A stretch of 52,316 nt of DNA, from NCBI GenBank assembly GCA_014382585.1, contig JACNJL010000056.1:1-52316 (forward strand). Reading direction: 5' to 3'. This stretch comes from Limisphaerales bacterium. Lineage in GTDB: Bacteria > Verrucomicrobiota > Verrucomicrobiia > Limisphaerales > UBA1100. Made by a program: the position numbers and the translations under genes. Under the pieces are notes generated by a model. The model searched no databases, was not told the DNA's origin, and saw only the letters and a list, made by a program, of their open reading frames with translations. Positions 1 through 52,316 of the stretch are shown in pieces (positions within the stretch are counted from its first letter, which is position 1; each line of letters starts with the position of its first letter).

Positions 1-1580
1 TTCGGTTTCGATTGCAGGGCAAAGACGGGCAACTCGGGCCGGAGCTGCAGTTTCGGATGCCCAAGCTGCGCAGCTTCCACGCGGAAGATTTGGACGCCGA
101 TGGCCGCGCGGAGTTGATTTCCATTGCTCAACAATCCGGACGCGTGACGGTGCATCATCTCGCCACGCACGCGCCCGAAGCACTCGCGGGCGAACTCAAG
201 CGTGGCCAGCTCGAACTGCTTTCCCTGCCCAAAACCGCCAAGAGCAAGCGCGGCCGCACGTGGGCGGATGTGAATGGCGATGGCCGCACGGATTTGATTT
301 ATGCCGATCCAGAGGGCAGCCAGCTCGTGCTGCAGACGCAAACCGAACGCGGCACATTTGCCAGTCCACGCCGATTCCCCTGCCTCAGCGGCATCACGCA
401 GATTGCGGTGGCGGATTGGAATGGCGACGGCCGTCCGGAAATTTTTGTGCTCAGTGCAGATGAAAAACAGGCGGGCATGACGCGTCTGGAAAAGAATGGC
501 CGCATGCCTTTCCCCGAGCCGATCGATACCGATGAGCATCGCCCGCTGGCACTCGCGGTGGGGCAGCTCGCGCCCGGCAACAAACCGGTGCTGGCGTTGG
601 TGGTGGAAAAAGACGGCGCGCGCCAACTGCAAATGCACCAACCGGGCGTGCCCATGGCGACCCAGAGATTAAACAAAGATTACAAAGCCAATCCGTCCAT
701 CGTGGCGTTTCACGATATGGATCAGGATGGCCGGAATGATTTGTTACTGCTGGCGCCGTTTGAAAAAATCAAGGTTCTGGTGAATCGCGCGGACAACGAT
801 TTTGAAGAGGTGGATGTGGCCCCGCCGGGAGGCACGCTGGATAAACCCATTTTAAATACAGCAGATGTGGACGGCGACGGCAAAGCGGAATTGCTGTTGG
901 CGCAGCGGAATTTTTTGCGGGCGGTGAAGCTGGAAAAACAAAACGACACATGGCGGCTGCGCGTGAACGATCAAATCAACGGCGCGGGCACGGACTCGCG
1001 CCTGCGCACGGCCGTGGCGCTACCCGCAGGCGGAGGCAAGACCGCGCTGCTGTTACTGGACACCGCGCGCAAGGAGCTGACCGTGTGCGAGCGTGACCGC
1101 ACGGGTGTGTGGCAGCCGACGCAGCATTTGCCGCTGCCCACGGTGGATTTCGCCGATGCCCAACCCATTTCGATCGGCAGCAAAACCGCCAATGCACTGG
1201 CGTTCACCGGAGTGAATCAGGCGGCGTGGCTGGCCTTCACCGGCAGCACTTGGAAGCTGGAGGAACGCGCCCATTACGAAACACCGCTAAAGGACGCGGA
1301 GCTACGCGATGTGGTATGCGGCGATCTCACGGGTAATGGCCGGAAGGATTTTGTGTTTTTGGAAACCGCCAAAAATCATTTGGACCTCGCGGCGTGGGAT
1401 GCGCCGGGCAAAGTGCTGCCGGCGATTCGCTGGCGGGTGTTTGAGCAACGCTCATTCCGCGGCCTCGGCGGTGGGGTGGAACCGCGCGAAGCAGTGATCG
1501 CCGATTTTGACGGCGACGGGCGCAATGACCTCGCGGTGTTGGTGCACGATCGGGTGCTGCTTTATACGCAGGAGAATTAA
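1..1580 (+). CDS. FG-GAP/VCBS repeat protein, 5' end missing
   Basis: The reading frame is open from the window edge (first full codon at base 3) to the TAA at 1578-1580, so the true start lies upstream. The visible 520-odd residues carry at least seven Asp-rich calcium-loop motifs of the FG-GAP/VCBS type, such as DLDADGRAEL, DVNGDGRTDL, DWNGDGRPEI, DMDQDGRNDL, DVDGDGKAEL, DLTGNGRKDF and DFDGDGRNDL. They are spaced roughly 50-100 residues apart, as expected for blades of an integrin-alpha-like beta-propeller. Family members are secreted or surface proteins that bind calcium, carbohydrate or protein partners. No catalytic residues are recognisable, and the signal peptide, if any, is outside the window. 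The function is not known. The neighbouring operon converges on it. Confidence 0.85.
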   Translation, partial: RFRLQGKDGQLGPELQFRMPKLRSFHAEDLDADGRAELISIAQQSGRVTVHHLATHAPEALAGELKRGQLELLSLPKTAKSKRGRTWADVNGDGRTDLIYADPEGSQLVLQTQTERGTFASPRRFPCLSGITQIAVADWNGDGRPEIFVLSADEKQAGMTRLEKNGRMPFPEPIDTDEHRPLALAVGQLAPGNKPVLALVVEKDGARQLQMHQPGVPMATQRLNKDYKANPSIVAFHDMDQDGRNDLLLLAPFEKIKVLVNRADNDFEEVDVAPPGGTLDKPILNTADVDGDGKAELLLAQRNFLRAVKLEKQNDTWRLRVNDQINGAGTDSRLRTAVALPAGGGKTALLLLDTARKELTVCERDRTGVWQPTQHLPLPTVDFADAQPISIGSKTANALAFTGVNQAAWLAFTGSTWKLEERAHYETPLKDAELRDVVCGDLTGNGRKDFVFLETAKNHLDLAAWDAPGKVLPAIRWRVFEQRSFRGLGGGVEPREAVIADFDGDGRNDLAVLVHDRVLLYTQEN

Positions 1581-1610
1581 GGGGGTTGTTTTGCGGCTTG
1601 GACGTTAACC

Positions 1611-1643
1611 AAAAAACCGCCCTGCGTTTGCAGAGCGGTTTGT
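1611..1643 (-). terminator. Rho-independent terminator of the minus-strand operon
   Basis: Bases 1614-1625 pair with 1630-1641 (12-bp stem with one mismatch, loop GTTT). Read on the minus strand, the stem is followed by a run of six T. It lies just past the stop of the gene at 1662-3473 and in the convergent gap, so it ends the minus-strand transcript. Confidence 0.85.
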
Positions 1644-1661
1644 GAATTCTTCTGGCTATGC

Positions 1662-3473
1662 CTACTTCAACTTCGGCGGTTTCGGGGCGAAGGTGCGGAG
1701 GCGGATGCCTGCTTCGTTGACTTCGACGCCGCTGACGGTGATGTGCAGGTACCTCTTAATTTTAGCGAAGTCCGGCAACAGCTTGAAGTCGAGCCACTCG
1801 CTGAAATCCGGGGCCACGGGCAACCCGGTGTCCGGATCGATTTCCTGACCGGGTCCGACGGGGAGGTTGTCCAGAGTTTGCTCAATAATGTTCGGGTTAT
1901 TTTTCAACATCTTGAAAAGGGGCCCGAGCATGTGTTGTTGGTTTTCGTAAGCGAAAGCGCCTTTCATTCCACCAATTTTAGCGGCGGCTAGTTTGAGGGC
2001 GGTCATTTTGGAAAGTAGTTTGGCATCTTTACCGGAACCGCGAAGATGATCCTCAATGGCTTTGCCGGAGGAGGAAAGGATGAGGTATCCGCCAGCGATG
2101 GAAAGATGCAGCCCAGAGTCGCCGCCGCCGCCGACAACGTCATAGGAATGAATAGTGCGGCCGAGGAATTCGCGTGACTCAGCGGGCACCGGCACAGCGA
2201 GCTTGATGATCGTTTGCAGCGCGCCGAGCGTGACGGCGGGTTTCTGCGATTTGATCATAAACAGAGTTGATGAACTGAGGAGACCCTCCAGCTTTTCGCC
2301 GCCAGCTGGGCGGGCCATTTCCATCATAATGAAATCATCGCCAAGGGTATCGATGATTTGCCCTTTGAAGCTGAAATTCGGGTCGGATTGTTTAGCAAAC
2401 CCATCCAGAGCACCGAGCGCCATCGGAGCGGCGGGACTAATTTCGGCGAGCATTCCGGTAAAGGTTTTCCATGCAGCCTGACTATTGCGGCGGATGCGCG
2501 CGAAGCTGGTGACATCCTCGCTCACGAATGGCAGCGGACCGGCGTCTTCGGCGTCCGGCGCGAAGAGCGCGAGCAAGCCGCGACGTCCGGCCTCGGGCAC
2601 ATCGATGAAGAGGTCCATCAACTCGCCATCTTCATCCTGATGCAGGGAGAGGCTAATGGCGCGCAAGCCCTTGAGGCCGAGCGCGGTGATCACCCCCTCC
2701 GCGGTGGGGACGCCAAATTCAGGCTCGGCATCGGGGTCTTCCAATGATTGGGCCATCTCAAGGCCTTTCTCGACCACTACCGCAAAATCCAGCCAACCAT
2801 AAGCCAGCGCGGTCTTGAATTGTTTCCCGTGACGCTCGGCGAAGCCGGGCACTTTGGCGAGCGACTTGGCGCCGGCGCCCTGATGCAACGCCATGATTTG
2901 CTCGGTCAATTGCTCTTTGTTGGTCACGATAAACAACGAACCGGCTTGGCCGATGTAAATGGATTGGCCGGCAAACTCTTTCGCTTCTCCCGGCGCCTCG
3001 ATGGAGATTACATCCGTGCCGCGAATGCGGTGGCGTTTGTGGGGTACTTCTTTTTCCACAAGCGTTTCACGGAGCTTGCCAATCTTCTCAGCGAGGGCGT
3101 CAGATTGTCTACCGCTATCAACGATCAGATACATTCCGGCATCCTTTTCGCCGGGGATGAGCGTGAAGCCCATCGTCGCTTGGCCCTGTGCAAGATTCCA
3201 ATATTCGGCGAGCTTAATGCCCGATTTTTCCTCCACTTCCGCGATCACTTTCTCGTGAAACGCCTTTTCCAACTTGGCGGCGAAGGCGGCCATTTCTTTG
3301 TCTTTCCACAAACGAACCAAAGGTGTCCGGTCCCATGCAGCGCGCGCGGCATTCATATCTGGCACGCTGGCCATGGCGAAAGTGGTGGGCGGCAGGATTG
3401 CTTCAGGAGCGGCGGCGCGTCCAAAAACAGCCAATAGCAGCAACACGGGGAGGAATAGTATTCGGTTTTTCAT
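1662..3473 (-). CDS. secreted protein of unknown function, DUF3352-like
   Basis: This 603-residue protein begins with a clear signal peptide (basic MKNR, hydrophobic LFLPVLLLLAVFG, cut near GRAAA). The rest is soluble, with alternating short beta-strand and amphipathic helix segments and repeated phrases such as AYGWLDFAVVVEK and GQSIYIGQAGSLFIVTNKEQL. These resemble the large exported proteins grouped under DUF3352 in Planctomycetes and Verrucomicrobia, but the family assignment is only an impression. No enzyme motif, metal site or membrane anchor was found. It is the last gene of an operon: the protease stop at 3525 is 51 bases upstream and the terminator follows directly. Being co-transcribed with a trypsin-like protease suggests an envelope role, but that is inference. 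Confidence 0.8.
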   Translation of the reverse strand: MKNRILFLPVLLLLAVFGRAAAPEAILPPTTFAMASVPDMNAARAAWDRTPLVRLWKDKEMAAFAAKLEKAFHEKVIAEVEEKSGIKLAEYWNLAQGQATMGFTLIPGEKDAGMYLIVDSGRQSDALAEKIGKLRETLVEKEVPHKRHRIRGTDVISIEAPGEAKEFAGQSIYIGQAGSLFIVTNKEQLTEQIMALHQGAGAKSLAKVPGFAERHGKQFKTALAYGWLDFAVVVEKGLEMAQSLEDPDAEPEFGVPTAEGVITALGLKGLRAISLSLHQDEDGELMDLFIDVPEAGRRGLLALFAPDAEDAGPLPFVSEDVTSFARIRRNSQAAWKTFTGMLAEISPAAPMALGALDGFAKQSDPNFSFKGQIIDTLGDDFIMMEMARPAGGEKLEGLLSSSTLFMIKSQKPAVTLGALQTIIKLAVPVPAESREFLGRTIHSYDVVGGGGDSGLHLSIAGGYLILSSSGKAIEDHLRGSGKDAKLLSKMTALKLAAAKIGGMKGAFAYENQQHMLGPLFKMLKNNPNIIEQTLDNLPVGPGQEIDPDTGLPVAPDFSEWLDFKLLPDFAKIKRYLHITVSGVEVNEAGIRLRTFAPKPPKLK

Positions 3474-3524
3474 GATGTGGATTGTTTACGTTATTTTGAA
3501 AAAAAAGTTACCGGTTGAGGCTGA

Positions 3525-4463
3525 TTAAGGTGCCGTCGGGGTTTTGTGCGGCTTGCGCGGAGGCGGCAAATAGCGATAGGCGTTGCTGGGGTTATCATTA
3601 TCATAGGCGTAGGCATCACGATTTTGCAGGAAATGCATCACCCGATCCACCGGGATGGCAAAACCAAGATTTTCGCCGCTGGAGATTTTCATATTGGTAA
3701 CGCCCACCACTTCGCCCCGCAGATTAAAAAGCGGCCCGCCGCTATTGCCCGGGTTGATGGGCGTGGAGGTTTGGAGATAAAGCGCCCCTTCCATTTGGCG
3801 TTTACGGGTGCTCACGATGCCTTCGGTGACCGTGCGCTCGAGCCCCAATGGGCTGCCGATGGCGAACACGCGCTCGCCCACTTCCAGTTGCGCGGGATCG
3901 GCCGCGAGTGGCACGGCGTTGAATTTCGGTGCGTCTTGATCCGTGATATGCAGCAGCGCGAGATCGGCAAACTTGTTCATCGCCACGATGCGCACCTTGC
4001 GATACGTTTTGCGCTCGAGCTGGCCGTCGCGCTGATGATACACCTCCACCGAGATCCGCGTCTCGCCTTCGATGACGTGAAAATTCGTGATCAAATGGCC
4101 ATCCTCGCGAATGATAAACCCCGAGCCCAATCCACCCGGCGTTTTCACCTGCACCACCGATTTGCCGAGCGCCTCAACAAGCTGCTTCACCGGACGCAGC
4201 GGCGGTGGCTTGGCGGCCACGGTGTAAAGCCCCTTGGCCTTAGCCACGGTTTGTGCCACCGGCGCGCCGGTGCGCTCGATGCGCTGCACCTGGGCGCGAT
4301 TAAGCGTGAGTACCGTGTACCCGATATCCACCACCAGCACTTCTTCTTTCTCGGCCAGCAATTTCCCTTCAATCACCGCGCCGCCTTTGAGGTGCAATTT
4401 ATCGGCGTGCGCCAACATTGCGGCACAGCACAATATCAGTGAACATTGAAAAAAACGTGGCAT
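3525..4463 (-). CDS. trypsin-like serine protease, DegP/HtrA-type, no PDZ domain
   Basis: This is a 312-residue exported endopeptidase of the S1C type. The ATG at 4463 is chosen because it gives a standard signal peptide (MPRFFQCSLILCCAAMLAHA); an upstream in-frame ATG at 4493 would overlap the mobA-like gene. Residues about 21-70 form a small beta-rich domain (LHLKGGAVIEGKLL, VLTLNRAQVQRIE). The protease domain follows with the catalytic triad visible: His129 in TNFHVIEG, Asp167 in FADLALLHI, Ser241 in INPGNSGGPLF. There is no PDZ domain after the protease domain, unlike full DegP, so it probably lacks that substrate-sensing arm. It sits 13 bases after the mobA-like gene and 51 before the large secreted protein, in one operon. 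Confidence 0.88.
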   Translation of the reverse strand: MPRFFQCSLILCCAAMLAHADKLHLKGGAVIEGKLLAEKEEVLVVDIGYTVLTLNRAQVQRIERTGAPVAQTVAKAKGLYTVAAKPPPLRPVKQLVEALGKSVVQVKTPGGLGSGFIIREDGHLITNFHVIEGETRISVEVYHQRDGQLERKTYRKVRIVAMNKFADLALLHITDQDAPKFNAVPLAADPAQLEVGERVFAIGSPLGLERTVTEGIVSTRKRQMEGALYLQTSTPINPGNSGGPLFNLRGEVVGVTNMKISSGENLGFAIPVDRVMHFLQNRDAYAYDNDNPSNAYRYLPPPRKPHKTPTAP

Positions 4464-4476
4464 CCGCAAAACCGTA

Positions 4477-5022
4477 TCAAACGTGCCGCCCAAGGCAAGT
4501 CACAGTTTTACGAGCAGCAATGAGGTCCGCGGGCGTATTAAGATTTTGCAACTGCGCCGCCTCGGCTGCAAGCACCCGAATGCGCCGCGCCCGCAGCCGG
4601 GTGGCCAGCCGTTGCAACGAGCGCCGCCCCGCCGCCAATTGCGCCTCCACCTTCGGCAGCACGCCGGGCGACAGCATAAATGGAAATCCCACCGTGCCCT
4701 TCACCGACGCAAACACCGCCTCCGCTTCCACGGCCAAAATACGCCTCGTAAATTCAGCGGTTAGAAAAGGCATATCGCAGCCGAGAAACAAAATCCTTTC
4801 TGTACCCTTCGCCCGTGCCCGGCACAACGCCGTGACCACGCCGCCCAGCGGGCCTTGGCCCGGGGTGTCGTCGCGGGATTGAACGCGGCACGGCAAGCCC
4901 AGCTCCGCCGCCAGCGTGCGGGCGTGGCCGAGCAACGTGCTCCGCCCCAGCCGCATCCCTGCTTTGGCGCGGCCCATTCGGGTGCTGCCGCCGCCGGCGA
5001 GAATGACGCACTCCATTTTCAT
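4477..5022 (-). CDS. mobA: MobA-like NTP transferase (molybdenum cofactor guanylyltransferase)
   Basis: The 181-residue protein starts at the ATG at 5022, because the nucleotide-binding motif of the family begins within its first residues: ILAGGGSTRMGRAKAGMRLG matches LAGGxSxRMGxxK. The GPLGGV and LGCDMPFLT segments also match MobA, where the CDMPF aspartate holds the metal ion. MobA joins GMP from GTP to molybdopterin to make the guanine dinucleotide form used by DMSO-reductase-family enzymes, in the cytoplasm. The length is slightly below that of the E. coli protein. Other enzymes of this fold use different nucleotides or sugars, and no other molybdenum cofactor gene is in the window, so the exact substrate is uncertain. 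The frame is open upstream to 5346, but that extension runs across the rpsB leader and start. Confidence 0.78.
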   Translation of the reverse strand: MKMECVILAGGGSTRMGRAKAGMRLGRSTLLGHARTLAAELGLPCRVQSRDDTPGQGPLGGVVTALCRARAKGTERILFLGCDMPFLTAEFTRRILAVEAEAVFASVKGTVGFPFMLSPGVLPKVEAQLAAGRRSLQRLATRLRARRIRVLAAEAAQLQNLNTPADLIAARKTVTCLGRHV

Positions 5023-5105
5023 TACTGATTTTTTCTTCAAAAAACTATTGCCTTTGGCGGGGCGTCTGCTAGTTTGCCCGCCCTTTTCCGTGGGTTTGCC
5101 TTTGG

Positions 5106-5229
5106 TTGACCGCAGAAAAACCACGGCCTGAAATGTCCGGATCCGAGTGGATTTGGCGGCCACAATAACACTAAACGAAATCCCGTTTTCCGCGGGATGG
5201 CCCACAGGGTCTTTAACAAAGGAATAAAC
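5106..5229 (+). promoter_or_regulatory. rpsB promoter and leader region
   Basis: A TTGACC box (5106-5111) is followed after 17 bases by TGAAAT (5129-5134), a plausible sigma-70 promoter. The leader to 5229 contains a small hairpin (TCCCG 5181-5185 with CGGGA 5193-5197). It then has the ribosome binding site AAAGGA at 5218-5223, seven bases before the start codon. In many bacteria rpsB leaders bind S2 for feedback control; whether this hairpin does so is unknown. Confidence 0.35.
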
Positions 5230-6084
5230 ATGATTAGCATTGGCATCAAGGAATTGCTCGAGGCAGGCGTCCATTTCGGACACCAAACACGGCGTTGGAA
5301 CCCCAAAATGAAGCCCTATATTTTCCGGGCGCAAAACGGCATCCACGTCATCAACCTCGATAAAACGCTCGAACTACTCAACGCCGCCTGCGATTTTATG
5401 GCCACCCAAGTGCGCAGCGGCGGCAAGGTGCTGTTTGTCGGCACCAAAAAACAGGCACAATCAGCCATCCGGGACGTCGCCGAAGCCACCGGCCAGCCGT
5501 GCATCACCGAGCGTTGGCTCGGCGGCACGCTCACCAATCTCAAAACCGTCAAGCAATCCCTCAAGAAACTCCAGCACATCGAGGCCATGGAGGCCGACGG
5601 CAGCATCACCGGCTATGTAAAGCAGGAACAAGCCCGTTTCCGCCGGCAAAAAATGCGTCTGCTCAAAAACCTCGGCGGCATCCGCGATATGGAAGGCTTG
5701 CCGGACGCGATTTTCATTATCGATCTCAAGCGCGAACATAACGCTGTGGCCGAAGCCCGCAAATTGAAAATCCCAATCGTGGCCATCGTAGATACCAACT
5801 GCGATCCGGACATCGTCGATTACCCCATCCCCGGCAACGACGATGCCATTCGTTCTGTGAAAATCTTCCTCGATACCGCCACGGAAGTGATTGCCGCAGC
5901 CCGTGCCGAACGCCTCGCCAAAACCAACGAAGAAGAAGCCGCCAAGGCTGCACCCGTTGCCGAAGCAGAATCACCGGCCAATGACACTGCCGAAACTCCT
6001 GCTGAAACACCCGCCGAAGCCGAGGCCGCCGAGCCCGTGGCTGAACCCAAGGCCGAAGCCGAAGCTGCCACTGCCGAGGCTTAA
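5230..6084 (+). CDS. rpsB: 30S ribosomal protein S2
   Basis: This 284-residue protein is a structural part of the small ribosomal subunit and is needed for S1 binding and initiation. The start at 5230 follows an AAAGGA site and gives the standard S2 beginning ISIGIKELLEAGVHFGHQ. Further family signatures are RWNPKMKPYIF, LFVGTKKQAQ, RWLGGTLTN, and PDAIFIIDL with the VAIVDTNCDPD segment. After about residue 225 the protein continues with an Ala/Glu/Pro-rich acidic tail of some 50 residues that is not part of the conserved fold. Such tails occur in several phyla and vary. It is the first gene of the rpsB-tsf-pyrH-frr block. A weak hairpin (6090-6095 with 6105-6110) lies between it and tsf. Confidence 0.98.
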   Translation: MISIGIKELLEAGVHFGHQTRRWNPKMKPYIFRAQNGIHVINLDKTLELLNAACDFMATQVRSGGKVLFVGTKKQAQSAIRDVAEATGQPCITERWLGGTLTNLKTVKQSLKKLQHIEAMEADGSITGYVKQEQARFRRQKMRLLKNLGGIRDMEGLPDAIFIIDLKREHNAVAEARKLKIPIVAIVDTNCDPDIVDYPIPGNDDAIRSVKIFLDTATEVIAAARAERLAKTNEEEAAKAAPVAEAESPANDTAETPAETPAEAEAAEPVAEPKAEAEAATAEA

Positions 6085-6171
6085 CCCCACTGCCATCCCA
6101 ATTTTGGCAGCGACTCCAATCGCAATCGAACTGCATTAATTAACCAGTAAGTACCCAAGAAATAAAAAAAA

Positions 6172-7008
6172 ATGGCTGATATTACCGTAGCCCAAATTAG
6201 TAAACTCCGACAACAAACCAGCGCCGGCATGATGGATTGCAAAAAAGCGCTCACCGAAAGTGGCGGCGACCACGAGGGTGCCGTCGATTGGCTCCGCAAA
6301 AAAGGCACCGCCACCGCCGAGAAAAAATCCAGCCGCGCCACGTCCGAAGGCATCATTTCCCATCAAATATTGCCCGGCGCCAAAGCCGGCATTTTGGTGG
6401 AAGTAAATTGCGAAACAGATTTTGTTGGCAAAAATGAATCCTTCCAAACGCTCTGCGCCGACTTTGCGCAATCCTTGCTGGAAGATCCCCATACCGACCT
6501 CGAAGCACGCCGCACCACCGCCGTGGCTGAGGTGGGCGAAAACATCGTCATCCAACGCCACGCCCGCCTCGAAGTGGAAGGTCACGGCGCAGTCGCCGCG
6601 TACATTCACCACGGCGCAAAAGTCGGTGTACTCGTCCAAGTCAGCACCGGAAAAGAAGCCTCTGCCGAGAGCGAAGAGTTCAAATCATTGCTGCGCGACA
6701 TCACACTGCAAATCGCTGCCGCCAGCCCTGAAGCAGTCGATCGGTCCAGCATTGACCCCGCCCTCATCGCGAAAGAAAAAGAAATCGCCGCCGAGCAATT
6801 CAAGGACAAGCCCGCGCAAGCGATTGAAAAAATCGTGGAAGGCAAGCTGGAGAAACATTTCGCCACAGTCTGCCTCGTGGATCAGGCATTTGTGAAACAA
6901 GGCGACCTCGCCGTGAAAGATCACATCGCCGCCACCGCCAAGGCGCTGGACGACACCATCTCCGTAGACGCATTCCTCCGCTATCAAGTCGGCGAGACGC
7001 AGGAATAA
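6172..7008 (+). CDS. tsf: translation elongation factor Ts
   Basis: EF-Ts is the cytoplasmic nucleotide exchange factor that releases GDP from EF-Tu. The 278-residue protein has the N-terminal UBA-like domain with the signature VAQISKLRQQTSAGMMDCKK, followed by the motif NCETDFVGKNESF that contacts EF-Tu (residues about 80-90) and the C-terminal dimerisation part. The length is normal for the family. The ATG at 6172 is preceded by an A-rich stretch (aataaaaaaa) and not by a Shine-Dalgarno site, so initiation may rely on S1 or unstructured RNA. It lies 87 bases after rpsB in the standard order. A terminator follows directly. Confidence 0.98.
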   Translation: MADITVAQISKLRQQTSAGMMDCKKALTESGGDHEGAVDWLRKKGTATAEKKSSRATSEGIISHQILPGAKAGILVEVNCETDFVGKNESFQTLCADFAQSLLEDPHTDLEARRTTAVAEVGENIVIQRHARLEVEGHGAVAAYIHHGAKVGVLVQVSTGKEASAESEEFKSLLRDITLQIAAASPEAVDRSSIDPALIAKEKEIAAEQFKDKPAQAIEKIVEGKLEKHFATVCLVDQAFVKQGDLAVKDHIAATAKALDDTISVDAFLRYQVGETQE

Positions 7009-7035
7009 CCCCTCAATCGATCGTTGATTTACAAA

Positions 7036-7064
7036 ACGCCCGGCTCACGCCGGGTGTTTTTTTT
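7036..7064 (+). terminator. Rho-independent terminator after tsf
   Basis: The 9-bp stem ACGCCCGGC (7036-7044) pairs with GCCGGGTGT (7049-7057), including one G-T pair. The loop is TCAC and a T run follows to 7064. It separates rpsB-tsf from pyrH, so pyrH probably depends on read-through or its own promoter. A TTGACG box is present at 7075-7080, but the matching -10 is poor. Confidence 0.88.
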
Positions 7065-7110
7065 GTGCATTCCATTGACGCGCGAGGCGTGGGCGAGTAA
7101 ACCATCTCCG

Positions 7111-7842
7111 GTGACAAAAACAGCCAAACCCAAGCCGAAATACAAACGCATCCTCCTCAAACTTTCCGGCGAAGCCCTCGGCGGAGATCAGGGCTACGGC
7201 ATTTGCCCCGAAACCGTCGCCAGCATGGCCCGCCAAATCGCCGAACTGCGTGAGTTGGGCGTCCAAGTCGTCATCGTCGTCGGCGGCGGCAACATCTTCC
7301 GCGGTCTCGAAGGCGCCGACCACGGCATCGACCGCGCCACCGGCGATTATATGGGCATGCTCGCCACCATCATCAACGCCCTCGCCCTGCAAAATTCACT
7401 CGAACATCACAAAGTAGAAACCCGCGTGCAAACTGCCATTGAAATGAGCGAAGTGGCCGAGCCCTTCATCAGCCGCCGCGCCATCCGCCACCTCGAGAAA
7501 GGCCGCGTCGTCATCTTCGGCGGCGGCACCGGTAACCCCTATTTTTCCACCGACACCGCCGCCGCCCTGCGCGCCAACGAGATCGGCGCCGACATCATCC
7601 TCAAAGCCACTCAAGTCGACGGCATTTACGACAGCGACCCCGAGAAAAATCCCAAAGCCAAACGCTACAAAGAAATCACCTACCTCGAAGCCCTTCAAAA
7701 ACAACTGCGCATTATGGATTCTGCCGCCTTCTCCCTGTGCCTTGACAACTCTATGCCCATCATCGTCTTCGACCTCTTCAAACCCCACAACATCCGCAAC
7801 GTCGTCCTCGGCAAAAAAATCGGCACCCTCGTCCACGCCTAA
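7111..7842 (+). CDS. pyrH: UMP kinase
   Basis: UMP kinase phosphorylates UMP to UDP with ATP in the cytoplasm, as the entry to pyrimidine nucleotides. The 243-residue protein shows the amino-acid-kinase fold motifs [74 protein letters not shown] and MPIIVFDLF. The start is taken as the GTG at 7111. The frame is open further upstream to a TTG at 7024, but that would place the tsf terminator inside the coding region and give an N-terminus unlike the family. The length agrees with bacterial PyrH. Confidence 0.96.
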
Positions 7843-7895
7843 TCACGCCAGCATTTATCCTTTCCCCGCGCCGCGTGCGGGCGTAGGCTTTGCCC

Positions 7896-8459
7896 ATGCC
7901 AGTTGATGACGCTCTCCTCACTGCGGAGGAAAAAATGCAGAAGACAGAAGAAGTGGTGCAACACGAATTTTCTGGCGTGCGCACCGGCAAAGCTTCGCCC
8001 GCGCTTGTGGAAAATATTCTCGTAGAAGCCTACGAAGGCAGCCAAATGCGACTGCGCGAACTGGCCGCCATCACCACGCCGGAGACGCGGATGCTTGTCA
8101 TCCAGCCATGGGATGCCTCCACCGTGCATCCCATCGACAAAGCCATCCAAGCCGCTAACCTTGGTTTCAATCCATCCATCGACGGAAAAATCATTCGCAT
8201 CACTCTGCCCGAGTTGAGCACCGAACGTCGGCAGGAATTTGTGAAGACCGTCAAAAAAATGACCGAGGACGCCCGCGTCGCCGTTCGTCACGTTCGGCGC
8301 GACACGCTTCAAGGGCTGAAGGATGAGCGGAAAAATGGCGACATCACCGAAGACGATTTGTCGTTTGCCGAAAAGGAAGTGCAAAAGCTCACCGACGATT
8401 ACATCAAAAAAATCGACGCCCACCTCGTCCACAAAGAAGAAGAAATCATGAAGGTCTGA
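7896..8459 (+). CDS. frr: ribosome recycling factor
   Basis: RRF splits the post-termination ribosome together with EF-G. The 187-residue protein has the family pattern throughout: an N-terminal helix, VQHEFSGVRTGKASPALVE, MLVIQPWDAS, IQAANLGFNPSIDGKIIRI, LPELSTERRQEFVKTVKK, and the C-terminal three-helix bundle with VRRDTLQGLKDERKNGDI. The ATG at 7896 fits the family length; an in-frame TTG at 7890 is two codons upstream and less likely. It follows pyrH by 53 bases, and the next gene starts three bases after its stop. Confidence 0.97.
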   Translation: MPVDDALLTAEEKMQKTEEVVQHEFSGVRTGKASPALVENILVEAYEGSQMRLRELAAITTPETRMLVIQPWDASTVHPIDKAIQAANLGFNPSIDGKIIRITLPELSTERRQEFVKTVKKMTEDARVAVRHVRRDTLQGLKDERKNGDITEDDLSFAEKEVQKLTDDYIKKIDAHLVHKEEEIMKV

Positions 8460-8462
8460 ATT

Positions 8463-8921
8463 ATGGAAACTGAAACACCCACCCCCGAAGCCGCCCAAGA
8501 CGCTGAGCCGCAAACCTGCCTTGATCTCAAGCCCATCGCGAAGGGCACCAATCAACTTTGCGAAGCCATCGTGGGGCAGGAAGGCTTCTCCGAATTATAC
8601 AAAAAAATCGACGGCTTCATCAACGACGAGAAACTCAAGTACGAGTACAGCACGCTCAACGAGCGCGGCGCGTTGCTGCAGCAAAAGCAACAAGCGGGAG
8701 TTGAGATTCCAGAAAACGAAATCGCCGAATTTGAAAAACTACGCGACGAATTCATGGCCAACCCCGTGGCCACCCAGTTCCTCGAAGCGCAGGAAGAAGT
8801 GCAACAAGTGCAGGATCGCATCCATCAAGTAATCGCCAAAACCTTCGAAGTTGGCCACGTGCCGCAGTCCGAAGATTTCGATTTCTGCAGCGACGGATTC
8901 GGCAATTGTGGCTGCGAATAA
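8463..8921 (+). CDS. YlbF/YmcA-family protein with Cys-rich tail
   Basis: The 152-residue protein matches the YlbF/YmcA (DUF964) helical family: ALLQQKQQAGVEIPENEIAEF, and NPVATQFLEAQEEVQQVQDR followed by a short helix. In Bacillus, YlbF, YmcA and YaaT form a complex that affects RNase Y-dependent RNA processing and binds iron-sulfur clusters. Whether that holds here is not known. The tail ends CSDGFGNCGCE, with cysteines at 142, 149 and 151, so a metal or cluster site is plausible. An acidic, Pro-rich segment of about 20 residues precedes the domain. It starts three bases after frr and ends four bases before the next ATG, so it is co-transcribed with frr. Confidence 0.8.
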   Translation: METETPTPEAAQDAEPQTCLDLKPIAKGTNQLCEAIVGQEGFSELYKKIDGFINDEKLKYEYSTLNERGALLQQKQQAGVEIPENEIAEFEKLRDEFMANPVATQFLEAQEEVQQVQDRIHQVIAKTFEVGHVPQSEDFDFCSDGFGNCGCE

Positions 8922-8925
8922 TCCG

Positions 8926-9819
8926 ATGGATTTCTCGCGCCGCAGTTTTCTAGCCACCACCGCCCTCGCCGGCACCGCCTTCGCGGCGGATCCGTTCAAG
9001 CGCCACGGCGCGGCCAATCTCCGACTGAGTCTTGCCGCGTATTCCTTCCGCACCTTTTTCCGCGACCAAAAAACCGGCACGCGCAAAGTGGAAAAGAACG
9101 CGATGGATATGCCGCGCTTCATCGATTTCTGTGCAGACCACGGTTGTGATGGCACGGAGTTGACCAGCTACTTTTTCAAAAAACCCGTCACGCGCGATGA
9201 TCTCGTGGCACTGCGACGGCGCGCGTTTCTGCGCGGCTTGGAAATCAGCGGCACCGCCGTCGGCAATAATTTTTCCCTGCCCAAAGGCGACGCGCGCACC
9301 GCGCAACTTGCTTACGTAAAACAGTGGATTGACCACGCCGCCGTGCTCGGTGCGCCACACATTCGTGTGTTCGCCGGACGCGAAACCAAAGGCATCACCC
9401 GCGCCCAGGCCGATCAATGGGCTATCGAATGCCTGCGCGAATGTTGCGATTACGCGGCCAAACACGGAATCTTTTTGGGCATCGAAAACCACGACAGCAT
9501 CGGCGACGCCAAAAGCCTCATCGATTTTGTGAAAGCCGTGGATCACCCGTGGTTTGGCGTGAACCTCGACAGCGGCAACTTCCGCACCGCCAATCCCTAT
9601 GAAGATTTTGCCACCGCCGCGCCTTACGCGGTGAACGTGCAACTCAAGGTGGAATTAAAAGTCGCCGGCAAAAAAACACCCGCCGACCTCCCGCGCTTCA
9701 TCGAACTCCTTAACCAAGCCAGGTACCAAGGCTACATCGCGCTGGAATATGAGGCCGCCGAAAACCCTTACGAAGCCATCCCTCCGCTATTGAAAAAACT
9801 GTCGGGAATGGCGGGCTGA
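8926..9819 (+). CDS. Tat-exported sugar phosphate isomerase/epimerase-like TIM barrel
   Basis: The 297-residue protein belongs to the xylose-isomerase-like TIM-barrel (AP endonuclease 2) superfamily, whose members isomerise or epimerise sugars or inositol derivatives with a divalent metal. The N-terminus MDFSRRSFLATTALAGTAFA is a twin-arginine signal, so the protein works outside the cytoplasm. Barrel motifs seen are LSLAAYSFRTFF, DGTELTSYFF, GAPHIRVFAG, GIFLGIENHDSIGD, WFGVNLDSGN, NVQLKVELK and GYIALEYE, with metal ligands expected at the Glu of GIENH, the Asp of LDSGN and the final Glu. The start at 8926 is the only one that puts the RR motif near the N-terminus. It closes the frr transcript and converges with the S9 peptidase gene 12 bases on. 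Confidence 0.85.
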   Translation: MDFSRRSFLATTALAGTAFAADPFKRHGAANLRLSLAAYSFRTFFRDQKTGTRKVEKNAMDMPRFIDFCADHGCDGTELTSYFFKKPVTRDDLVALRRRAFLRGLEISGTAVGNNFSLPKGDARTAQLAYVKQWIDHAAVLGAPHIRVFAGRETKGITRAQADQWAIECLRECCDYAAKHGIFLGIENHDSIGDAKSLIDFVKAVDHPWFGVNLDSGNFRTANPYEDFATAAPYAVNVQLKVELKVAGKKTPADLPRFIELLNQARYQGYIALEYEAAENPYEAIPPLLKKLSGMAG

Positions 9820-9831
9820 TGCCACCGAGAA

Positions 9832-12261
9832 TTATTTCCCACCCACTTCGGAGCTTTCGCCCTTCACGTGTTTGTCGTACCACGCAACCATTTCGGCCAG
9901 CGTGTGGCCCACGCTTTTCCGGGCGCGATAGGTGTGTGATTCGTGCGGCAGCATCACGATGCGTGCCTTGCCGCCATTGCCTTTGATGGCGTGGTACAAC
10001 CGTTTGCTTTGCTCCGGTGTGGTAGCGGGGTTGTTGTCTTTTTCACCGTGAATTAACAGCAACGGATCGCGGATTTTCGGAACAGCAAGCAACGGCGACA
10101 TTTCCAGATAAACCTGCGGGGCCTGCCACAACGTGCGGCGTTCGTTTTGAAATCCAAACGGAGTAAGCGTGCGATTGTATGCGCCACTGCGCGCCACGCC
10201 GGCGCGAAAGAGATCGCTATTGGCCAGCAACATCACCGCCATAAACGCGCCGTAACTGTGCCCGCCCACGCCCACACGGCGTTCATCGCACACGCCCATA
10301 TCCACCACCGCGGCAATCGCAGCCTCGGCGTTGGCGACAATTTGTTCCACAAAAGTGTCATTCGCTGCGCCCACACCCAACTCGCCCACCACCGGCATCG
10401 CTACTTGGTCAAGCACCGCGTAGCCTTCCAGCGCGAGGAAGCGCGGCGAGGCACCGGCGAAGCTGGTGAACCGATGGGGTGAGTTGACCACTTGCCCCGC
10501 CACCGCGCCACCGGCGTATTCTCGCGGGTACGCCCACAGAATTGTCGGCAACACCGGCCGTTCGGGGTCTTCCAAATCATAATCCGGCGGCAAATGCAGC
10601 AGACAGGAAAGTTTCACGCCGTCCTCACGCGTGTATGTGAGCAGCCGCTTTTTCACTTCGCGCAGTGACTCAGCCGGATCCTTGAAGGCTGTGAGCGGCG
10701 CGCGGCCGGGCTCCCCCAGCGCGCGCTGGAAATAATTCGGATGCTCTTCGGGCGTCTCAAAACGTGTCACAAATTCCGTGCCATCATCGTTTAACAACGC
10801 CACCACCGTCTCGTAGCTATCCTCCGCGCACTTAAAAAGTGGTGTGCGGTCGAAAGTATTAAGATTCAGCTTGTCAAGAAACGGCCGGTCCCCCTCGGGG
10901 GATGCGCCGTTGCCATTAAGAAAAATCGAGCGGTTATGCACGCGCATCGCTCGCTTGCCATTGAGTAACTGCCGTATGAGCGGATGGCCAGGATGCTCGT
11001 AACGCTCAGCGGCGGCGTGGTTCCACAGGAGGCGGTCGGGGATGTCCGGGTTATCCGGATCCACCAGCCAGGTGCGATGCCAATTGCGGCCGCTTTCGTA
11101 CTCACGTACCAACGCGACATTACGGGTTTCGCCCCAGTAAATTTTTGAAAACCGATGGCTCAGCCGCGTCACGACTTTGGGCCGACCATTGAATGGCGCT
11201 TCGAGCATCATTACACGGTCACGAAATTTCACCTCGCGTTTCGGATCACCCCCATCAAGCGCCTCCACCCACACAATGGATACCGGCGAACTGGTGGGAC
11301 GCCAGTGATGCCCGCGCGGCTGCACGGGAACGCCGCCGGTGCTCACATCTTCGGTGGCGGGCCGGATATCCACCTTCTTCACCTCGCCACGTGGATCCCA
11401 CACCTCAATGCTGCGTGGGAAAAACTGAATTGGCGCCTGATACGAATAAGGCGGATGCACACGCTCCACCAAAACGTACCGGCCATCGGGCGAGACATCG
11501 TACCGCGCGAAAATCGAAGGCCGCCCCAAGGATTTAAGACGGGAGGTGCGCGAATCCACCAACACCAATTGCGAGGTCAAATAATAATCAAAGAGCTTTT
11601 CGTCGTGTTCATTTTGGAGCAAATCCGGATAAGTCAGCACCGGAGTTTCGCGTGGGCCGGTTTCCTGCACCACCGGCCCGGCGGGTGCGCGCGGCGGTGT
11701 GGGAGCAGGACCGCGTGCATCCGGCACCGCGAGGCACAGCAGATTTTGGCTGTCTGGCATCCATTGGAATGAGCGGCCCAAAGTGGCATTGAGCCTCACC
11801 CCGGGGATAGCACGCGGCGCGTGCCCCAACTCACCCACCCAAAGCGCAACCGTCGTATGGCCGTATTGCAAAAAGGCGAATTTTTTTCCATCCGGCGACC
11901 ACACCGGAAGACTCACTCGCCGAGCGGCATTGGGCAGTTGAACAGGAATTGTCTTGCCCGTGGAAAGTTCCTTCAATGTGAGTTGAAAAAAATAATCCGG
12001 ATGCGGCGGGCCGTTGTTGAAGGGATTAATCCGTACGCCCGCCAGCGCCACTTCGCGCTGCGCCATTTCCTCAATGCGCCGAAACCGAAACTCCTCCGCC
12101 ACCAGCAAATGCCGCTGATCCGGGCTGAGTGAGACGCGCGGCATTGGGCGCGAGGCAAACAGTTCCTTCGCCGCCTCGGGCGGTTCGAGATATTTCTGCT
12201 GCGCCTGTGCCTGCCCGAAAAACAGGCAAGTCAGGACGAAAATGACGGCGCGTAGGCTCAC
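9832..12261 (-). CDS. S9 prolyl-oligopeptidase-family peptidase, plant glutamyl-endopeptidase-like
   Basis: A GTG at 12261 gives an 809-residue protein starting with a signal peptide (SLRAVIFVLTCLFFGQAQA). The open frame reaches 12426 but would run into the divergent gene's start region. Residues about 50-560 form a beta-propeller lid with WSPDGKKFAF and YDVSPDGRYVLVERV blades. The C-terminal alpha/beta-hydrolase domain has the nucleophile Ser near 669 in GGHSYGAF, Asp near 742 in HGEKDNNP and His near 776 in LPHESHTY. The stretch around RSGAYNRTLTPFGFQNE and LALEGYAVL is very close to chloroplast glutamyl endopeptidase (CGEP) as remembered, so cleavage after Glu is more likely than after Pro. 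It is a probable periplasmic peptidase. Confidence 0.88.
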   Translation of the reverse strand: MSLRAVIFVLTCLFFGQAQAQQKYLEPPEAAKELFASRPMPRVSLSPDQRHLLVAEEFRFRRIEEMAQREVALAGVRINPFNNGPPHPDYFFQLTLKELSTGKTIPVQLPNAARRVSLPVWSPDGKKFAFLQYGHTTVALWVGELGHAPRAIPGVRLNATLGRSFQWMPDSQNLLCLAVPDARGPAPTPPRAPAGPVVQETGPRETPVLTYPDLLQNEHDEKLFDYYLTSQLVLVDSRTSRLKSLGRPSIFARYDVSPDGRYVLVERVHPPYSYQAPIQFFPRSIEVWDPRGEVKKVDIRPATEDVSTGGVPVQPRGHHWRPTSSPVSIVWVEALDGGDPKREVKFRDRVMMLEAPFNGRPKVVTRLSHRFSKIYWGETRNVALVREYESGRNWHRTWLVDPDNPDIPDRLLWNHAAAERYEHPGHPLIRQLLNGKRAMRVHNRSIFLNGNGASPEGDRPFLDKLNLNTFDRTPLFKCAEDSYETVVALLNDDGTEFVTRFETPEEHPNYFQRALGEPGRAPLTAFKDPAESLREVKKRLLTYTREDGVKLSCLLHLPPDYDLEDPERPVLPTILWAYPREYAGGAVAGQVVNSPHRFTSFAGASPRFLALEGYAVLDQVAMPVVGELGVGAANDTFVEQIVANAEAAIAAVVDMGVCDERRVGVGGHSYGAFMAVMLLANSDLFRAGVARSGAYNRTLTPFGFQNERRTLWQAPQVYLEMSPLLAVPKIRDPLLLIHGEKDNNPATTPEQSKRLYHAIKGNGGKARIVMLPHESHTYRARKSVGHTLAEMVAWYDKHVKGESSEVGGK

Positions 12262-12347
12262 AGTGTATTGGCAAAAATCATCCCAGAACCCGCCTGCCAC
12301 GGCAAGCTCCTTGCCTCCCGCCGCGCGGATAGGTACTTTGACGGCAG

Positions 12348-13520
12348 ATGATGATGCGTGTTCAAATAATCGTCGCAACGCTGGTTTTGGGCGTGTCCTG
12401 CCTGCGATGGCCCGATGCACCCCCACCGCCCAAACAGCTTGCCGACACCTTCGACCTCCAAAAAATTCACGCCATCGGCGCGGCCATCACCGAGGCACGC
12501 GCCGAAAAACGCCTTCCCGGCGGCGTTCTTTGGCTCGAACGCAATGGCGTGCATTTTACCGAAGCTTACGGCCACGCGCAGCTCCAGCCCGAACGCGCCC
12601 TCGCGAGGCCCGATACGATTTATGATGCCGCCTCGCTCACCAAAGTCGTTGCCACCACACCCGCCATTTTGCTGCTGCACCAGCGCGGCCGCTTGAGCAT
12701 CGAGGATCCCGTCAAAAAATACATCCCCGAATTCACCGGCGATAGACGCGAAACCGTCACCGTGCGCCAACTGCTCACCCACACCAGCGGCTTGCGTCCG
12801 GATATTTCCGTGAACGGCTGGGACGGCCACACCGAATGCATCGCTAAATGCGTCGCCGAAAAACTCCGCACCCCGCCGGGCACGACCTTCAAATACAGCG
12901 ACATCAATTTCCAATTGCTCGATGAAATCATCCGCCGCGTCACCCGCCAACGCATTGATGTGTTTTGCGAAAAAGAAATTTTCGGCCCGTTGAAAATGGC
13001 CGACACCGGCTACAACCCTCCCGCTGCAAAACACCTGCGCGTGGCACCCACCACCGTCACCGATGGCCAAGCCCTGCGCGGCATCGTGCACGATCCGCGC
13101 GCGCGCAAGACCGCCGGCGTCGCCGGCCACGCCGGGCTCTTCACCACCGCGCCCGACCTCGCCAAATACGCCCGCTGCCTCCTCAACGGCGGCGCGCCAA
13201 TTTTCAAACCTGAAACCGTGAAGCTGATGACCACCGCCCAAACACCCCTGCGCGCCCTCGGTTGGGATATGAACTCCGGCTACTCCAGCCCACGCGGCGA
13301 AACGGAGGGCACCCAATTTCCTTCCGGCTCATTTGGCCACACCGGTTTCACCGGCCCCTCCATTTGGATTGATCCGAATTCGAAGACCTTTGTCATTTTT
13401 CTCTGCAACCGCGTCCACCCAAACGAAAAAGGCGCAAGCGTTGTGCCTCTACGCAGAACAATCAGCACGCTTGCCGCGGAAGCGGTGAAGGAATTTGATT
13501 TCAAAAACTTTCCGAAATAG
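12348..13520 (+). CDS. beta-lactamase-fold serine hydrolase (class C / esterase-like)
   Basis: The 390-residue exported protein has all three motifs of penicillin-recognising serine hydrolases: SxxK as ASLTK (nucleophile Ser about 95), YxN as YSDIN, and a KTG-like HTG as GHTGFTG. The LLTHTSGL and GVAGHAGLFTTAPDLAKYA stretches are typical of the beta-lactamase-related family that includes esterases, D-amino-acid peptidases and PBP4-like proteins. The signal peptide ends near LGVSC, a poor lipobox, so lipid anchoring is possible but weak. Three ATGs in a row (12348, 12351, 12354) leave the exact start open. The substrate is unknown; true antibiotic resistance is not implied. It is divergent from the S9 peptidase, with an 86-base gap. 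Confidence 0.87.
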   Translation: MMMRVQIIVATLVLGVSCLRWPDAPPPPKQLADTFDLQKIHAIGAAITEARAEKRLPGGVLWLERNGVHFTEAYGHAQLQPERALARPDTIYDAASLTKVVATTPAILLLHQRGRLSIEDPVKKYIPEFTGDRRETVTVRQLLTHTSGLRPDISVNGWDGHTECIAKCVAEKLRTPPGTTFKYSDINFQLLDEIIRRVTRQRIDVFCEKEIFGPLKMADTGYNPPAAKHLRVAPTTVTDGQALRGIVHDPRARKTAGVAGHAGLFTTAPDLAKYARCLLNGGAPIFKPETVKLMTTAQTPLRALGWDMNSGYSSPRGETEGTQFPSGSFGHTGFTGPSIWIDPNSKTFVIFLCNRVHPNEKGASVVPLRRTISTLAAEAVKEFDFKNFPK

Positions 13521-13522
13521 AA

Positions 13523-14056
13523 CTACTTCAACTCCGGCACCGGCCAATCTTGTTTGTCTTCAGGCGACACTTCCACTGGCTCAGTCGATTGCCAATAATG
13601 CCGCTTGCGATTTACCACCAGGCCGCGTTTTTGTAATTCCACTTCGTGGCGCAATCCGGTGGCGTTGGTGTCAACGCCGAACAGGTTGAAGGTCACCACG
13701 CCCGGCAAATAGGTGAGATCGCCGTGGAACCACCGCCCGAAGGGCACGTCCACCGGCAGATGCGTGGGCGTCACATAATTGGTGCTAAACGGCGCAAAAC
13801 CCGCCGGCACTGTTTCGCCATTGAAAATCACCATGCGATTGGTGATGCCCGCGCTGGGGAGATTCACCACCATCATTGGCGCGCCTGTTTGGTTGGTGGT
13901 GTAAGTCACTTCCCATCCGCCATCTTTGCTGCGGATGTTTTGATCGGTGGAATACAGCAGCACATACACGCCCAACGCGATGAAAAACATACCCGCCACG
14001 AAAGGCACCATACTTTCGCGCTTCGGCGCTGGCGCGGTTGATTCAGGTTCGCCCAC
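13523..14056 (-). CDS. membrane-anchored protein of unknown function
   Basis: The 177-residue protein has a short N-terminal cytoplasmic part rich in Pro/Glu, one hydrophobic segment (residues about 17-35, VPFVAGMFFIALGVYVLLY) and an external domain of some 135 residues. Phrases such as YTTNQTGAPMMVVNLP and GRWFHGDLTYLPGVVTFNLFG look like beta strands. No family is recognised. It begins nine bases after the stop of the Gfo/Idh/MocA gene and is likely co-transcribed with it. It ends two bases from the stop of the convergent hydrolase gene, with no terminator in between. Confidence 0.75.
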   Translation of the reverse strand: MGEPESTAPAPKRESMVPFVAGMFFIALGVYVLLYSTDQNIRSKDGGWEVTYTTNQTGAPMMVVNLPSAGITNRMVIFNGETVPAGFAPFSTNYVTPTHLPVDVPFGRWFHGDLTYLPGVVTFNLFGVDTNATGLRHEVELQKRGLVVNRKRHYWQSTEPVEVSPEDKQDWPVPELK

Positions 14057-14065
14057 GCTCGCGGT

Positions 14066-15544
14066 TTAGTACTCGCTCTTTTTAGTGATGCCCGGCTGCG
14101 GCACGGGATAAAACCCGTCCTTGTCGGCCGTCACCGGCGCTTTGCTGTCGAAGCCGCCCAGCTTGTCCAAATCCGGCGACAGCGGCGGGGCGTTGAGCGC
14201 GTCATCCCAGGTGGTTCGTTGACCGGTGTGCGCGGCCATCCGGCCCATGTTACAAACCTGACTCGCCAATGCCCCGCGCTCGGCTTCGTTATACGGTTTG
14301 TTGTTGCGAATGGCGTCGAGCAAATCTTCCCATTCGTCCTGATACGGATTGGTCTCCCGCGCGGGGAATTTCCAAATCTGATTTTTCGGGTTCGGCGTGA
14401 GCCCGCTATATAACGTACTCGGTGCCGGCCAATGGCCATTGGCCGAGAAGGTTCCGAAGCCTTTCGTACCATGCACGTAACTGGCGAATTCGTTGTGGCA
14501 GCCTTGGATTGTGCGGCCGTAATGCATCAGCTTCGTGCCGTCGGCGTAAGTGTATTCCACGGAATACGTGTCGAGATTCTGATCCACGTACGGCTGGCCC
14601 TGTTTATTCTCCGTGTAGTGCTTGCCGCCACTGGCTTGTGCCATGATCGGCCACGCCCATTTGTCGCGCGTGCCGATGACATCGAATGGATCGCCGCCGG
14701 CATTTTCCGGATCACCCATTGCCGCGCCTTTCATCCAACAGCATTCGTCGATATTGTGAATGTAAAAATCATTGAAGCAACCGCCACTCGCCCAGATGAA
14801 ACTGTGGAAGCGCTTTATCTGCCAACGAATCTCCTCCAAATCATTGTACTCCGCGCGCAACTTCTGCGGGATCGTCCGCGATGAAGCCACCGGCCCGTGC
14901 ATCCGATAGCTGCGCATCAGCACGATATCGCCAATGGCGCCTTCCTGAATTTTATCCGCCATCGCGCCGCGCGCGCGACTGTGCCGGCACATCAGGCCCA
15001 CACCTACTTTCAGATTTTTCTTCTTCGCGGTTTTGTTGATCTCCAGAATTTTCTTCGTGCCATAACCATCAGCCGTCACCGGTTTTTCCATGAACACGTT
15101 GATGCCCTTCTCCACTGCGTATTGGTAAAACACCCAACGAAACGCCGGCGGCGTGGTAAAGATGGCCACGTCGCCTTTATCGAGATTATCGATCGCCTTC
15201 TTGTAACCATCAAATCCGATGTGCTGACGGTCAACCGGCACATCTACTTTCTTGCCGTGCTTGCGCTTGAGGCCATTGAGGCTGCCCTTGAGATTGCTTT
15301 CAAAAATATCCGCCACCGCCACCAATTTTGTGGGGCCGTGTCCGGCGGAAACCGACAGGGCATTGTTCGCCGCGCCCGTGCCGCGCCCGCCCGCGCCCAC
15401 GAGCGCTACCTTCACCGTGTCATCCACCGCCGCGTGAACGTGCGGCAACGCTACTCCGGCCAGCGCCGAGGCGGCCGTTAGCTTGCCGGTGGTCTTGATG
15501 AATTTACGACGGTTTGATTTTGAAGAATTGGAATGTTTTGGCAT
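14066..15544 (-). CDS. Tat-exported Gfo/Idh/MocA-family oxidoreductase
   Basis: This 492-residue NAD(P)-dependent dehydrogenase-like protein has a twin-arginine leader (NRRKFIKTTGKLTAASALAG). The Rossmann part follows with VKVALVGAGGRGTG, then LVAVADIFES, DVAIFTTPPAFRWVF and the family's EKP motif in NVFMEKPVTADG; the lysine there is catalytic. The C-terminal domain starts near residue 190 with VGVGLMCRHSRA. In Verrucomicrobia and Planctomycetes many such exported paralogs exist and are thought to act on sugars released from polysaccharides, but no substrate can be named. The neighbouring sulfatases fit that setting. The gene is 54 bases downstream of the sulfatase stop at 15599. Confidence 0.92.
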   Translation of the reverse strand: MPKHSNSSKSNRRKFIKTTGKLTAASALAGVALPHVHAAVDDTVKVALVGAGGRGTGAANNALSVSAGHGPTKLVAVADIFESNLKGSLNGLKRKHGKKVDVPVDRQHIGFDGYKKAIDNLDKGDVAIFTTPPAFRWVFYQYAVEKGINVFMEKPVTADGYGTKKILEINKTAKKKNLKVGVGLMCRHSRARGAMADKIQEGAIGDIVLMRSYRMHGPVASSRTIPQKLRAEYNDLEEIRWQIKRFHSFIWASGGCFNDFYIHNIDECCWMKGAAMGDPENAGGDPFDVIGTRDKWAWPIMAQASGGKHYTENKQGQPYVDQNLDTYSVEYTYADGTKLMHYGRTIQGCHNEFASYVHGTKGFGTFSANGHWPAPSTLYSGLTPNPKNQIWKFPARETNPYQDEWEDLLDAIRNNKPYNEAERGALASQVCNMGRMAAHTGQRTTWDDALNAPPLSPDLDKLGGFDSKAPVTADKDGFYPVPQPGITKKSEY

Positions 15545-15598
15545 GCGCGATGGTCAACCGTCCACCGCCGCGCGTCAATGGGAAATCAAAGATTGTTT

Positions 15599-17020
15599 TC
15601 ACTCCTTCACCGCCGCCGCCATTGCGGTTTTGATGTGGGGCACTTCGCCGTAGGGATCTTTTTGGGTTTTGCAATATTCGATGAGGCCCCCGGTCATTTC
15701 GCGCACGATGGCTTGGCACGCGGGATCGGTGAATCGGTTGATCAATTCATCCGCGTCCTTTTGCAAATCGAAGAGCCACGGTTTGCCGGAGGAGGCGTAC
15801 ACGAGTTTATAGCGATCACATACCGCGCACAGCCATTGCGCCTGCGGATTGCTGGTGGAACGCAAAAACGTCAGGTCCCGCCAGCCCCCTCCCTTGGCTC
15901 GGAAGAGATGCGCCGCGTTGCGGCCGTTTACTTGGAGGCCGTGGTTCACTTCCATCAGGCTCATCACCGTGGGCAGAAAATCCACACAACTTAAGGATTC
16001 ATCAACCACGGTTCCGCCTTTGATTTTTCCGGGTGTATAGATGAGGAAAGGAATGCGCGCGGAGCCCTCAAAAGGCACCCCCTTGTTCAGACGACCATGC
16101 TCGCCACAGAGATCACCGTGGTCGCTGGTAAACACAATGATCGTACGCTCGATCTGGCCATTCTTACGCAATGTATCGAGAATGCGGCCGATGTTGTCAT
16201 CAAGACACTTAACCATTCCGTAATACTTGGGCATCATCAGCCGTATTGTGTCAGCGGTGATCTTCGGTGCCTTTGCCGCCCACACAGGCGTTTGTTCGCG
16301 AGTTTTGTTGACCGACCGCGGAATGGGCACCTTCACGTTCTGATACATTTTGTCATAAGGTGCGCGCACGGTGTTGGGGCCGTGCGGGTCGGGATAGCTC
16401 ACCATGTAACAGAAGGATTTGCCCTTTTTCTCGTTCACAAAGTTAATGACCTTGTCGGTGAGCCAATCGGTGGCGAAACTCTTTTCATCTGCGCCTTTTA
16501 AGCCGTAGTCCGGCCGGCCATTTTTCGTCGATCCCACACGCGGCCCACTGGGCTCATCGACAAACATCTTCCAATGGCCGCGATTGAACATGAACCGGTT
16601 ATCTTCCCATCCGAATTTGCGTTTGGGCCCCCACTGCGGCTTGCCAATCCCATCCAAATGCCATTTGCCGGCGTAACCTGTGGCGTAACCCCTGCGGCGC
16701 AGCACCTCAGCAAAGGTCACGATGTCATCACCCAGCTTGATATTGTTATTGGTTACCGGAGTATGCTGCGGATACTTGCCACTCATTAGCGCACCACGTG
16801 AAGGAGAGCAGACGGGTGTGGTGGCGTAGAAACTGGTGGCGATGGCTCCGTTCTTGGCAATCCAATCGATATTCGGGGTCTTGACGGTTTTACCGCCGTA
16901 ACAACCGAGCGTCTTAAAATGGTGTTCATCGGTTTGAATCACCAGCAGATTGAATGGTTCTTCAGCACTTACAGCTGCAAAAGCCGAAACCATCGCGAAA
17001 AATATAAAATTCTTTTTCAT
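15599..17020 (-). CDS. sulfatase, formylglycine type (S1)
   Basis: The 473-residue exported enzyme removes sulfate esters, most likely from sulfated polysaccharide. The signal peptide is MKKNFIFFAMVSAFAAVSA. The maturation motif is CSPSR with Cys71 expected to become formylglycine; metal and active-site motifs TDEHHFKTLGCYG (N-terminal), YAGKWHLDG and FTSDHGDLCGEHG follow. The first metal pair is Asp-Glu rather than the common Asp-Asp. The start has an AAGGAA site four bases upstream. No lipid anchor is seen. It follows the second sulfatase gene after 123 bases in which nothing else is recognised. Confidence 0.93.
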   Translation of the reverse strand: MKKNFIFFAMVSAFAAVSAEEPFNLLVIQTDEHHFKTLGCYGGKTVKTPNIDWIAKNGAIATSFYATTPVCSPSRGALMSGKYPQHTPVTNNNIKLGDDIVTFAEVLRRRGYATGYAGKWHLDGIGKPQWGPKRKFGWEDNRFMFNRGHWKMFVDEPSGPRVGSTKNGRPDYGLKGADEKSFATDWLTDKVINFVNEKKGKSFCYMVSYPDPHGPNTVRAPYDKMYQNVKVPIPRSVNKTREQTPVWAAKAPKITADTIRLMMPKYYGMVKCLDDNIGRILDTLRKNGQIERTIIVFTSDHGDLCGEHGRLNKGVPFEGSARIPFLIYTPGKIKGGTVVDESLSCVDFLPTVMSLMEVNHGLQVNGRNAAHLFRAKGGGWRDLTFLRSTSNPQAQWLCAVCDRYKLVYASSGKPWLFDLQKDADELINRFTDPACQAIVREMTGGLIEYCKTQKDPYGEVPHIKTAMAAAVKE

Positions 17021-17143
17021 GGAGTTCCTTCTATTCTTTTAACTTTTTCTAAGTGAATTGACCTTCTATTGGTTGGGGGGTTCGTATTCCATAAGGTGAC
17101 CGGCCTCGGTGATGGTTTCACGCAACCTTCTTCCAGTGTTCGA

Positions 17144-18541
17144 CTATTTGATCAATGATGGCCGGGGCATGGGCGCGCTGGTTTCCTTGAGCCAACGCGT
17201 GAGCTTGTCGTTCAACAACTTTGCCAGTTGCGGTTTTTCTTTCGCGCGATTTTCCGTTTCGCTAAGGTCGGCGGCGAGGTTGTAGAGTTCCAGCGAATTG
17301 TCGTCGTAGTTGCGGATGAGCTTCCAGCCGTTGCTGGCCACTACCGCGCCGGCGAGGCGATTACCCATATGCCAGGCGTAGTTCGGATAATGGAAAAAAA
17401 TCTCGTCTCGCTTCAGCCCGCCACCGCCTGTGAAGATGGCCTGTTGTTTCAAAAGTGGGACGATGCTTTCGCCGTCAAGCGGCTTCCCGCCCGGCTTAAG
17501 ACCTGCGACCTCGAGGAAAGTCGGAAAGAAATCCATGCTCACCACAGGCCAAATACAAGTCGTGCCCGCTCTCACTTGGCCTGGCCAACGCACGATCATC
17601 GGCACGCGAATGCCGCCTTCGTACAGGTGCCCCTTCGATTCCCGCAATGGCCGACAGTCGCTCACGCCGGCGAACCCCCCGTTGTCGCTGGTGAAAATAA
17701 TCAACGTCTCCTTGGCCTCGCCCAAGTCGTCGAGCGCTTTAAGCAGCCGACCGATGGCGGCGTCCATCGCCTCAATCATCGCGCCGTACCGCGTGTCGTT
17801 CAGGCCCGGGCCCTTGCGGTCCGCGTATTTTTTCAGCAACGCCTCGGGCGCCTGCATCGGCCAGTGCACGGTGTAAAACCATAGGTGCGTCATCCACGGT
17901 TGATCCTTTTTGGCGCGGATGAATTTGATCGATTCGTCCACCAAACGGTCCGGCAAATACTCACCCTTCGGTCCGTCGGACAGCTCGGCGTTGCGGTAAG
18001 GCGAAAAGAAACTGGGCGGGCCGCCGTACGAGGTGCCGCCGATGTTGACATCAAATCCCTGCCCCGTCGGCGACAACTCCTTGGCCACGCGCCCACCGCG
18101 CGCCACGCCCGGGGCGATGTGCCATTTGCCGAGGAAGGCATTGGCATAATCCGCCTCGCGCAGTCGCTCAGCGATGGTGACGTATTCGGTGCCGAGCTTG
18201 CCGGTGAGCTTGGCCGGTTGCGGGCGGTTGTCCTTCGGGAAATACATCCCCGGCAAATGCGTCGTGAGCCCAATGCGCGCAGGCGCTTGGCCGGTCAATA
18301 CTGCGCACCGCGTGGGCGAACACACCGGCGCCGCCGCATACGCGCGGGTAAACCGCATCCCCTGTTTCGCCAACCGATCCAAGTGCGGCGTGTCCAGCAG
18401 CTTGTTGCCTTGGCAGGCAAGATCCATCCAGCCAAGATCGTCGGCCATGATGAAAAGGATGTTCGGCTTCTGTGCTGCGGAGACTTTTACCATAAGCAAA
18501 AAGGCAAAGATCGCAGCAGCAATTTTCAACTGCCGGAACAT
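17144..18541 (-). CDS. sulfatase, formylglycine type (S1)
   Basis: The 465-residue protein begins with the signal peptide MFRQLKIAAAIFAFLLMVKVSA. It then shows NILFIMADDLGWMDLACQGN (metal Asp-Asp), the maturation motif CSPTR with Cys74, GKWHIAPG, and FTSDNGGFAGVSDCRPLRESKG. It is the closer of the two to typical arylsulfatase A-like enzymes. The C-terminus ends in a short helix (LAKLLNDKLTRWLKETS). Its substrate cannot be read from sequence. It starts five bases after the stop of a 31-residue lysine-rich gene that has the strong ribosome binding site, so translation may be coupled. Confidence 0.94.
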   Translation of the reverse strand: MFRQLKIAAAIFAFLLMVKVSAAQKPNILFIMADDLGWMDLACQGNKLLDTPHLDRLAKQGMRFTRAYAAAPVCSPTRCAVLTGQAPARIGLTTHLPGMYFPKDNRPQPAKLTGKLGTEYVTIAERLREADYANAFLGKWHIAPGVARGGRVAKELSPTGQGFDVNIGGTSYGGPPSFFSPYRNAELSDGPKGEYLPDRLVDESIKFIRAKKDQPWMTHLWFYTVHWPMQAPEALLKKYADRKGPGLNDTRYGAMIEAMDAAIGRLLKALDDLGEAKETLIIFTSDNGGFAGVSDCRPLRESKGHLYEGGIRVPMIVRWPGQVRAGTTCIWPVVSMDFFPTFLEVAGLKPGGKPLDGESIVPLLKQQAIFTGGGGLKRDEIFFHYPNYAWHMGNRLAGAVVASNGWKLIRNYDDNSLELYNLAADLSETENRAKEKPQLAKLLNDKLTRWLKETSAPMPRPSLIK

Positions 18542-18546
18542 TTTTG

Positions 18547-18642
18547 CTATTTCCCTTTTTTATCCAGTTTCTTTTTCTTCTTTTCCGCCTTGGTGAGTTT
18601 GGGGGTTTTCTTGGTCTCTTTTCGTTTGTCTTTATTCGCCAT
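18547..18642 (-). CDS. 31-residue lysine-rich protein
   Basis: A short frame from the ATG at 18642 to the TAG at 18547 encodes 31 residues beginning MANKDKRKETKK, with more than half of them Lys, Arg or Glu. The site AAAGGAG lies eight bases upstream, the clearest Shine-Dalgarno in this part of the window, which argues for real translation. Very short basic proteins of similar look are known beside other genes in several phyla, with no agreed function; nucleic-acid or ribosome binding is only a guess. The gene leads directly into the sulfatase at 18541. Confidence 0.6.
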   Translation of the reverse strand: MANKDKRKETKKTPKLTKAEKKKKKLDKKGK

Positions 18643-18738
18643 AATCTTTTCTCCTTTAGGTGTGTTTTCGATCCTGCCCGGCCAAACGTAGCTTGACACG
18701 CAAATAATGCGACAGCCTCTTGTGAAGGCAAAGTAGAA

Positions 18739-18894
18739 TCAATCCGACTTCAACATAATGAAAACCGCCGTGCCCAATAATCCAAGCGAAACGAACATTC
18801 CACCGGGGCCCAAAAATGCAAATGGACACATCCAAACCGCTGCCAAAATCACCAGACACAAAGACCACGCTTGCCGCCGCCGTCGACTTGCCAT
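18739..18894 (-). CDS. 51-residue small membrane protein
   Basis: The frame from the ATG at 18894 to the TGA at 18739 gives 51 residues: a basic start MASRRRRQ, a hydrophobic stretch (WSLCLVILAAVWMCPFAFLG), a Gly/Pro turn, and a second hydrophobic stretch (MFVSLGLLGTAVFIML) ending KSD. The positive-inside start and two membrane segments look selected. Another minus frame here (to 18928) gives a less protein-like sequence. The ribosome binding site is weak. It lies 96 bases upstream of the lysine-rich gene and about 100 bases after the propeller gene stop at 18995. The function is unknown. Confidence 0.5.
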   Translation of the reverse strand: MASRRRRQAWSLCLVILAAVWMCPFAFLGPGGMFVSLGLLGTAVFIMLKSD

Positions 18895-18994
18895 AGCTCA
18901 ATCTGCCATTAAAGAAGCGTGAAGGCAATCCTGTGGCCCCGACCTACAAATCAACACGCTCGCCCTGTGCGGCCACGCGGAAACCGGCGGCGGT

Positions 18995-19939
18995 TTACTT
19001 CCAAGTGTTGTCCTTCACGGGCTTGCCGTTGGTGGTGAGAATTTGGAAATGATGAAAACCGGCCGGCTGACCTTGATAACGCCACACCACTTTTTTCTCG
19101 CGCGTCACCTCCACCAATTTCACCGCCTGCCCCTTGGCATGGTAGCTGGTGATCACCGTGTTGCCATTGGGCAAGCGCTGCACGCCGCAGGCATCGTCCA
19201 GCAGTTTTTCACCAAGATCCTCGTTGTCCACACTCCACACAATCGCCCCCTTCGCATCCACCTCAATCACCCGGTTGCCGTTGGTGCAACCGATCAGCGT
19301 GTTGCCATTGGCGAGCCGAATGGCGGTGAAGGGCCAATCCCGTTTGGCGCGCCCGCGATCATCAGTCGGAAAACTGCGCAACACCTTGCCGGAATCTGGA
19401 TCATATTCTTTCACGGCAAAATCCAGCAAATGCGGGGCGATGTAATTTCCGTTCGGCAACGCACGCAGCATCCGGGTTTGCATGTGCGCATTTTTTTTCT
19501 GACAGGCCAATGGCGTGGATTTCAGAATCTTGCCGGCCCGATTAATCACAATCGCCCGCGGCTGAGGCCCGAGTTCCGCCACCAGATACCGATCCTCGCC
19601 CAACGGCTGCACGGTGCTGATTTCCTTTTGCTGTCCCTGATACGACCACACAATCTTACGCGTCTTGCGATCTACCTCCGCCACGCCGCCTTTGGGAAAT
19701 CCACGCGTGGGATAAATCGCCAGCAACACATTGCCATTCGGCAACACCCAGCCATCACTCGCCGGCATATCGAACCGCCACTGCACTTTGCCATCCTCCC
19801 CCACAATCACCACGCGATTGGCTTTCCCCATTCCCAGAAAGGAATGCGTTACGGCCGGGGCCGCCATTAAATCCATTGCGATTGCCAAGCCACAGACAGC
19901 CAGGAGTTTGATGAATACCATTCGAGACAAAGCTTTCAT
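18995..19939 (-). CDS. exported PQQ-like beta-propeller protein
   Basis: The 314-residue protein carries a signal peptide (VFIKLLAVCGLAIAMDLMAA). It is built of repeated blades with the phrases DGWVLPNGNVLLAI, RALPNGNYIAPH, IRLANGNTLIG and QRLPNGNTVIT, each followed by a D/E-x-x-G-K-I/V-x-W strand such as DGKVQWRF and KGAIVWSV. That pattern belongs to PQQ-like or arylsulfotransferase-like propellers. No catalytic residues or PQQ ligands can be assigned, so a binding role is the safer description. The start at 19939 could move to an ATG six codons in. It is 42 bases downstream of the nitrilase-family gene and on the same strand. Confidence 0.82.
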   Translation of the reverse strand: MKALSRMVFIKLLAVCGLAIAMDLMAAPAVTHSFLGMGKANRVVIVGEDGKVQWRFDMPASDGWVLPNGNVLLAIYPTRGFPKGGVAEVDRKTRKIVWSYQGQQKEISTVQPLGEDRYLVAELGPQPRAIVINRAGKILKSTPLACQKKNAHMQTRMLRALPNGNYIAPHLLDFAVKEYDPDSGKVLRSFPTDDRGRAKRDWPFTAIRLANGNTLIGCTNGNRVIEVDAKGAIVWSVDNEDLGEKLLDDACGVQRLPNGNTVITSYHAKGQAVKLVEVTREKKVVWRYQGQPAGFHHFQILTTNGKPVKDNTWK

Positions 19940-19981
19940 GAGCCCCCAGTTGAAGCCGAATACAGGGAGATTGCAAGGGAA

Positions 19982-21286
19982 TCATTCAACCGGCGGACGA
20001 TGGGAGGGGAGCTGGGCCTTGAAATCGCCGAGGCTATGCCAGTGGAGGCGTTGGTTGAGATCCACCTCAGCAAGGGCGATCGTGCCCCATTCCTTGGCTT
20101 GCGCCAACGGGCGACCATCGTGCCCGTACACGGCGGAGATCATCCAGTTACTCCCCGCATCGGTGTAGGTGCTGCTGATGACGTACACGTGATTCTCGCA
20201 CGCGCGCGCCGCGCCAAGCATGGGATTACAGCCCCACACCGGCCAGGCGATCACCTCCGCGCCATTATGGCTGAGGCGGCGGGCGACTTCCGGAAAGAAG
20301 CCGTCGTAGCACACCATCATGCCCACCTTGCCAAAGCGCGTTTGGAAAACCGGATACGTGTTGCCGGGCGAAATACCGCCCTCAATCTCGCCGCGCGGCA
20401 GGCAAACCTTGCGGTATTTGCCGGTCACCTTGCCATCCGGACCAATGAGCACGGCAACGTTGTAGATGAGATTGGCATCGCGCTCGAGCAAACCGGCCAC
20501 GAGATACAGGTCATGCTGCTTGGCGAGCTTGCCGAAATATTCGGTGGACGGCCCCGGCACAGACTCCGCGCATTCGGCAAAGGTGCGACCGCTGTGGTAG
20601 TAGGTGAGCGTCTCGGGCAAGACCACCAGATCCGCTTTGCGCTTGGCCGCATCGGCAATCAACGGCGCGAAGAGCCGGCATTTTTCAGCATTCGTTTTAC
20701 CGGCGCGCGGCTGGAAATGAACCGTGGCAAAGCGCACCGTGCGCGGCTTGGGCGCGGCCACGGGAATCATGCTCACATCACGCCACGCCACTTTGCCGGC
20801 ATTCAGCCAGCGCAGGCACAGCTCCACCTTCACCTGCGTGGCTTGTGTGGGCGCGCGATAGATATCGCGCACGGCGGTCCAGCCCCCAAAATTTTTCGCC
20901 CCCAAACGAGGATATTCCGGCTCCGCCCGCGGTGCTGTGCCGGATCGATACGAGGAAAACGTCGGGACATCACGCGACACCTTGTTGCCCTTGGCATCCA
21001 GCCAGATCAACCGTTCGACGATGTGGCGTTGCACGTTGACGATGTCGGTGGTTTTGCGGAGCGCACTAAACCGATAATGCTGCCCACCCTTCACGGCGAA
21101 CCGCGCCTGCCATTGCCCCACCGCGCCCGATCGGCCGTTGGGAAAGATGGTCAACGCCCCGCCTTCCCTACCCCACGAAGGCTCCAGCTCCGCGCGCGGC
21201 GTATGCGTTTCCCATACACCTTGAGGGGCCGCCCCGAGGACGGATGAGAAGGCAAGGAACAGAACGAAGCGTTTCATAACGGCCAT
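19982..21286 (-). CDS. exported carbon-nitrogen hydrolase (nitrilase superfamily) with N-terminal accessory domain
   Basis: Starting at the ATG at 21286 (or 21277, three codons on), the protein has about 434 residues and a signal peptide (MKRFVLFLAFSSVLGAA). Residues about 20-170 form a beta-rich accessory region (GGQHYRFSALRKTTDIVN, ERLIWLDAKGNKV) resembling a carbohydrate-binding-type sandwich. The nitrilase domain follows with the Glu-Lys-Cys triad: Glu in LVVLPETLTYY, Lys in GKYRKVCLPRGE, Cys in MMVCYDGFFPE. Such enzymes hydrolyse amides or nitriles; an exported, two-domain form is unusual compared with cytoplasmic nitrilases. A longer frame to 21343 would overlap the upstream gene and is not used. 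Confidence 0.87.
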   Translation of the reverse strand: MAVMKRFVLFLAFSSVLGAAPQGVWETHTPRAELEPSWGREGGALTIFPNGRSGAVGQWQARFAVKGGQHYRFSALRKTTDIVNVQRHIVERLIWLDAKGNKVSRDVPTFSSYRSGTAPRAEPEYPRLGAKNFGGWTAVRDIYRAPTQATQVKVELCLRWLNAGKVAWRDVSMIPVAAPKPRTVRFATVHFQPRAGKTNAEKCRLFAPLIADAAKRKADLVVLPETLTYYHSGRTFAECAESVPGPSTEYFGKLAKQHDLYLVAGLLERDANLIYNVAVLIGPDGKVTGKYRKVCLPRGEIEGGISPGNTYPVFQTRFGKVGMMVCYDGFFPEVARRLSHNGAEVIAWPVWGCNPMLGAARACENHVYVISSTYTDAGSNWMISAVYGHDGRPLAQAKEWGTIALAEVDLNQRLHWHSLGDFKAQLPSHRPPVE

Positions 21287-21317
21287 CAACCTTCCGCCAC
21301 ATCGCCAAAAACGCAAG

Positions 21318-22172
21318 TTAAAGGTCGGGCAATACCAACCCAAGCTGGGCGGCGATTTGATCCGCGAAGGGTTGATGTTCTTTGGGCAGCACGGATTTCC
21401 AGCGAGCCAAATAGTCGCGGGTGTTGAGGCCCTGACTTTTCAGTCCTTCATTCAAATACAACAACGCCACCAGATGCTTCGGATTTTTTTGGATGACCTG
21501 ATAAAACTGATGGCCCGCGTATTTGTAGAGGTCATACTTCGGATATCGTTTCCCAAGCCGCAACGCCTTTTCGTTCTTCTCAAACCACACTGCGAAGCTC
21601 TCCACCTCCTCCGGCGTCTTGCCCTTGGCGATGACGCGATCCGCATAGGAGTTGAGATGCTTGGCGTAGCTCTTCCAGTTACCATAAGGCGGATGCGTCT
21701 CCCATTCTTTGGCCATCACTTTCAGCGAATAACAGGAGATCGCCTCGCAGAATGCTTCATTGATCCAATGATTCGCTCCGGACCGCGGTCGATCGTGATT
21801 GATCACGATGTGTGTGAACTCATGCGAAAATTGATAGGCGATCTGCGCCCAACCGAAGCCGTCATCCACACTCAGCATCACCAGTGTCTCACCCTTTGGC
21901 CCGCGTCGGTCCAGCTTTACCGGATACTGGTGGTTGGCTTTTTCAATGCGGATCGGCTTGAACTTTCGCTCCGGGAAATGCCGTGCAAACCCCATCGCCG
22001 CCGAACGGCACACGGCCTCGAAATTTTCCGGCACAGTCTTGTAATCCTTTTGAGTCAGCCGGATATCCAGCTTCGGACTGTTTGGAGTCGGCGTTTGAGC
22101 GAGAACGCAGACCTCCATCCCACAGATCAAGATGAGCGATAGCAACCGTAGGGGAACCAACATTTTCATCAT
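21318..22172 (-). CDS. exported zinc-metallopeptidase-like protein (HEFTH)
   Basis: The 284-residue protein has a signal peptide (VPLRLLSLILICGMEVCVLA) and the zinc-binding motif HEFTH (HExxH). About 15 residues later NHWINEAFCEAISCYSL provides a Glu that could be the third ligand, as in gluzincins of the M1/M4 or peptidase-MA type. No known subfamily is recognised by name. The C-terminal part is helical (FYQVIQKNPKHLVALLYLNEGL). It sits in a run of exported proteins on the same strand, 30 bases after the TolB-like propeller gene. Proteolysis is inferred from the motif only. Confidence 0.75.
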   Translation of the reverse strand: MMKMLVPLRLLSLILICGMEVCVLAQTPTPNSPKLDIRLTQKDYKTVPENFEAVCRSAAMGFARHFPERKFKPIRIEKANHQYPVKLDRRGPKGETLVMLSVDDGFGWAQIAYQFSHEFTHIVINHDRPRSGANHWINEAFCEAISCYSLKVMAKEWETHPPYGNWKSYAKHLNSYADRVIAKGKTPEEVESFAVWFEKNEKALRLGKRYPKYDLYKYAGHQFYQVIQKNPKHLVALLYLNEGLKSQGLNTRDYLARWKSVLPKEHQPFADQIAAQLGLVLPDL

Positions 22173-22202
22173 CGCAATCTCTCCTTAATTCCAATCCATT
22201 CG

Positions 22203-23189
22203 TTATGGAGATTTTGGCGCCCAAGTAAATCGACCCCAATTCCTTTTGGGGGGCACGATGGGTAATGCCTTTTCTCCCGATTCAGTTTGAACCATCACCA
22301 AGGGGCCGCCACGTTTCGGCTCAGGGTAAGCCCTCGTCACATAACCATCTGGAGACCATGTAGGGTCATCCCCTCGCCCAACTTTCCGGCGCTGTTTTCC
22401 ATCGTGGCTCACAACCCATACATTAAAGGTCGCAGCGATTTGCTGGTCTCGCTTGGGATTATTGATGCCGGTAAACTTACTCATATGAATCATCTCCACT
22501 CCCTCCCAATGGGCGATCCACTTGCCGTCCGGCGACCAAGCAGGAACCTTTTGCTCGATTGGCGCCTTAATGGTCTCGTGGTATTCCTGCTCCGGCTTGG
22601 AAATTAGTTTGGCCCCATCCCCATTCAGATCGCTGACCCAGACTCTCATTTCACCACTTCGATTGGAAATGAAAGCGATCTGGTTGCCTTTCGGCGAAGC
22701 CGCCGGCATGGCGTTACTGTGCTTGAGTTGTTCCGGATTGGTAAAGAGTCTGCGATGCTCGCCCGTCGTGACATTCAGAATATAAATCTGAGAATCGCGC
22801 GCGGGATCTTGTTTGGGCTTGGGCTTTACCTTCATCCAAATCAGGTGTTCAGAGTCCGGCAACCAAGAAGGCAACATATTCATCCCCTCACCCACAAGGG
22901 TCCTCACCTTCCCTCCGTTCGGATCGGCGAGGCGCAGCGCCATCGCATGGCCCACTTGTTCAACATAAACCAGTTTTTTACCATCTGAAGAACAACTCGG
23001 CATCCGACATCCGGTCTTGGAAAATGTGAGTTGCCGACTGCCTGTCCCATCCTCTTTCATGCGGTAGAGTTGCAGGATCCCCTGATCATCGGTATGGCTG
23101 ACCACCACTTCACGCAATGCCGCTCCGGCCAGTAAGTGAGCACACACCCCGATTATCAAGGCCGCCTTGAATGGAAATTTTTGAGTCAT
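22203..23189 (-). CDS. TolB-like / WD40-like beta-propeller protein
   Basis: The 328-residue exported protein (signal FPFKAALIIGVCAHLLAGAA) is composed of PD40/TolB-type blades: REVVVSHTDDQGILQLYRM, SCSSDGKKLVYVEQ, MLPSWLPDSEHLIWMK, AASPKGNQIAFISNRSGE, PAWSPDGKWIAHWEG and PTWSPDGYVTRAYPEP. These bind peptide or ligand in TolB and related proteins, but here there is no Tol-Pal neighbourhood, so it is not TolB itself. It ends 30 bases before the metallopeptidase-like gene and starts nine bases after the stop of the frameshifted DUF4832 gene; all are probably one transcript. Confidence 0.82.
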   Translation of the reverse strand: MTQKFPFKAALIIGVCAHLLAGAALREVVVSHTDDQGILQLYRMKEDGTGSRQLTFSKTGCRMPSCSSDGKKLVYVEQVGHAMALRLADPNGGKVRTLVGEGMNMLPSWLPDSEHLIWMKVKPKPKQDPARDSQIYILNVTTGEHRRLFTNPEQLKHSNAMPAASPKGNQIAFISNRSGEMRVWVSDLNGDGAKLISKPEQEYHETIKAPIEQKVPAWSPDGKWIAHWEGVEMIHMSKFTGINNPKRDQQIAATFNVWVVSHDGKQRRKVGRGDDPTWSPDGYVTRAYPEPKRGGPLVMVQTESGEKALPIVPPKRNWGRFTWAPKSP

Positions 23190-23198
23190 CGATTAATT

Positions 23199-23504
23199 CT
23201 AATTTGAGCCCACCTCAACTTGACCCAGGATCGCCCAACCACTTTTTAAGGTTAATTGATTAGCAAACCGAATTGCAGGTTTCTTTTTCCAAGGATCAAT
23301 CACTCCAACACCCAATTGGTAGACACCGGCTTGCTCGGGAACATTGAAAGTCGCACCAAATTGAAATTGACCGGGCAACCATGTTCGAATGTCGTCCTGT
23401 AGTTTCATCTCGGATACGAAAGCCCCTTTCGCATCCAACCATGCCAGCTTCACCGGCCAAGGATAGTAGAAAGGAGCTACGCCTTCATTAACCCCTCGCA
23501 CCAA
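23199..23504 (-). pseudogene. C-terminal part of the frameshifted DUF4832 gene
   Basis: This frame encodes RGVNEGVAPFYYPWPVKLA and GVGVIDPWKKKPAIRFANQL, both typical of the end of DUF4832 proteins. It has no start codon of its own worth trusting. The reading frame continues upstream as TVALGKGCVVL, which joins the N-terminal part in the -1 frame around a four-A run near 23535. It is therefore the missing end of the gene at 23522-24553 and not an independent gene. Confidence 0.75.
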
Positions 23505-23521
23505 AACAACACAACCTTTTC

Positions 23522-24553
23522 CTAGAGCAACCGTTTTGAATGACGGACCTCAGTGAACCGAAATTGATAGCCCATCTTTCGGACCAACTGATCACTGCGA
23601 GCCTGTAAGTTAAGTGAAACATTCTCGTCCAAAGCCGGCCCATAAGGGCCAATCCAGGAAAAGTGAGAACGGCTAATCATCTCCTGAGTATGAGCCCATT
23701 GATTCCCCAACCATTTCTGCGCGGCGTGCGGCACCATTTCGCCGCCGACCACGTTCTGTTTCCAGCCGTCAGCATGACCGCCCCGACGCATGCGCGCCAA
23801 AAATGACCAATCCTCTCCATTATCCGTATCCTCGGGAAACATATCGTCGTGGAACCCGATCCCTTTGTATTTGGCCAGTACTCCATCGGCATACCGAGCC
23901 ATCAGTTGCTTGTCGGGAAAAGCCTTTTGATACGCCTTTAGAATCCGATGTTGGGTCGCCTCGGAAGCAAACAATTCCAAACGGGGATACGTGTGCCACT
24001 CTCCCCAAAAGCCGAGTAAACCCAACTGAATATAAGCGACGCGCGGATGGGTATTATACCGTTTGCCCAAAGCCGCTATGAAACGCTCCATGGCCTCGAC
24101 CATTTGAGGATGGTTATAATCCGGACTCTTACCGCCACCGTATTCCCGGTAAGCGCTTTCCTTCACGCCCTTAGCGCGCAACCACTTAGGCAATCCGGAG
24201 GGTTTGCTGGGGTAATCCACATACACCCGAAGCACAAGATGCTTATCCTTAGCTCTGGGGTGGTTCCAGTCCCTTTTCTCCCAATCCTCAAAGGTATATT
24301 TCCCTTCAACCGGCTCCAGCTCCCTCCATGAAATGTATTGGAACACCATGGAATAAGGGCGATGAATTTTACCGGCATTGGTGTAGAGACAATACCCCTT
24401 AAGCGGATTATCGAGTGGCCCCGGCGCGGCCGCAGGTCGGCGAATCTCAAAGCCGACCGCAGACGGTTTCGCTTCATCCGCTGGCACAAACGAACTCGGA
24501 ATCAAACCCAAGAGAATGATGCTAAAAAAAAGAATCGGCGAACGGTGCCTCAT
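23522..24553 (-). CDS. DUF4874/DUF4832-type exported protein, frameshifted at its 3' end
   Basis: The 343-residue frame begins with a signal peptide (PILFFSIILLGLIPSSF). It continues with DNPLKGYCLYTNAG, FQYISWRELEPVEGKYTFED, LRVYVDYPSKPSGLPKWL, and YIQLGLLGFWGEWHTYP, which are hallmarks of DUF4874 followed by DUF4832. These proteins resemble TIM-barrel glycoside hydrolases, and the Glu of FWGEWH sits where a catalytic acid would be; activity is unproven. The frame stops early at SKRLL, and the final domain strands continue in another frame (23199-23504). The full product would be about 450 residues. It may be a sequencing error, a natural disruption or programmed slippage. Confidence 0.8.
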   Translation of the reverse strand: MRHRSPILFFSIILLGLIPSSFVPADEAKPSAVGFEIRRPAAAPGPLDNPLKGYCLYTNAGKIHRPYSMVFQYISWRELEPVEGKYTFEDWEKRDWNHPRAKDKHLVLRVYVDYPSKPSGLPKWLRAKGVKESAYREYGGGKSPDYNHPQMVEAMERFIAALGKRYNTHPRVAYIQLGLLGFWGEWHTYPRLELFASEATQHRILKAYQKAFPDKQLMARYADGVLAKYKGIGFHDDMFPEDTDNGEDWSFLARMRRGGHADGWKQNVVGGEMVPHAAQKWLGNQWAHTQEMISRSHFSWIGPYGPALDENVSLNLQARSDQLVRKMGYQFRFTEVRHSKRLL

Positions 24554-24662
24554 GGCATGAACAGGGTAGAAGAGACTGTTGACCCCGTCACTTTGAAAAT
24601 GGTCCAGAGGGAGGACTCGCTGTCCATTCCCCGATTCGTTGGGTGATTTTAAGGGAAGAATA

Positions 24663-26099
24663 TTACGCCAGGAACTCTTCCAAGGGGCCCTTCAAATTGA
24701 GGTGCTTCAAATTCGAGTCCGGTTGGCCAAAGGTTTCGGGAGACTTCATCCCGGCGGCCTGCATCAAGGCGAGGTACAGGTTGCCGACAGTGCGATGTCC
24801 TTCGGCTCCATACTTCGGATATTCCAGATAACGTCCCATGTTCAGCTTCTGATCCAGACCGCCGAGAAGAACAAACGGCCAGTCATGACCGGCGCAATGA
24901 TGGTCGCCTGAAGAACAGGACATGTAGACGATCATTGTGTTGTCGAGCATCGTCCCGTTTCCTTCGGGGATGCTGGCGAACTTCTCAGCCATTTTGGCGA
25001 TCTGCTTGAGATGCAGCTTCTCCACCTCCATGCGCGCCTGATGTCCGATCCAGCCGTTGGAGGCTTTATTCTCCTGCAAATGCCCGAGGGCGTGGACGCT
25101 GTTTGTGAGCTTCAGCTCGGAGTATTTCACGCCGAGGGTATCAGGGCGCAGGGTAATCACATTGGTCAGCCCGGCAATCAACGCGGCGGACGCGATCTCA
25201 AAGTGCGATTCGATCCGTGCGGAAGGTGCCGTGGAATCATAACGATCGTTCAGTTTCGGCGCGTGCTTGCGGACCTGATCGGTCAGCGCGGCTTTCTTTT
25301 CCTCAATCTTCCGAAGCGCATCAAACGATTCCAGGTAAAGCGCGAAGCGTTCCTTGTCGTCACCCGACAGTTGCTTTTCCACGCGTCGGGCATCTTGGCC
25401 CAGGAAATCCATGAGGTTGCCGTTCAGCGCGATTTTCTTTTTCAGTTGCTCCGGACTTTCCACCGCGGCACTGAACAGCTCGAGGAACGCCTTGCGTGGC
25501 GACCCCTGATAGGCGACCGGCTTGGCCGCGCCGTAGGCGGAGAGGTTTGGATAACAATAGGAATCTTCCGGCTTCCATCCGGCGGACTCCAGCAATTGCC
25601 CGTTCATCGCCATCCCGTACATTGGATAAGGTCCCGTGGAGAGATGCTGGCCGAGCAGGCAATCGAGCGTGGGCGCGACGGCGACTTTCTCGGAGTCATG
25701 CAGCGACAGAGTGCCGAACCCCTTGGTGTGGTTCCCGCGGAAGCCCACGCCGGACAAACTCTGGATGATCGTCATGCGATCCTTGAATTTCTCCAGAGTC
25801 GCCAGTTTTGCCGGCAGCTTGTGTTTCGCCAGCGGCACATCCACCAGTGCCCCATCCCGGCGCGACCGGTTGCCCAGTTTCTGGCCGGATTTTTCATCCA
25901 CGAAATGATTGGTTAAGCCGTCCGGCACGAGATTGAATTTATCGATGCCCGAAGATTTCACCACAAAGACAAATCGTTTGGGAAAGGCCGCCGCGTGGCC
26001 GGCCGCGTGAACCCGCAGGGAATGTAGGAACGGCGCCATGGCCAATGAGCCGCCGCCCAGTGATAGGTCCCGGAGAAATTGTCGTCGTTTGTAGGTCAT
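24663..26099 (-). CDS. DUF1552 protein, Tat-exported
   Basis: The 478-residue protein starts with a twin-arginine-like leader (MTYKRRQFLRDLSLGGGSLA) and shows the DUF1552 pattern: FPKRFVFVVKSSGIDKFNLVP, GHNTKGFG-like RGNHTKGFGTLSLHDSEK, NTMIVYMSCSSGDHHCAGHD and WPFVLLGGLDQKLNMGRY. The family is abundant in Planctomycetes and Verrucomicrobia and is always near DUF1592-type cytochromes, but its reaction is unknown. The late His/Asp-rich stretch looks like the alkaline-phosphatase/DUF1501-like fold, which could bind metal. It begins 13 bases after the DUF1592-type gene stop, so the two are one transcript. Confidence 0.9.
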   Translation of the reverse strand: MTYKRRQFLRDLSLGGGSLAMAPFLHSLRVHAAGHAAAFPKRFVFVVKSSGIDKFNLVPDGLTNHFVDEKSGQKLGNRSRRDGALVDVPLAKHKLPAKLATLEKFKDRMTIIQSLSGVGFRGNHTKGFGTLSLHDSEKVAVAPTLDCLLGQHLSTGPYPMYGMAMNGQLLESAGWKPEDSYCYPNLSAYGAAKPVAYQGSPRKAFLELFSAAVESPEQLKKKIALNGNLMDFLGQDARRVEKQLSGDDKERFALYLESFDALRKIEEKKAALTDQVRKHAPKLNDRYDSTAPSARIESHFEIASAALIAGLTNVITLRPDTLGVKYSELKLTNSVHALGHLQENKASNGWIGHQARMEVEKLHLKQIAKMAEKFASIPEGNGTMLDNTMIVYMSCSSGDHHCAGHDWPFVLLGGLDQKLNMGRYLEYPKYGAEGHRTVGNLYLALMQAAGMKSPETFGQPDSNLKHLNLKGPLEEFLA

Positions 26100-26112
26100 A
26101 AAATGTGTGTGG

Positions 26113-28425
26113 TTATCGTCTGTATAAAAAGGAGTCCGAACTCAGCAGGGATACAACCAGCGCTTTAAAACTGCCGCCCTGATCCAAATAAGCTTTCTCA
26201 GCTTCGATCAAGGTTTGTGAATCACTTAACATCTCGTTGCGCCCCATGAAATAGCGGAAGAGATGTCGGATAAACGATTGCCGCGCACGATCCGAACGCC
26301 CCAACCGCTGCATCATCTCGACCGCATCCTTCACGTTGCCGTCCACTTTGGAATCGCCCGAGAAGGCAATCTCCCCGGTGGGGTTGATCTTGCGAGTGGT
26401 CAACTTGCCTTCCTTAAGCAGCCGATCGAATTGGCCATCACGCCGCATATAAATCTTCCCGTCCTCATCAAAATAACTCACCTCACGATACCGGCCCCAA
26501 TCATCAAACATCTCAAAAGGTTCCCCGAGCGGGTTCATCTTGCGATGACATTTCCAGCACTGGGCAGCGCGCAACGGTTCCATGCGTTCCCGGAGTGTTT
26601 TGTGAGGATCAATCGGCACGGCGGCATCAACATCCGGCGGCACATCCCCCAGCACGCCGGCCAGCAGGCGCTTGTACACCCAGATGCCCCGATGGATTGG
26701 ATCATTGTCTTCATTCAACGAATGGGCCGCCAACCACGCCGGGTGCGTGAGTAACCCGGCCCGTTGTCCCTTGGGCATTTCCAACGGCTGCTTAATGGGC
26801 CACGCCCACTGTTGTTCCGAGTGCCGGCCGTTGCTCGGCAAGTTGTAGGGCCCGATGTATAGTAAATCCGCAATCCCACGCCCTCTGGGTGACCACGGAA
26901 AATTCGGATGCCGATTCATCCCTTTGTCCTGCGCCCCCTTGTATAGCGATGCAATCAACTCTGCCTCCCGGCGCGCATTTTCCAAAGCCCGCTTCGCCTT
27001 CTCAGGCATCCCTTCGTAATTGAAGTCGCGCTTGATCTGTTCCCGCTTTTTCTCGACCTGCGCCTCGACATAACCTGGATCCAACACCTCCGCGATACGC
27101 TGCTCGTAATGTTCGCGGGCATAGTCGTTGTCGCCCGGGTGCGCGATGAAATACTGGTTCGTCGTCAGCAACTCAGCAATGACGTCCTGATCTTTCTTCA
27201 AAACATGCTCAATCAACATGCGCGCGTCATGGATCAGCATGTCGGTGTTCCATTGCTCAATCTTCTCCGCGCGCCGCCGGTCGTTGTCCTTGAACACCGC
27301 CCCCGCCCGGTGGAAGCCGAAGTACTCATCAAAAAACCGCTGCACCCGCGGCAGGTCTTTGCGATTCCAGGACCCGCTCGTCAGTTGCTCCTCCAGCAAT
27401 TGCCTCACGAGCTTGGCCACGTCTTCCCGGGTTTTAAGCTGCCCCTGCTGGATTGCCGCTTGGATGTACCGATTCCGGTCAGGCCCTTGATCGGTTAATG
27501 CGTAGGCCACCGCATGCGCCAGTTCATTCGGCGACAAATGCCGACGCCCATGCGTGTCCACCTTACCCAAGCCAAACTCCATTCGGTAGATCGATTCCGG
27601 GCTCAGGAACATCGCTTTGACCGTCGTCTTAAAACCATCCAAGTGACCGCCGGTTTCGATATTCTGTTTGAGAAAGGTCAGGTACTTCTCTTGTTCTGCC
27701 TGAGCCGGGTAGCGCCCAATCACCCGCATATGCTCTCGCCGAACCAGTTCCGTGAGATCCGATTCCTTGAGTGCTTTGTTCCCCTTCGTCAGTGCTTTGA
27801 ACTCACCGCGTTTTTCCCGCGCGGCCAAAAACGAATCCGCCACGATCATCATCATTTGCACCGTGCTCTGATCCGCCACCGACATCGCCGCATAATCGCG
27901 AACCCCACGCTCCGAAGTCACGTAACTGAAGGGGCTCTTCGCATTGCCAAACCCTTTATGCGAAAAAATTTCTGAGTTAAACCGCCAGAGTCGGGCAGGC
28001 GAAAACGAAGGCGTTTTGATTTCACCGGAAAACAGTTTTTCATGATTCACCCAGTTGCCATATTCGGGCGCGAGCAGTTTTTTGCGATACGCATCGCCAG
28101 ACCCCGCCGTCAACAACTGGCGATCAATCCACTCGATCATCGCGTTTCGATCCGAATCACCGGGACGCTTCTCCTCATCCGGCGGCGGCATATCGCCGGC
28201 TGTCAGTTGAGCGAGAATGTCCAACCACAATTCAGAATTGCTCGCCTGAGTGAAATCAAACGAAACCTCGTGGAGCGCCAACTTACCCTTTTGCTTTTCC
28301 TCCCCGTGACAGCGAATGCAATGGGTTTCAAGGAACTGTTTTGCCATACGCCCAGCCTCCGCCGCTTGCAGGTCAAAAGAGGCCACAATAAAAAGCAGCA
28401 CAGATAGAATCCGTAACGTTCCCAT
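26113..28425 (-). CDS. DUF1587/1592/1595/1588/1585 planctomycete-type cytochrome c protein
   Basis: The 770-residue exported protein begins with a signal peptide (LSVLLFIVASFDLQAAEA). A cytochrome-c site follows, CIRCHG (residues about 36-41), within ETHCIRCHGEEKQKGKLALHE-type sequence. The order of later segments fits the DUF1587-DUF1595-DUF1592-DUF1588-DUF1585 set: LFSGEIKTPSFSPARLWRFN, LSPNELAHAVAYALTDQGPD, RVQRFFDEYFGFHRAG, and a second haem site CWKCHRKMNPLGEPFEMFDD. The C-terminal RHLFRYFMGRNEMLSDSQTL is DUF1585. Such proteins probably carry electrons in the periplasm during degradation of complex substrates; the partner and reaction are unknown. It is paired with the downstream DUF1552 gene. 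Confidence 0.92.
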   Translation of the reverse strand: MGTLRILSVLLFIVASFDLQAAEAGRMAKQFLETHCIRCHGEEKQKGKLALHEVSFDFTQASNSELWLDILAQLTAGDMPPPDEEKRPGDSDRNAMIEWIDRQLLTAGSGDAYRKKLLAPEYGNWVNHEKLFSGEIKTPSFSPARLWRFNSEIFSHKGFGNAKSPFSYVTSERGVRDYAAMSVADQSTVQMMMIVADSFLAAREKRGEFKALTKGNKALKESDLTELVRREHMRVIGRYPAQAEQEKYLTFLKQNIETGGHLDGFKTTVKAMFLSPESIYRMEFGLGKVDTHGRRHLSPNELAHAVAYALTDQGPDRNRYIQAAIQQGQLKTREDVAKLVRQLLEEQLTSGSWNRKDLPRVQRFFDEYFGFHRAGAVFKDNDRRRAEKIEQWNTDMLIHDARMLIEHVLKKDQDVIAELLTTNQYFIAHPGDNDYAREHYEQRIAEVLDPGYVEAQVEKKREQIKRDFNYEGMPEKAKRALENARREAELIASLYKGAQDKGMNRHPNFPWSPRGRGIADLLYIGPYNLPSNGRHSEQQWAWPIKQPLEMPKGQRAGLLTHPAWLAAHSLNEDNDPIHRGIWVYKRLLAGVLGDVPPDVDAAVPIDPHKTLRERMEPLRAAQCWKCHRKMNPLGEPFEMFDDWGRYREVSYFDEDGKIYMRRDGQFDRLLKEGKLTTRKINPTGEIAFSGDSKVDGNVKDAVEMMQRLGRSDRARQSFIRHLFRYFMGRNEMLSDSQTLIEAEKAYLDQGGSFKALVVSLLSSDSFLYRR

Positions 28426-28650
28426 AAACTTATCGCAGTATAGGGGGAGATTCAGCTTTTATCAATCGATCGATGTCTAAATTAGACCGGCGGGAATCAA
28501 GCAAGCCGGGCGAATTATTGACGGAAACCAGTGAAGAGGAATCTGAGGCTATCTGATAAACCCAAACCACCTTGGAGAGACGAACCGCCCAGAATCCTGC
28601 GCCCTCGTTCACACGAGTTTCTCCATCGTATTAATGGGCGGAAGCTCAGG

Positions 28651-28887
28651 TTAGGCGCTTTTTTTCTCTGCCTCGATTTCGGCTTGGAGCTCCGCCTCAA
28701 ACTCCGCCTCGATTTTAGCTTTCAACTCGGCTGCGGCCTGCTTGGCCGCTTCCTCAGCCGCCAGCGCGGCAGCCGCCTTCTCGGCAGCCAGTTTTTCGGC
28801 CTTCGCTTCTTCGCGAGCCCTGCGCTTGTCCGCTTTCTTTAGTTCGCGCTCTCTGCGCTTGTAATCTTTACTGGGTGTTTGCGCCAT
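28651..28887 (-). CDS. 78-residue charged coiled-coil protein
   Basis: The frame begins at the ATG at 28887, seven bases after an AAAGGA ribosome binding site, which supports translation. The product starts with a Lys/Arg-rich part (DYKRRERELKKADKRRARE) and continues as an almost uninterrupted Ala/Glu/Lys helix (AAEKAAAALAAEEAAKQA, IEAEFEAELQAEIEAEKKSA). It is strongly predicted by eye to form a coiled coil. There is no signal peptide or membrane segment. The function is unknown. It is divergent from phoB, and about 225 bases with no recognisable gene separate it from the DUF1592-type gene downstream. Confidence 0.62.
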   Translation of the reverse strand: MAQTPSKDYKRRERELKKADKRRAREEAKAEKLAAEKAAAALAAEEAAKQAAAELKAKIEAEFEAELQAEIEAEKKSA

Positions 28888-29057
28888 CGGGTTGTCCTTT
28901 AAAGTTGTGGAAACACTTATCTCTAGCGTTTCGGCGACGTTGCAAATCCAAATCGCGCCGCCACGTTAATCCAAGCGGACTTTCACGGCGAACAAAAACT
29001 ATTTTCTTGAGGTTACCGGCCTCGCAGCTTGTCCAAGCGTGCGGGCTGGTCAGCGGT

Positions 29058-29073
29058 GTTACGTAATTGTAAC
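29058..29073. promoter_or_regulatory. palindrome upstream of phoB
   Basis: The 16-base inverted repeat GTTACGTAATTGTAAC contains the perfect 8-base palindrome TTACGTAA. It lies 34 bases before the phoB start in the gap between phoB and the divergent coiled-coil gene. It could be an operator for PhoB or another regulator. It does not match the enterobacterial Pho box. Confidence 0.35.
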
Positions 29074-29106
29074 CTTGCCGACACACGCATGTGATACGAC
29101 CTCCCT

Positions 29107-29808
29107 ATGAAGACTCCCGTGAAGACGATCCTCGTGGTCGATGATGAGCCGGATGCGGTGGAGCTGGTGGAGTTCAATCTGCGCGCCGCCGGGTATTCAG
29201 TGATTGCCGCGGAGGACGGCGCGAAGGCCATTGCCAAGGCGCGCCAGGCATTGCCGGACCTGATTCTGCTCGACGTGATGCTGCCAGAGATTGACGGCAT
29301 GGCCGGCTGCAAAATCCTGAAGAACGATCCGGCTACCGCGAACATCCCCATCATTATGCTCACCGCCAAGGCGGCGGAAATCGACCGTGTGTTGGGTTTG
29401 GAGCTGGGCGCGGATGATTACGTCACCAAACCGTTCAGCCCGCGCGAATTGATGTTGCGCATCAAAAATTTACTCAACCGCCAGACGCCCCCAGCGTCTG
29501 AGGTGCCGGTGAACATTGTGGCGGGGCCGATCACAGTGGATACCGCGCGGCACGCGGTGTTGGTGAATGGCGCGGCGGTGGATTTGACCGCCACCGAGTT
29601 TAAGCTGCTGTCCACGTTGGCGAGCCGCCGCGGGCGGGTGCAGGATCGCGAACAGTTGCTGCGTGACGTGTGGGGGTACGATACCTACATCGACACGCGC
29701 ACGGTGGACACCCACATGCGTCGCCTACGCGAAAAGCTGGGGGCGGCAGCCGGCTGCCTTGAGACGGTGCGCGGCGTGGGCTATCGCTTCTGTGAACGTG
29801 ACGGATAA
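29107..29808 (+). CDS. phoB: phosphate-regulon response regulator PhoB
   Basis: The 233-residue OmpR/PhoB-family regulator has a receiver domain with the acidic pair in VVDDEPDAVELVEF, the phospho-acceptor Asp in LILLDVMLPEIDG, Thr in IIMLTAKA and Lys in DDYVTKPFSPREL. A winged-helix DNA-binding domain follows (VDLTATEFKLLSTLASRRGR, VWGYDTYIDTRTVDTHMRRL, VRGVGYRF). When phosphorylated by PhoR under phosphate starvation, it should activate the pst genes that follow. There is no Shine-Dalgarno site before the ATG. It is the first gene of an eight-gene run and its stop is one base from the phoR start. Naming as PhoB rests on the locus as well as on sequence. Confidence 0.92.
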   Translation: MKTPVKTILVVDDEPDAVELVEFNLRAAGYSVIAAEDGAKAIAKARQALPDLILLDVMLPEIDGMAGCKILKNDPATANIPIIMLTAKAAEIDRVLGLELGADDYVTKPFSPRELMLRIKNLLNRQTPPASEVPVNIVAGPITVDTARHAVLVNGAAVDLTATEFKLLSTLASRRGRVQDREQLLRDVWGYDTYIDTRTVDTHMRRLREKLGAAAGCLETVRGVGYRFCERDG

Positions 29809-29809
29809 C

Positions 29810-30988
29810 ATGGACGCCCTTTGGATCATCCTGATACTGGCGGCTCTCGGCTGGGCATGGCAATTGCGCGGGCGGTTGGCGGCGGCGGAAGCGGAACTGC
29901 AGCGTTGTTGCGCCGAGCAAGGCGAGCAATCCGAACGGCAGCTACTGCAACAACACGCGCTGTTGGATAGTATGGTGGAGGGCGTGCTGGTGTTGGATGC
30001 GGAAAACCGGATCGAGTTGACCAACGCCTCGCTGCGGCAGTTGTTGGGTTTGGCGGAAGACGTTAACGGACAGGCGTTGGAGGAGGCCGTGCCGGTGGCC
30101 GTGCGAACGGAATTAAAGGAACTGGTTGCGGCCGTACGCGAGGCGGGGGAACTGCGCGAGGGCGAACTGCAACTCAATGGCGGCGATCCCAAGCTGGTGC
30201 ATATCAACGCCCATTGCCTACCGCGCGCCGCAGGACAGCACACGTTGCTTGTGTTTCACAATGTCACGCGGCTTAAGGAGCTGGAAAACACTCGGCGCGA
30301 TTTTGTGGCCAATGTGAGTCATGAACTGCGCACCCCACTCTCGTTGATCAAAGGCTTTACTGAAACGTTGATGGACGGCGCGGTGGATGATCCGAAGAAG
30401 AGCCGGGAATTTTTACAAACCATCGACAAACACGCCGATCGGCTGGGCTATTTGATCGATGATTTACTGACCTTGGCGCAGCTGGATTCCGGCCGATTGG
30501 CGATGAACCGGCAGCCGACCAACCTTCGCACCCTGGCCGAGCGCGTGGAGGATGATTTACGAACCAAGGCGGCGAAACGGTCGATTGAGTTAAAAACGGA
30601 TATTCCGGCTGATCTACATCTGGACGCCGATGGCGATCGGCTACAGCAGGCGGTATTCAACCTGGTCGACAACGCGATCAAGTACGGGCGCACGGGGGGC
30701 ACGGTGACCATCGAAGGGCGTGTCAGCACCCAGGGCATGGCCGAGGTGGCGGTGGCCGATGATGGCGAAGGGATTCCGGCCGAGTCGGTTGAGCAGGTGT
30801 TTGAGCGCTTTTTCCGCGTAGACAAGGCCCGCAGCCGGGAGACCGGGGGAACCGGCCTCGGTTTGGCTATCGTGAAGCACATTGTGCACTCGCATGGCGG
30901 CAAAGTGCGGCTGGAAAGTCAAATGGGTCAAGGGGCTCGGTTCATCCTGAACCTGCCGCTCGCGGCGGAATCGGAGGAGGCGGCATGA
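29810..30988 (+). CDS. phoR: phosphate-regulon sensor histidine kinase PhoR
   Basis: The ATG at 29810 gives a 392-residue kinase. A single membrane helix (residues about 3-18, LWIILILAALGWAWQL) is followed by a short helix, a PAS domain (about 40-145, LDSMVEGVLVLDAENRIELT), then HisKA with the phospho-His in FVANVSHELRTPLSLIKGF. The ATPase boxes are NLVDNAIKYGRTGG, VADDGEGIPAESV, FERFFRVDKARS and GGTGLGLAIVKHIV. There is no periplasmic sensor domain, as in E. coli PhoR, so phosphate status is probably read through PhoU and the Pst transporter. The frame is open further upstream inside phoB, but that part is not used. Confidence 0.92.
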   Translation: MDALWIILILAALGWAWQLRGRLAAAEAELQRCCAEQGEQSERQLLQQHALLDSMVEGVLVLDAENRIELTNASLRQLLGLAEDVNGQALEEAVPVAVRTELKELVAAVREAGELREGELQLNGGDPKLVHINAHCLPRAAGQHTLLVFHNVTRLKELENTRRDFVANVSHELRTPLSLIKGFTETLMDGAVDDPKKSREFLQTIDKHADRLGYLIDDLLTLAQLDSGRLAMNRQPTNLRTLAERVEDDLRTKAAKRSIELKTDIPADLHLDADGDRLQQAVFNLVDNAIKYGRTGGTVTIEGRVSTQGMAEVAVADDGEGIPAESVEQVFERFFRVDKARSRETGGTGLGLAIVKHIVHSHGGKVRLESQMGQGARFILNLPLAAESEEAA

Positions 30989-31116
30989 TTTGTTCACGCC
31001 CTTTCGAGCCAATTGTGAGAAACTGGTTTACTGTGAGTAATTGCCACTTGGAGAACGGTGAAAATCGGATAAACAGCCGCTGCCCCAGCAACTGCCGACC
31101 GGAAAGGAACTGACTG

Positions 31117-32187
31117 ATGAATGATGCCACTCAACTTGAAGAAAGTCTGCAACGCGATATTGATCTGATTCGCAGCAAGGTCGAACGCATGGCGGAGCTG
31201 GCCGAGGCGGGGTTGCGCGACGGGCGCAAAGCGCTCTTTGAAGCAAACGGCCGAATGGCGTACTCAGTGATTTTGCGCGACAAGGAGGTGGATGAGCTGG
31301 AGAAGGAAATTGACCGGCTTTGTCTGGAGTTTCTCATTCGTCAACAACCAGCTGCGGGCCATCTTCGGTTTGTGTATGCCGTCATCAAGATCAACCAAGA
31401 GCTGGAGCGCATTGGGGATTACGCCGAGAGTATTGCGCGTGAATGCCTGACGATCAATTCGTTGAAGATCGAGTTTGACCACTCCGTGTTCATTGAGCTG
31501 AGCGACACCGCGATCTCCATGATGCAACGGTCGCTGCAGGCATTTCTCGCGCAGGACGCGGACATGGCCTGGATGATCATGAAGGATAACGAGCCGGCCA
31601 AGGATCACCGCGATCTGTTAATGGAGCGGCTGGTGGATTTCCATGAGCGCGGCAAGATCCCGATGGAAGCCTTGGCGCCGCTGGAGACCGTGGCGCGCCG
31701 GTATGAGCGCGTGGCCAATCAGGCGACGAATATCTGCGAGGAAATCCTGTACATGTGCACCGGGAAAAACATGAAGCATCTCGGGCAGGAAAGTTTTCGC
31801 GTGTTGTTCGTGGACGACACCAATAGCAGCCACAGCCAAATGGCCGAGGCCATCGGCAACGATGGTCAGTACGCGAATTTTGTATTCAGCAGCGCAGGCA
31901 TTGAGCCGGGATCCCTGGATGGGGGGACGGTGGATTTCCTCAAGGCCAAGGGCTTGGATATTTCCAGCAACATCACCAAGTCCATCGAGCACATTCCAAA
32001 CCTCGAACACTATCAAGTCGTCGTGGCCCTCAGTAAAAAGGGGGCGCAGGCATTTCCGCAACCGCCGACTCGCACCGTTGGCATCCATTGGAACATCAAG
32101 GACGGCGAACTTGAGCAGACACACGAATATTTATCCGAACAAATCCGTGACTTGGCACAGGCCATTCTCGGTGAACAATCCAAATAA
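31117..32187 (+). CDS. phoU: PhoU fused to a cysteine-less ArsC/LMW-phosphatase domain
   Basis: The 356-residue protein has two parts. Residues about 1-217 are a complete PhoU, two three-helix bundles with the first metal-site motif ELERIGDYAESIA and the second as YERVANQATNICEE, where the usual Asp is Asn. PhoU relays Pst activity to PhoR and restrains phosphate uptake. Residues about 227-356 match low-molecular-weight phosphatase/thioredoxin-type arsenate reductase. However, the P-loop C-x5-R reads DDTNSSHS (Cys to Asp233, Arg to His239), and the domain contains no cysteine at all, so it cannot catalyse. The fold signatures FSSAGIEP, GLDISSNITKSI and VGIHWNIKDGE remain. A site AAAGGAA precedes the ATG. 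A 128-base gap after phoR could hold an internal promoter. Confidence 0.88.
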   Translation: MNDATQLEESLQRDIDLIRSKVERMAELAEAGLRDGRKALFEANGRMAYSVILRDKEVDELEKEIDRLCLEFLIRQQPAAGHLRFVYAVIKINQELERIGDYAESIARECLTINSLKIEFDHSVFIELSDTAISMMQRSLQAFLAQDADMAWMIMKDNEPAKDHRDLLMERLVDFHERGKIPMEALAPLETVARRYERVANQATNICEEILYMCTGKNMKHLGQESFRVLFVDDTNSSHSQMAEAIGNDGQYANFVFSSAGIEPGSLDGGTVDFLKAKGLDISSNITKSIEHIPNLEHYQVVVALSKKGAQAFPQPPTRTVGIHWNIKDGELEQTHEYLSEQIRDLAQAILGEQSK

Positions 32188-32199
32188 AATACAATACAC

Positions 32200-33096
32200 A
32201 TGAAAAAGAACATCACTAAAAGTCTGATTGTAGCACTGGCAGTCCCGTTTCTGAGCCAACTCGGCTGTGGGAAACGCGATGGCGGCGGTGAAGGCGGTGA
32301 ATCGACGAACATCCAAAACAAGGGCTCGGATACAATGCTTCAGCTGGCGCAAGCATGGAGCGAGATGTATTCGGCCAAAAATCCGGATGTACGAGTGGCC
32401 GTCTCCGGCGGCGGATCGGGCACGGGTATTGCCGGCCTGATTAACGGCGTGGTGGATGTGGCGAATTGCAGCCGCTCAATTAAGCCCACCGAGGAAAAGG
32501 AAATCGAGGCAAAGCACGGCGTGAAGCCCAAGGAGTATATCATGGGACTCGATTGCTTGGCGGTGTTTGTCCATAAGGACAATCCGATGGAGGAAATCAC
32601 CATCGAACAACTCGGCCAAATTTTTGGTGAAGATGGCACCATCACGAAATGGAGCCAGTTAGGCATTGAAGTGCCCGGGGATAAAGACGAGATCGTGCGC
32701 GTGAGCCGAACCTCAAACTCCGGCACCTATGTGTACTTTAAAGAGACGGTGATCCCTGAGGGGAAATCCTTCAAGTCCGGCGCGCTGGGGATGCATGGCT
32801 CCAAGGAGGTAGTTGAGCTGTGTGGCAAAACAGAGGCCGCCATTGGTTTCAGCGGCATGGGATACGCCACCGATGAGGTGAAGATGCTGCTGGTGTCCCA
32901 AAAAGAGGGCGCCGAAGCCTTTGCTCCTAACAATGAAAATGCGTTAAGCGGTAATTACCCCATTGCACGGCCGTTGTTCATGTACACGCTGGGCGAACCC
33001 AAGCCGCACGTGAAGGCGTACCTGGATTGGTGCATGGGGCCCGAAGGGCAGAAGATTGTGGCAGCCACCGGCTACGTGCCAAACAAGCAAAAGTAG
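32200..33096 (+). CDS. pstS: phosphate ABC transporter substrate-binding protein PstS
   Basis: The 298-residue periplasmic protein captures phosphate for the Pst transporter. It has a hydrophobic leader ending LSQLGCG, a near-lipobox that would anchor it as a lipoprotein. The family pattern is NKGSDTMLQLAQAWSEMY, GGGSGTGIAGLINGVVDVAN, EYIMGLDCLAVFVHKDNP, and the binding motif VSRTSNSGTYVYFKE. It starts 12 bases after phoU with no recognisable ribosome site, which may keep its yield tied to upstream translation. Length and order of motifs are normal for the Pst-type binding protein. Confidence 0.95.
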   Translation: MKKNITKSLIVALAVPFLSQLGCGKRDGGGEGGESTNIQNKGSDTMLQLAQAWSEMYSAKNPDVRVAVSGGGSGTGIAGLINGVVDVANCSRSIKPTEEKEIEAKHGVKPKEYIMGLDCLAVFVHKDNPMEEITIEQLGQIFGEDGTITKWSQLGIEVPGDKDEIVRVSRTSNSGTYVYFKETVIPEGKSFKSGALGMHGSKEVVELCGKTEAAIGFSGMGYATDEVKMLLVSQKEGAEAFAPNNENALSGNYPIARPLFMYTLGEPKPHVKAYLDWCMGPEGQKIVAATGYVPNKQK

Positions 33097-33118
33097 TGTT
33101 AATCCCCCGCCGCGTCTG

Positions 33119-34033
33119 ATGCAGCTGCAGCGTTCCAAGTGGAAAGCCTTCTCCGAAGGCCTGATCGAATGGACGATCCGCGTAAGCGGGATCAGCGCGG
33201 TGGTGTTTGTGTTTGCCATCTTCTTCTTTGTCTTCTGGGAAGGGAAAGGGCTGCTGTTCAGCGATGGCTTCAGTGTGAGTAAACTGTTGACCTCTGAAAA
33301 GTGGGACCCGACTCACACCCCGCCCAGCTACGGGGCCGCACGGATTATTCTGGGCACGTTTAGCGTGGCGATTGTGGCCATGATCATCACGGTGCCGTTC
33401 AGCTTGGGCGGCGCCGTGTTCATTTCAGAATTCTGCGGGCCGCGGCTGAAGGAAATTCTGAAAGTTGTCATCGAACTGCTGGCGGCCATTCCGTCTGTGG
33501 TGTGGGGATTTATCGGACTCAAGATTACCTCCGTGTACATGAAAGATTTGGGGGCGGATGCGGGGGTGTCGCTGTTAAACGGCGCCATCATTCTGGCCTT
33601 GATGAGCATGCCGATTATCGTCTCCATCAGTGAGGACGCGCTCAATGCTGTCCCCGATTCCTACCGCGAAGCGGCCATCGGCTTGGGGGTGACCAAATGG
33701 CAAATGGTTTTCCGCGTGTTGCTGCCCGGCGCCAAAAACGGTCTGCTCGCCGCAGTGTTGCTGGGCATGGGCCGGGTGGTGGGTGAAACCATGGCCGTCC
33801 TCATGGCCACCGGGAACGCGGATAACAATCCCTTCAGCTCAGATGCGCCGTTCCTTGACGTCTTGGTTTCTGTGAAAACCATGACGGCCACCATTGCCAA
33901 GGAAATGGGCGACACCGTCAACGGTGGGGATCACTATCAGGTGTTGTTCCTGCTAGGGGTTCTGCTTTTTTCCATCACGTTTATTGTCAATCTCACCGCA
34001 CATTTGGTGATTCACGGGGTTAAACGGAAATGA
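33119..34033 (+). CDS. pstC: phosphate ABC transporter permease PstC
   Basis: The ATG at 33119 gives 304 residues, with six or so membrane helices (VSGISAVVFVFAIFFFVFW, IILGTFSVAIVAMIITVPF, VVIELLAAIPSVVWGFIGL and others). The ATPase-contact loop SYREAAIGLGVTKWQMVFR is the EAA motif. A long external loop after the first helix (GKGLLFSDGFSVSKLLT) is typical of PstC. It forms the channel with PstA. The gap after pstS is 22 bases and the stop overlaps the pstA start by four bases (ATGA). Confidence 0.95.
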   Translation: MQLQRSKWKAFSEGLIEWTIRVSGISAVVFVFAIFFFVFWEGKGLLFSDGFSVSKLLTSEKWDPTHTPPSYGAARIILGTFSVAIVAMIITVPFSLGGAVFISEFCGPRLKEILKVVIELLAAIPSVVWGFIGLKITSVYMKDLGADAGVSLLNGAIILALMSMPIIVSISEDALNAVPDSYREAAIGLGVTKWQMVFRVLLPGAKNGLLAAVLLGMGRVVGETMAVLMATGNADNNPFSSDAPFLDVLVSVKTMTATIAKEMGDTVNGGDHYQVLFLLGVLLFSITFIVNLTAHLVIHGVKRK

Positions 34034-34992
34034 ACGATTCCCAGCGCTTTACCAAGACGCCCTTCACTGAAAAGAAGGAATCCCGCGAAAAGTGGGTGAA
34101 AGTCTTGCTGTTCATGGTGACGCTCTCGATGGCGTTACCCGTGATTCTGCTGATCAGTTTCTTGATACACAAGGCGCTGCCGGTGTTGTCGTTGAATTTC
34201 ATTACCGATATCCCGCGCGACCTCATGAGTGGGGGCGGTATTTGGCCTGCCATTTTAGGAACGATCTATCTGGTCGTCTTGTCATTGCTGGTGGCGGCGC
34301 CGGTAGGCGTGATGGCAGGCATTTACCTTAATGAATACGCGAAGGACAACTGGCTCACGCGACTGATCAACCTCGCTGTCATCAACCTCGCTGGGGTGCC
34401 GAGCATTGTCCACGCTTTGTTTGGATTAGGGGCCTTTGTCATGTTCGCCGGTTTGGGCGAATCGGTGATCGCGGCCTCGCTGACCCTCGCGGTGATGACG
34501 ATGCCCGTGGTGATTACCAGTACGCGGGAGGCGCTTTCGGCTGTCCCCATGTCCTTCCGTGAGGCCTCGTGGAACTTGGGCGTGAGCCGCTGGCAAACCA
34601 TTCGGGGCGTGGTGCTGCCCAATTCGATCAGCGGCATTTTAACCGGGGTGATCCTGGAGGTATCCCGCGCGGCTGGAGAGACGGCCCCCATCATGATTAC
34701 CGGCGCCGCAGCGAGCATTACTTTTAGGCAGGGCGAAACGGTGTATTACTTATTGGGCGAGAAGTTCATGGCGCTTTCATATCACCTGTACTACATGTCC
34801 ATGGGATGGAAAGTGCCGGATAAATTGCCCAATCCGGAGACCGGCGAAATGGTGCCGATGACCCAAGCAGCGATCGAACACGCGCAAGCCATCCCTTACG
34901 GCACGGCGGTGGTCTTACTCGGGGTCGTGCTGTTATTTAACTCTGTGTCCATCGCCTTCCGATATTATCTGCGCACACATCGAAAATGGTAG
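34030..34992 (+). CDS. pstA: phosphate ABC transporter permease PstA
   Basis: The 320-residue inner-membrane protein carries about six hydrophobic helices (LLFMVTLSMALPVILLISFL, ILGTIYLVVLSLLVAAPVG, GTAVVLLGVVLLFNSVSIAF). The EAA loop SFREASWNLGVSRWQTIRG docks to the ATPase. SGGGIWPAILGT and AGIYLNEYAKDNWLTR match PstA. It pairs with PstC to form the translocation path. It overlaps pstC by four bases and pstB1 by seven, so translation of the transporter is coupled. Confidence 0.95.
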   Translation: MNDSQRFTKTPFTEKKESREKWVKVLLFMVTLSMALPVILLISFLIHKALPVLSLNFITDIPRDLMSGGGIWPAILGTIYLVVLSLLVAAPVGVMAGIYLNEYAKDNWLTRLINLAVINLAGVPSIVHALFGLGAFVMFAGLGESVIAASLTLAVMTMPVVITSTREALSAVPMSFREASWNLGVSRWQTIRGVVLPNSISGILTGVILEVSRAAGETAPIMITGAAASITFRQGETVYYLLGEKFMALSYHLYYMSMGWKVPDKLPNPETGEMVPMTQAAIEHAQAIPYGTAVVLLGVVLLFNSVSIAFRYYLRTHRKW

Positions 34993-35750
34993 CCGACACG
35001 CCCAAGTTGAATGTGGATAGCCTGCGTGCCTGGTACGGAGACGACGAGGTGATTCATGGAATTTCATTTGATGTGCGGAAGAATGAAATCTTCGGCATCA
35101 TCGGGCCTGCGCAATCCGGCAAGACCACGTTGCTGAAGATCATTAACCGCACCCTGGAATTCACCACCGGCTCACGCATGGGCGGGTTGGTGGAGATGGA
35201 TGGACAGGATGTGTATCACATCAAAGACGTATACGGATATCGCCGCCGCGTGGGCATGGTGGCGCCGTTGCCGGTGGGGCTGCCGCTTTCCATTTACGAT
35301 AACGTCGCCTTTGCGCCGCGCAGTTTTGGCATGAAGGACAAGCAGGAGCTTGATGGCTTGGTGCAGAAATGTCTCGAGCAGGCGGCCTTGTGGGATGAGG
35401 TGAAGGACCGACTCGACTCGCTGGGCACCAAGCTCTCCGGAGGCCAACAGCAGCGGCTGACCATCGCGCGCGCGTTAAGTCATCAGCCGGAGGTCTTATG
35501 TCTCGATGAATTTTCAATCGCCATCGACCCGGTCACCACAATGAAGATTGAGGACGTGCTCAAGGAGCTGCGCAATGAAATGACGATCATTCTCGTGACC
35601 AACCTCGTGCAACAGGCGCGGCGGTTGGCGGATCGGACGATGTTTATGCTCAACGGCGAAGTGGTGGAGATCGGCGATACGGAGCCGATGTTCTCCGGCA
35701 ATGCCAAGCAGCCCAAGACCAATGCCTTTGTGAGTGGAGCTTTTGGATGA
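34986..35750 (+). CDS. pstB: phosphate ABC transporter ATPase, first copy, with altered Q-loop and H-loop
   Basis: The 254-residue protein is recognisable as PstB throughout (VDSLRAWYGDDEVIHGISF, YDNVAFAPR, LFxxNAKQPKT-like end). Walker A is GPAQSGKTT (40-48), the signature is intact LSGGQQQRL (150-157), and Walker B keeps Asp174-Glu175 but reads LDEFSIAID instead of MDEPCSALD. The Q-loop, normally VFQ, is VAP (Pro94), and the switch His of VTH is Asn206 (VTNLVQQ). It should bind ATP but is unlikely to hydrolyse it well with its own Walker/H-loop set. The neighbouring second copy has the opposite defect. It overlaps pstA by seven bases. Confidence 0.9.
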   Translation: MVADTPKLNVDSLRAWYGDDEVIHGISFDVRKNEIFGIIGPAQSGKTTLLKIINRTLEFTTGSRMGGLVEMDGQDVYHIKDVYGYRRRVGMVAPLPVGLPLSIYDNVAFAPRSFGMKDKQELDGLVQKCLEQAALWDEVKDRLDSLGTKLSGGQQQRLTIARALSHQPEVLCLDEFSIAIDPVTTMKIEDVLKELRNEMTIILVTNLVQQARRLADRTMFMLNGEVVEIGDTEPMFSGNAKQPKTNAFVSGAFG

Positions 35751-35754
35751 TCCG

Positions 35755-36534
35755 ATGATGAGTGCTCAACGCGAACATGCCATTGTGACGGAGAAACTGA
35801 GCCTCTGGTACGGCGATTTTCAAGCGCTCGATGGGGTCTCCACACGCATCCGAGATGGTGTTATCACCGGCCTGATCGGCCCGAGCGGTTGTGGTAAAAC
35901 CACGTTCCTCCGCTGCCTCAATCGCGTGAACGAACGCTACGGCAACGTTCGCACCGAAGGGATGATCGATATCCTCGGCAAAAATATTTACGACGACGAC
36001 GTATCGCTCATCGAGCTGCGCAAGTCCGTGGGCATGGTCTTTCAGCGACCCAATCCGCTGCCGATTTCCGTTTATGAAAACGTCGTGTTCGGCCTGCGCA
36101 TCCACAAGCGGCGCAGTGAACTGAGCAAATCTGTGCTGGACCAAGCTGTCGAAGAAGCCTTACGCGAGGTGCGGCTGTGGGCGGATCTCAAGGATCGCCT
36201 GCACGATAAGGCCACGGACCTGCAGCTCGAGCAGCAACAAAAGCTGTGCATCGCGCGGCTGCTGCCACTCAAGCCCGATGTGATTTTGATGGACGAGCCG
36301 TGCTCCGCCCTGGACGTCGAGGCCACCACTGCGGTGGAGGAACTGATGCGGACGCTAGCCGGGCGATACACCATCGTGATCGTCACCCACAACATGGCTC
36401 AGGCGCGCCGCATTAGTGATGATTGTATTTTCATGCTACTGGGCGACATCGTGGAACAGGCCCGAACCGAGGATTTGTTCCTCAATCCCCAGCACGAAAA
36501 GACGGCCGACTACATTGAAGGCCGTTATGGATGA
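35755..36534 (+). CDS. pstB: phosphate ABC transporter ATPase, second copy, with degenerate signature
   Basis: The 259-residue protein starts at the ATG at 35755 (an ATG follows at 35758; a GTG at 35734 overlapping the first copy is less likely). Walker A GPSGCGKTT (42-50), the Q-loop VFQ (Gln97), Walker B ILMDEPCSALD (Asp180-Glu181) and the switch VTHN (His212) are all canonical PstB. The signature that should read LSGGQQQ is LQLEQQQK (156-163), so this copy cannot offer a normal LSGGQ to the opposite site. Together with the first copy it can complete only one standard ATP site. It ends the Pho/Pst run; no terminator is evident in the 18-base gap to the convergent gene. Confidence 0.92.
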   Translation: MMSAQREHAIVTEKLSLWYGDFQALDGVSTRIRDGVITGLIGPSGCGKTTFLRCLNRVNERYGNVRTEGMIDILGKNIYDDDVSLIELRKSVGMVFQRPNPLPISVYENVVFGLRIHKRRSELSKSVLDQAVEEALREVRLWADLKDRLHDKATDLQLEQQQKLCIARLLPLKPDVILMDEPCSALDVEATTAVEELMRTLAGRYTIVIVTHNMAQARRISDDCIFMLLGDIVEQARTEDLFLNPQHEKTADYIEGRYG

Positions 36535-36552
36535 GGCGTGTTTAACCTAACC

Positions 36553-37281
36553 CTAACGCACCGGACCCCACACCTGTTCCATCACTTTGAACATGCGCGG
36601 GTCGTGTTCCTTTAATTCTGCGCGTACGAAGGGATAAAAATCATTCACCCCCAGATACGCCTCCGTGCTCTCGGCGAAATACTCCTTGTGATTGTTCAGG
36701 CCGTAATGCTTCACCGGCCGGCGTCCCGTGTAGAGCAGCACCTTCTCATAGATCCCCTCCTTCTTGGCCGCCTCGTACGCGCCGATGATGTCCTTGTTTT
36801 CAAAACTCAACACCTGATCATGATACGCATGCGCCAGCTCGTGCAGGATCACATAGGGATGCTTGGCCCACATACCACGATCAATCAACGCGCGAGCCCG
36901 CGGAATGTGCACGTGCTTGGCTAGGGCCGGGTCATGCCGATTGGCGCGCAACCAACTCACACTCGGATGATACTGCATCGAGCCCAGTCGCTCATTGTGC
37001 AGCTCCAACCGGATCGGTAGCTTCTGCAGCGCTTTCCATTTTTTTTCCGGCAAAATATATTTCACCCGCTGCAAATGATTAGCCAGCGCCACCAGACACT
37101 GGTCAGCCAACGCCTTGTTGTCCTCCGCCAACAACCGCGGCTCCACCGCAATCGTCCACCCCTCGACGTTCTTTTTGATCGGCTTGTAATACGGCTCTTT
37201 GGGCGGATCAGCCTGTACGGTCAGTGCGAGGCTTAAGGTAAATAGGGCGACCCCGATGCGATGAATAATAATTGATGGCAT
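36553..37281 (-). CDS. exported zinc-metallopeptidase-like protein (HELAH)
   Basis: The 242-residue protein has a signal peptide (RIGVALFTLSLALTVQA) and the HExxH motif HELAHAYHDQ. About 50 residues later NHKEYFAESTEAYLG offers the Glu and the EYFAE-x-x-E-A-Y/F pattern seen in the anthrax-lethal-factor-like metallopeptidase group. There is no long pro-region. The substrate is unknown. A gap of about 130 bases upstream, between this gene and the VanX-like gene, shows no clear motif. It converges with the pstB copy. Confidence 0.8.
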   Translation of the reverse strand: MPSIIIHRIGVALFTLSLALTVQADPPKEPYYKPIKKNVEGWTIAVEPRLLAEDNKALADQCLVALANHLQRVKYILPEKKWKALQKLPIRLELHNERLGSMQYHPSVSWLRANRHDPALAKHVHIPRARALIDRGMWAKHPYVILHELAHAYHDQVLSFENKDIIGAYEAAKKEGIYEKVLLYTGRRPVKHYGLNNHKEYFAESTEAYLGVNDFYPFVRAELKEHDPRMFKVMEQVWGPVR

Positions 37282-37412
37282 GCGCCAACTTTAATGTTTG
37301 CCTCGCGCAGGGCAATTGGAAAATGCGGCTATCAAAGCACCTTCATTTTGTGAGTAGCATGCGAGCGCGGGTCGGCTCCAACGCATCGGTTACAAGATGT
37401 CCGGGCGATCGC

Positions 37413-38261
37413 TTAGGTTGAAATTATGGCCCGTTCAAGGGCGGCGGTGATTTCAGTTTCCATTTGGGACAATGGATTGAGCGGGCCGAGCGCATCGGCG
37501 TAGGGCGTGACTTCGTTGGTGTGCGGATCCCAATCAACCGGTCCGTAACGAGCCGGCGCGGGCCGGTCCCTAAGCATATGCGCCATGGCATCACCTTGGT
37601 TGAAGTGCCAGTACTCGAAAGGGAAATGGACGAAATGGTGCGCCTCCATCATAGCGGTGATGGTGAGGCGGTTTTCGAGTTGCTCGGGGGTGATAAATGG
37701 CGAGCGCATGGGGGTGCGTTCGCTCATCTCAATGTACGGCCCGCCACGCCAAACCTCGGTGCGATCAGCGCGATTCAACACTGAAATATCGATGGCCGAA
37801 GCAGACATATGCGTGCCGACTTTGGGGATGTTAGCCACCAGCACATGGGCACGACGAAAAACCATCTCGGCCGGGGGCGGGCCGCCGTATTCCCAAGCGC
37901 ACTGTTGCACGATGGTATCGAACACCTCTGGCTTGCGGCCGAGGCGCGTTTGCATGTCGCGCGTGCGGAAGCCGTCCTCGATTTTCAAAATCCAGCCACG
38001 CTCGTTCATGTCGCGGCCAATGGCAATGACGTCATCGACGAGCCCTTCGCGGATGTAAAAAATGCGGTCGAGGTCATCGACGATTTTGCTGTCTGAAAAG
38101 AGCATCTCCACCCCGCCCGCCACCGCCGCGGCGCGAATATCCGCCAAGCCCTCGGCACATTCCACCACGGCAAAGGGCAGGATCGCGTCCACCAACTCAT
38201 GACCCGCATTCATCTGCTCCGTCCAATAAGCGCGGCGCTTATCATCGTCAAAATCACTCAT
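37413..38261 (-). CDS. D-Ala-D-Ala dipeptidase-like protein (M15D, VanX/DdpX family)
   Basis: The 282-residue protein has the M15 zinc site: GTHMSASAIDIS (His and Asp ligands, as SxHxxGxAxD) and, later, EYWHFNQG (catalytic Glu and the last His ligand, as EWWH in VanX). RTRDMQTRLGR matches the segment before the site. VanX/DdpX enzymes split D-Ala-D-Ala; whether this one recycles peptidoglycan peptides or has another dipeptide substrate is open. No signal peptide is present, so it is cytoplasmic. It starts three bases after the stop of a 47-residue gene and is the last gene of a three-gene unit. Confidence 0.8.
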   Translation of the reverse strand: MSDFDDDKRRAYWTEQMNAGHELVDAILPFAVVECAEGLADIRAAAVAGGVEMLFSDSKIVDDLDRIFYIREGLVDDVIAIGRDMNERGWILKIEDGFRTRDMQTRLGRKPEVFDTIVQQCAWEYGGPPPAEMVFRRAHVLVANIPKVGTHMSASAIDISVLNRADRTEVWRGGPYIEMSERTPMRSPFITPEQLENRLTITAMMEAHHFVHFPFEYWHFNQGDAMAHMLRDRPAPARYGPVDWDPHTNEVTPYADALGPLNPLSQMETEITAALERAIIST

Positions 38262-38264
38262 ATC

Positions 38265-38408
38265 TTAACGACGCCCGGGCCTTTTCACCGTTCGTAATAT
38301 TTTTTGGAACGGTGCCGGAGACTCACCCACGTCAAAAATAACCCGTACTTCGTTGTGCTCAAGTTCAATTTTAACAGTTTTGTTTTCCACTTGTTTCTCC
38401 GATCTCAT
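38265..38408 (-). CDS. 47-residue protein translationally coupled to the PQQ-propeller gene
   Basis: The ATG at 38408 overlaps the TGA of the propeller gene by four bases (ATGA). The frame runs 47 codons to a TAA three bases before the dipeptidase start. This tight packing on both sides argues for a real gene. The product begins MRSEKQVENKTVKIELEHNE and continues VRVIFDVGESPAPF, then a basic tail RTVKRPGRR. It looks like a small beta-strand protein without cysteine, signal or membrane part. No family is recognised. Confidence 0.6.
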   Translation of the reverse strand: MRSEKQVENKTVKIELEHNEVRVIFDVGESPAPFQKILRTVKRPGRR

Positions 38409-41041
38409 TTCCGCTCCCACACGGCAGGAATTGTTTCGGCCTCCTTGCCGTAGGTTTGCGAGACGATGAAGCCGCTGGCTTGGGAGGTGTAGAAGATGCG
38501 GCCGTTGCTGACAACGGCGCCGAGGCATTCGCGGCTGTCGATGGCCGGGCCGGTGGAGACGAGCTTGCCGTTGTTGGAAAGGTCAATCATGTCCATGTTG
38601 GCGCCGAGGACGAAGGGCTCGGACAGGGTGAAGCGGCAGCAGGCATAGTTGTGGCCGATGCTGGCGACGACCTTGCCGGTCTTGTGATCGTACACGTTGC
38701 CCTTGCCGCGGAGGGCGTTGGAGAAAATGTAGCGCTCGCCAACGGTGACGACGTTGAGCGCGGAGGTGACGGCGTCGGATTTCCACACGAGCTTGCCGTC
38801 CTTGGCGTTGAGGCACCAGACGAAGCGGTCGTTGGTGCCTTCCTTGGCGCGATTAAATCCGCCGATATAAATCCGGCCGTCGCGCGCGCTGAGCGTGCAC
38901 TTGGCGGTGACGTAATAATCGGTGGTGGACCACACGACCTTGCCGGTCTTGGGCTCGAGGCAGGCGGTGAAGCCGTTGTTTTCAACCGGCAATCCGCGCC
39001 GCGCTTTTTGGCTGGTAGCGTAGCCGAAGAAGACGGAGTAAAAAAGTTTGCCGTCGAGAATGCAGATGCCGCAGTCGTTGCCGCCCTTGCCGTATTTTGA
39101 AAAATCCTTTTCCCAAAGCAGCTTGCCGGTGTCGAGGTTCCACGCCCAAACGCGCGGGCGATGGTTCTTGGGGTAGTACGGATTGGTGTTGGAATAAATC
39201 CAGCTCATCACTTCCTTGCCGCCGTGTTCCTTGGGCGTGCCGCCGAAGGTGAAAAATTTTTCCGACCCCTGGTAATCATAATCGCCCGAGCCGGAGGCAT
39301 AGATGGCGACGTTGCCGTGAACCACCGGCGGAAACTGGCGGCTCCAGCCGGGCGAACCGGTGAAGGGTTGTTTCCACAGCAGCTTGCCCGTCGCGGCATC
39401 GAGGCAAAGAATGTGCGACTGCTTGATGCCGCCCTGCGGAATGAGCAATTTGCCCTTCACGTACAGCGGCGAGGTAAACGACAAAAAGCCGTCGGGAAAA
39501 TACGTGCGCCACAGCACGCGGCCGGTGTCCTGCTCGGCGGCGATGACCTGCCCCTCCGCGGTGTGGGTATAAAGCCGCCCGCCACCGCACACCGGCAGAT
39601 GCTTCACCGTGCCTTCCAGCCGACGCGCCCAGCGCATCCGCAGCGGCGGCTTGAGCCCTTGGTCATTGGAATTGCTGCCGGCGAAGTCGCCGTAGTTGGT
39701 GTACCAATTAAATTTATCGCCCGCCATCGGCCCCGCCAGCGGATTGCGAATTTTCGCCACGCCCAAGTCCTTCTTTGGCAACGCCGCCTTGCCGCCTGCG
39801 CCGTATATATATAGGTGCCCATCCTCGCTCCCGCAAAAAATTCGCCCATCCGCCACTGCCAACGGCGCGGAAATCGGCGCGCCAAACGCCGTCGGCAACG
39901 CCCGCGCCTTGCCGCCCTTCAACGGCACAATGTGCACCTTGCCATCGAGCCCGCCGTACACCGCGTGGTCGCGCGTCAGCACCGGCGGACAAATCGCCGC
40001 CGCCGCATTCAGCACTTCTGTTTTCCCTTCGCGATGCCGGCAAAGCCCCATTCCCTGCTCCGGCCGCACGCGGTAGACGGCCTCTTCGCGCACCGCCACG
40101 GGGGAGAAACTGAGCATTCCCGGCGTGCGGATGTCCGTCTGCGTGCCCTTAATGAAATCAACTTTCAGTTCATCGCCTTCCAGCCTCATGCTCTCGACGC
40201 GACCCGCGTTGTCGCGCCGGTGCCATTGCACGTACACGTTGCCTTGCGCGTCGGCGCTTTGGCCCAGCGTTGCCGGAAATTCCGTGCCGGCAAATTTCGG
40301 AATCACCGCCACCTTCCGCAGCTTCGGCTTCGCACCGGCGTCCTCCAGAAAAACCGTGCGGCCGCCCGCGGGCATCACGACGGTTTTGCCAATGAGCGCG
40401 ATGTCGCGCGAGCAAACAAAGTGATCCTCCCACGTCACCCGATCGCCGCGAAACTTCACCCAATCCGCGCCGAGCCAACGGTTGCCCTTGAAGCCCACGA
40501 CCTCGCGCACGAAATCCCATTCCCACGCCACCACGCCCTTCGGCGACAGCGCGAACACCCGCGCCCCGAGCGTCGCGCAATATACCCGCCCATCACCCAC
40601 CGCCGGCGCAGATAGAATCGGCTCCCCCAAATCCAACCGGTTAATGACCTTTCCCGTCCGCCGCTCAAGCACATAGTAAAAACCTGCCGTCGTCCCCACG
40701 TGCAAATAGTTCTCAATGACCGCCGGTGCCGCCACATTGTTGCAATTCCCCGCGCCGCCTTCGGTTTTGAAACGCCACCGCACCGCCGCCGTGGCGATGT
40801 CGATCCCATGCACCACCCCCGAGCCATCGATTACAAAAAACATCCCCTCCACCACCACCGGCGCGGCCTGCACCGTGTCGGTCAACGGCACCGCCGCCAG
40901 CAGTCCCAGTTGATTTTTTAAAACCTCCCCCGGCACGTTGCCCGAGCGCCGGGCATCACCCTGTAGTTGCGGCCAGCCGGCCCAAGTTTTAGTAAATAGA
41001 GAAAGTGAAACAAAAATCAGAACGGGGGCACGTGAGATCAT
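38405..41041 (-). CDS. large exported PQQ-like beta-propeller protein
   Basis: The 878-residue protein has a signal peptide (VLIFVSLSLFTKTWAG) and two sets of PQQ-like blades. Examples are VEGMFFVIDGSGVVHGIDIA with AAVRWRFKTEGG, LERRTGKVINRLDLGEPIL, DHAVYGGLDGKVHIVPLKGG, GRLYTHTAEGQVIAAEQDTG, LCLDAATGKLLWKQPFTG, and WNLDTGKLLWEKDF. The two sets suggest tandem propellers or a long single one. No PQQ ligand or dehydrogenase motif is evident, so a binding or assembly role is more likely than quinoprotein catalysis. It is the first gene of a three-gene unit, coupled by an ATGA overlap to the 47-residue gene. The gap to the divergent VOC gene is 107 bases. Confidence 0.85.
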   Translation of the reverse strand: MISRAPVLIFVSLSLFTKTWAGWPQLQGDARRSGNVPGEVLKNQLGLLAAVPLTDTVQAAPVVVEGMFFVIDGSGVVHGIDIATAAVRWRFKTEGGAGNCNNVAAPAVIENYLHVGTTAGFYYVLERRTGKVINRLDLGEPILSAPAVGDGRVYCATLGARVFALSPKGVVAWEWDFVREVVGFKGNRWLGADWVKFRGDRVTWEDHFVCSRDIALIGKTVVMPAGGRTVFLEDAGAKPKLRKVAVIPKFAGTEFPATLGQSADAQGNVYVQWHRRDNAGRVESMRLEGDELKVDFIKGTQTDIRTPGMLSFSPVAVREEAVYRVRPEQGMGLCRHREGKTEVLNAAAAICPPVLTRDHAVYGGLDGKVHIVPLKGGKARALPTAFGAPISAPLAVADGRIFCGSEDGHLYIYGAGGKAALPKKDLGVAKIRNPLAGPMAGDKFNWYTNYGDFAGSNSNDQGLKPPLRMRWARRLEGTVKHLPVCGGGRLYTHTAEGQVIAAEQDTGRVLWRTYFPDGFLSFTSPLYVKGKLLIPQGGIKQSHILCLDAATGKLLWKQPFTGSPGWSRQFPPVVHGNVAIYASGSGDYDYQGSEKFFTFGGTPKEHGGKEVMSWIYSNTNPYYPKNHRPRVWAWNLDTGKLLWEKDFSKYGKGGNDCGICILDGKLFYSVFFGYATSQKARRGLPVENNGFTACLEPKTGKVVWSTTDYYVTAKCTLSARDGRIYIGGFNRAKEGTNDRFVWCLNAKDGKLVWKSDAVTSALNVVTVGERYIFSNALRGKGNVYDHKTGKVVASIGHNYACCRFTLSEPFVLGANMDMIDLSNNGKLVSTGPAIDSRECLGAVVSNGRIFYTSQASGFIVSQTYGKEAETIPAVWERK

Positions 41042-41148
41042 AAAAAATGCTACCCCCGTGACCGACGGTTGTCGCTGTAAAAATACGAATCAAACGTGCG
41101 CAAAGACAAGCATTGGCAGCACGGTGCGAATGTCATAGCCTCCCGCGC

Positions 41149-41523
41149 ATGAAACATCGGGAACTAAATCACGTGGCACTGCACGTGGCAGACGTGGCGG
41201 CGAGCTGCGAATTTTATGAACGCGTGCTGGAATTGAAGCCGATGACGCGGCCGTCATTCCAATTCCCCGGCGCGTGGTATCGGCTGGGGATTACCCAGGA
41301 ACTGCACCTCATCGGCAATCGCACCGACCCCGTACACAGCGGCAATCGCGGCAATCATTACGCGCTGCTCATCGACGACATGGACGAATGGGAAGCGCAC
41401 CTGCAAACGCTGGGCGTGGACTATCGCGAACGCCGCACGCGCCCGGACGGGGCGTTTCAGATTTACGTGAAAGACCCCGATGGCCACACCATCGAGCTGT
41501 GCACCGCATCGGTTGCAAACTAA
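41149..41523 (+). CDS. VOC-family protein (glyoxalase/bleomycin-resistance fold)
   Basis: The ATG at 41149 gives a 124-residue protein. One VOC module is followed by its mirror: LNHVALHVADVAASCEFYER (first metal His) and GNHYALLIDDMDEWEAHL (second His), with the closing [15 protein letters not shown] (metal Glu). These small enzymes act on glutathione adducts, catechols or antibiotics; the substrate is not readable. The last 57 bases before its final codons (41449-41505) recur exactly at 43505-43561. The start was chosen because the fold begins there and an upstream frame (to 41113) adds unlikely residues. Confidence 0.88.
   Translation: MKHRELNHVALHVADVAASCEFYERVLELKPMTRPSFQFPGAWYRLGITQELHLIGNRTDPVHSGNRGNHYALLIDDMDEWEAHLQTLGVDYRERRTRPDGAFQIYVKDPDGHTIELCTASVAN
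41449..41505 (+). repeat. 57-base direct repeat, copy 1 (in the VOC gene)
   Basis: These 57 bases, encoding [19 protein letters not shown], are identical to 43505-43561. A few more bases upstream match with two differences. The repeats flank two minus-strand genes. Confidence 0.9.
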
Positions 41524-41530
41524 AGATCAG

Positions 41531-41583
41531 TTAGGGCAGTTTCTACGAAACCGCCTTGGCGCGCTCGGGGAGCGCGCTCTACC
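41531..41583. repeat. tandem-hairpin element between convergent genes (REP-like)
   Basis: Two adjacent inverted repeats fill the gap between the VOC and SMP-30-like genes. Bases 41535-41543 pair with 41547-41555 (one mismatch, 3-base loop). Bases 41559-41566 pair exactly with 41570-41577. The outer ends TAGG and CCTA also mirror each other. There is no T run, so it is not a standard terminator. The stop codon of the SMP-30-like gene (41579-41581) lies inside the element's end. Confidence 0.5.
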
Positions 41584-42517
41584 TATCATGACAAGATTCG
41601 ATTCGCTCGAATTGTTCAATCCAGCGCGCCCACGATAGCCCCGACTTCTCCACGCGAAATTTCACCAACCGCCGATGCTCCACTTCGGTGACATAAACCG
41701 TGCGGCCATCGGGGCCGCCGAAGCAGAGGTTGCTGGGCTTGGCGCCGAGCACGTCAATCTCTCGCAGGATTTCTCCGGCGGGCGACAGCACCACCACCGT
41801 ACCTTTGCCATAGCGGGTGATGTACAGATTACCATCGATATCGCAGCGCATACCATCGAAGCCGTGATTGGGGAATTTTTTCAGCAACATTTTGTTCGCC
41901 AAGGTGCCGTCGGGTTGAATATCGAATGCCCACACGTTGCGCTGTTTGCTTTCGTTGACGTACAGTTTTTTACCGTCCGGGCTCACCTCGATGCCGTTGG
42001 TGGTGCCCATCTTTTCTGCGAGACGGGTGACTTTCCCATCGGTGCCGATGCGCCAAAGCTGGCCGGTGCCCTTGTCCCAATTGGGGTCGCTGGCGAAGAG
42101 TGTGCCGTCGGGTGCGATGGCGAGGTCGTTGGGCTGATTCATCCGCGGCTCGTGCGCGAAGACTTCGATCTTTTTTGTGGCCGGATCAATACGCAGAACG
42201 TTGTGGCCCGTGTAATCGGCCACGTACATTTTACCGGCACGATCAAACCGGATGCCGTTGCCAATGCTCGCGCCCGGCAGGGTGACGAATATTTCTGAAT
42301 TCCCGTCCGGCGTGGTTTTGCCGATGGTGTGTTGTGCCTTGAAATTAACGGCGAAAATATTCCCTGCCAGATCACACGCCGGCCCTTCGATGCCGGGAGT
42401 GAAAGCATTGGTGACCGTAAGCGGTGTGGCGATGTACAGCGCGTCGGCCGGTTTGCACCAAGGGCATTGGCAGGCAACGCCGATCAACAGGAGGGTGGCA
42501 AGAAGGATTGTTTTCAT
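41579..42517 (-). CDS. exported SMP-30/gluconolactonase-like beta-propeller protein
   Basis: The ATG at 42517 gives 312 residues with a signal peptide (MKTILLATLLLIGVACQ) that ends near a cysteine and may be a lipoprotein site. Blades of the SMP-30/strictosidine-synthase-like propeller follow: IEGPACDLAGNIFAVNF, IGNGIRFDRAGKMYVADYTG, QPNDLAIAPDGTLFASDPNW, TNGIEVSPDGKKLYVNES, FDGMRCDIDGNLYITRYGKG and CFGGPDGRTVYVTEV. The Glu, Asn and Asp positions of the calcium site in this family (E of IEGP, N of TNGI, D of FDGMRCD) are present, so lactonase activity is plausible. Its final codons lie in the hairpin element at 41531-41583. Confidence 0.87.
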   Translation of the reverse strand: MKTILLATLLLIGVACQCPWCKPADALYIATPLTVTNAFTPGIEGPACDLAGNIFAVNFKAQHTIGKTTPDGNSEIFVTLPGASIGNGIRFDRAGKMYVADYTGHNVLRIDPATKKIEVFAHEPRMNQPNDLAIAPDGTLFASDPNWDKGTGQLWRIGTDGKVTRLAEKMGTTNGIEVSPDGKKLYVNESKQRNVWAFDIQPDGTLANKMLLKKFPNHGFDGMRCDIDGNLYITRYGKGTVVVLSPAGEILREIDVLGAKPSNLCFGGPDGRTVYVTEVEHRRLVKFRVEKSGLSWARWIEQFERIESCHDR

Positions 42518-42568
42518 CCGCGCGAGTGTCAGGCCCACGTGCAAAAAAATCAACGTCGTGCGGTAAAA

Positions 42569-43504
42569 TTATTCTGCCAGCCGATTGGGGAGGCTCCAGC
42601 GGATGCGCGCCAGCAGCAAATCACCGCGGGCATTTTTGCGCGGCATCGATTCGGCGACGGTTACCCAAGATTCGTTCGGGCCGGCGTTGGTGATGTTGAA
42701 GTTGCCCATCAACGCCACGTTGTCCGGATCCTTCACGCCATCGCCCACCAACGGCAGCACCACGCGCTCAGTGGAGCGAATGAGCCGCCGAGTGCGGACG
42801 TCCACTCGCGCCACATACAACGGCGCGCGCCAACGAATGATCCCGGTGTTGGATTTATCTTTGCGGGTGTAAACCAAAAACAAGCCATCGGAGTGCGTCA
42901 GCCAATGTTGCTGCGTGGTGGACATGTGGATCGGGTCGCCATTGTCCCAAACCCATCGTTGCTTGGGCATCCAGTTCAGTCCATCAGGGCTGACGCTTTG
43001 GTAACCGTGATCGTCCTCGGCACGGAGGGTAATGTAAAATTTACCGCCGAATTGCGTGACCGATGGCTCGAGCAAACCGCGCTTGTGCGCCAGCTTCAGC
43101 GGCGGGCCGACTTTTTTGATGCGCAACGTTTCGCCATCGAACGCGCACAACACGCCCGCCACCGATCGATGGGTCGGTTTGTCGCCAAAGGTGAACGCCA
43201 GCAAAATTTCGCCGTTGGGAAGCACCACGCGCTGGCCGCAGTTGTTCGAATAAATGAACGCGCCGCGCGGATCATTCCATTCGAGGATGCGCCGCTTGGT
43301 CCAGGTGCCATCGGCGCGGCGCACGGTGTAAACGGGATAGCGCGCCAATTGATCGCCGCGCGCAAATTTTGGCCCCCGATAAAAAACAACGTGCCCCATC
43401 GCGAGGATGGTTTTGGTTGGTGGATGATATTGCGGCACCACATCGCACACCCCGGCCATCAGCCCGGGATGCTTCGCCACGGGAACGCGGCCCAGCGCCG
43501 GGAT
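42569..43504 (-). pseudogene. sialidase-like beta-propeller gene, 5' end lost
   Basis: The frame encodes [69 protein letters not shown] and [15 protein letters not shown], all of the exo-alpha-sialidase/BNR-type family seen as secreted proteins in this phylum. The frame stays open to a GTG at 43543, but those first codons are the antisense of a duplicated VOC fragment (43505-43561) and cannot be original. Normal relatives have a signal peptide and several tens more residues, so the gene has lost its start. A terminator for the next gene upstream lies just beyond. It is probably inactive, or makes a cytoplasmic fragment. Confidence 0.72.
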
Positions 43505-43582
43505 GGGGCGTTTCAGATTTACGTGAAAGACCCCGATGGCCACACCATCGAGCTGTGCACCACACCCGATGTGATAATCTAA
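43505..43582 (+). pseudogene. VOC gene remnant, including 57-base repeat copy 2
   Basis: Bases 43505-43561 are identical to 41449-41505 and keep the VOC reading frame ([19 protein letters not shown]). The end then differs (TPDVII and stop at 43580-43582 instead of ASVAN). No VOC sequence precedes it, so it is a fragment. The different tail suggests that it came from a VOC paralog or has been altered since duplication. Confidence 0.8.
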
Positions 43583-43611
43583 TAAAAAAACCCGGACATT
43601 TCTGCCCGGGT
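43583..43611 (-). terminator. Rho-independent terminator of the gene at 43646-44122
   Basis: ACCCGG at 43590-43595 pairs with CCGGGT at 43606-43611. On the minus strand the stem is followed by seven T (43584-43590). It lies 35 bases past the stop at 43646. Confidence 0.75.
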
Positions 43612-43645
43612 GTAATTCATTTCAGCTCTTCCTGGATGCTGACTA

Positions 43646-44122
43646 TCATGTACCATCAGCTCCAACACCCTCTGTGGCTATGACCTTACTCTCCGCCTGA
43701 CTGGCGGTGCGGAGCATTGCTATTCCGGCTATAATACTCAGGTATGCGCCCACCCCCATTCCTTTGAATAATTTGCCGCCCACACCAACGAGATAAAAGG
43801 CGAATATCAATATTGGCACAGCCCCACAGGCAATATAAATGGGTTTCTTATGGGCGATTGCAGCCACTAATCCAGCCAATGGAATAAGAGCCAGAATTTG
43901 CAGTTGCCATGTGGGTGGAGTGTCACCTCCAGCCCCGCCGGAACCCCCCTCATTTTCACTGCCCATATCCCCCATATCGCCAAACAATTCCTCAGCCGGA
44001 TTTGAACCACTGCCCATTTTAACAAGGTCCAACCCCGAACAACTAATTGGCCCCATCGATATAAATGGCAGGAAAAAACCAACTACTAATATGACTCCAC
44101 AGAACCTAGGTATTTGATGCAT
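43646..44122 (-). CDS. membrane protein of unknown function
   Basis: The 158-residue protein has a hydrophobic N-terminus (FCGVILVVGFFLPFISMG), a Gly/Ser/acidic linker of about 40 residues (GDMGDMGSENEGGSGGAGG) and then three hydrophobic segments (LQILALIPLAGLVAAIA, IYIACGAVPILIFAFYLVG, VGAYLSIIAGIAMLRT). It resembles small bacterial membrane proteins of unknown role; no named family is recognised. It is transcribed alone, with its own terminator. The DNA is more AT-rich than its neighbours, which with the adjacent repeat hints at a disturbed region. The next gene on this side (44391-45263) is 268 bases away. That gap holds a small tandem repeat (CGAGCCATACC twice at 44257-44278) and no gene that could be supported. 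Confidence 0.7.
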   Translation of the reverse strand: MHQIPRFCGVILVVGFFLPFISMGPISCSGLDLVKMGSGSNPAEELFGDMGDMGSENEGGSGGAGGDTPPTWQLQILALIPLAGLVAAIAHKKPIYIACGAVPILIFAFYLVGVGGKLFKGMGVGAYLSIIAGIAMLRTASQAESKVIATEGVGADGT

Positions 44123-44390
44123 TTTCGTTTCTCTTTCGTTTATTTTGTTTCCATTTTATAGCGCGTTCTTAAGAGAATAGTAACTGCTACTTTGTTCTTC
44201 AATGACAAGTTGTCCACAAAACCCACAGAATCAAATTGGATTTTCTTCCTGAAATTCGAGCCATACCCGAGCCATACCCGTGCCATTGATGGATTGAAGG
44301 GGCATCAACGCGTGCGGCCCATCCGCTTTGCGGGGCAACCGGCAATGACGATTCATAGCCAAAGCCACCGCGCGTGGCCAAGTCCGCCGA

Positions 44391-45263
44391 TTAACCATTG
44401 GCGATGAGCAGTGGCTTGTCACCGCGCTCGATGAGGTCTTTGCAAAGACTGCCGGTGAAAAATTCCACGACGCCGCTGCTGCCGTGGGCGCCGAGGGCGA
44501 TGAGGTCGAAGGACTTGCTGAAATCCGAGTTGAGTAATTCGCGGATGTCACCCGATTCGGTTTTCACTTCCACGTGATCGAAGCCGTGCGAGCGCAGGAA
44601 CCCGGCGGATTTAGTGAGCAACTCGATGCTGCCGTTGCCGCTGTCCGCACAATGCAACAGCGTGACGCGCACTTTGGAACGCCCGTAAAGCCGCGCGAAT
44701 TGCCGCAGCGCGCGCATCGAATGGAGGCTGCCGTTGAGGGCGATCAGCGCGTCGAATTCGTCGTCCGGCTTCCAGCCCAAAGGCACGGCGAAGACCGGCG
44801 CGAGTGAGCGGTCCATAATCGTTTCCAGTGAATCGCCCGGCTCATCGTCATCGGTGCCATACTCGCCGTCATCGCCCGCGCCGCTGCCGTAGGTGAAAAA
44901 CGTGCGCAAGCCAATGACCACGCAGTCAAAATAATTGGATTCCTCCAAAATCGCCGCGGCCGGCGTACCTTGCATTTCGAATTCCGTGTGCCGTACGCCC
45001 GCCGCTTCGCAACGCGCGCTGAAGTTGGCCAGCAATTCTTCCATCAACTTGTGATACTCCGCTTCCTTGGCGGCGATGCTCGTCTTGGCAAATTTCATGG
45101 CGCCCAGCGGCACGGCGCCCACGGAACGATTAATGCCCTCCACATCCAGCACGACCAACCCTTCCAGACTGGCATCGTGATGCTTTGCAAGCCAGCAAGC
45201 ATAGTCGATGGCGGAGTCGGTGTAGGTGGATTTATCGAGACAAACCAGAATGCGATTAATCAT
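44391..45263 (-). CDS. tandem universal stress protein
   Basis: The ATG at 45263 gives 290 residues made of two Usp domains. The first begins INRILVCLDKSTYTDSAIDYA, the second near FDALIALNGSLHSMRALRQF. The C-terminal domain keeps the ATP motif G-2x-G-9x-G-S as GAHGSSGVVEFFTGS; the first domain lacks it and carries an acidic insertion (GAGDDGEYGTDDDEPGD). Usp proteins are cytoplasmic, bind ATP or not, and rise under starvation and stress. Alternating active and inactive domains are common in tandem Usps. A hairpin lies directly upstream of the start. No function beyond stress response can be given. Confidence 0.85.
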   Translation of the reverse strand: MINRILVCLDKSTYTDSAIDYACWLAKHHDASLEGLVVLDVEGINRSVGAVPLGAMKFAKTSIAAKEAEYHKLMEELLANFSARCEAAGVRHTEFEMQGTPAAAILEESNYFDCVVIGLRTFFTYGSGAGDDGEYGTDDDEPGDSLETIMDRSLAPVFAVPLGWKPDDEFDALIALNGSLHSMRALRQFARLYGRSKVRVTLLHCADSGNGSIELLTKSAGFLRSHGFDHVEVKTESGDIRELLNSDFSKSFDLIALGAHGSSGVVEFFTGSLCKDLIERGDKPLLIANG

Positions 45264-45273
45264 GGTAAAGGTT

Positions 45274-45293
45274 GGGCGAGAAAGACCTCGCCC
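45274..45293. repeat. perfect hairpin just before the Usp start
   Basis: GGGCGAG (45274-45280) pairs with CTCGCCC (45287-45293), with a 6-base loop. It lies 10 bases upstream of the Usp ATG (minus strand) and 36 bases past the sulfatase stop. No T run follows on the minus strand. It may affect Usp translation or be a REP-like element. Confidence 0.5.
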
Positions 45294-45329
45294 ATCTGCC
45301 GTTATTAAAACCACATTTTTATCACGAAT

Positions 45330-46790
45330 TCAATCCTTAAATCCGCGTAGAAACAATTCGTCCCCTTGATCGTGAAACCATTGATTGAGGGAACGCCGCA
45401 TGTGCTGCAGACGCGCGCGCCGCACCGGCGAACGGGACAGATCATTCAACTCATACGGGTCGTCCGTGAGGTTGAAAAGCTGGTGTCGGCCGGTCTGGAG
45501 ATAAAACACCAACTTCCAGTTTTCCATCCAGATCATCCGCTGCACATCCTGAAAATAACCATAACCCGCCGAATGCACATTTTGCCGCTGGCCGCGCAAT
45601 AATGGCGCAAGACTCTGGGCCTCCACGGTTTTGGGGATGGGCAAGCCCGCCAGATCACACACGGTGGGAAACATATCCCGCAAAAAACCAAACGCCGGCA
45701 CACGCTGGCCTTTGGCAATGCCGGGGCCGCTGATCATGAACGGCACGCGGATGGTGTGATCGTACATATTCTGTTTCCCCATCAACCCGTGACTGCCGAG
45801 TGCCAAGCCGTGGTCGCTGGTGAAAATGATAAACGTATTCGCCAACCGCCCATCGGCGCGAAGTTGGGCGAGCATTCGGCCCACCTGTGTGTCAATGTGA
45901 TCCACCACCGCGTAATAAACCGCCAGCTCGTCGAGCACATCCGCCTTGGTGCGTGGCCACGGCAACAGCGCTTCATCGCGACCCTTGAGGTTGCCGTGGT
46001 CGAAGGGATGCTCGGGTTTGAAATTCTCCGGCAGTTTCATTTTTGCGCGAGTATATTTTTTATCGTAGCCGGGCGGAACGACCAACGGATCGTGCGGTCC
46101 GGTGAAATTCACGTGCAGAAAAAATGGCTGCTCCGGCTGTTTGGTTTTGCGTTTCAAAAATTCCAGTGCACCATCGGCAATGTACTTGTCCGTCAACGGT
46201 GTGAGCCCGATGCCCTTTTGCAAATCCGGTTTACCGTTGGAATTTTTAAACGTCCAATTTCGATAACCGGTGATCGGCCGACCTTTGCGCCCGCGAATCA
46301 CTTCACCCTTTTTCCAAGTGCCCCCGCCGCTACTGAAGAGCCCGCGCGCTTCGTGATACCCGCGAGTGGTGGGCTGGCCGTCATTCATCCACTTGCCGCT
46401 GTACCACGAGTGATACCCGCCCGCCGCCATCGCCGCCGGCCAGAGGGTGAGTTTGGGATTCATCTTCTCCCGCCCCAAACCGCGCACGCCATTGCGGTAG
46501 CCGGTGCAGCCGGTGAGGATTTCCGCGCGACTGGGCACGCAAAGCGGATTGGAGCAAATGAAGTTTTCAAACGTCGCCCCATTGTTCACCAACCAATCAA
46601 GATGGGGTGTATCAATGCGCGGATTGCCCAGCGCGCCGATGGTATCGGGCCGCTGATCGTCAGTGACAATGACTAAAAAGTTCGGCTTCGCCGCCCACAA
46701 CGTCAACGACATCAGCCACAGCGCAATCAGGCATCGCATCCAAAAAGGATGCCGCCGCGGGCGATGATTTGCATCAACTTTTTTCCGCAC
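45330..46790 (-). CDS. sulfatase, formylglycine type (S1)
   Basis: The 486-residue exported enzyme carries NFLVIVTDDQRPDTIGALG (metal Asp-Asp), the maturation motif CVPSR (Cys84), WYSGKWMNDG and FTSDHGLALGSHGLMGKQN. An ATG at 46739 gives a shorter leader (MRCLIALWLMSLTLWA) that looks like a cleaner signal peptide; the one at 46790 overlaps the DUF2061 gene by 17 bases. The features resemble iduronate-2-sulfatase/choline-sulfatase-type enzymes, but no substrate can be fixed. It is downstream of zwf-pgl-DUF2061 on the same strand, which is an odd company for a polysaccharide enzyme. Confidence 0.93.
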   Translation of the reverse strand: MRKKVDANHRPRRHPFWMRCLIALWLMSLTLWAAKPNFLVIVTDDQRPDTIGALGNPRIDTPHLDWLVNNGATFENFICSNPLCVPSRAEILTGCTGYRNGVRGLGREKMNPKLTLWPAAMAAGGYHSWYSGKWMNDGQPTTRGYHEARGLFSSGGGTWKKGEVIRGRKGRPITGYRNWTFKNSNGKPDLQKGIGLTPLTDKYIADGALEFLKRKTKQPEQPFFLHVNFTGPHDPLVVPPGYDKKYTRAKMKLPENFKPEHPFDHGNLKGRDEALLPWPRTKADVLDELAVYYAVVDHIDTQVGRMLAQLRADGRLANTFIIFTSDHGLALGSHGLMGKQNMYDHTIRVPFMISGPGIAKGQRVPAFGFLRDMFPTVCDLAGLPIPKTVEAQSLAPLLRGQRQNVHSAGYGYFQDVQRMIWMENWKLVFYLQTGRHQLFNLTDDPYELNDLSRSPVRRARLQHMRRSLNQWFHDQGDELFLRGFKD

Positions 46791-47052
46791 TCACCCACGT
46801 ACGCACCGTTCCCAGCGGCATTTGGGCCCACGCGCGTTCGTGCAAATAATAGATCAGGAATTTTGCGGGGAATTCGACAAGCGCGATCATAATCGCCAAG
46901 CGAACATCTTTCGACCAAAAATAAGCAATGAGCGCGGTGATCAGCGTTGCCAAAATGCGCCAGCTAAGGCCTTTAAGCACGCTGCGCAGGCGCGATTCGC
47001 GGATGACTTCGGTGGCGGCGGTGGAATCAGTTCCCAGTTTGTCGGCGTCCAT
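46774..47052 (-). CDS. DUF2061 small membrane protein
   Basis: The 92-residue protein matches DUF2061: SRLRSVLKGLSWRILATLIT followed by a membrane helix, VRLAIMIALVEFPAKFLIYY and LHERAWAQMPLG. These are two-helix inner-membrane proteins found in many bacteria with no established function. It begins nine bases after the pgl stop and overlaps the long form of the sulfatase by 17 bases, so it is part of the same transcript. Confidence 0.85.
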   Translation of the reverse strand: MDADKLGTDSTAATEVIRESRLRSVLKGLSWRILATLITALIAYFWSKDVRLAIMIALVEFPAKFLIYYLHERAWAQMPLGTVRTWVSAEKS

Positions 47053-47061
47053 GCGCGAAGG

Positions 47062-47760
47062 CTACGCCAAATTGAAGTCGGTGAAAATCTCCGTGTGTGT
47101 CCTGCTTTGCAAAACCCGCGCAAGCGGTGTGTTGCCATCCGGCGCGAGTGAAGCACGCAAGGCATTCTTTTTCCCTTCGCCTGAAGCCAGCACCCATACC
47201 TCGCGCGCGGCGGCCAGCGCGGGAAAGCCCAGCGTGATGCGGCGCGGCGGCGGTTTGGGGCCGGTGACGGCGCGATAAACTGATGGAGAATCCAACGCCT
47301 CCGAATCGCCGGGGAAAAGCGAAGCCACGTGGCCGTCCTCGCCTAAACCGAGAAAAACCAAATCAAGAATCGGTTGACCCTCATCATCCAAATCCGCAAT
47401 GCGGCAAATCTCTGCTTCGGCCTGTTGCACGGCAAAGGCTTCGCCGCGTTCGGTGAGGATGCGATGCACCTGCGCTTCGGGCACTTTCATTGCCAACAAC
47501 AAACGCACGGCGGCGAGTTTGAAATTGCTCTCCTCATCCGTGGGCGAAACACAGCGTTCATCGCCCCAAAAAAAATGTGCGTTCGCAAACGCATCCGGCG
47601 AAGCTTCCGCCGCCACTGCCGCGTACAATAATTTCGGGATGCGTCCGCCGGAAAGTGCCACCGTAAATGAATCGCGCAGATCCATCGCACTGAGCCAACG
47701 GACGGCGGCCTCGGCGGCCAGTGCCTCGGCATTGGGAAAGCGGCAAAGCGTGTGATTCAT
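47062..47760 (-). CDS. pgl: 6-phosphogluconolactonase
   Basis: The ATG at 47760 gives 232 residues and overlaps the zwf stop by four bases (ATGA). The enzyme hydrolyses 6-phosphogluconolactone, the second step of the oxidative pentose phosphate pathway. Family motifs: FTVALSGGRIPKLLYAAVAA, HFFWGDERCVSPTDEESNF, LVFLGLGEDGHVASLFPG and RRITLGFPALAAAREVWVL. The long frame to 47910 runs into zwf and is not used. No 6-phosphogluconate dehydrogenase gene is in the window. Confidence 0.95.
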   Translation of the reverse strand: MNHTLCRFPNAEALAAEAAVRWLSAMDLRDSFTVALSGGRIPKLLYAAVAAEASPDAFANAHFFWGDERCVSPTDEESNFKLAAVRLLLAMKVPEAQVHRILTERGEAFAVQQAEAEICRIADLDDEGQPILDLVFLGLGEDGHVASLFPGDSEALDSPSVYRAVTGPKPPPRRITLGFPALAAAREVWVLASGEGKKNALRASLAPDGNTPLARVLQSRTHTEIFTDFNLA

Positions 47761-49313
47761 TTCGCAGGCTGGGGGTTGTGCCACACGTGGCCGTCCTGCG
47801 CGAGGAGGTCTTCCGCCGCCTCGGGCCCCCACGTGCCGGCCGCATAAAATTCGCGGTTGCTCAATGGCTCCCCCCCCCAACCGGAGCGGATGGTATCGAC
47901 AAATTGCCACGCGGTTTCCACTTCATCGCGTCGGATAAACAATGTGGCATCGCCCGCCATCGCCTCAAGCAACAGGCGCTCGTACGCCTCGGGGGTGTAC
48001 GCTCCAAATTCCGCATCGTAGCCAAAGTGCATCCGCACCGGGCGCGTGGCGATGGTGGTGCCGGGCACTTTGCCATTGAAGCGAAGAAAAATCCCTTCAT
48101 CGGGTTGTAGGCGAAGAGTCAGTGCATTGCGATCCAAATTAAGATCGCCCTCTGCAGCGAAGAGCACACTCGGCGTGGGGCGAAATTGCACGCGCACCTC
48201 GCTGGCGCGCAACGGCAGATTTTTTCCCGTACGCAAATAAAACGGCACACCGCTCCAGCGCCAGTTGTCGATGAAGAGTTTGAGCGCGGCGTACGTTTCC
48301 ACATTACTCCCGGCATCCACCCGCTCCTCCTGCCGATAGCCCGCGCGGTTATCACCATTCACCGTGCCGGCAAAATACTGGCCACGTACCACTTGCTGCG
48401 CCACCGTCTCGGGCGTCATAGGGCGAATGGATTTAAGCGCCTTTACTTTTTCATTCCGGATATCTTCCGCGGCCAACGAAGGGGGCGGCTCCATAGCCAC
48501 GAGCGAGAGGATTTGCAGGAGATGATTTTGCATCATATCGCGCATCGTGCCCGATTCCTCAAAATAACCGCCGCGGCTGCCCACGCCGATGTCTTCGCTC
48601 ACGGTGATTTGCACATGCTCGATGGCCTCGCGATGCCAAAGCTGCTCGAAGATGGCGTTTGAGAAACGGAACATCATAATGTTCTGCACCGTTTCCTTGC
48701 CGAGATAATGGTCGATGCGGAGAATTTGCCGCTCGCGCGCGTGCTTCACCAGTTGGGCGTTGAGTTCGCGCGCGGATTGCAGATCGTGCCCGAAGGGTTT
48801 CTCCACCACCACGCGCTGCCAAAACGGATCGCCCTCTTCCCACCGATGCAGCAGCTTCGCATCGTGCAGCCGGTCCACCACATCGCCAAACAAGCTCGGT
48901 GAAATCGCCAGATAAAAAATCAAATTATTTGCGAGCTGTTCGTTGCCGAAATCCGCCAAGCGCGTCCCCAAGCTCGCGTAGGCCTTGGCGTCGGTGAGAT
49001 CGCCGCGATGGTAAAACAAATTTGCCGCAAAAGTTTCCCATTGCTTAGCATCAACATTGGGCGACCGCGAGAAGCGCTCGATGCCCGCCTTCATTTCCTC
49101 GCGCCAACTTTCATCCGTCTTATCCCGCCGCGCAAAGCCCACCACACGGAAGGGTTCGGGCATCTGCCCGTCCTTGTATAAGTGAAACAACGCCGGGATC
49201 AGCTTACGCACCGTGAGATCGCCACTCGCGCCAAAAATCACAATGGTACACGGTTCATCCGCCTTGCGCCCCTCATCCAGCCGCGAAAGGCCAGGAATTA
49301 CAGCAGTTTCCAT
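47757..49313 (-). CDS. zwf: glucose-6-phosphate 1-dehydrogenase
   Basis: The 518-residue enzyme oxidises glucose 6-phosphate with NADP+ to 6-phosphogluconolactone. The Rossmann motif is IFGASGDLTVRKLIPALFHL. The substrate-binding signature is RIDHYLGKETVQNIMMFRFSN (RIDHYLGK, with the catalytic His in it). FSRSPNVDAKQWETFAANLF and VPFYLRTGKNLPLRASEVR also match. It is at the upper end of the normal length. It is the first gene of zwf-pgl-DUF2061-sulfatase; no promoter could be singled out in the gap to the pseudopilin gene. Confidence 0.97.
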   Translation of the reverse strand: METAVIPGLSRLDEGRKADEPCTIVIFGASGDLTVRKLIPALFHLYKDGQMPEPFRVVGFARRDKTDESWREEMKAGIERFSRSPNVDAKQWETFAANLFYHRGDLTDAKAYASLGTRLADFGNEQLANNLIFYLAISPSLFGDVVDRLHDAKLLHRWEEGDPFWQRVVVEKPFGHDLQSARELNAQLVKHARERQILRIDHYLGKETVQNIMMFRFSNAIFEQLWHREAIEHVQITVSEDIGVGSRGGYFEESGTMRDMMQNHLLQILSLVAMEPPPSLAAEDIRNEKVKALKSIRPMTPETVAQQVVRGQYFAGTVNGDNRAGYRQEERVDAGSNVETYAALKLFIDNWRWSGVPFYLRTGKNLPLRASEVRVQFRPTPSVLFAAEGDLNLDRNALTLRLQPDEGIFLRFNGKVPGTTIATRPVRMHFGYDAEFGAYTPEAYERLLLEAMAGDATLFIRRDEVETAWQFVDTIRSGWGGEPLSNREFYAAGTWGPEAAEDLLAQDGHVWHNPQPAK

Positions 49314-49377
49314 ATGCGCGACAGCATAGGGGGCGAATGATAGACAAACAATACCTGAGCCAATTTGAACCTAAACT

Positions 49378-49408
49378 TTGCGTGAAAACACTTCATGTTG
49401 CGTGAAAA
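49378..49408 (+). promoter_or_regulatory. direct repeat in the pseudopilin upstream region
   Basis: TTGCGTGAAAA occurs at 49378-49388 and again at 49398-49408, exactly 20 bases apart, two helical turns. It lies in an AT-rich 247-base gap between zwf and the pseudopilin gene that shows no other gene. This spacing suits a protein that binds the same face of the DNA twice. Confidence 0.35.
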
Positions 49409-49560
49409 TCACACCTGAAAACGGACAATTACTGTGAATAAATCGGAGAAAATTCAAAAAATTGGAAATTAAGAGCATTTTTTTTACGGCATGAAATCTG
49501 CTTGAAAAATCGCAACTGACTACCAAGTCATAACCCAAAACCAATAAAAAACCCAATACC

Positions 49561-50316
49561 ATGAACAAATCATCAAAAATTCAAAGCGGTTTCACGCTGA
49601 TTGAGCTTTTGGTAGTGATTGCCATTATCGGCATCCTCGCCTCCATGCTCCTCCCCGTGCTGGCCAAAGCCAAAGCCAAAGCTCACCAAGTGAAAAGCGC
49701 CAACAACATCAAACAAGTCCGCCTCGGCATCAAGCAATGGTCCGACAACGACTTTGAAGGCGGCAACCCCAACTACCGCGGTCAAGACTGGAACTACAAT
49801 TTCTGGTACCACAAAGCAGTCGAGTACAACGGTTACGATGCCAACGTGTTGTACAGCCCGGCCACATTGATGAACAAGCGCGACTGGTGGGGCAACGCGG
49901 TGAAGAGCTGGTGCGCGTGGAACAAAAATCCAAAAATCAACAACGGCCAACGTGTTTCAGGCAGCTACGCCTACAACGCCTGGCAACACCCCGACATTTG
50001 GCAGGAAAATCATCGCGATTGGAACTGGTTGTATCAGGATGATTCCGAAGGCCAACCCGACATGGCCCCGCTCTTGGCAGACTCCATTTGGGTCGACACT
50101 TGGCCCCGCGAGAGCGACTCCATCGCCTCGTCTTGGAAAGGTAGCAACGGCGGTATGCAACGCGTGTGCGTGGATCGTCACAATGGCCGCAGCCTCGTTT
50201 CCTTTAATGACGGGCACACTGAAGCCGTAGAACTGCGTAACCTCTGGACTCTCCATTGGCACAAAGATTGGAAGACCCCCACAACTCTTCCCGATCCCAA
50301 AGTACGCGATGAATAG
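49561..50316 (+). CDS. type II secretion-like pseudopilin with H-x9-DG motif
   Basis: The 251-residue protein starts with a prepilin leader ([10 protein letters not shown]), cut before the Phe of [20 protein letters not shown] by prepilin peptidase, which also methylates that residue. The hydrophobic helix anchors it in the membrane until assembly. The exposed domain is rich in Trp, Asn and Tyr and ends with [20 protein letters not shown], the H-x9-DG pattern common in the expanded pseudopilin families of Verrucomicrobia, Lentisphaerae and Planctomycetes. No secretion ATPase or secretin is nearby, so it may be a scattered family member. A small lipoprotein gene and a strong terminator follow. 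Confidence 0.92.
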
Positions 50317-50361
50317 AATGGTTGCACCGAACCGGAAAATATGAGATCAATCGGCCGTTCT

Positions 50362-50550
50362 ATGAAACTAAAACAACTGATTAAACACACCACCTGTATG
50401 GCCGCCCTGTGCGCCTTCATGGTGGGTTGCGGCAGTGACGCCGATGAAGGGGATGATCCCATGGCTAATGAAAAACCGCCCACCCCGGGCGAAGGCCCTG
50501 ATGGAGCCGGCGGCGGAGAAGGTGCCGGTACAGGCACCGAAGGCAACTAG
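50362..50550 (+). CDS. mini-lipoprotein
   Basis: Starting at the ATG at 50362 (an upstream ATG at 50341 is possible), the product has 62 residues: a basic start MKLKQLIKH, a hydrophobic leader ending AFMVGCG, which fits a lipobox, and then an acidic, Gly/Pro-rich tail (DADEGDDPMANEKPPTPGEG) with no folded domain. The mature form would be a lipid-anchored peptide of about 37 residues. It begins 45 bases after the pseudopilin and is closed by a terminator, so the two are one transcript. The function is unknown. Confidence 0.65.
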   Translation: MKLKQLIKHTTCMAALCAFMVGCGSDADEGDDPMANEKPPTPGEGPDGAGGGEGAGTGTEGN

Positions 50551-50569
50551 CCCACTACACAAATCACAC

Positions 50570-50597
50570 AACCGCCCGTACTTCGGGCGGTTTTTTT
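50570..50597 (+). terminator. Rho-independent terminator of the pseudopilin/lipoprotein transcript
   Basis: AACCGCCCG (50570-50578) pairs perfectly with CGGGCGGTT (50584-50592), with a 5-base loop, and the T run continues to 50597. Read on the other strand it is followed by few T, so it serves mainly the plus strand. Confidence 0.92.
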
Positions 50598-50612
50598 GTG
50601 CCCGCAAACAAA

Positions 50613-51734
50613 CTAGTGCTGATAAATCGGAAGGAAATGATATTTCACCGAAAGGCTCAACATTGCCAAGCTGGTGCAGTACACCCGCCCCGCGCCACTC
50701 TCCATCCCGTTATTGCCCGACCACGAACCGTCCACACTTTGCAGTGGCATCAGCAGTTTCTCGGTGATATCGCGCGCGTTTCGGGCAGTGTCCCCCTTGC
50801 GCTTTTGCATGCCCTGCGAGTAGTAATAGGTGCCGTAATAAAACCATTGTTCTCGCTTGGTCACCGCCTTTCGCTTGAGCCAGTTGACCGAGCCAAGGAC
50901 CTCCGGCGCTTCGTATTCGCCACACACCTGTAGGCTGAGCAGCCCCGCCGCCGTGGTGGAATAACGCGGCGGCTGGTTGGGCATATAACCGCAGCCGCTG
51001 TTTAAATTCACCGGTCGGCCGCGCGCATCGCGCGGAGAATAATAACTGCGTTTCAAATAACGGACCGCGCTATCAATCGCATCCTTGGGCACATCAATTC
51101 CAGCATTCTTCGCCGATCGCAGGGCCATCAATTGCCACACCGTCACCGATAAATCCGAATCATTTGAAGTAGGATCATACCTCCAGCCACCCCGATGAGC
51201 CGCGTTCCCCTTCTTGGCTTTTTGCGAAACCAAAATCAAATCCACCGCCTTCGAAGTGTACTTGCGCAGCAACCGTTCCTGATCACGATCCACTCCCATT
51301 CCCATCATTTCTGAAAGGCACAAGGTGGCAATTCCGTGGCCGTACATTCGCCCGCCATCTGAGCCATAATATTCGTACGGCCCGCCACTGCGATTACGGC
51401 GGCGATCGTTGCGCAGCATAAAGCCCAGCGCACGCTTCATCGCGATACCTTCTCGATTGGGATCACCCGGTTGATGCCCGATTGAAGCGAGCGCCATCAG
51501 GCCCAGCGCGGTAAGTGCGTAGCCGTTGCGGGCAGATTCGCGGGCCGTTGGATCCGTAAACGAACCGTCAGCCTCCTGCGAATTCACTACGAACCGCGCG
51601 CCGCGATCCAGCGCGATGTCCAATTTATCCTTCGCTTTGCCGGCGGCGGCGGGCAACAGTCCCGGCAACACCGCCAAGCCAAGCAGGGCTTGCCGTCGCG
51701 AAAGTTGCAAATGAGAGTATTCGGGCAAACTCAT
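50613..51734 (-). CDS. Tat-exported prenyltransferase/squalene-cyclase-fold repeat protein
   Basis: The 373-residue protein has a twin-arginine leader (SRRQALLGLAVLPGLLPAAA). A series of alpha-alpha repeats follows with the QW-like phrases QEADGSFTDPTARESARNGY, RGGWRYDPTSNDSDLSVT and LQSVDGSWSGNNGMESGAGR, and the DxS of DLSVTVWQ. This is the (alpha/alpha)6-barrel fold of squalene cyclases and prenyltransferase beta-subunits, but the DxDD cyclase motif is not present, so enzymatic cyclisation is unlikely. Exported members are frequent in Planctomycetes and Verrucomicrobia, with an unknown role. It overlaps the upstream gene by four bases (ATGA). Confidence 0.86.
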   Translation of the reverse strand: MSLPEYSHLQLSRRQALLGLAVLPGLLPAAAGKAKDKLDIALDRGARFVVNSQEADGSFTDPTARESARNGYALTALGLMALASIGHQPGDPNREGIAMKRALGFMLRNDRRRNRSGGPYEYYGSDGGRMYGHGIATLCLSEMMGMGVDRDQERLLRKYTSKAVDLILVSQKAKKGNAAHRGGWRYDPTSNDSDLSVTVWQLMALRSAKNAGIDVPKDAIDSAVRYLKRSYYSPRDARGRPVNLNSGCGYMPNQPPRYSTTAAGLLSLQVCGEYEAPEVLGSVNWLKRKAVTKREQWFYYGTYYYSQGMQKRKGDTARNARDITEKLLMPLQSVDGSWSGNNGMESGAGRVYCTSLAMLSLSVKYHFLPIYQH

Positions 51735-52316
51735 TTGCGTGGGGCTCTGGGTGCGGCGTTATTGCTGCGCGCGCGCTCGGCAATAATGCGGAAGTAATGG
51801 CTGATCTGCTCTCGAAATTCGGGCGACATACTTTCGCGGCTGTTTTCCAAAAGCTCCTGCGCCACCTTCGGCGGCAGCTTCGCCCAATCCTCAGCTTTCA
51901 TCCGCTTGAGATCGGGCAACTCACCCAATGGCTTGGCTTCCGCCACAATTGGCGCACCTTCGCCATCGCCCTCCTGACTTTTGCCTTCGCTGGGCGGCCG
52001 CTCACCCGGAGTGAGCCCCGCCGCCCGCGCCTGCCGCATGGACTCCGCCTGCGCTTGCGCAGCTTCCTTTAAAGCTTCCGAAGCTTGCTGCCCAGCAACA
52101 CCTTCGCCCGGTTTGCCACCCTCGCCCGGTTTGCCACCTTCGCCCGGTTTGCCACCTTCGCCCGGTTTGCCACCTTCGCCCGGTTTGCCACCCTCGCCCG
52201 GTTTGCCACCCTCGCCCGGTTTGCCACCCTCGCCCGGTTTGCCACCTTCGCCCGGTTTGCCACCTTCGCCCGGTTTGCCACCTTCGCCCGGTTTGCCACC
52301 TTCGCCCGGTTTGCCA
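51731..52316 (-). CDS. protein with GGKPGE hexapeptide repeats, 5' end outside the window
   Basis: The minus frame is open from the window end through the 18-base repeats to the TGA at 51731. About 12 copies of Gly-Gly-Lys-Pro-Gly-Glu are followed by a helical, Ala/Gln/Glu-rich linker (AGQQASEALKEAAQAQAES) and a C-terminal part (DWAKLPPKVAQELLENSRES, MSPEFREQISHYFRIIAE). That C-terminal part resembles the ends of large exported Planctomycete/Verrucomicrobia proteins found next to squalene-cyclase-fold genes. Three ATG overlaps and the shared strand place it in one unit with that gene. The repeats would be flexible, charged and collagen-like in composition. Family and function are unknown. Confidence 0.75.
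   Translation of the reverse strand, partial: GKPGEGGKPGEGGKPGEGGKPGEGGKPGEGGKPGEGGKPGEGGKPGEGGKPGEGGKPGEGGKPGEGGKPGEGVAGQQASEALKEAAQAQAESMRQARAAGLTPGERPPSEGKSQEGDGEGAPIVAEAKPLGELPDLKRMKAEDWAKLPPKVAQELLENSRESMSPEFREQISHYFRIIAERARSNNAAPRAPRK
52101..52316. repeat. 18-base tandem repeat, 12 units, running off the window
   Basis: The unit TTCGCCCGGTTTGCCACC repeats head to tail 12 times in 216 bases. It varies only at one base per unit (T or C), a silent GAA/GAG change in the encoded Glu. The order of variants is T C T T T C C C T T T T. It keeps the reading frame of the minus-strand gene (GGKPGE). Confidence 0.95.

Follow-up and report, generated by a model that had tools for sequence, protein, structure and literature searches.

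A PhoU protein fused to a degenerate ArsC/LMW-phosphatase-fold domain heads a pst operon with two unequal PstB ATPases

The window, by which we mean the whole 52,316-nucleotide stretch of Limisphaerales DNA analysed here, contains a pst operon in the order phoU-LMWP, pstS, pstC, pstA, pstB1, and pstB2. The first gene, phoU-LMWP (31117..32187, + strand), is an open frame of 356 residues with an ATG start and, by profile searches and structure prediction, encodes a PhoU with a dead C-terminal domain of the ArsC/LMW-phosphatase fold. Upstream on the same strand, profile matches identify a phoB-type response regulator (29107..29808) and a phoR-type sensor kinase with a PAS domain (29663..30988), for which the mechanical ORF start is too early. 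Downstream, and likewise assigned by profile matches, lie pstS (32200..33096, +), which is the conserved next gene and begins 12 bases past the fusion stop codon; a pstC-type permease (33056..34033, +), whose true start may lie downstream of the mechanical ORF start; and a pstA-type permease (34030..34992, +). No clear Pho box was found before the fusion gene in the window, and a single weak match precedes phoB (position 29057); window-wide, Pho box counts are under chance expectation. Beyond the operon, an ORF on the minus strand (36553-37281) adjoins pstB2 and has a weak Pfam match to PF07737 (23.3 bits against a cut-off of 27.4), and another (37413-38261, −) resembles M15-type D-Ala-D-Ala dipeptidases (PF01427, E 7e-12). 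In the source assembly (95% complete), no PhoU-like match was found besides the PhoU of the fusion.

The N-terminal part of the protein (residues 11-219; 31147..31773, +) comprises two PhoU repeats, as indicated by (i) the TIGR02135 phoU_full profile, which matches residues 11-219 at 140.7 bits (cut-off 130.25), (ii) Pfam PhoU (PF01895), which matches two stretches (E 6.6e-31), and (iii) the predicted fold. After an interdomain linker (residues about 220-226; 31774..31794, +) follows the ArsC/LMW-phosphatase-fold domain (residues 227-356; 31795..32184, +). Here, Pfam LMWPc (PF01451) matches residues 229-311 at 24.4 bits, barely over its cut-off of 23.2, and the NCBIfam arsC profile of the pI258 family matches residues 230-335 (E 6e-12) at 45.9, far under its equivalog cut-off of 174.3. 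A PDB sequence search found ArsC structures, with a best E of 4.6e-9 when the C-terminal domain alone was used. The first-pass annotation, which had read the protein as PhoU fused to an ArsC/LMW-phosphatase domain, had proposed a structure prediction as a check, and an AlphaFold model built with ten family sequences bears its reading out. In this model (mean pLDDT 85.5), residues 2-217 resemble known structures of PhoU (Z 29.7 to 1t72), and residues 225-349 adopt the ArsC fold (Z 18.5 to pI258 ArsC, with an rmsd of 1.8 Å over 123 residues); LMW-PTP structures rank behind, at a Z of about 16. The fold signatures that had been picked out by eye, FSSAGIEP and VGIHW, both lie in this domain. Because pTM is modest (0.61) and the linker is of low confidence (pLDDT <50 at residues 219-225), the model does not define the placement of the two domains relative to each other.

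The former catalytic site of the window protein is heavily altered. By alignment, the P-loop signature C-x5-R has become D233-x5-H239 (31813..31833, +), such that the loop reads V-D233-D-T-N-S-S-H239-S, as against V-C-x-x-N-S-x-R-S in the enzymes; this agrees with the D-x5-H noted at first pass, as does the absence of Cys from all three reductase positions. Indeed, the C-terminal domain contains zero Cys, and residues 305 and 313, which align with the two redox cysteines of ArsC, are Leu and Phe. The Asp-Pro general-acid loop (DP loop) is also gone, with the segment reading HWNIKDGE. A sequencing or frameshift artefact is ruled out, since the loss of the nucleophile is shared by an independent assembly (L034, 91% identical) and by 67 more fusions; L034 has an early frameshift and another member (G013) is split over contigs, with the Asp present in both.

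We then placed the window protein in its family by the route that the first-pass annotation had suggested, namely a search for further fusions and an alignment of their P-loops. Related genomes and public contigs yielded 69 distinct fusions, in which the nucleophile position is occupied by Asp (66), Glu (two), or Gly (one, L011) and never by Cys, although an unrelated PhoU-ArsC fusion with an intact Cys elsewhere could escape searches seeded with the window protein. Neither of the two further redox positions (305 and 313) holds a Cys in any of the 69. Cys and Arg are both kept in all 18 free-standing relatives from the same genomes (seven ArsC and 11 LMW-PTP), and the Cys loss is thus specific to the fusion. 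Three more distant fusions outside the 69 (L181-L183) comprise two with Asp and Arg and one, L183, in which the nucleophile appears to be replaced by Ser. An ORF of roughly 720 residues whose N-terminal LMW-phosphatase domain retains Cys and Arg is also present in most genomes of the order (examples are G000:C44:54945-55370, which is L002, and L109-L137). That the fused domain might still work as an ArsC or LMW phosphatase, using an unusual set of catalytic residues, is hardly credible to us: its predicted fold is intact, but C-x5-R occurs in 0/69 fusions, the window domain is without Cys, and Leu and Phe stand at the redox positions, so that activity of this kind is ruled out on residues. The pseudoenzyme reading of the first pass is thereby supported, both by the family-wide absence of the Cys and by the ArsC-like predicted fold.

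In one detail the first-pass reading needs correction, in that Cys is lost from 69/69 but the P-loop Arg is lost from only 41 and kept in the other 28. When placed on the PhoU-part tree, the state of this Arg implies about 10 parsimony changes, at least 4 of them forced by the starred branches; the residue is absent throughout the 13-member clade of the window protein. The DP loop is present in 51/69 fusions, that is, in 28/28 with the Arg and in 23/41 without it, which indicates a stepwise erosion of the pocket. These residues bear on whether the domain is a small-molecule sensor, whose old or remodelled oxyanion pocket would bind phosphate, arsenate, or another metabolite and inform PhoU about the cytosol. 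Such a role would suit the well-conserved P-loop scaffold (N236, S240, E244, and S259), the retention of the DP loop in every Arg-keeping fusion, and the response of a mycobacterial PhoU to Pi in vitro (PMC12301784). However, an acid at the nucleophile position should repel oxyanions, the Arg has been lost repeatedly, and the window protein lacks the DP loop. With an acid for the nucleophile and no Arg, the window protein would have a poor oxyanion site, and the phosphate or arsenate sensing proposed at first pass is therefore disfavoured for it, although the pocket may possibly serve this purpose in the Arg-retaining relatives; as a general account of the domain, we regard sensing as unlikely.

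The acid itself deserves separate consideration. D233 is among the best-conserved positions of the family, which include the scaffold residues R228, F231, A243, E244, F257, S259-A-G, and W325. An acidic residue in 68/69 fusions, conserved like the structural core, is more than an inert pocket free to drift should show, and the site could conceivably be re-purposed rather than dead, with the Asp as a chemically active phospho-acceptor (forming an aspartyl phosphate) or as a metal ligand. We consider this very unlikely, as Gly replaces the acid in L011 and apparently Ser in the more distant L183; moreover, no protein of the LMW-phosphatase fold is known to use an Asp here in either capacity.

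All of the fused domains fall on one branch of the domain tree (SH-aLRT 100), apart from free-standing ArsC and LMW-PTP, and the fused domain thus has a single origin. The Cys was most simply lost once, before the family spread; its loss is ancestral and fixed, and that of the Arg is later and repeated. Purifying selection acts on the domain (dN/dS about 0.1), with values of 0.08-0.14 in close pairs, to which the analysis was confined because distant pairs are saturated. In most of these pairs, the domain evolves faster than the PhoU part (for the window protein and L034, 0.097 and 0.024, respectively). A decaying domain is ruled out by these values. We likewise find it distinctly unlikely that the domain does nothing more than help the fused PhoU to fold or stay stable, as an inert passenger; its faster evolution and the fact that PhoU functions without it elsewhere, even beside the same PstB1/PstB2 pair, speak for such a passenger, but a dN/dS near 0.1 together with the family-wide retention of specific residues argues for a specific role.

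The fusion occurs in 61/293 sampled genomes of the order to which the window belongs and is rare elsewhere in a 388-genome sample of the phylum (four more genomes, one of them with a partial match containing a stop); it is also present in L040, a contig labelled Deltaproteobacteria, and in three relatives of L040. Sampled genomes of the same genus as the window (G001-G006) are without the fusion, some having a plain PhoU, and the fusion in a genome from another family of the phylum (G351) is 70% identical to that of the window, which suggests that the operon has moved between lineages. On plasmids, no fusion was found; the matches listed contain only plain PhoU, and no record reaches 80% coverage of the query. 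On every contig long enough to show it, pstS lies next to the fusion, followed on longer contigs by pstC, pstA, pstB1, and pstB2, with L040 differing in having pstB1 ahead of pstA. Adjacent phoB and phoR genes are missing from most fusion operons. Many fusion genomes contain a second, ordinary PhoU, which in the cases that we read belongs to an ordinary pst operon with a canonical PstB. Pho box-like direct repeats of the TGTCAC-N5-TGTCAC type precede 7/68 fusion operons (L008, L046, L059, L061, L069, L076, and L085), as compared with about 0.1 expected from shuffles.

The two ATPases of the operon, which the first-pass annotation had not remarked on, are unequal. PstB1 (34986..35750, +) keeps Walker A and LSGGQ but has Ala for the Q-loop Gln and Asn for the H-loop His; PstB2 (35734..36534, +; its mechanically called start may lie too far upstream) keeps Walker A and B, the Q-loop, and the H-loop but has LQLEQ for LSGGQ. 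The same pattern extends across the relatives, where PstB1 has LSGGQ in 40/40, an H-loop Asn in 40/40, and a Q-loop without Gln, and PstB2 has the H-loop His in 41/41, the Q-loop Gln, and LSGGQ in none (usually LQLEQ instead). In ABC proteins, each composite ATP site is formed by Walker A/B and the His of one subunit and by LSGGQ of the other. The complementary motifs therefore predict one consensus site, made of the PstB2 core and the PstB1 signature, and one degenerate site, that is, a Pst importer with one working ATP site.

Across the 293 genomes, 53 have both the fusion and PstB1, eight the fusion only, six PstB1 only, and 226 neither (Fisher p about 1e-42). In all eight fusion-only genomes, the contig ends 0-2.7 kb downstream of the fusion, which leaves no room for pstB1, whereas the six PstB1-only genomes comprise three with a plain divergent PhoU, two without a PhoU nearby, and one cut by a contig end. 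Moreover, an ordinary PhoU stands beside the asymmetric pair in L163, L165, L167, and L184-L186, and the more distant asymmetric operons have a plain PhoU as their last gene. An obligate partnership is thus ruled out: the fusion is so far always accompanied by the asymmetric pair, but the pair does not need the fusion, nor does that transporter require the dead domain. Fusion-less members are scattered in the PstB1 tree (among them L166, which is truncated at a contig end and may have the fusion after all), and the tree does not settle whether the fusion or the pair appeared first.

Taken together, these observations favour, with a probability that we put at roughly 0.5, a dead domain that acts as a docking module linking PhoU to the asymmetric transporter and/or to PhoR. 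Among the roles put forward at first pass, such docking is the best fit to the operon linkage, although that linkage could alternatively stem from inheritance of the operon as a unit and not from contact. In the scheme that we propose, the C-terminal domain would have descended from an enzyme of the ArsC/LMW-phosphatase fold, ceased to be catalytic before the radiation of the family, and then been retained for protein-protein contact, as a non-catalytic module. The role of the PhoU part is most likely the usual one, that of contacting the transporter ATPase and PhoR and holding PhoR in its phosphatase state under plentiful phosphate; in Escherichia coli, PhoU binds both PstB and PhoR (PMC4423584). 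The dead domain, on its flexible linker, would most likely make a second contact in this complex, to PstB1, PstB2, or PhoR, and may help PhoU to sense which conformation is adopted by a Pst ATPase with a single working ATP site; PstB mutants locked in different conformations are known to give opposite Pho signals (PMC5775613). A bolder version of docking, in which the domain is a dedicated clamp on one of the unequal ATPases, with the near-invariant acid making the key contact in a phosphate sensor-transporter of new layout, is one that we offer tentatively, with the odds against it.

It has long been asked how PhoU informs PhoR of the state of the Pst transporter, and the symmetry of the E. 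coli PstB dimer makes it hard to tell which face PhoU reads. With unequal ATPases and an extra domain on PhoU, each contact could be probed separately. The family also provides a clear bacterial pseudoenzyme of the ArsC/LMW-phosphatase fold, fixed across many genera. Our search of the open-access literature found no description of a PhoU-ArsC fusion or of an asymmetric PstB pair; databases may list the domain combination.

With known PhoU proteins (TIGR02135; structures 1t72, 4q25, and 1xwm), the fusion has in common both repeats, the fold (Z about 29), and membership of a pst operon, but it adds a C-terminal ArsC-fold domain, heads the operon instead of ending it, and sits beside asymmetric ATPases. 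The added domain shares its predicted fold, the P-loop scaffold residues, the SAG motif, and the conserved Trp after the last strand with thioredoxin-type ArsC (the pI258/Bacillus subtilis family) and LMW-PTP (PF01451), from which it differs in having an acid for the Cys in nearly all members, in the absence of the other redox Cys, and often in the absence of the Arg. A pst operon with neighbouring genes for two PstB proteins is likewise known from Enterococcus faecalis, where PstB1 and PstB2 are both intact (PMC12096839), unlike the window pair, whose motifs are lost in complementary fashion. The site asymmetry predicted for this pair is the same as that of heterodimeric ABC transporters with one degenerate site, such as MsRv1273c/72c (PMC12038006); those are, however, exporters, whereas the system described here is a phosphate importer tied to PhoU.
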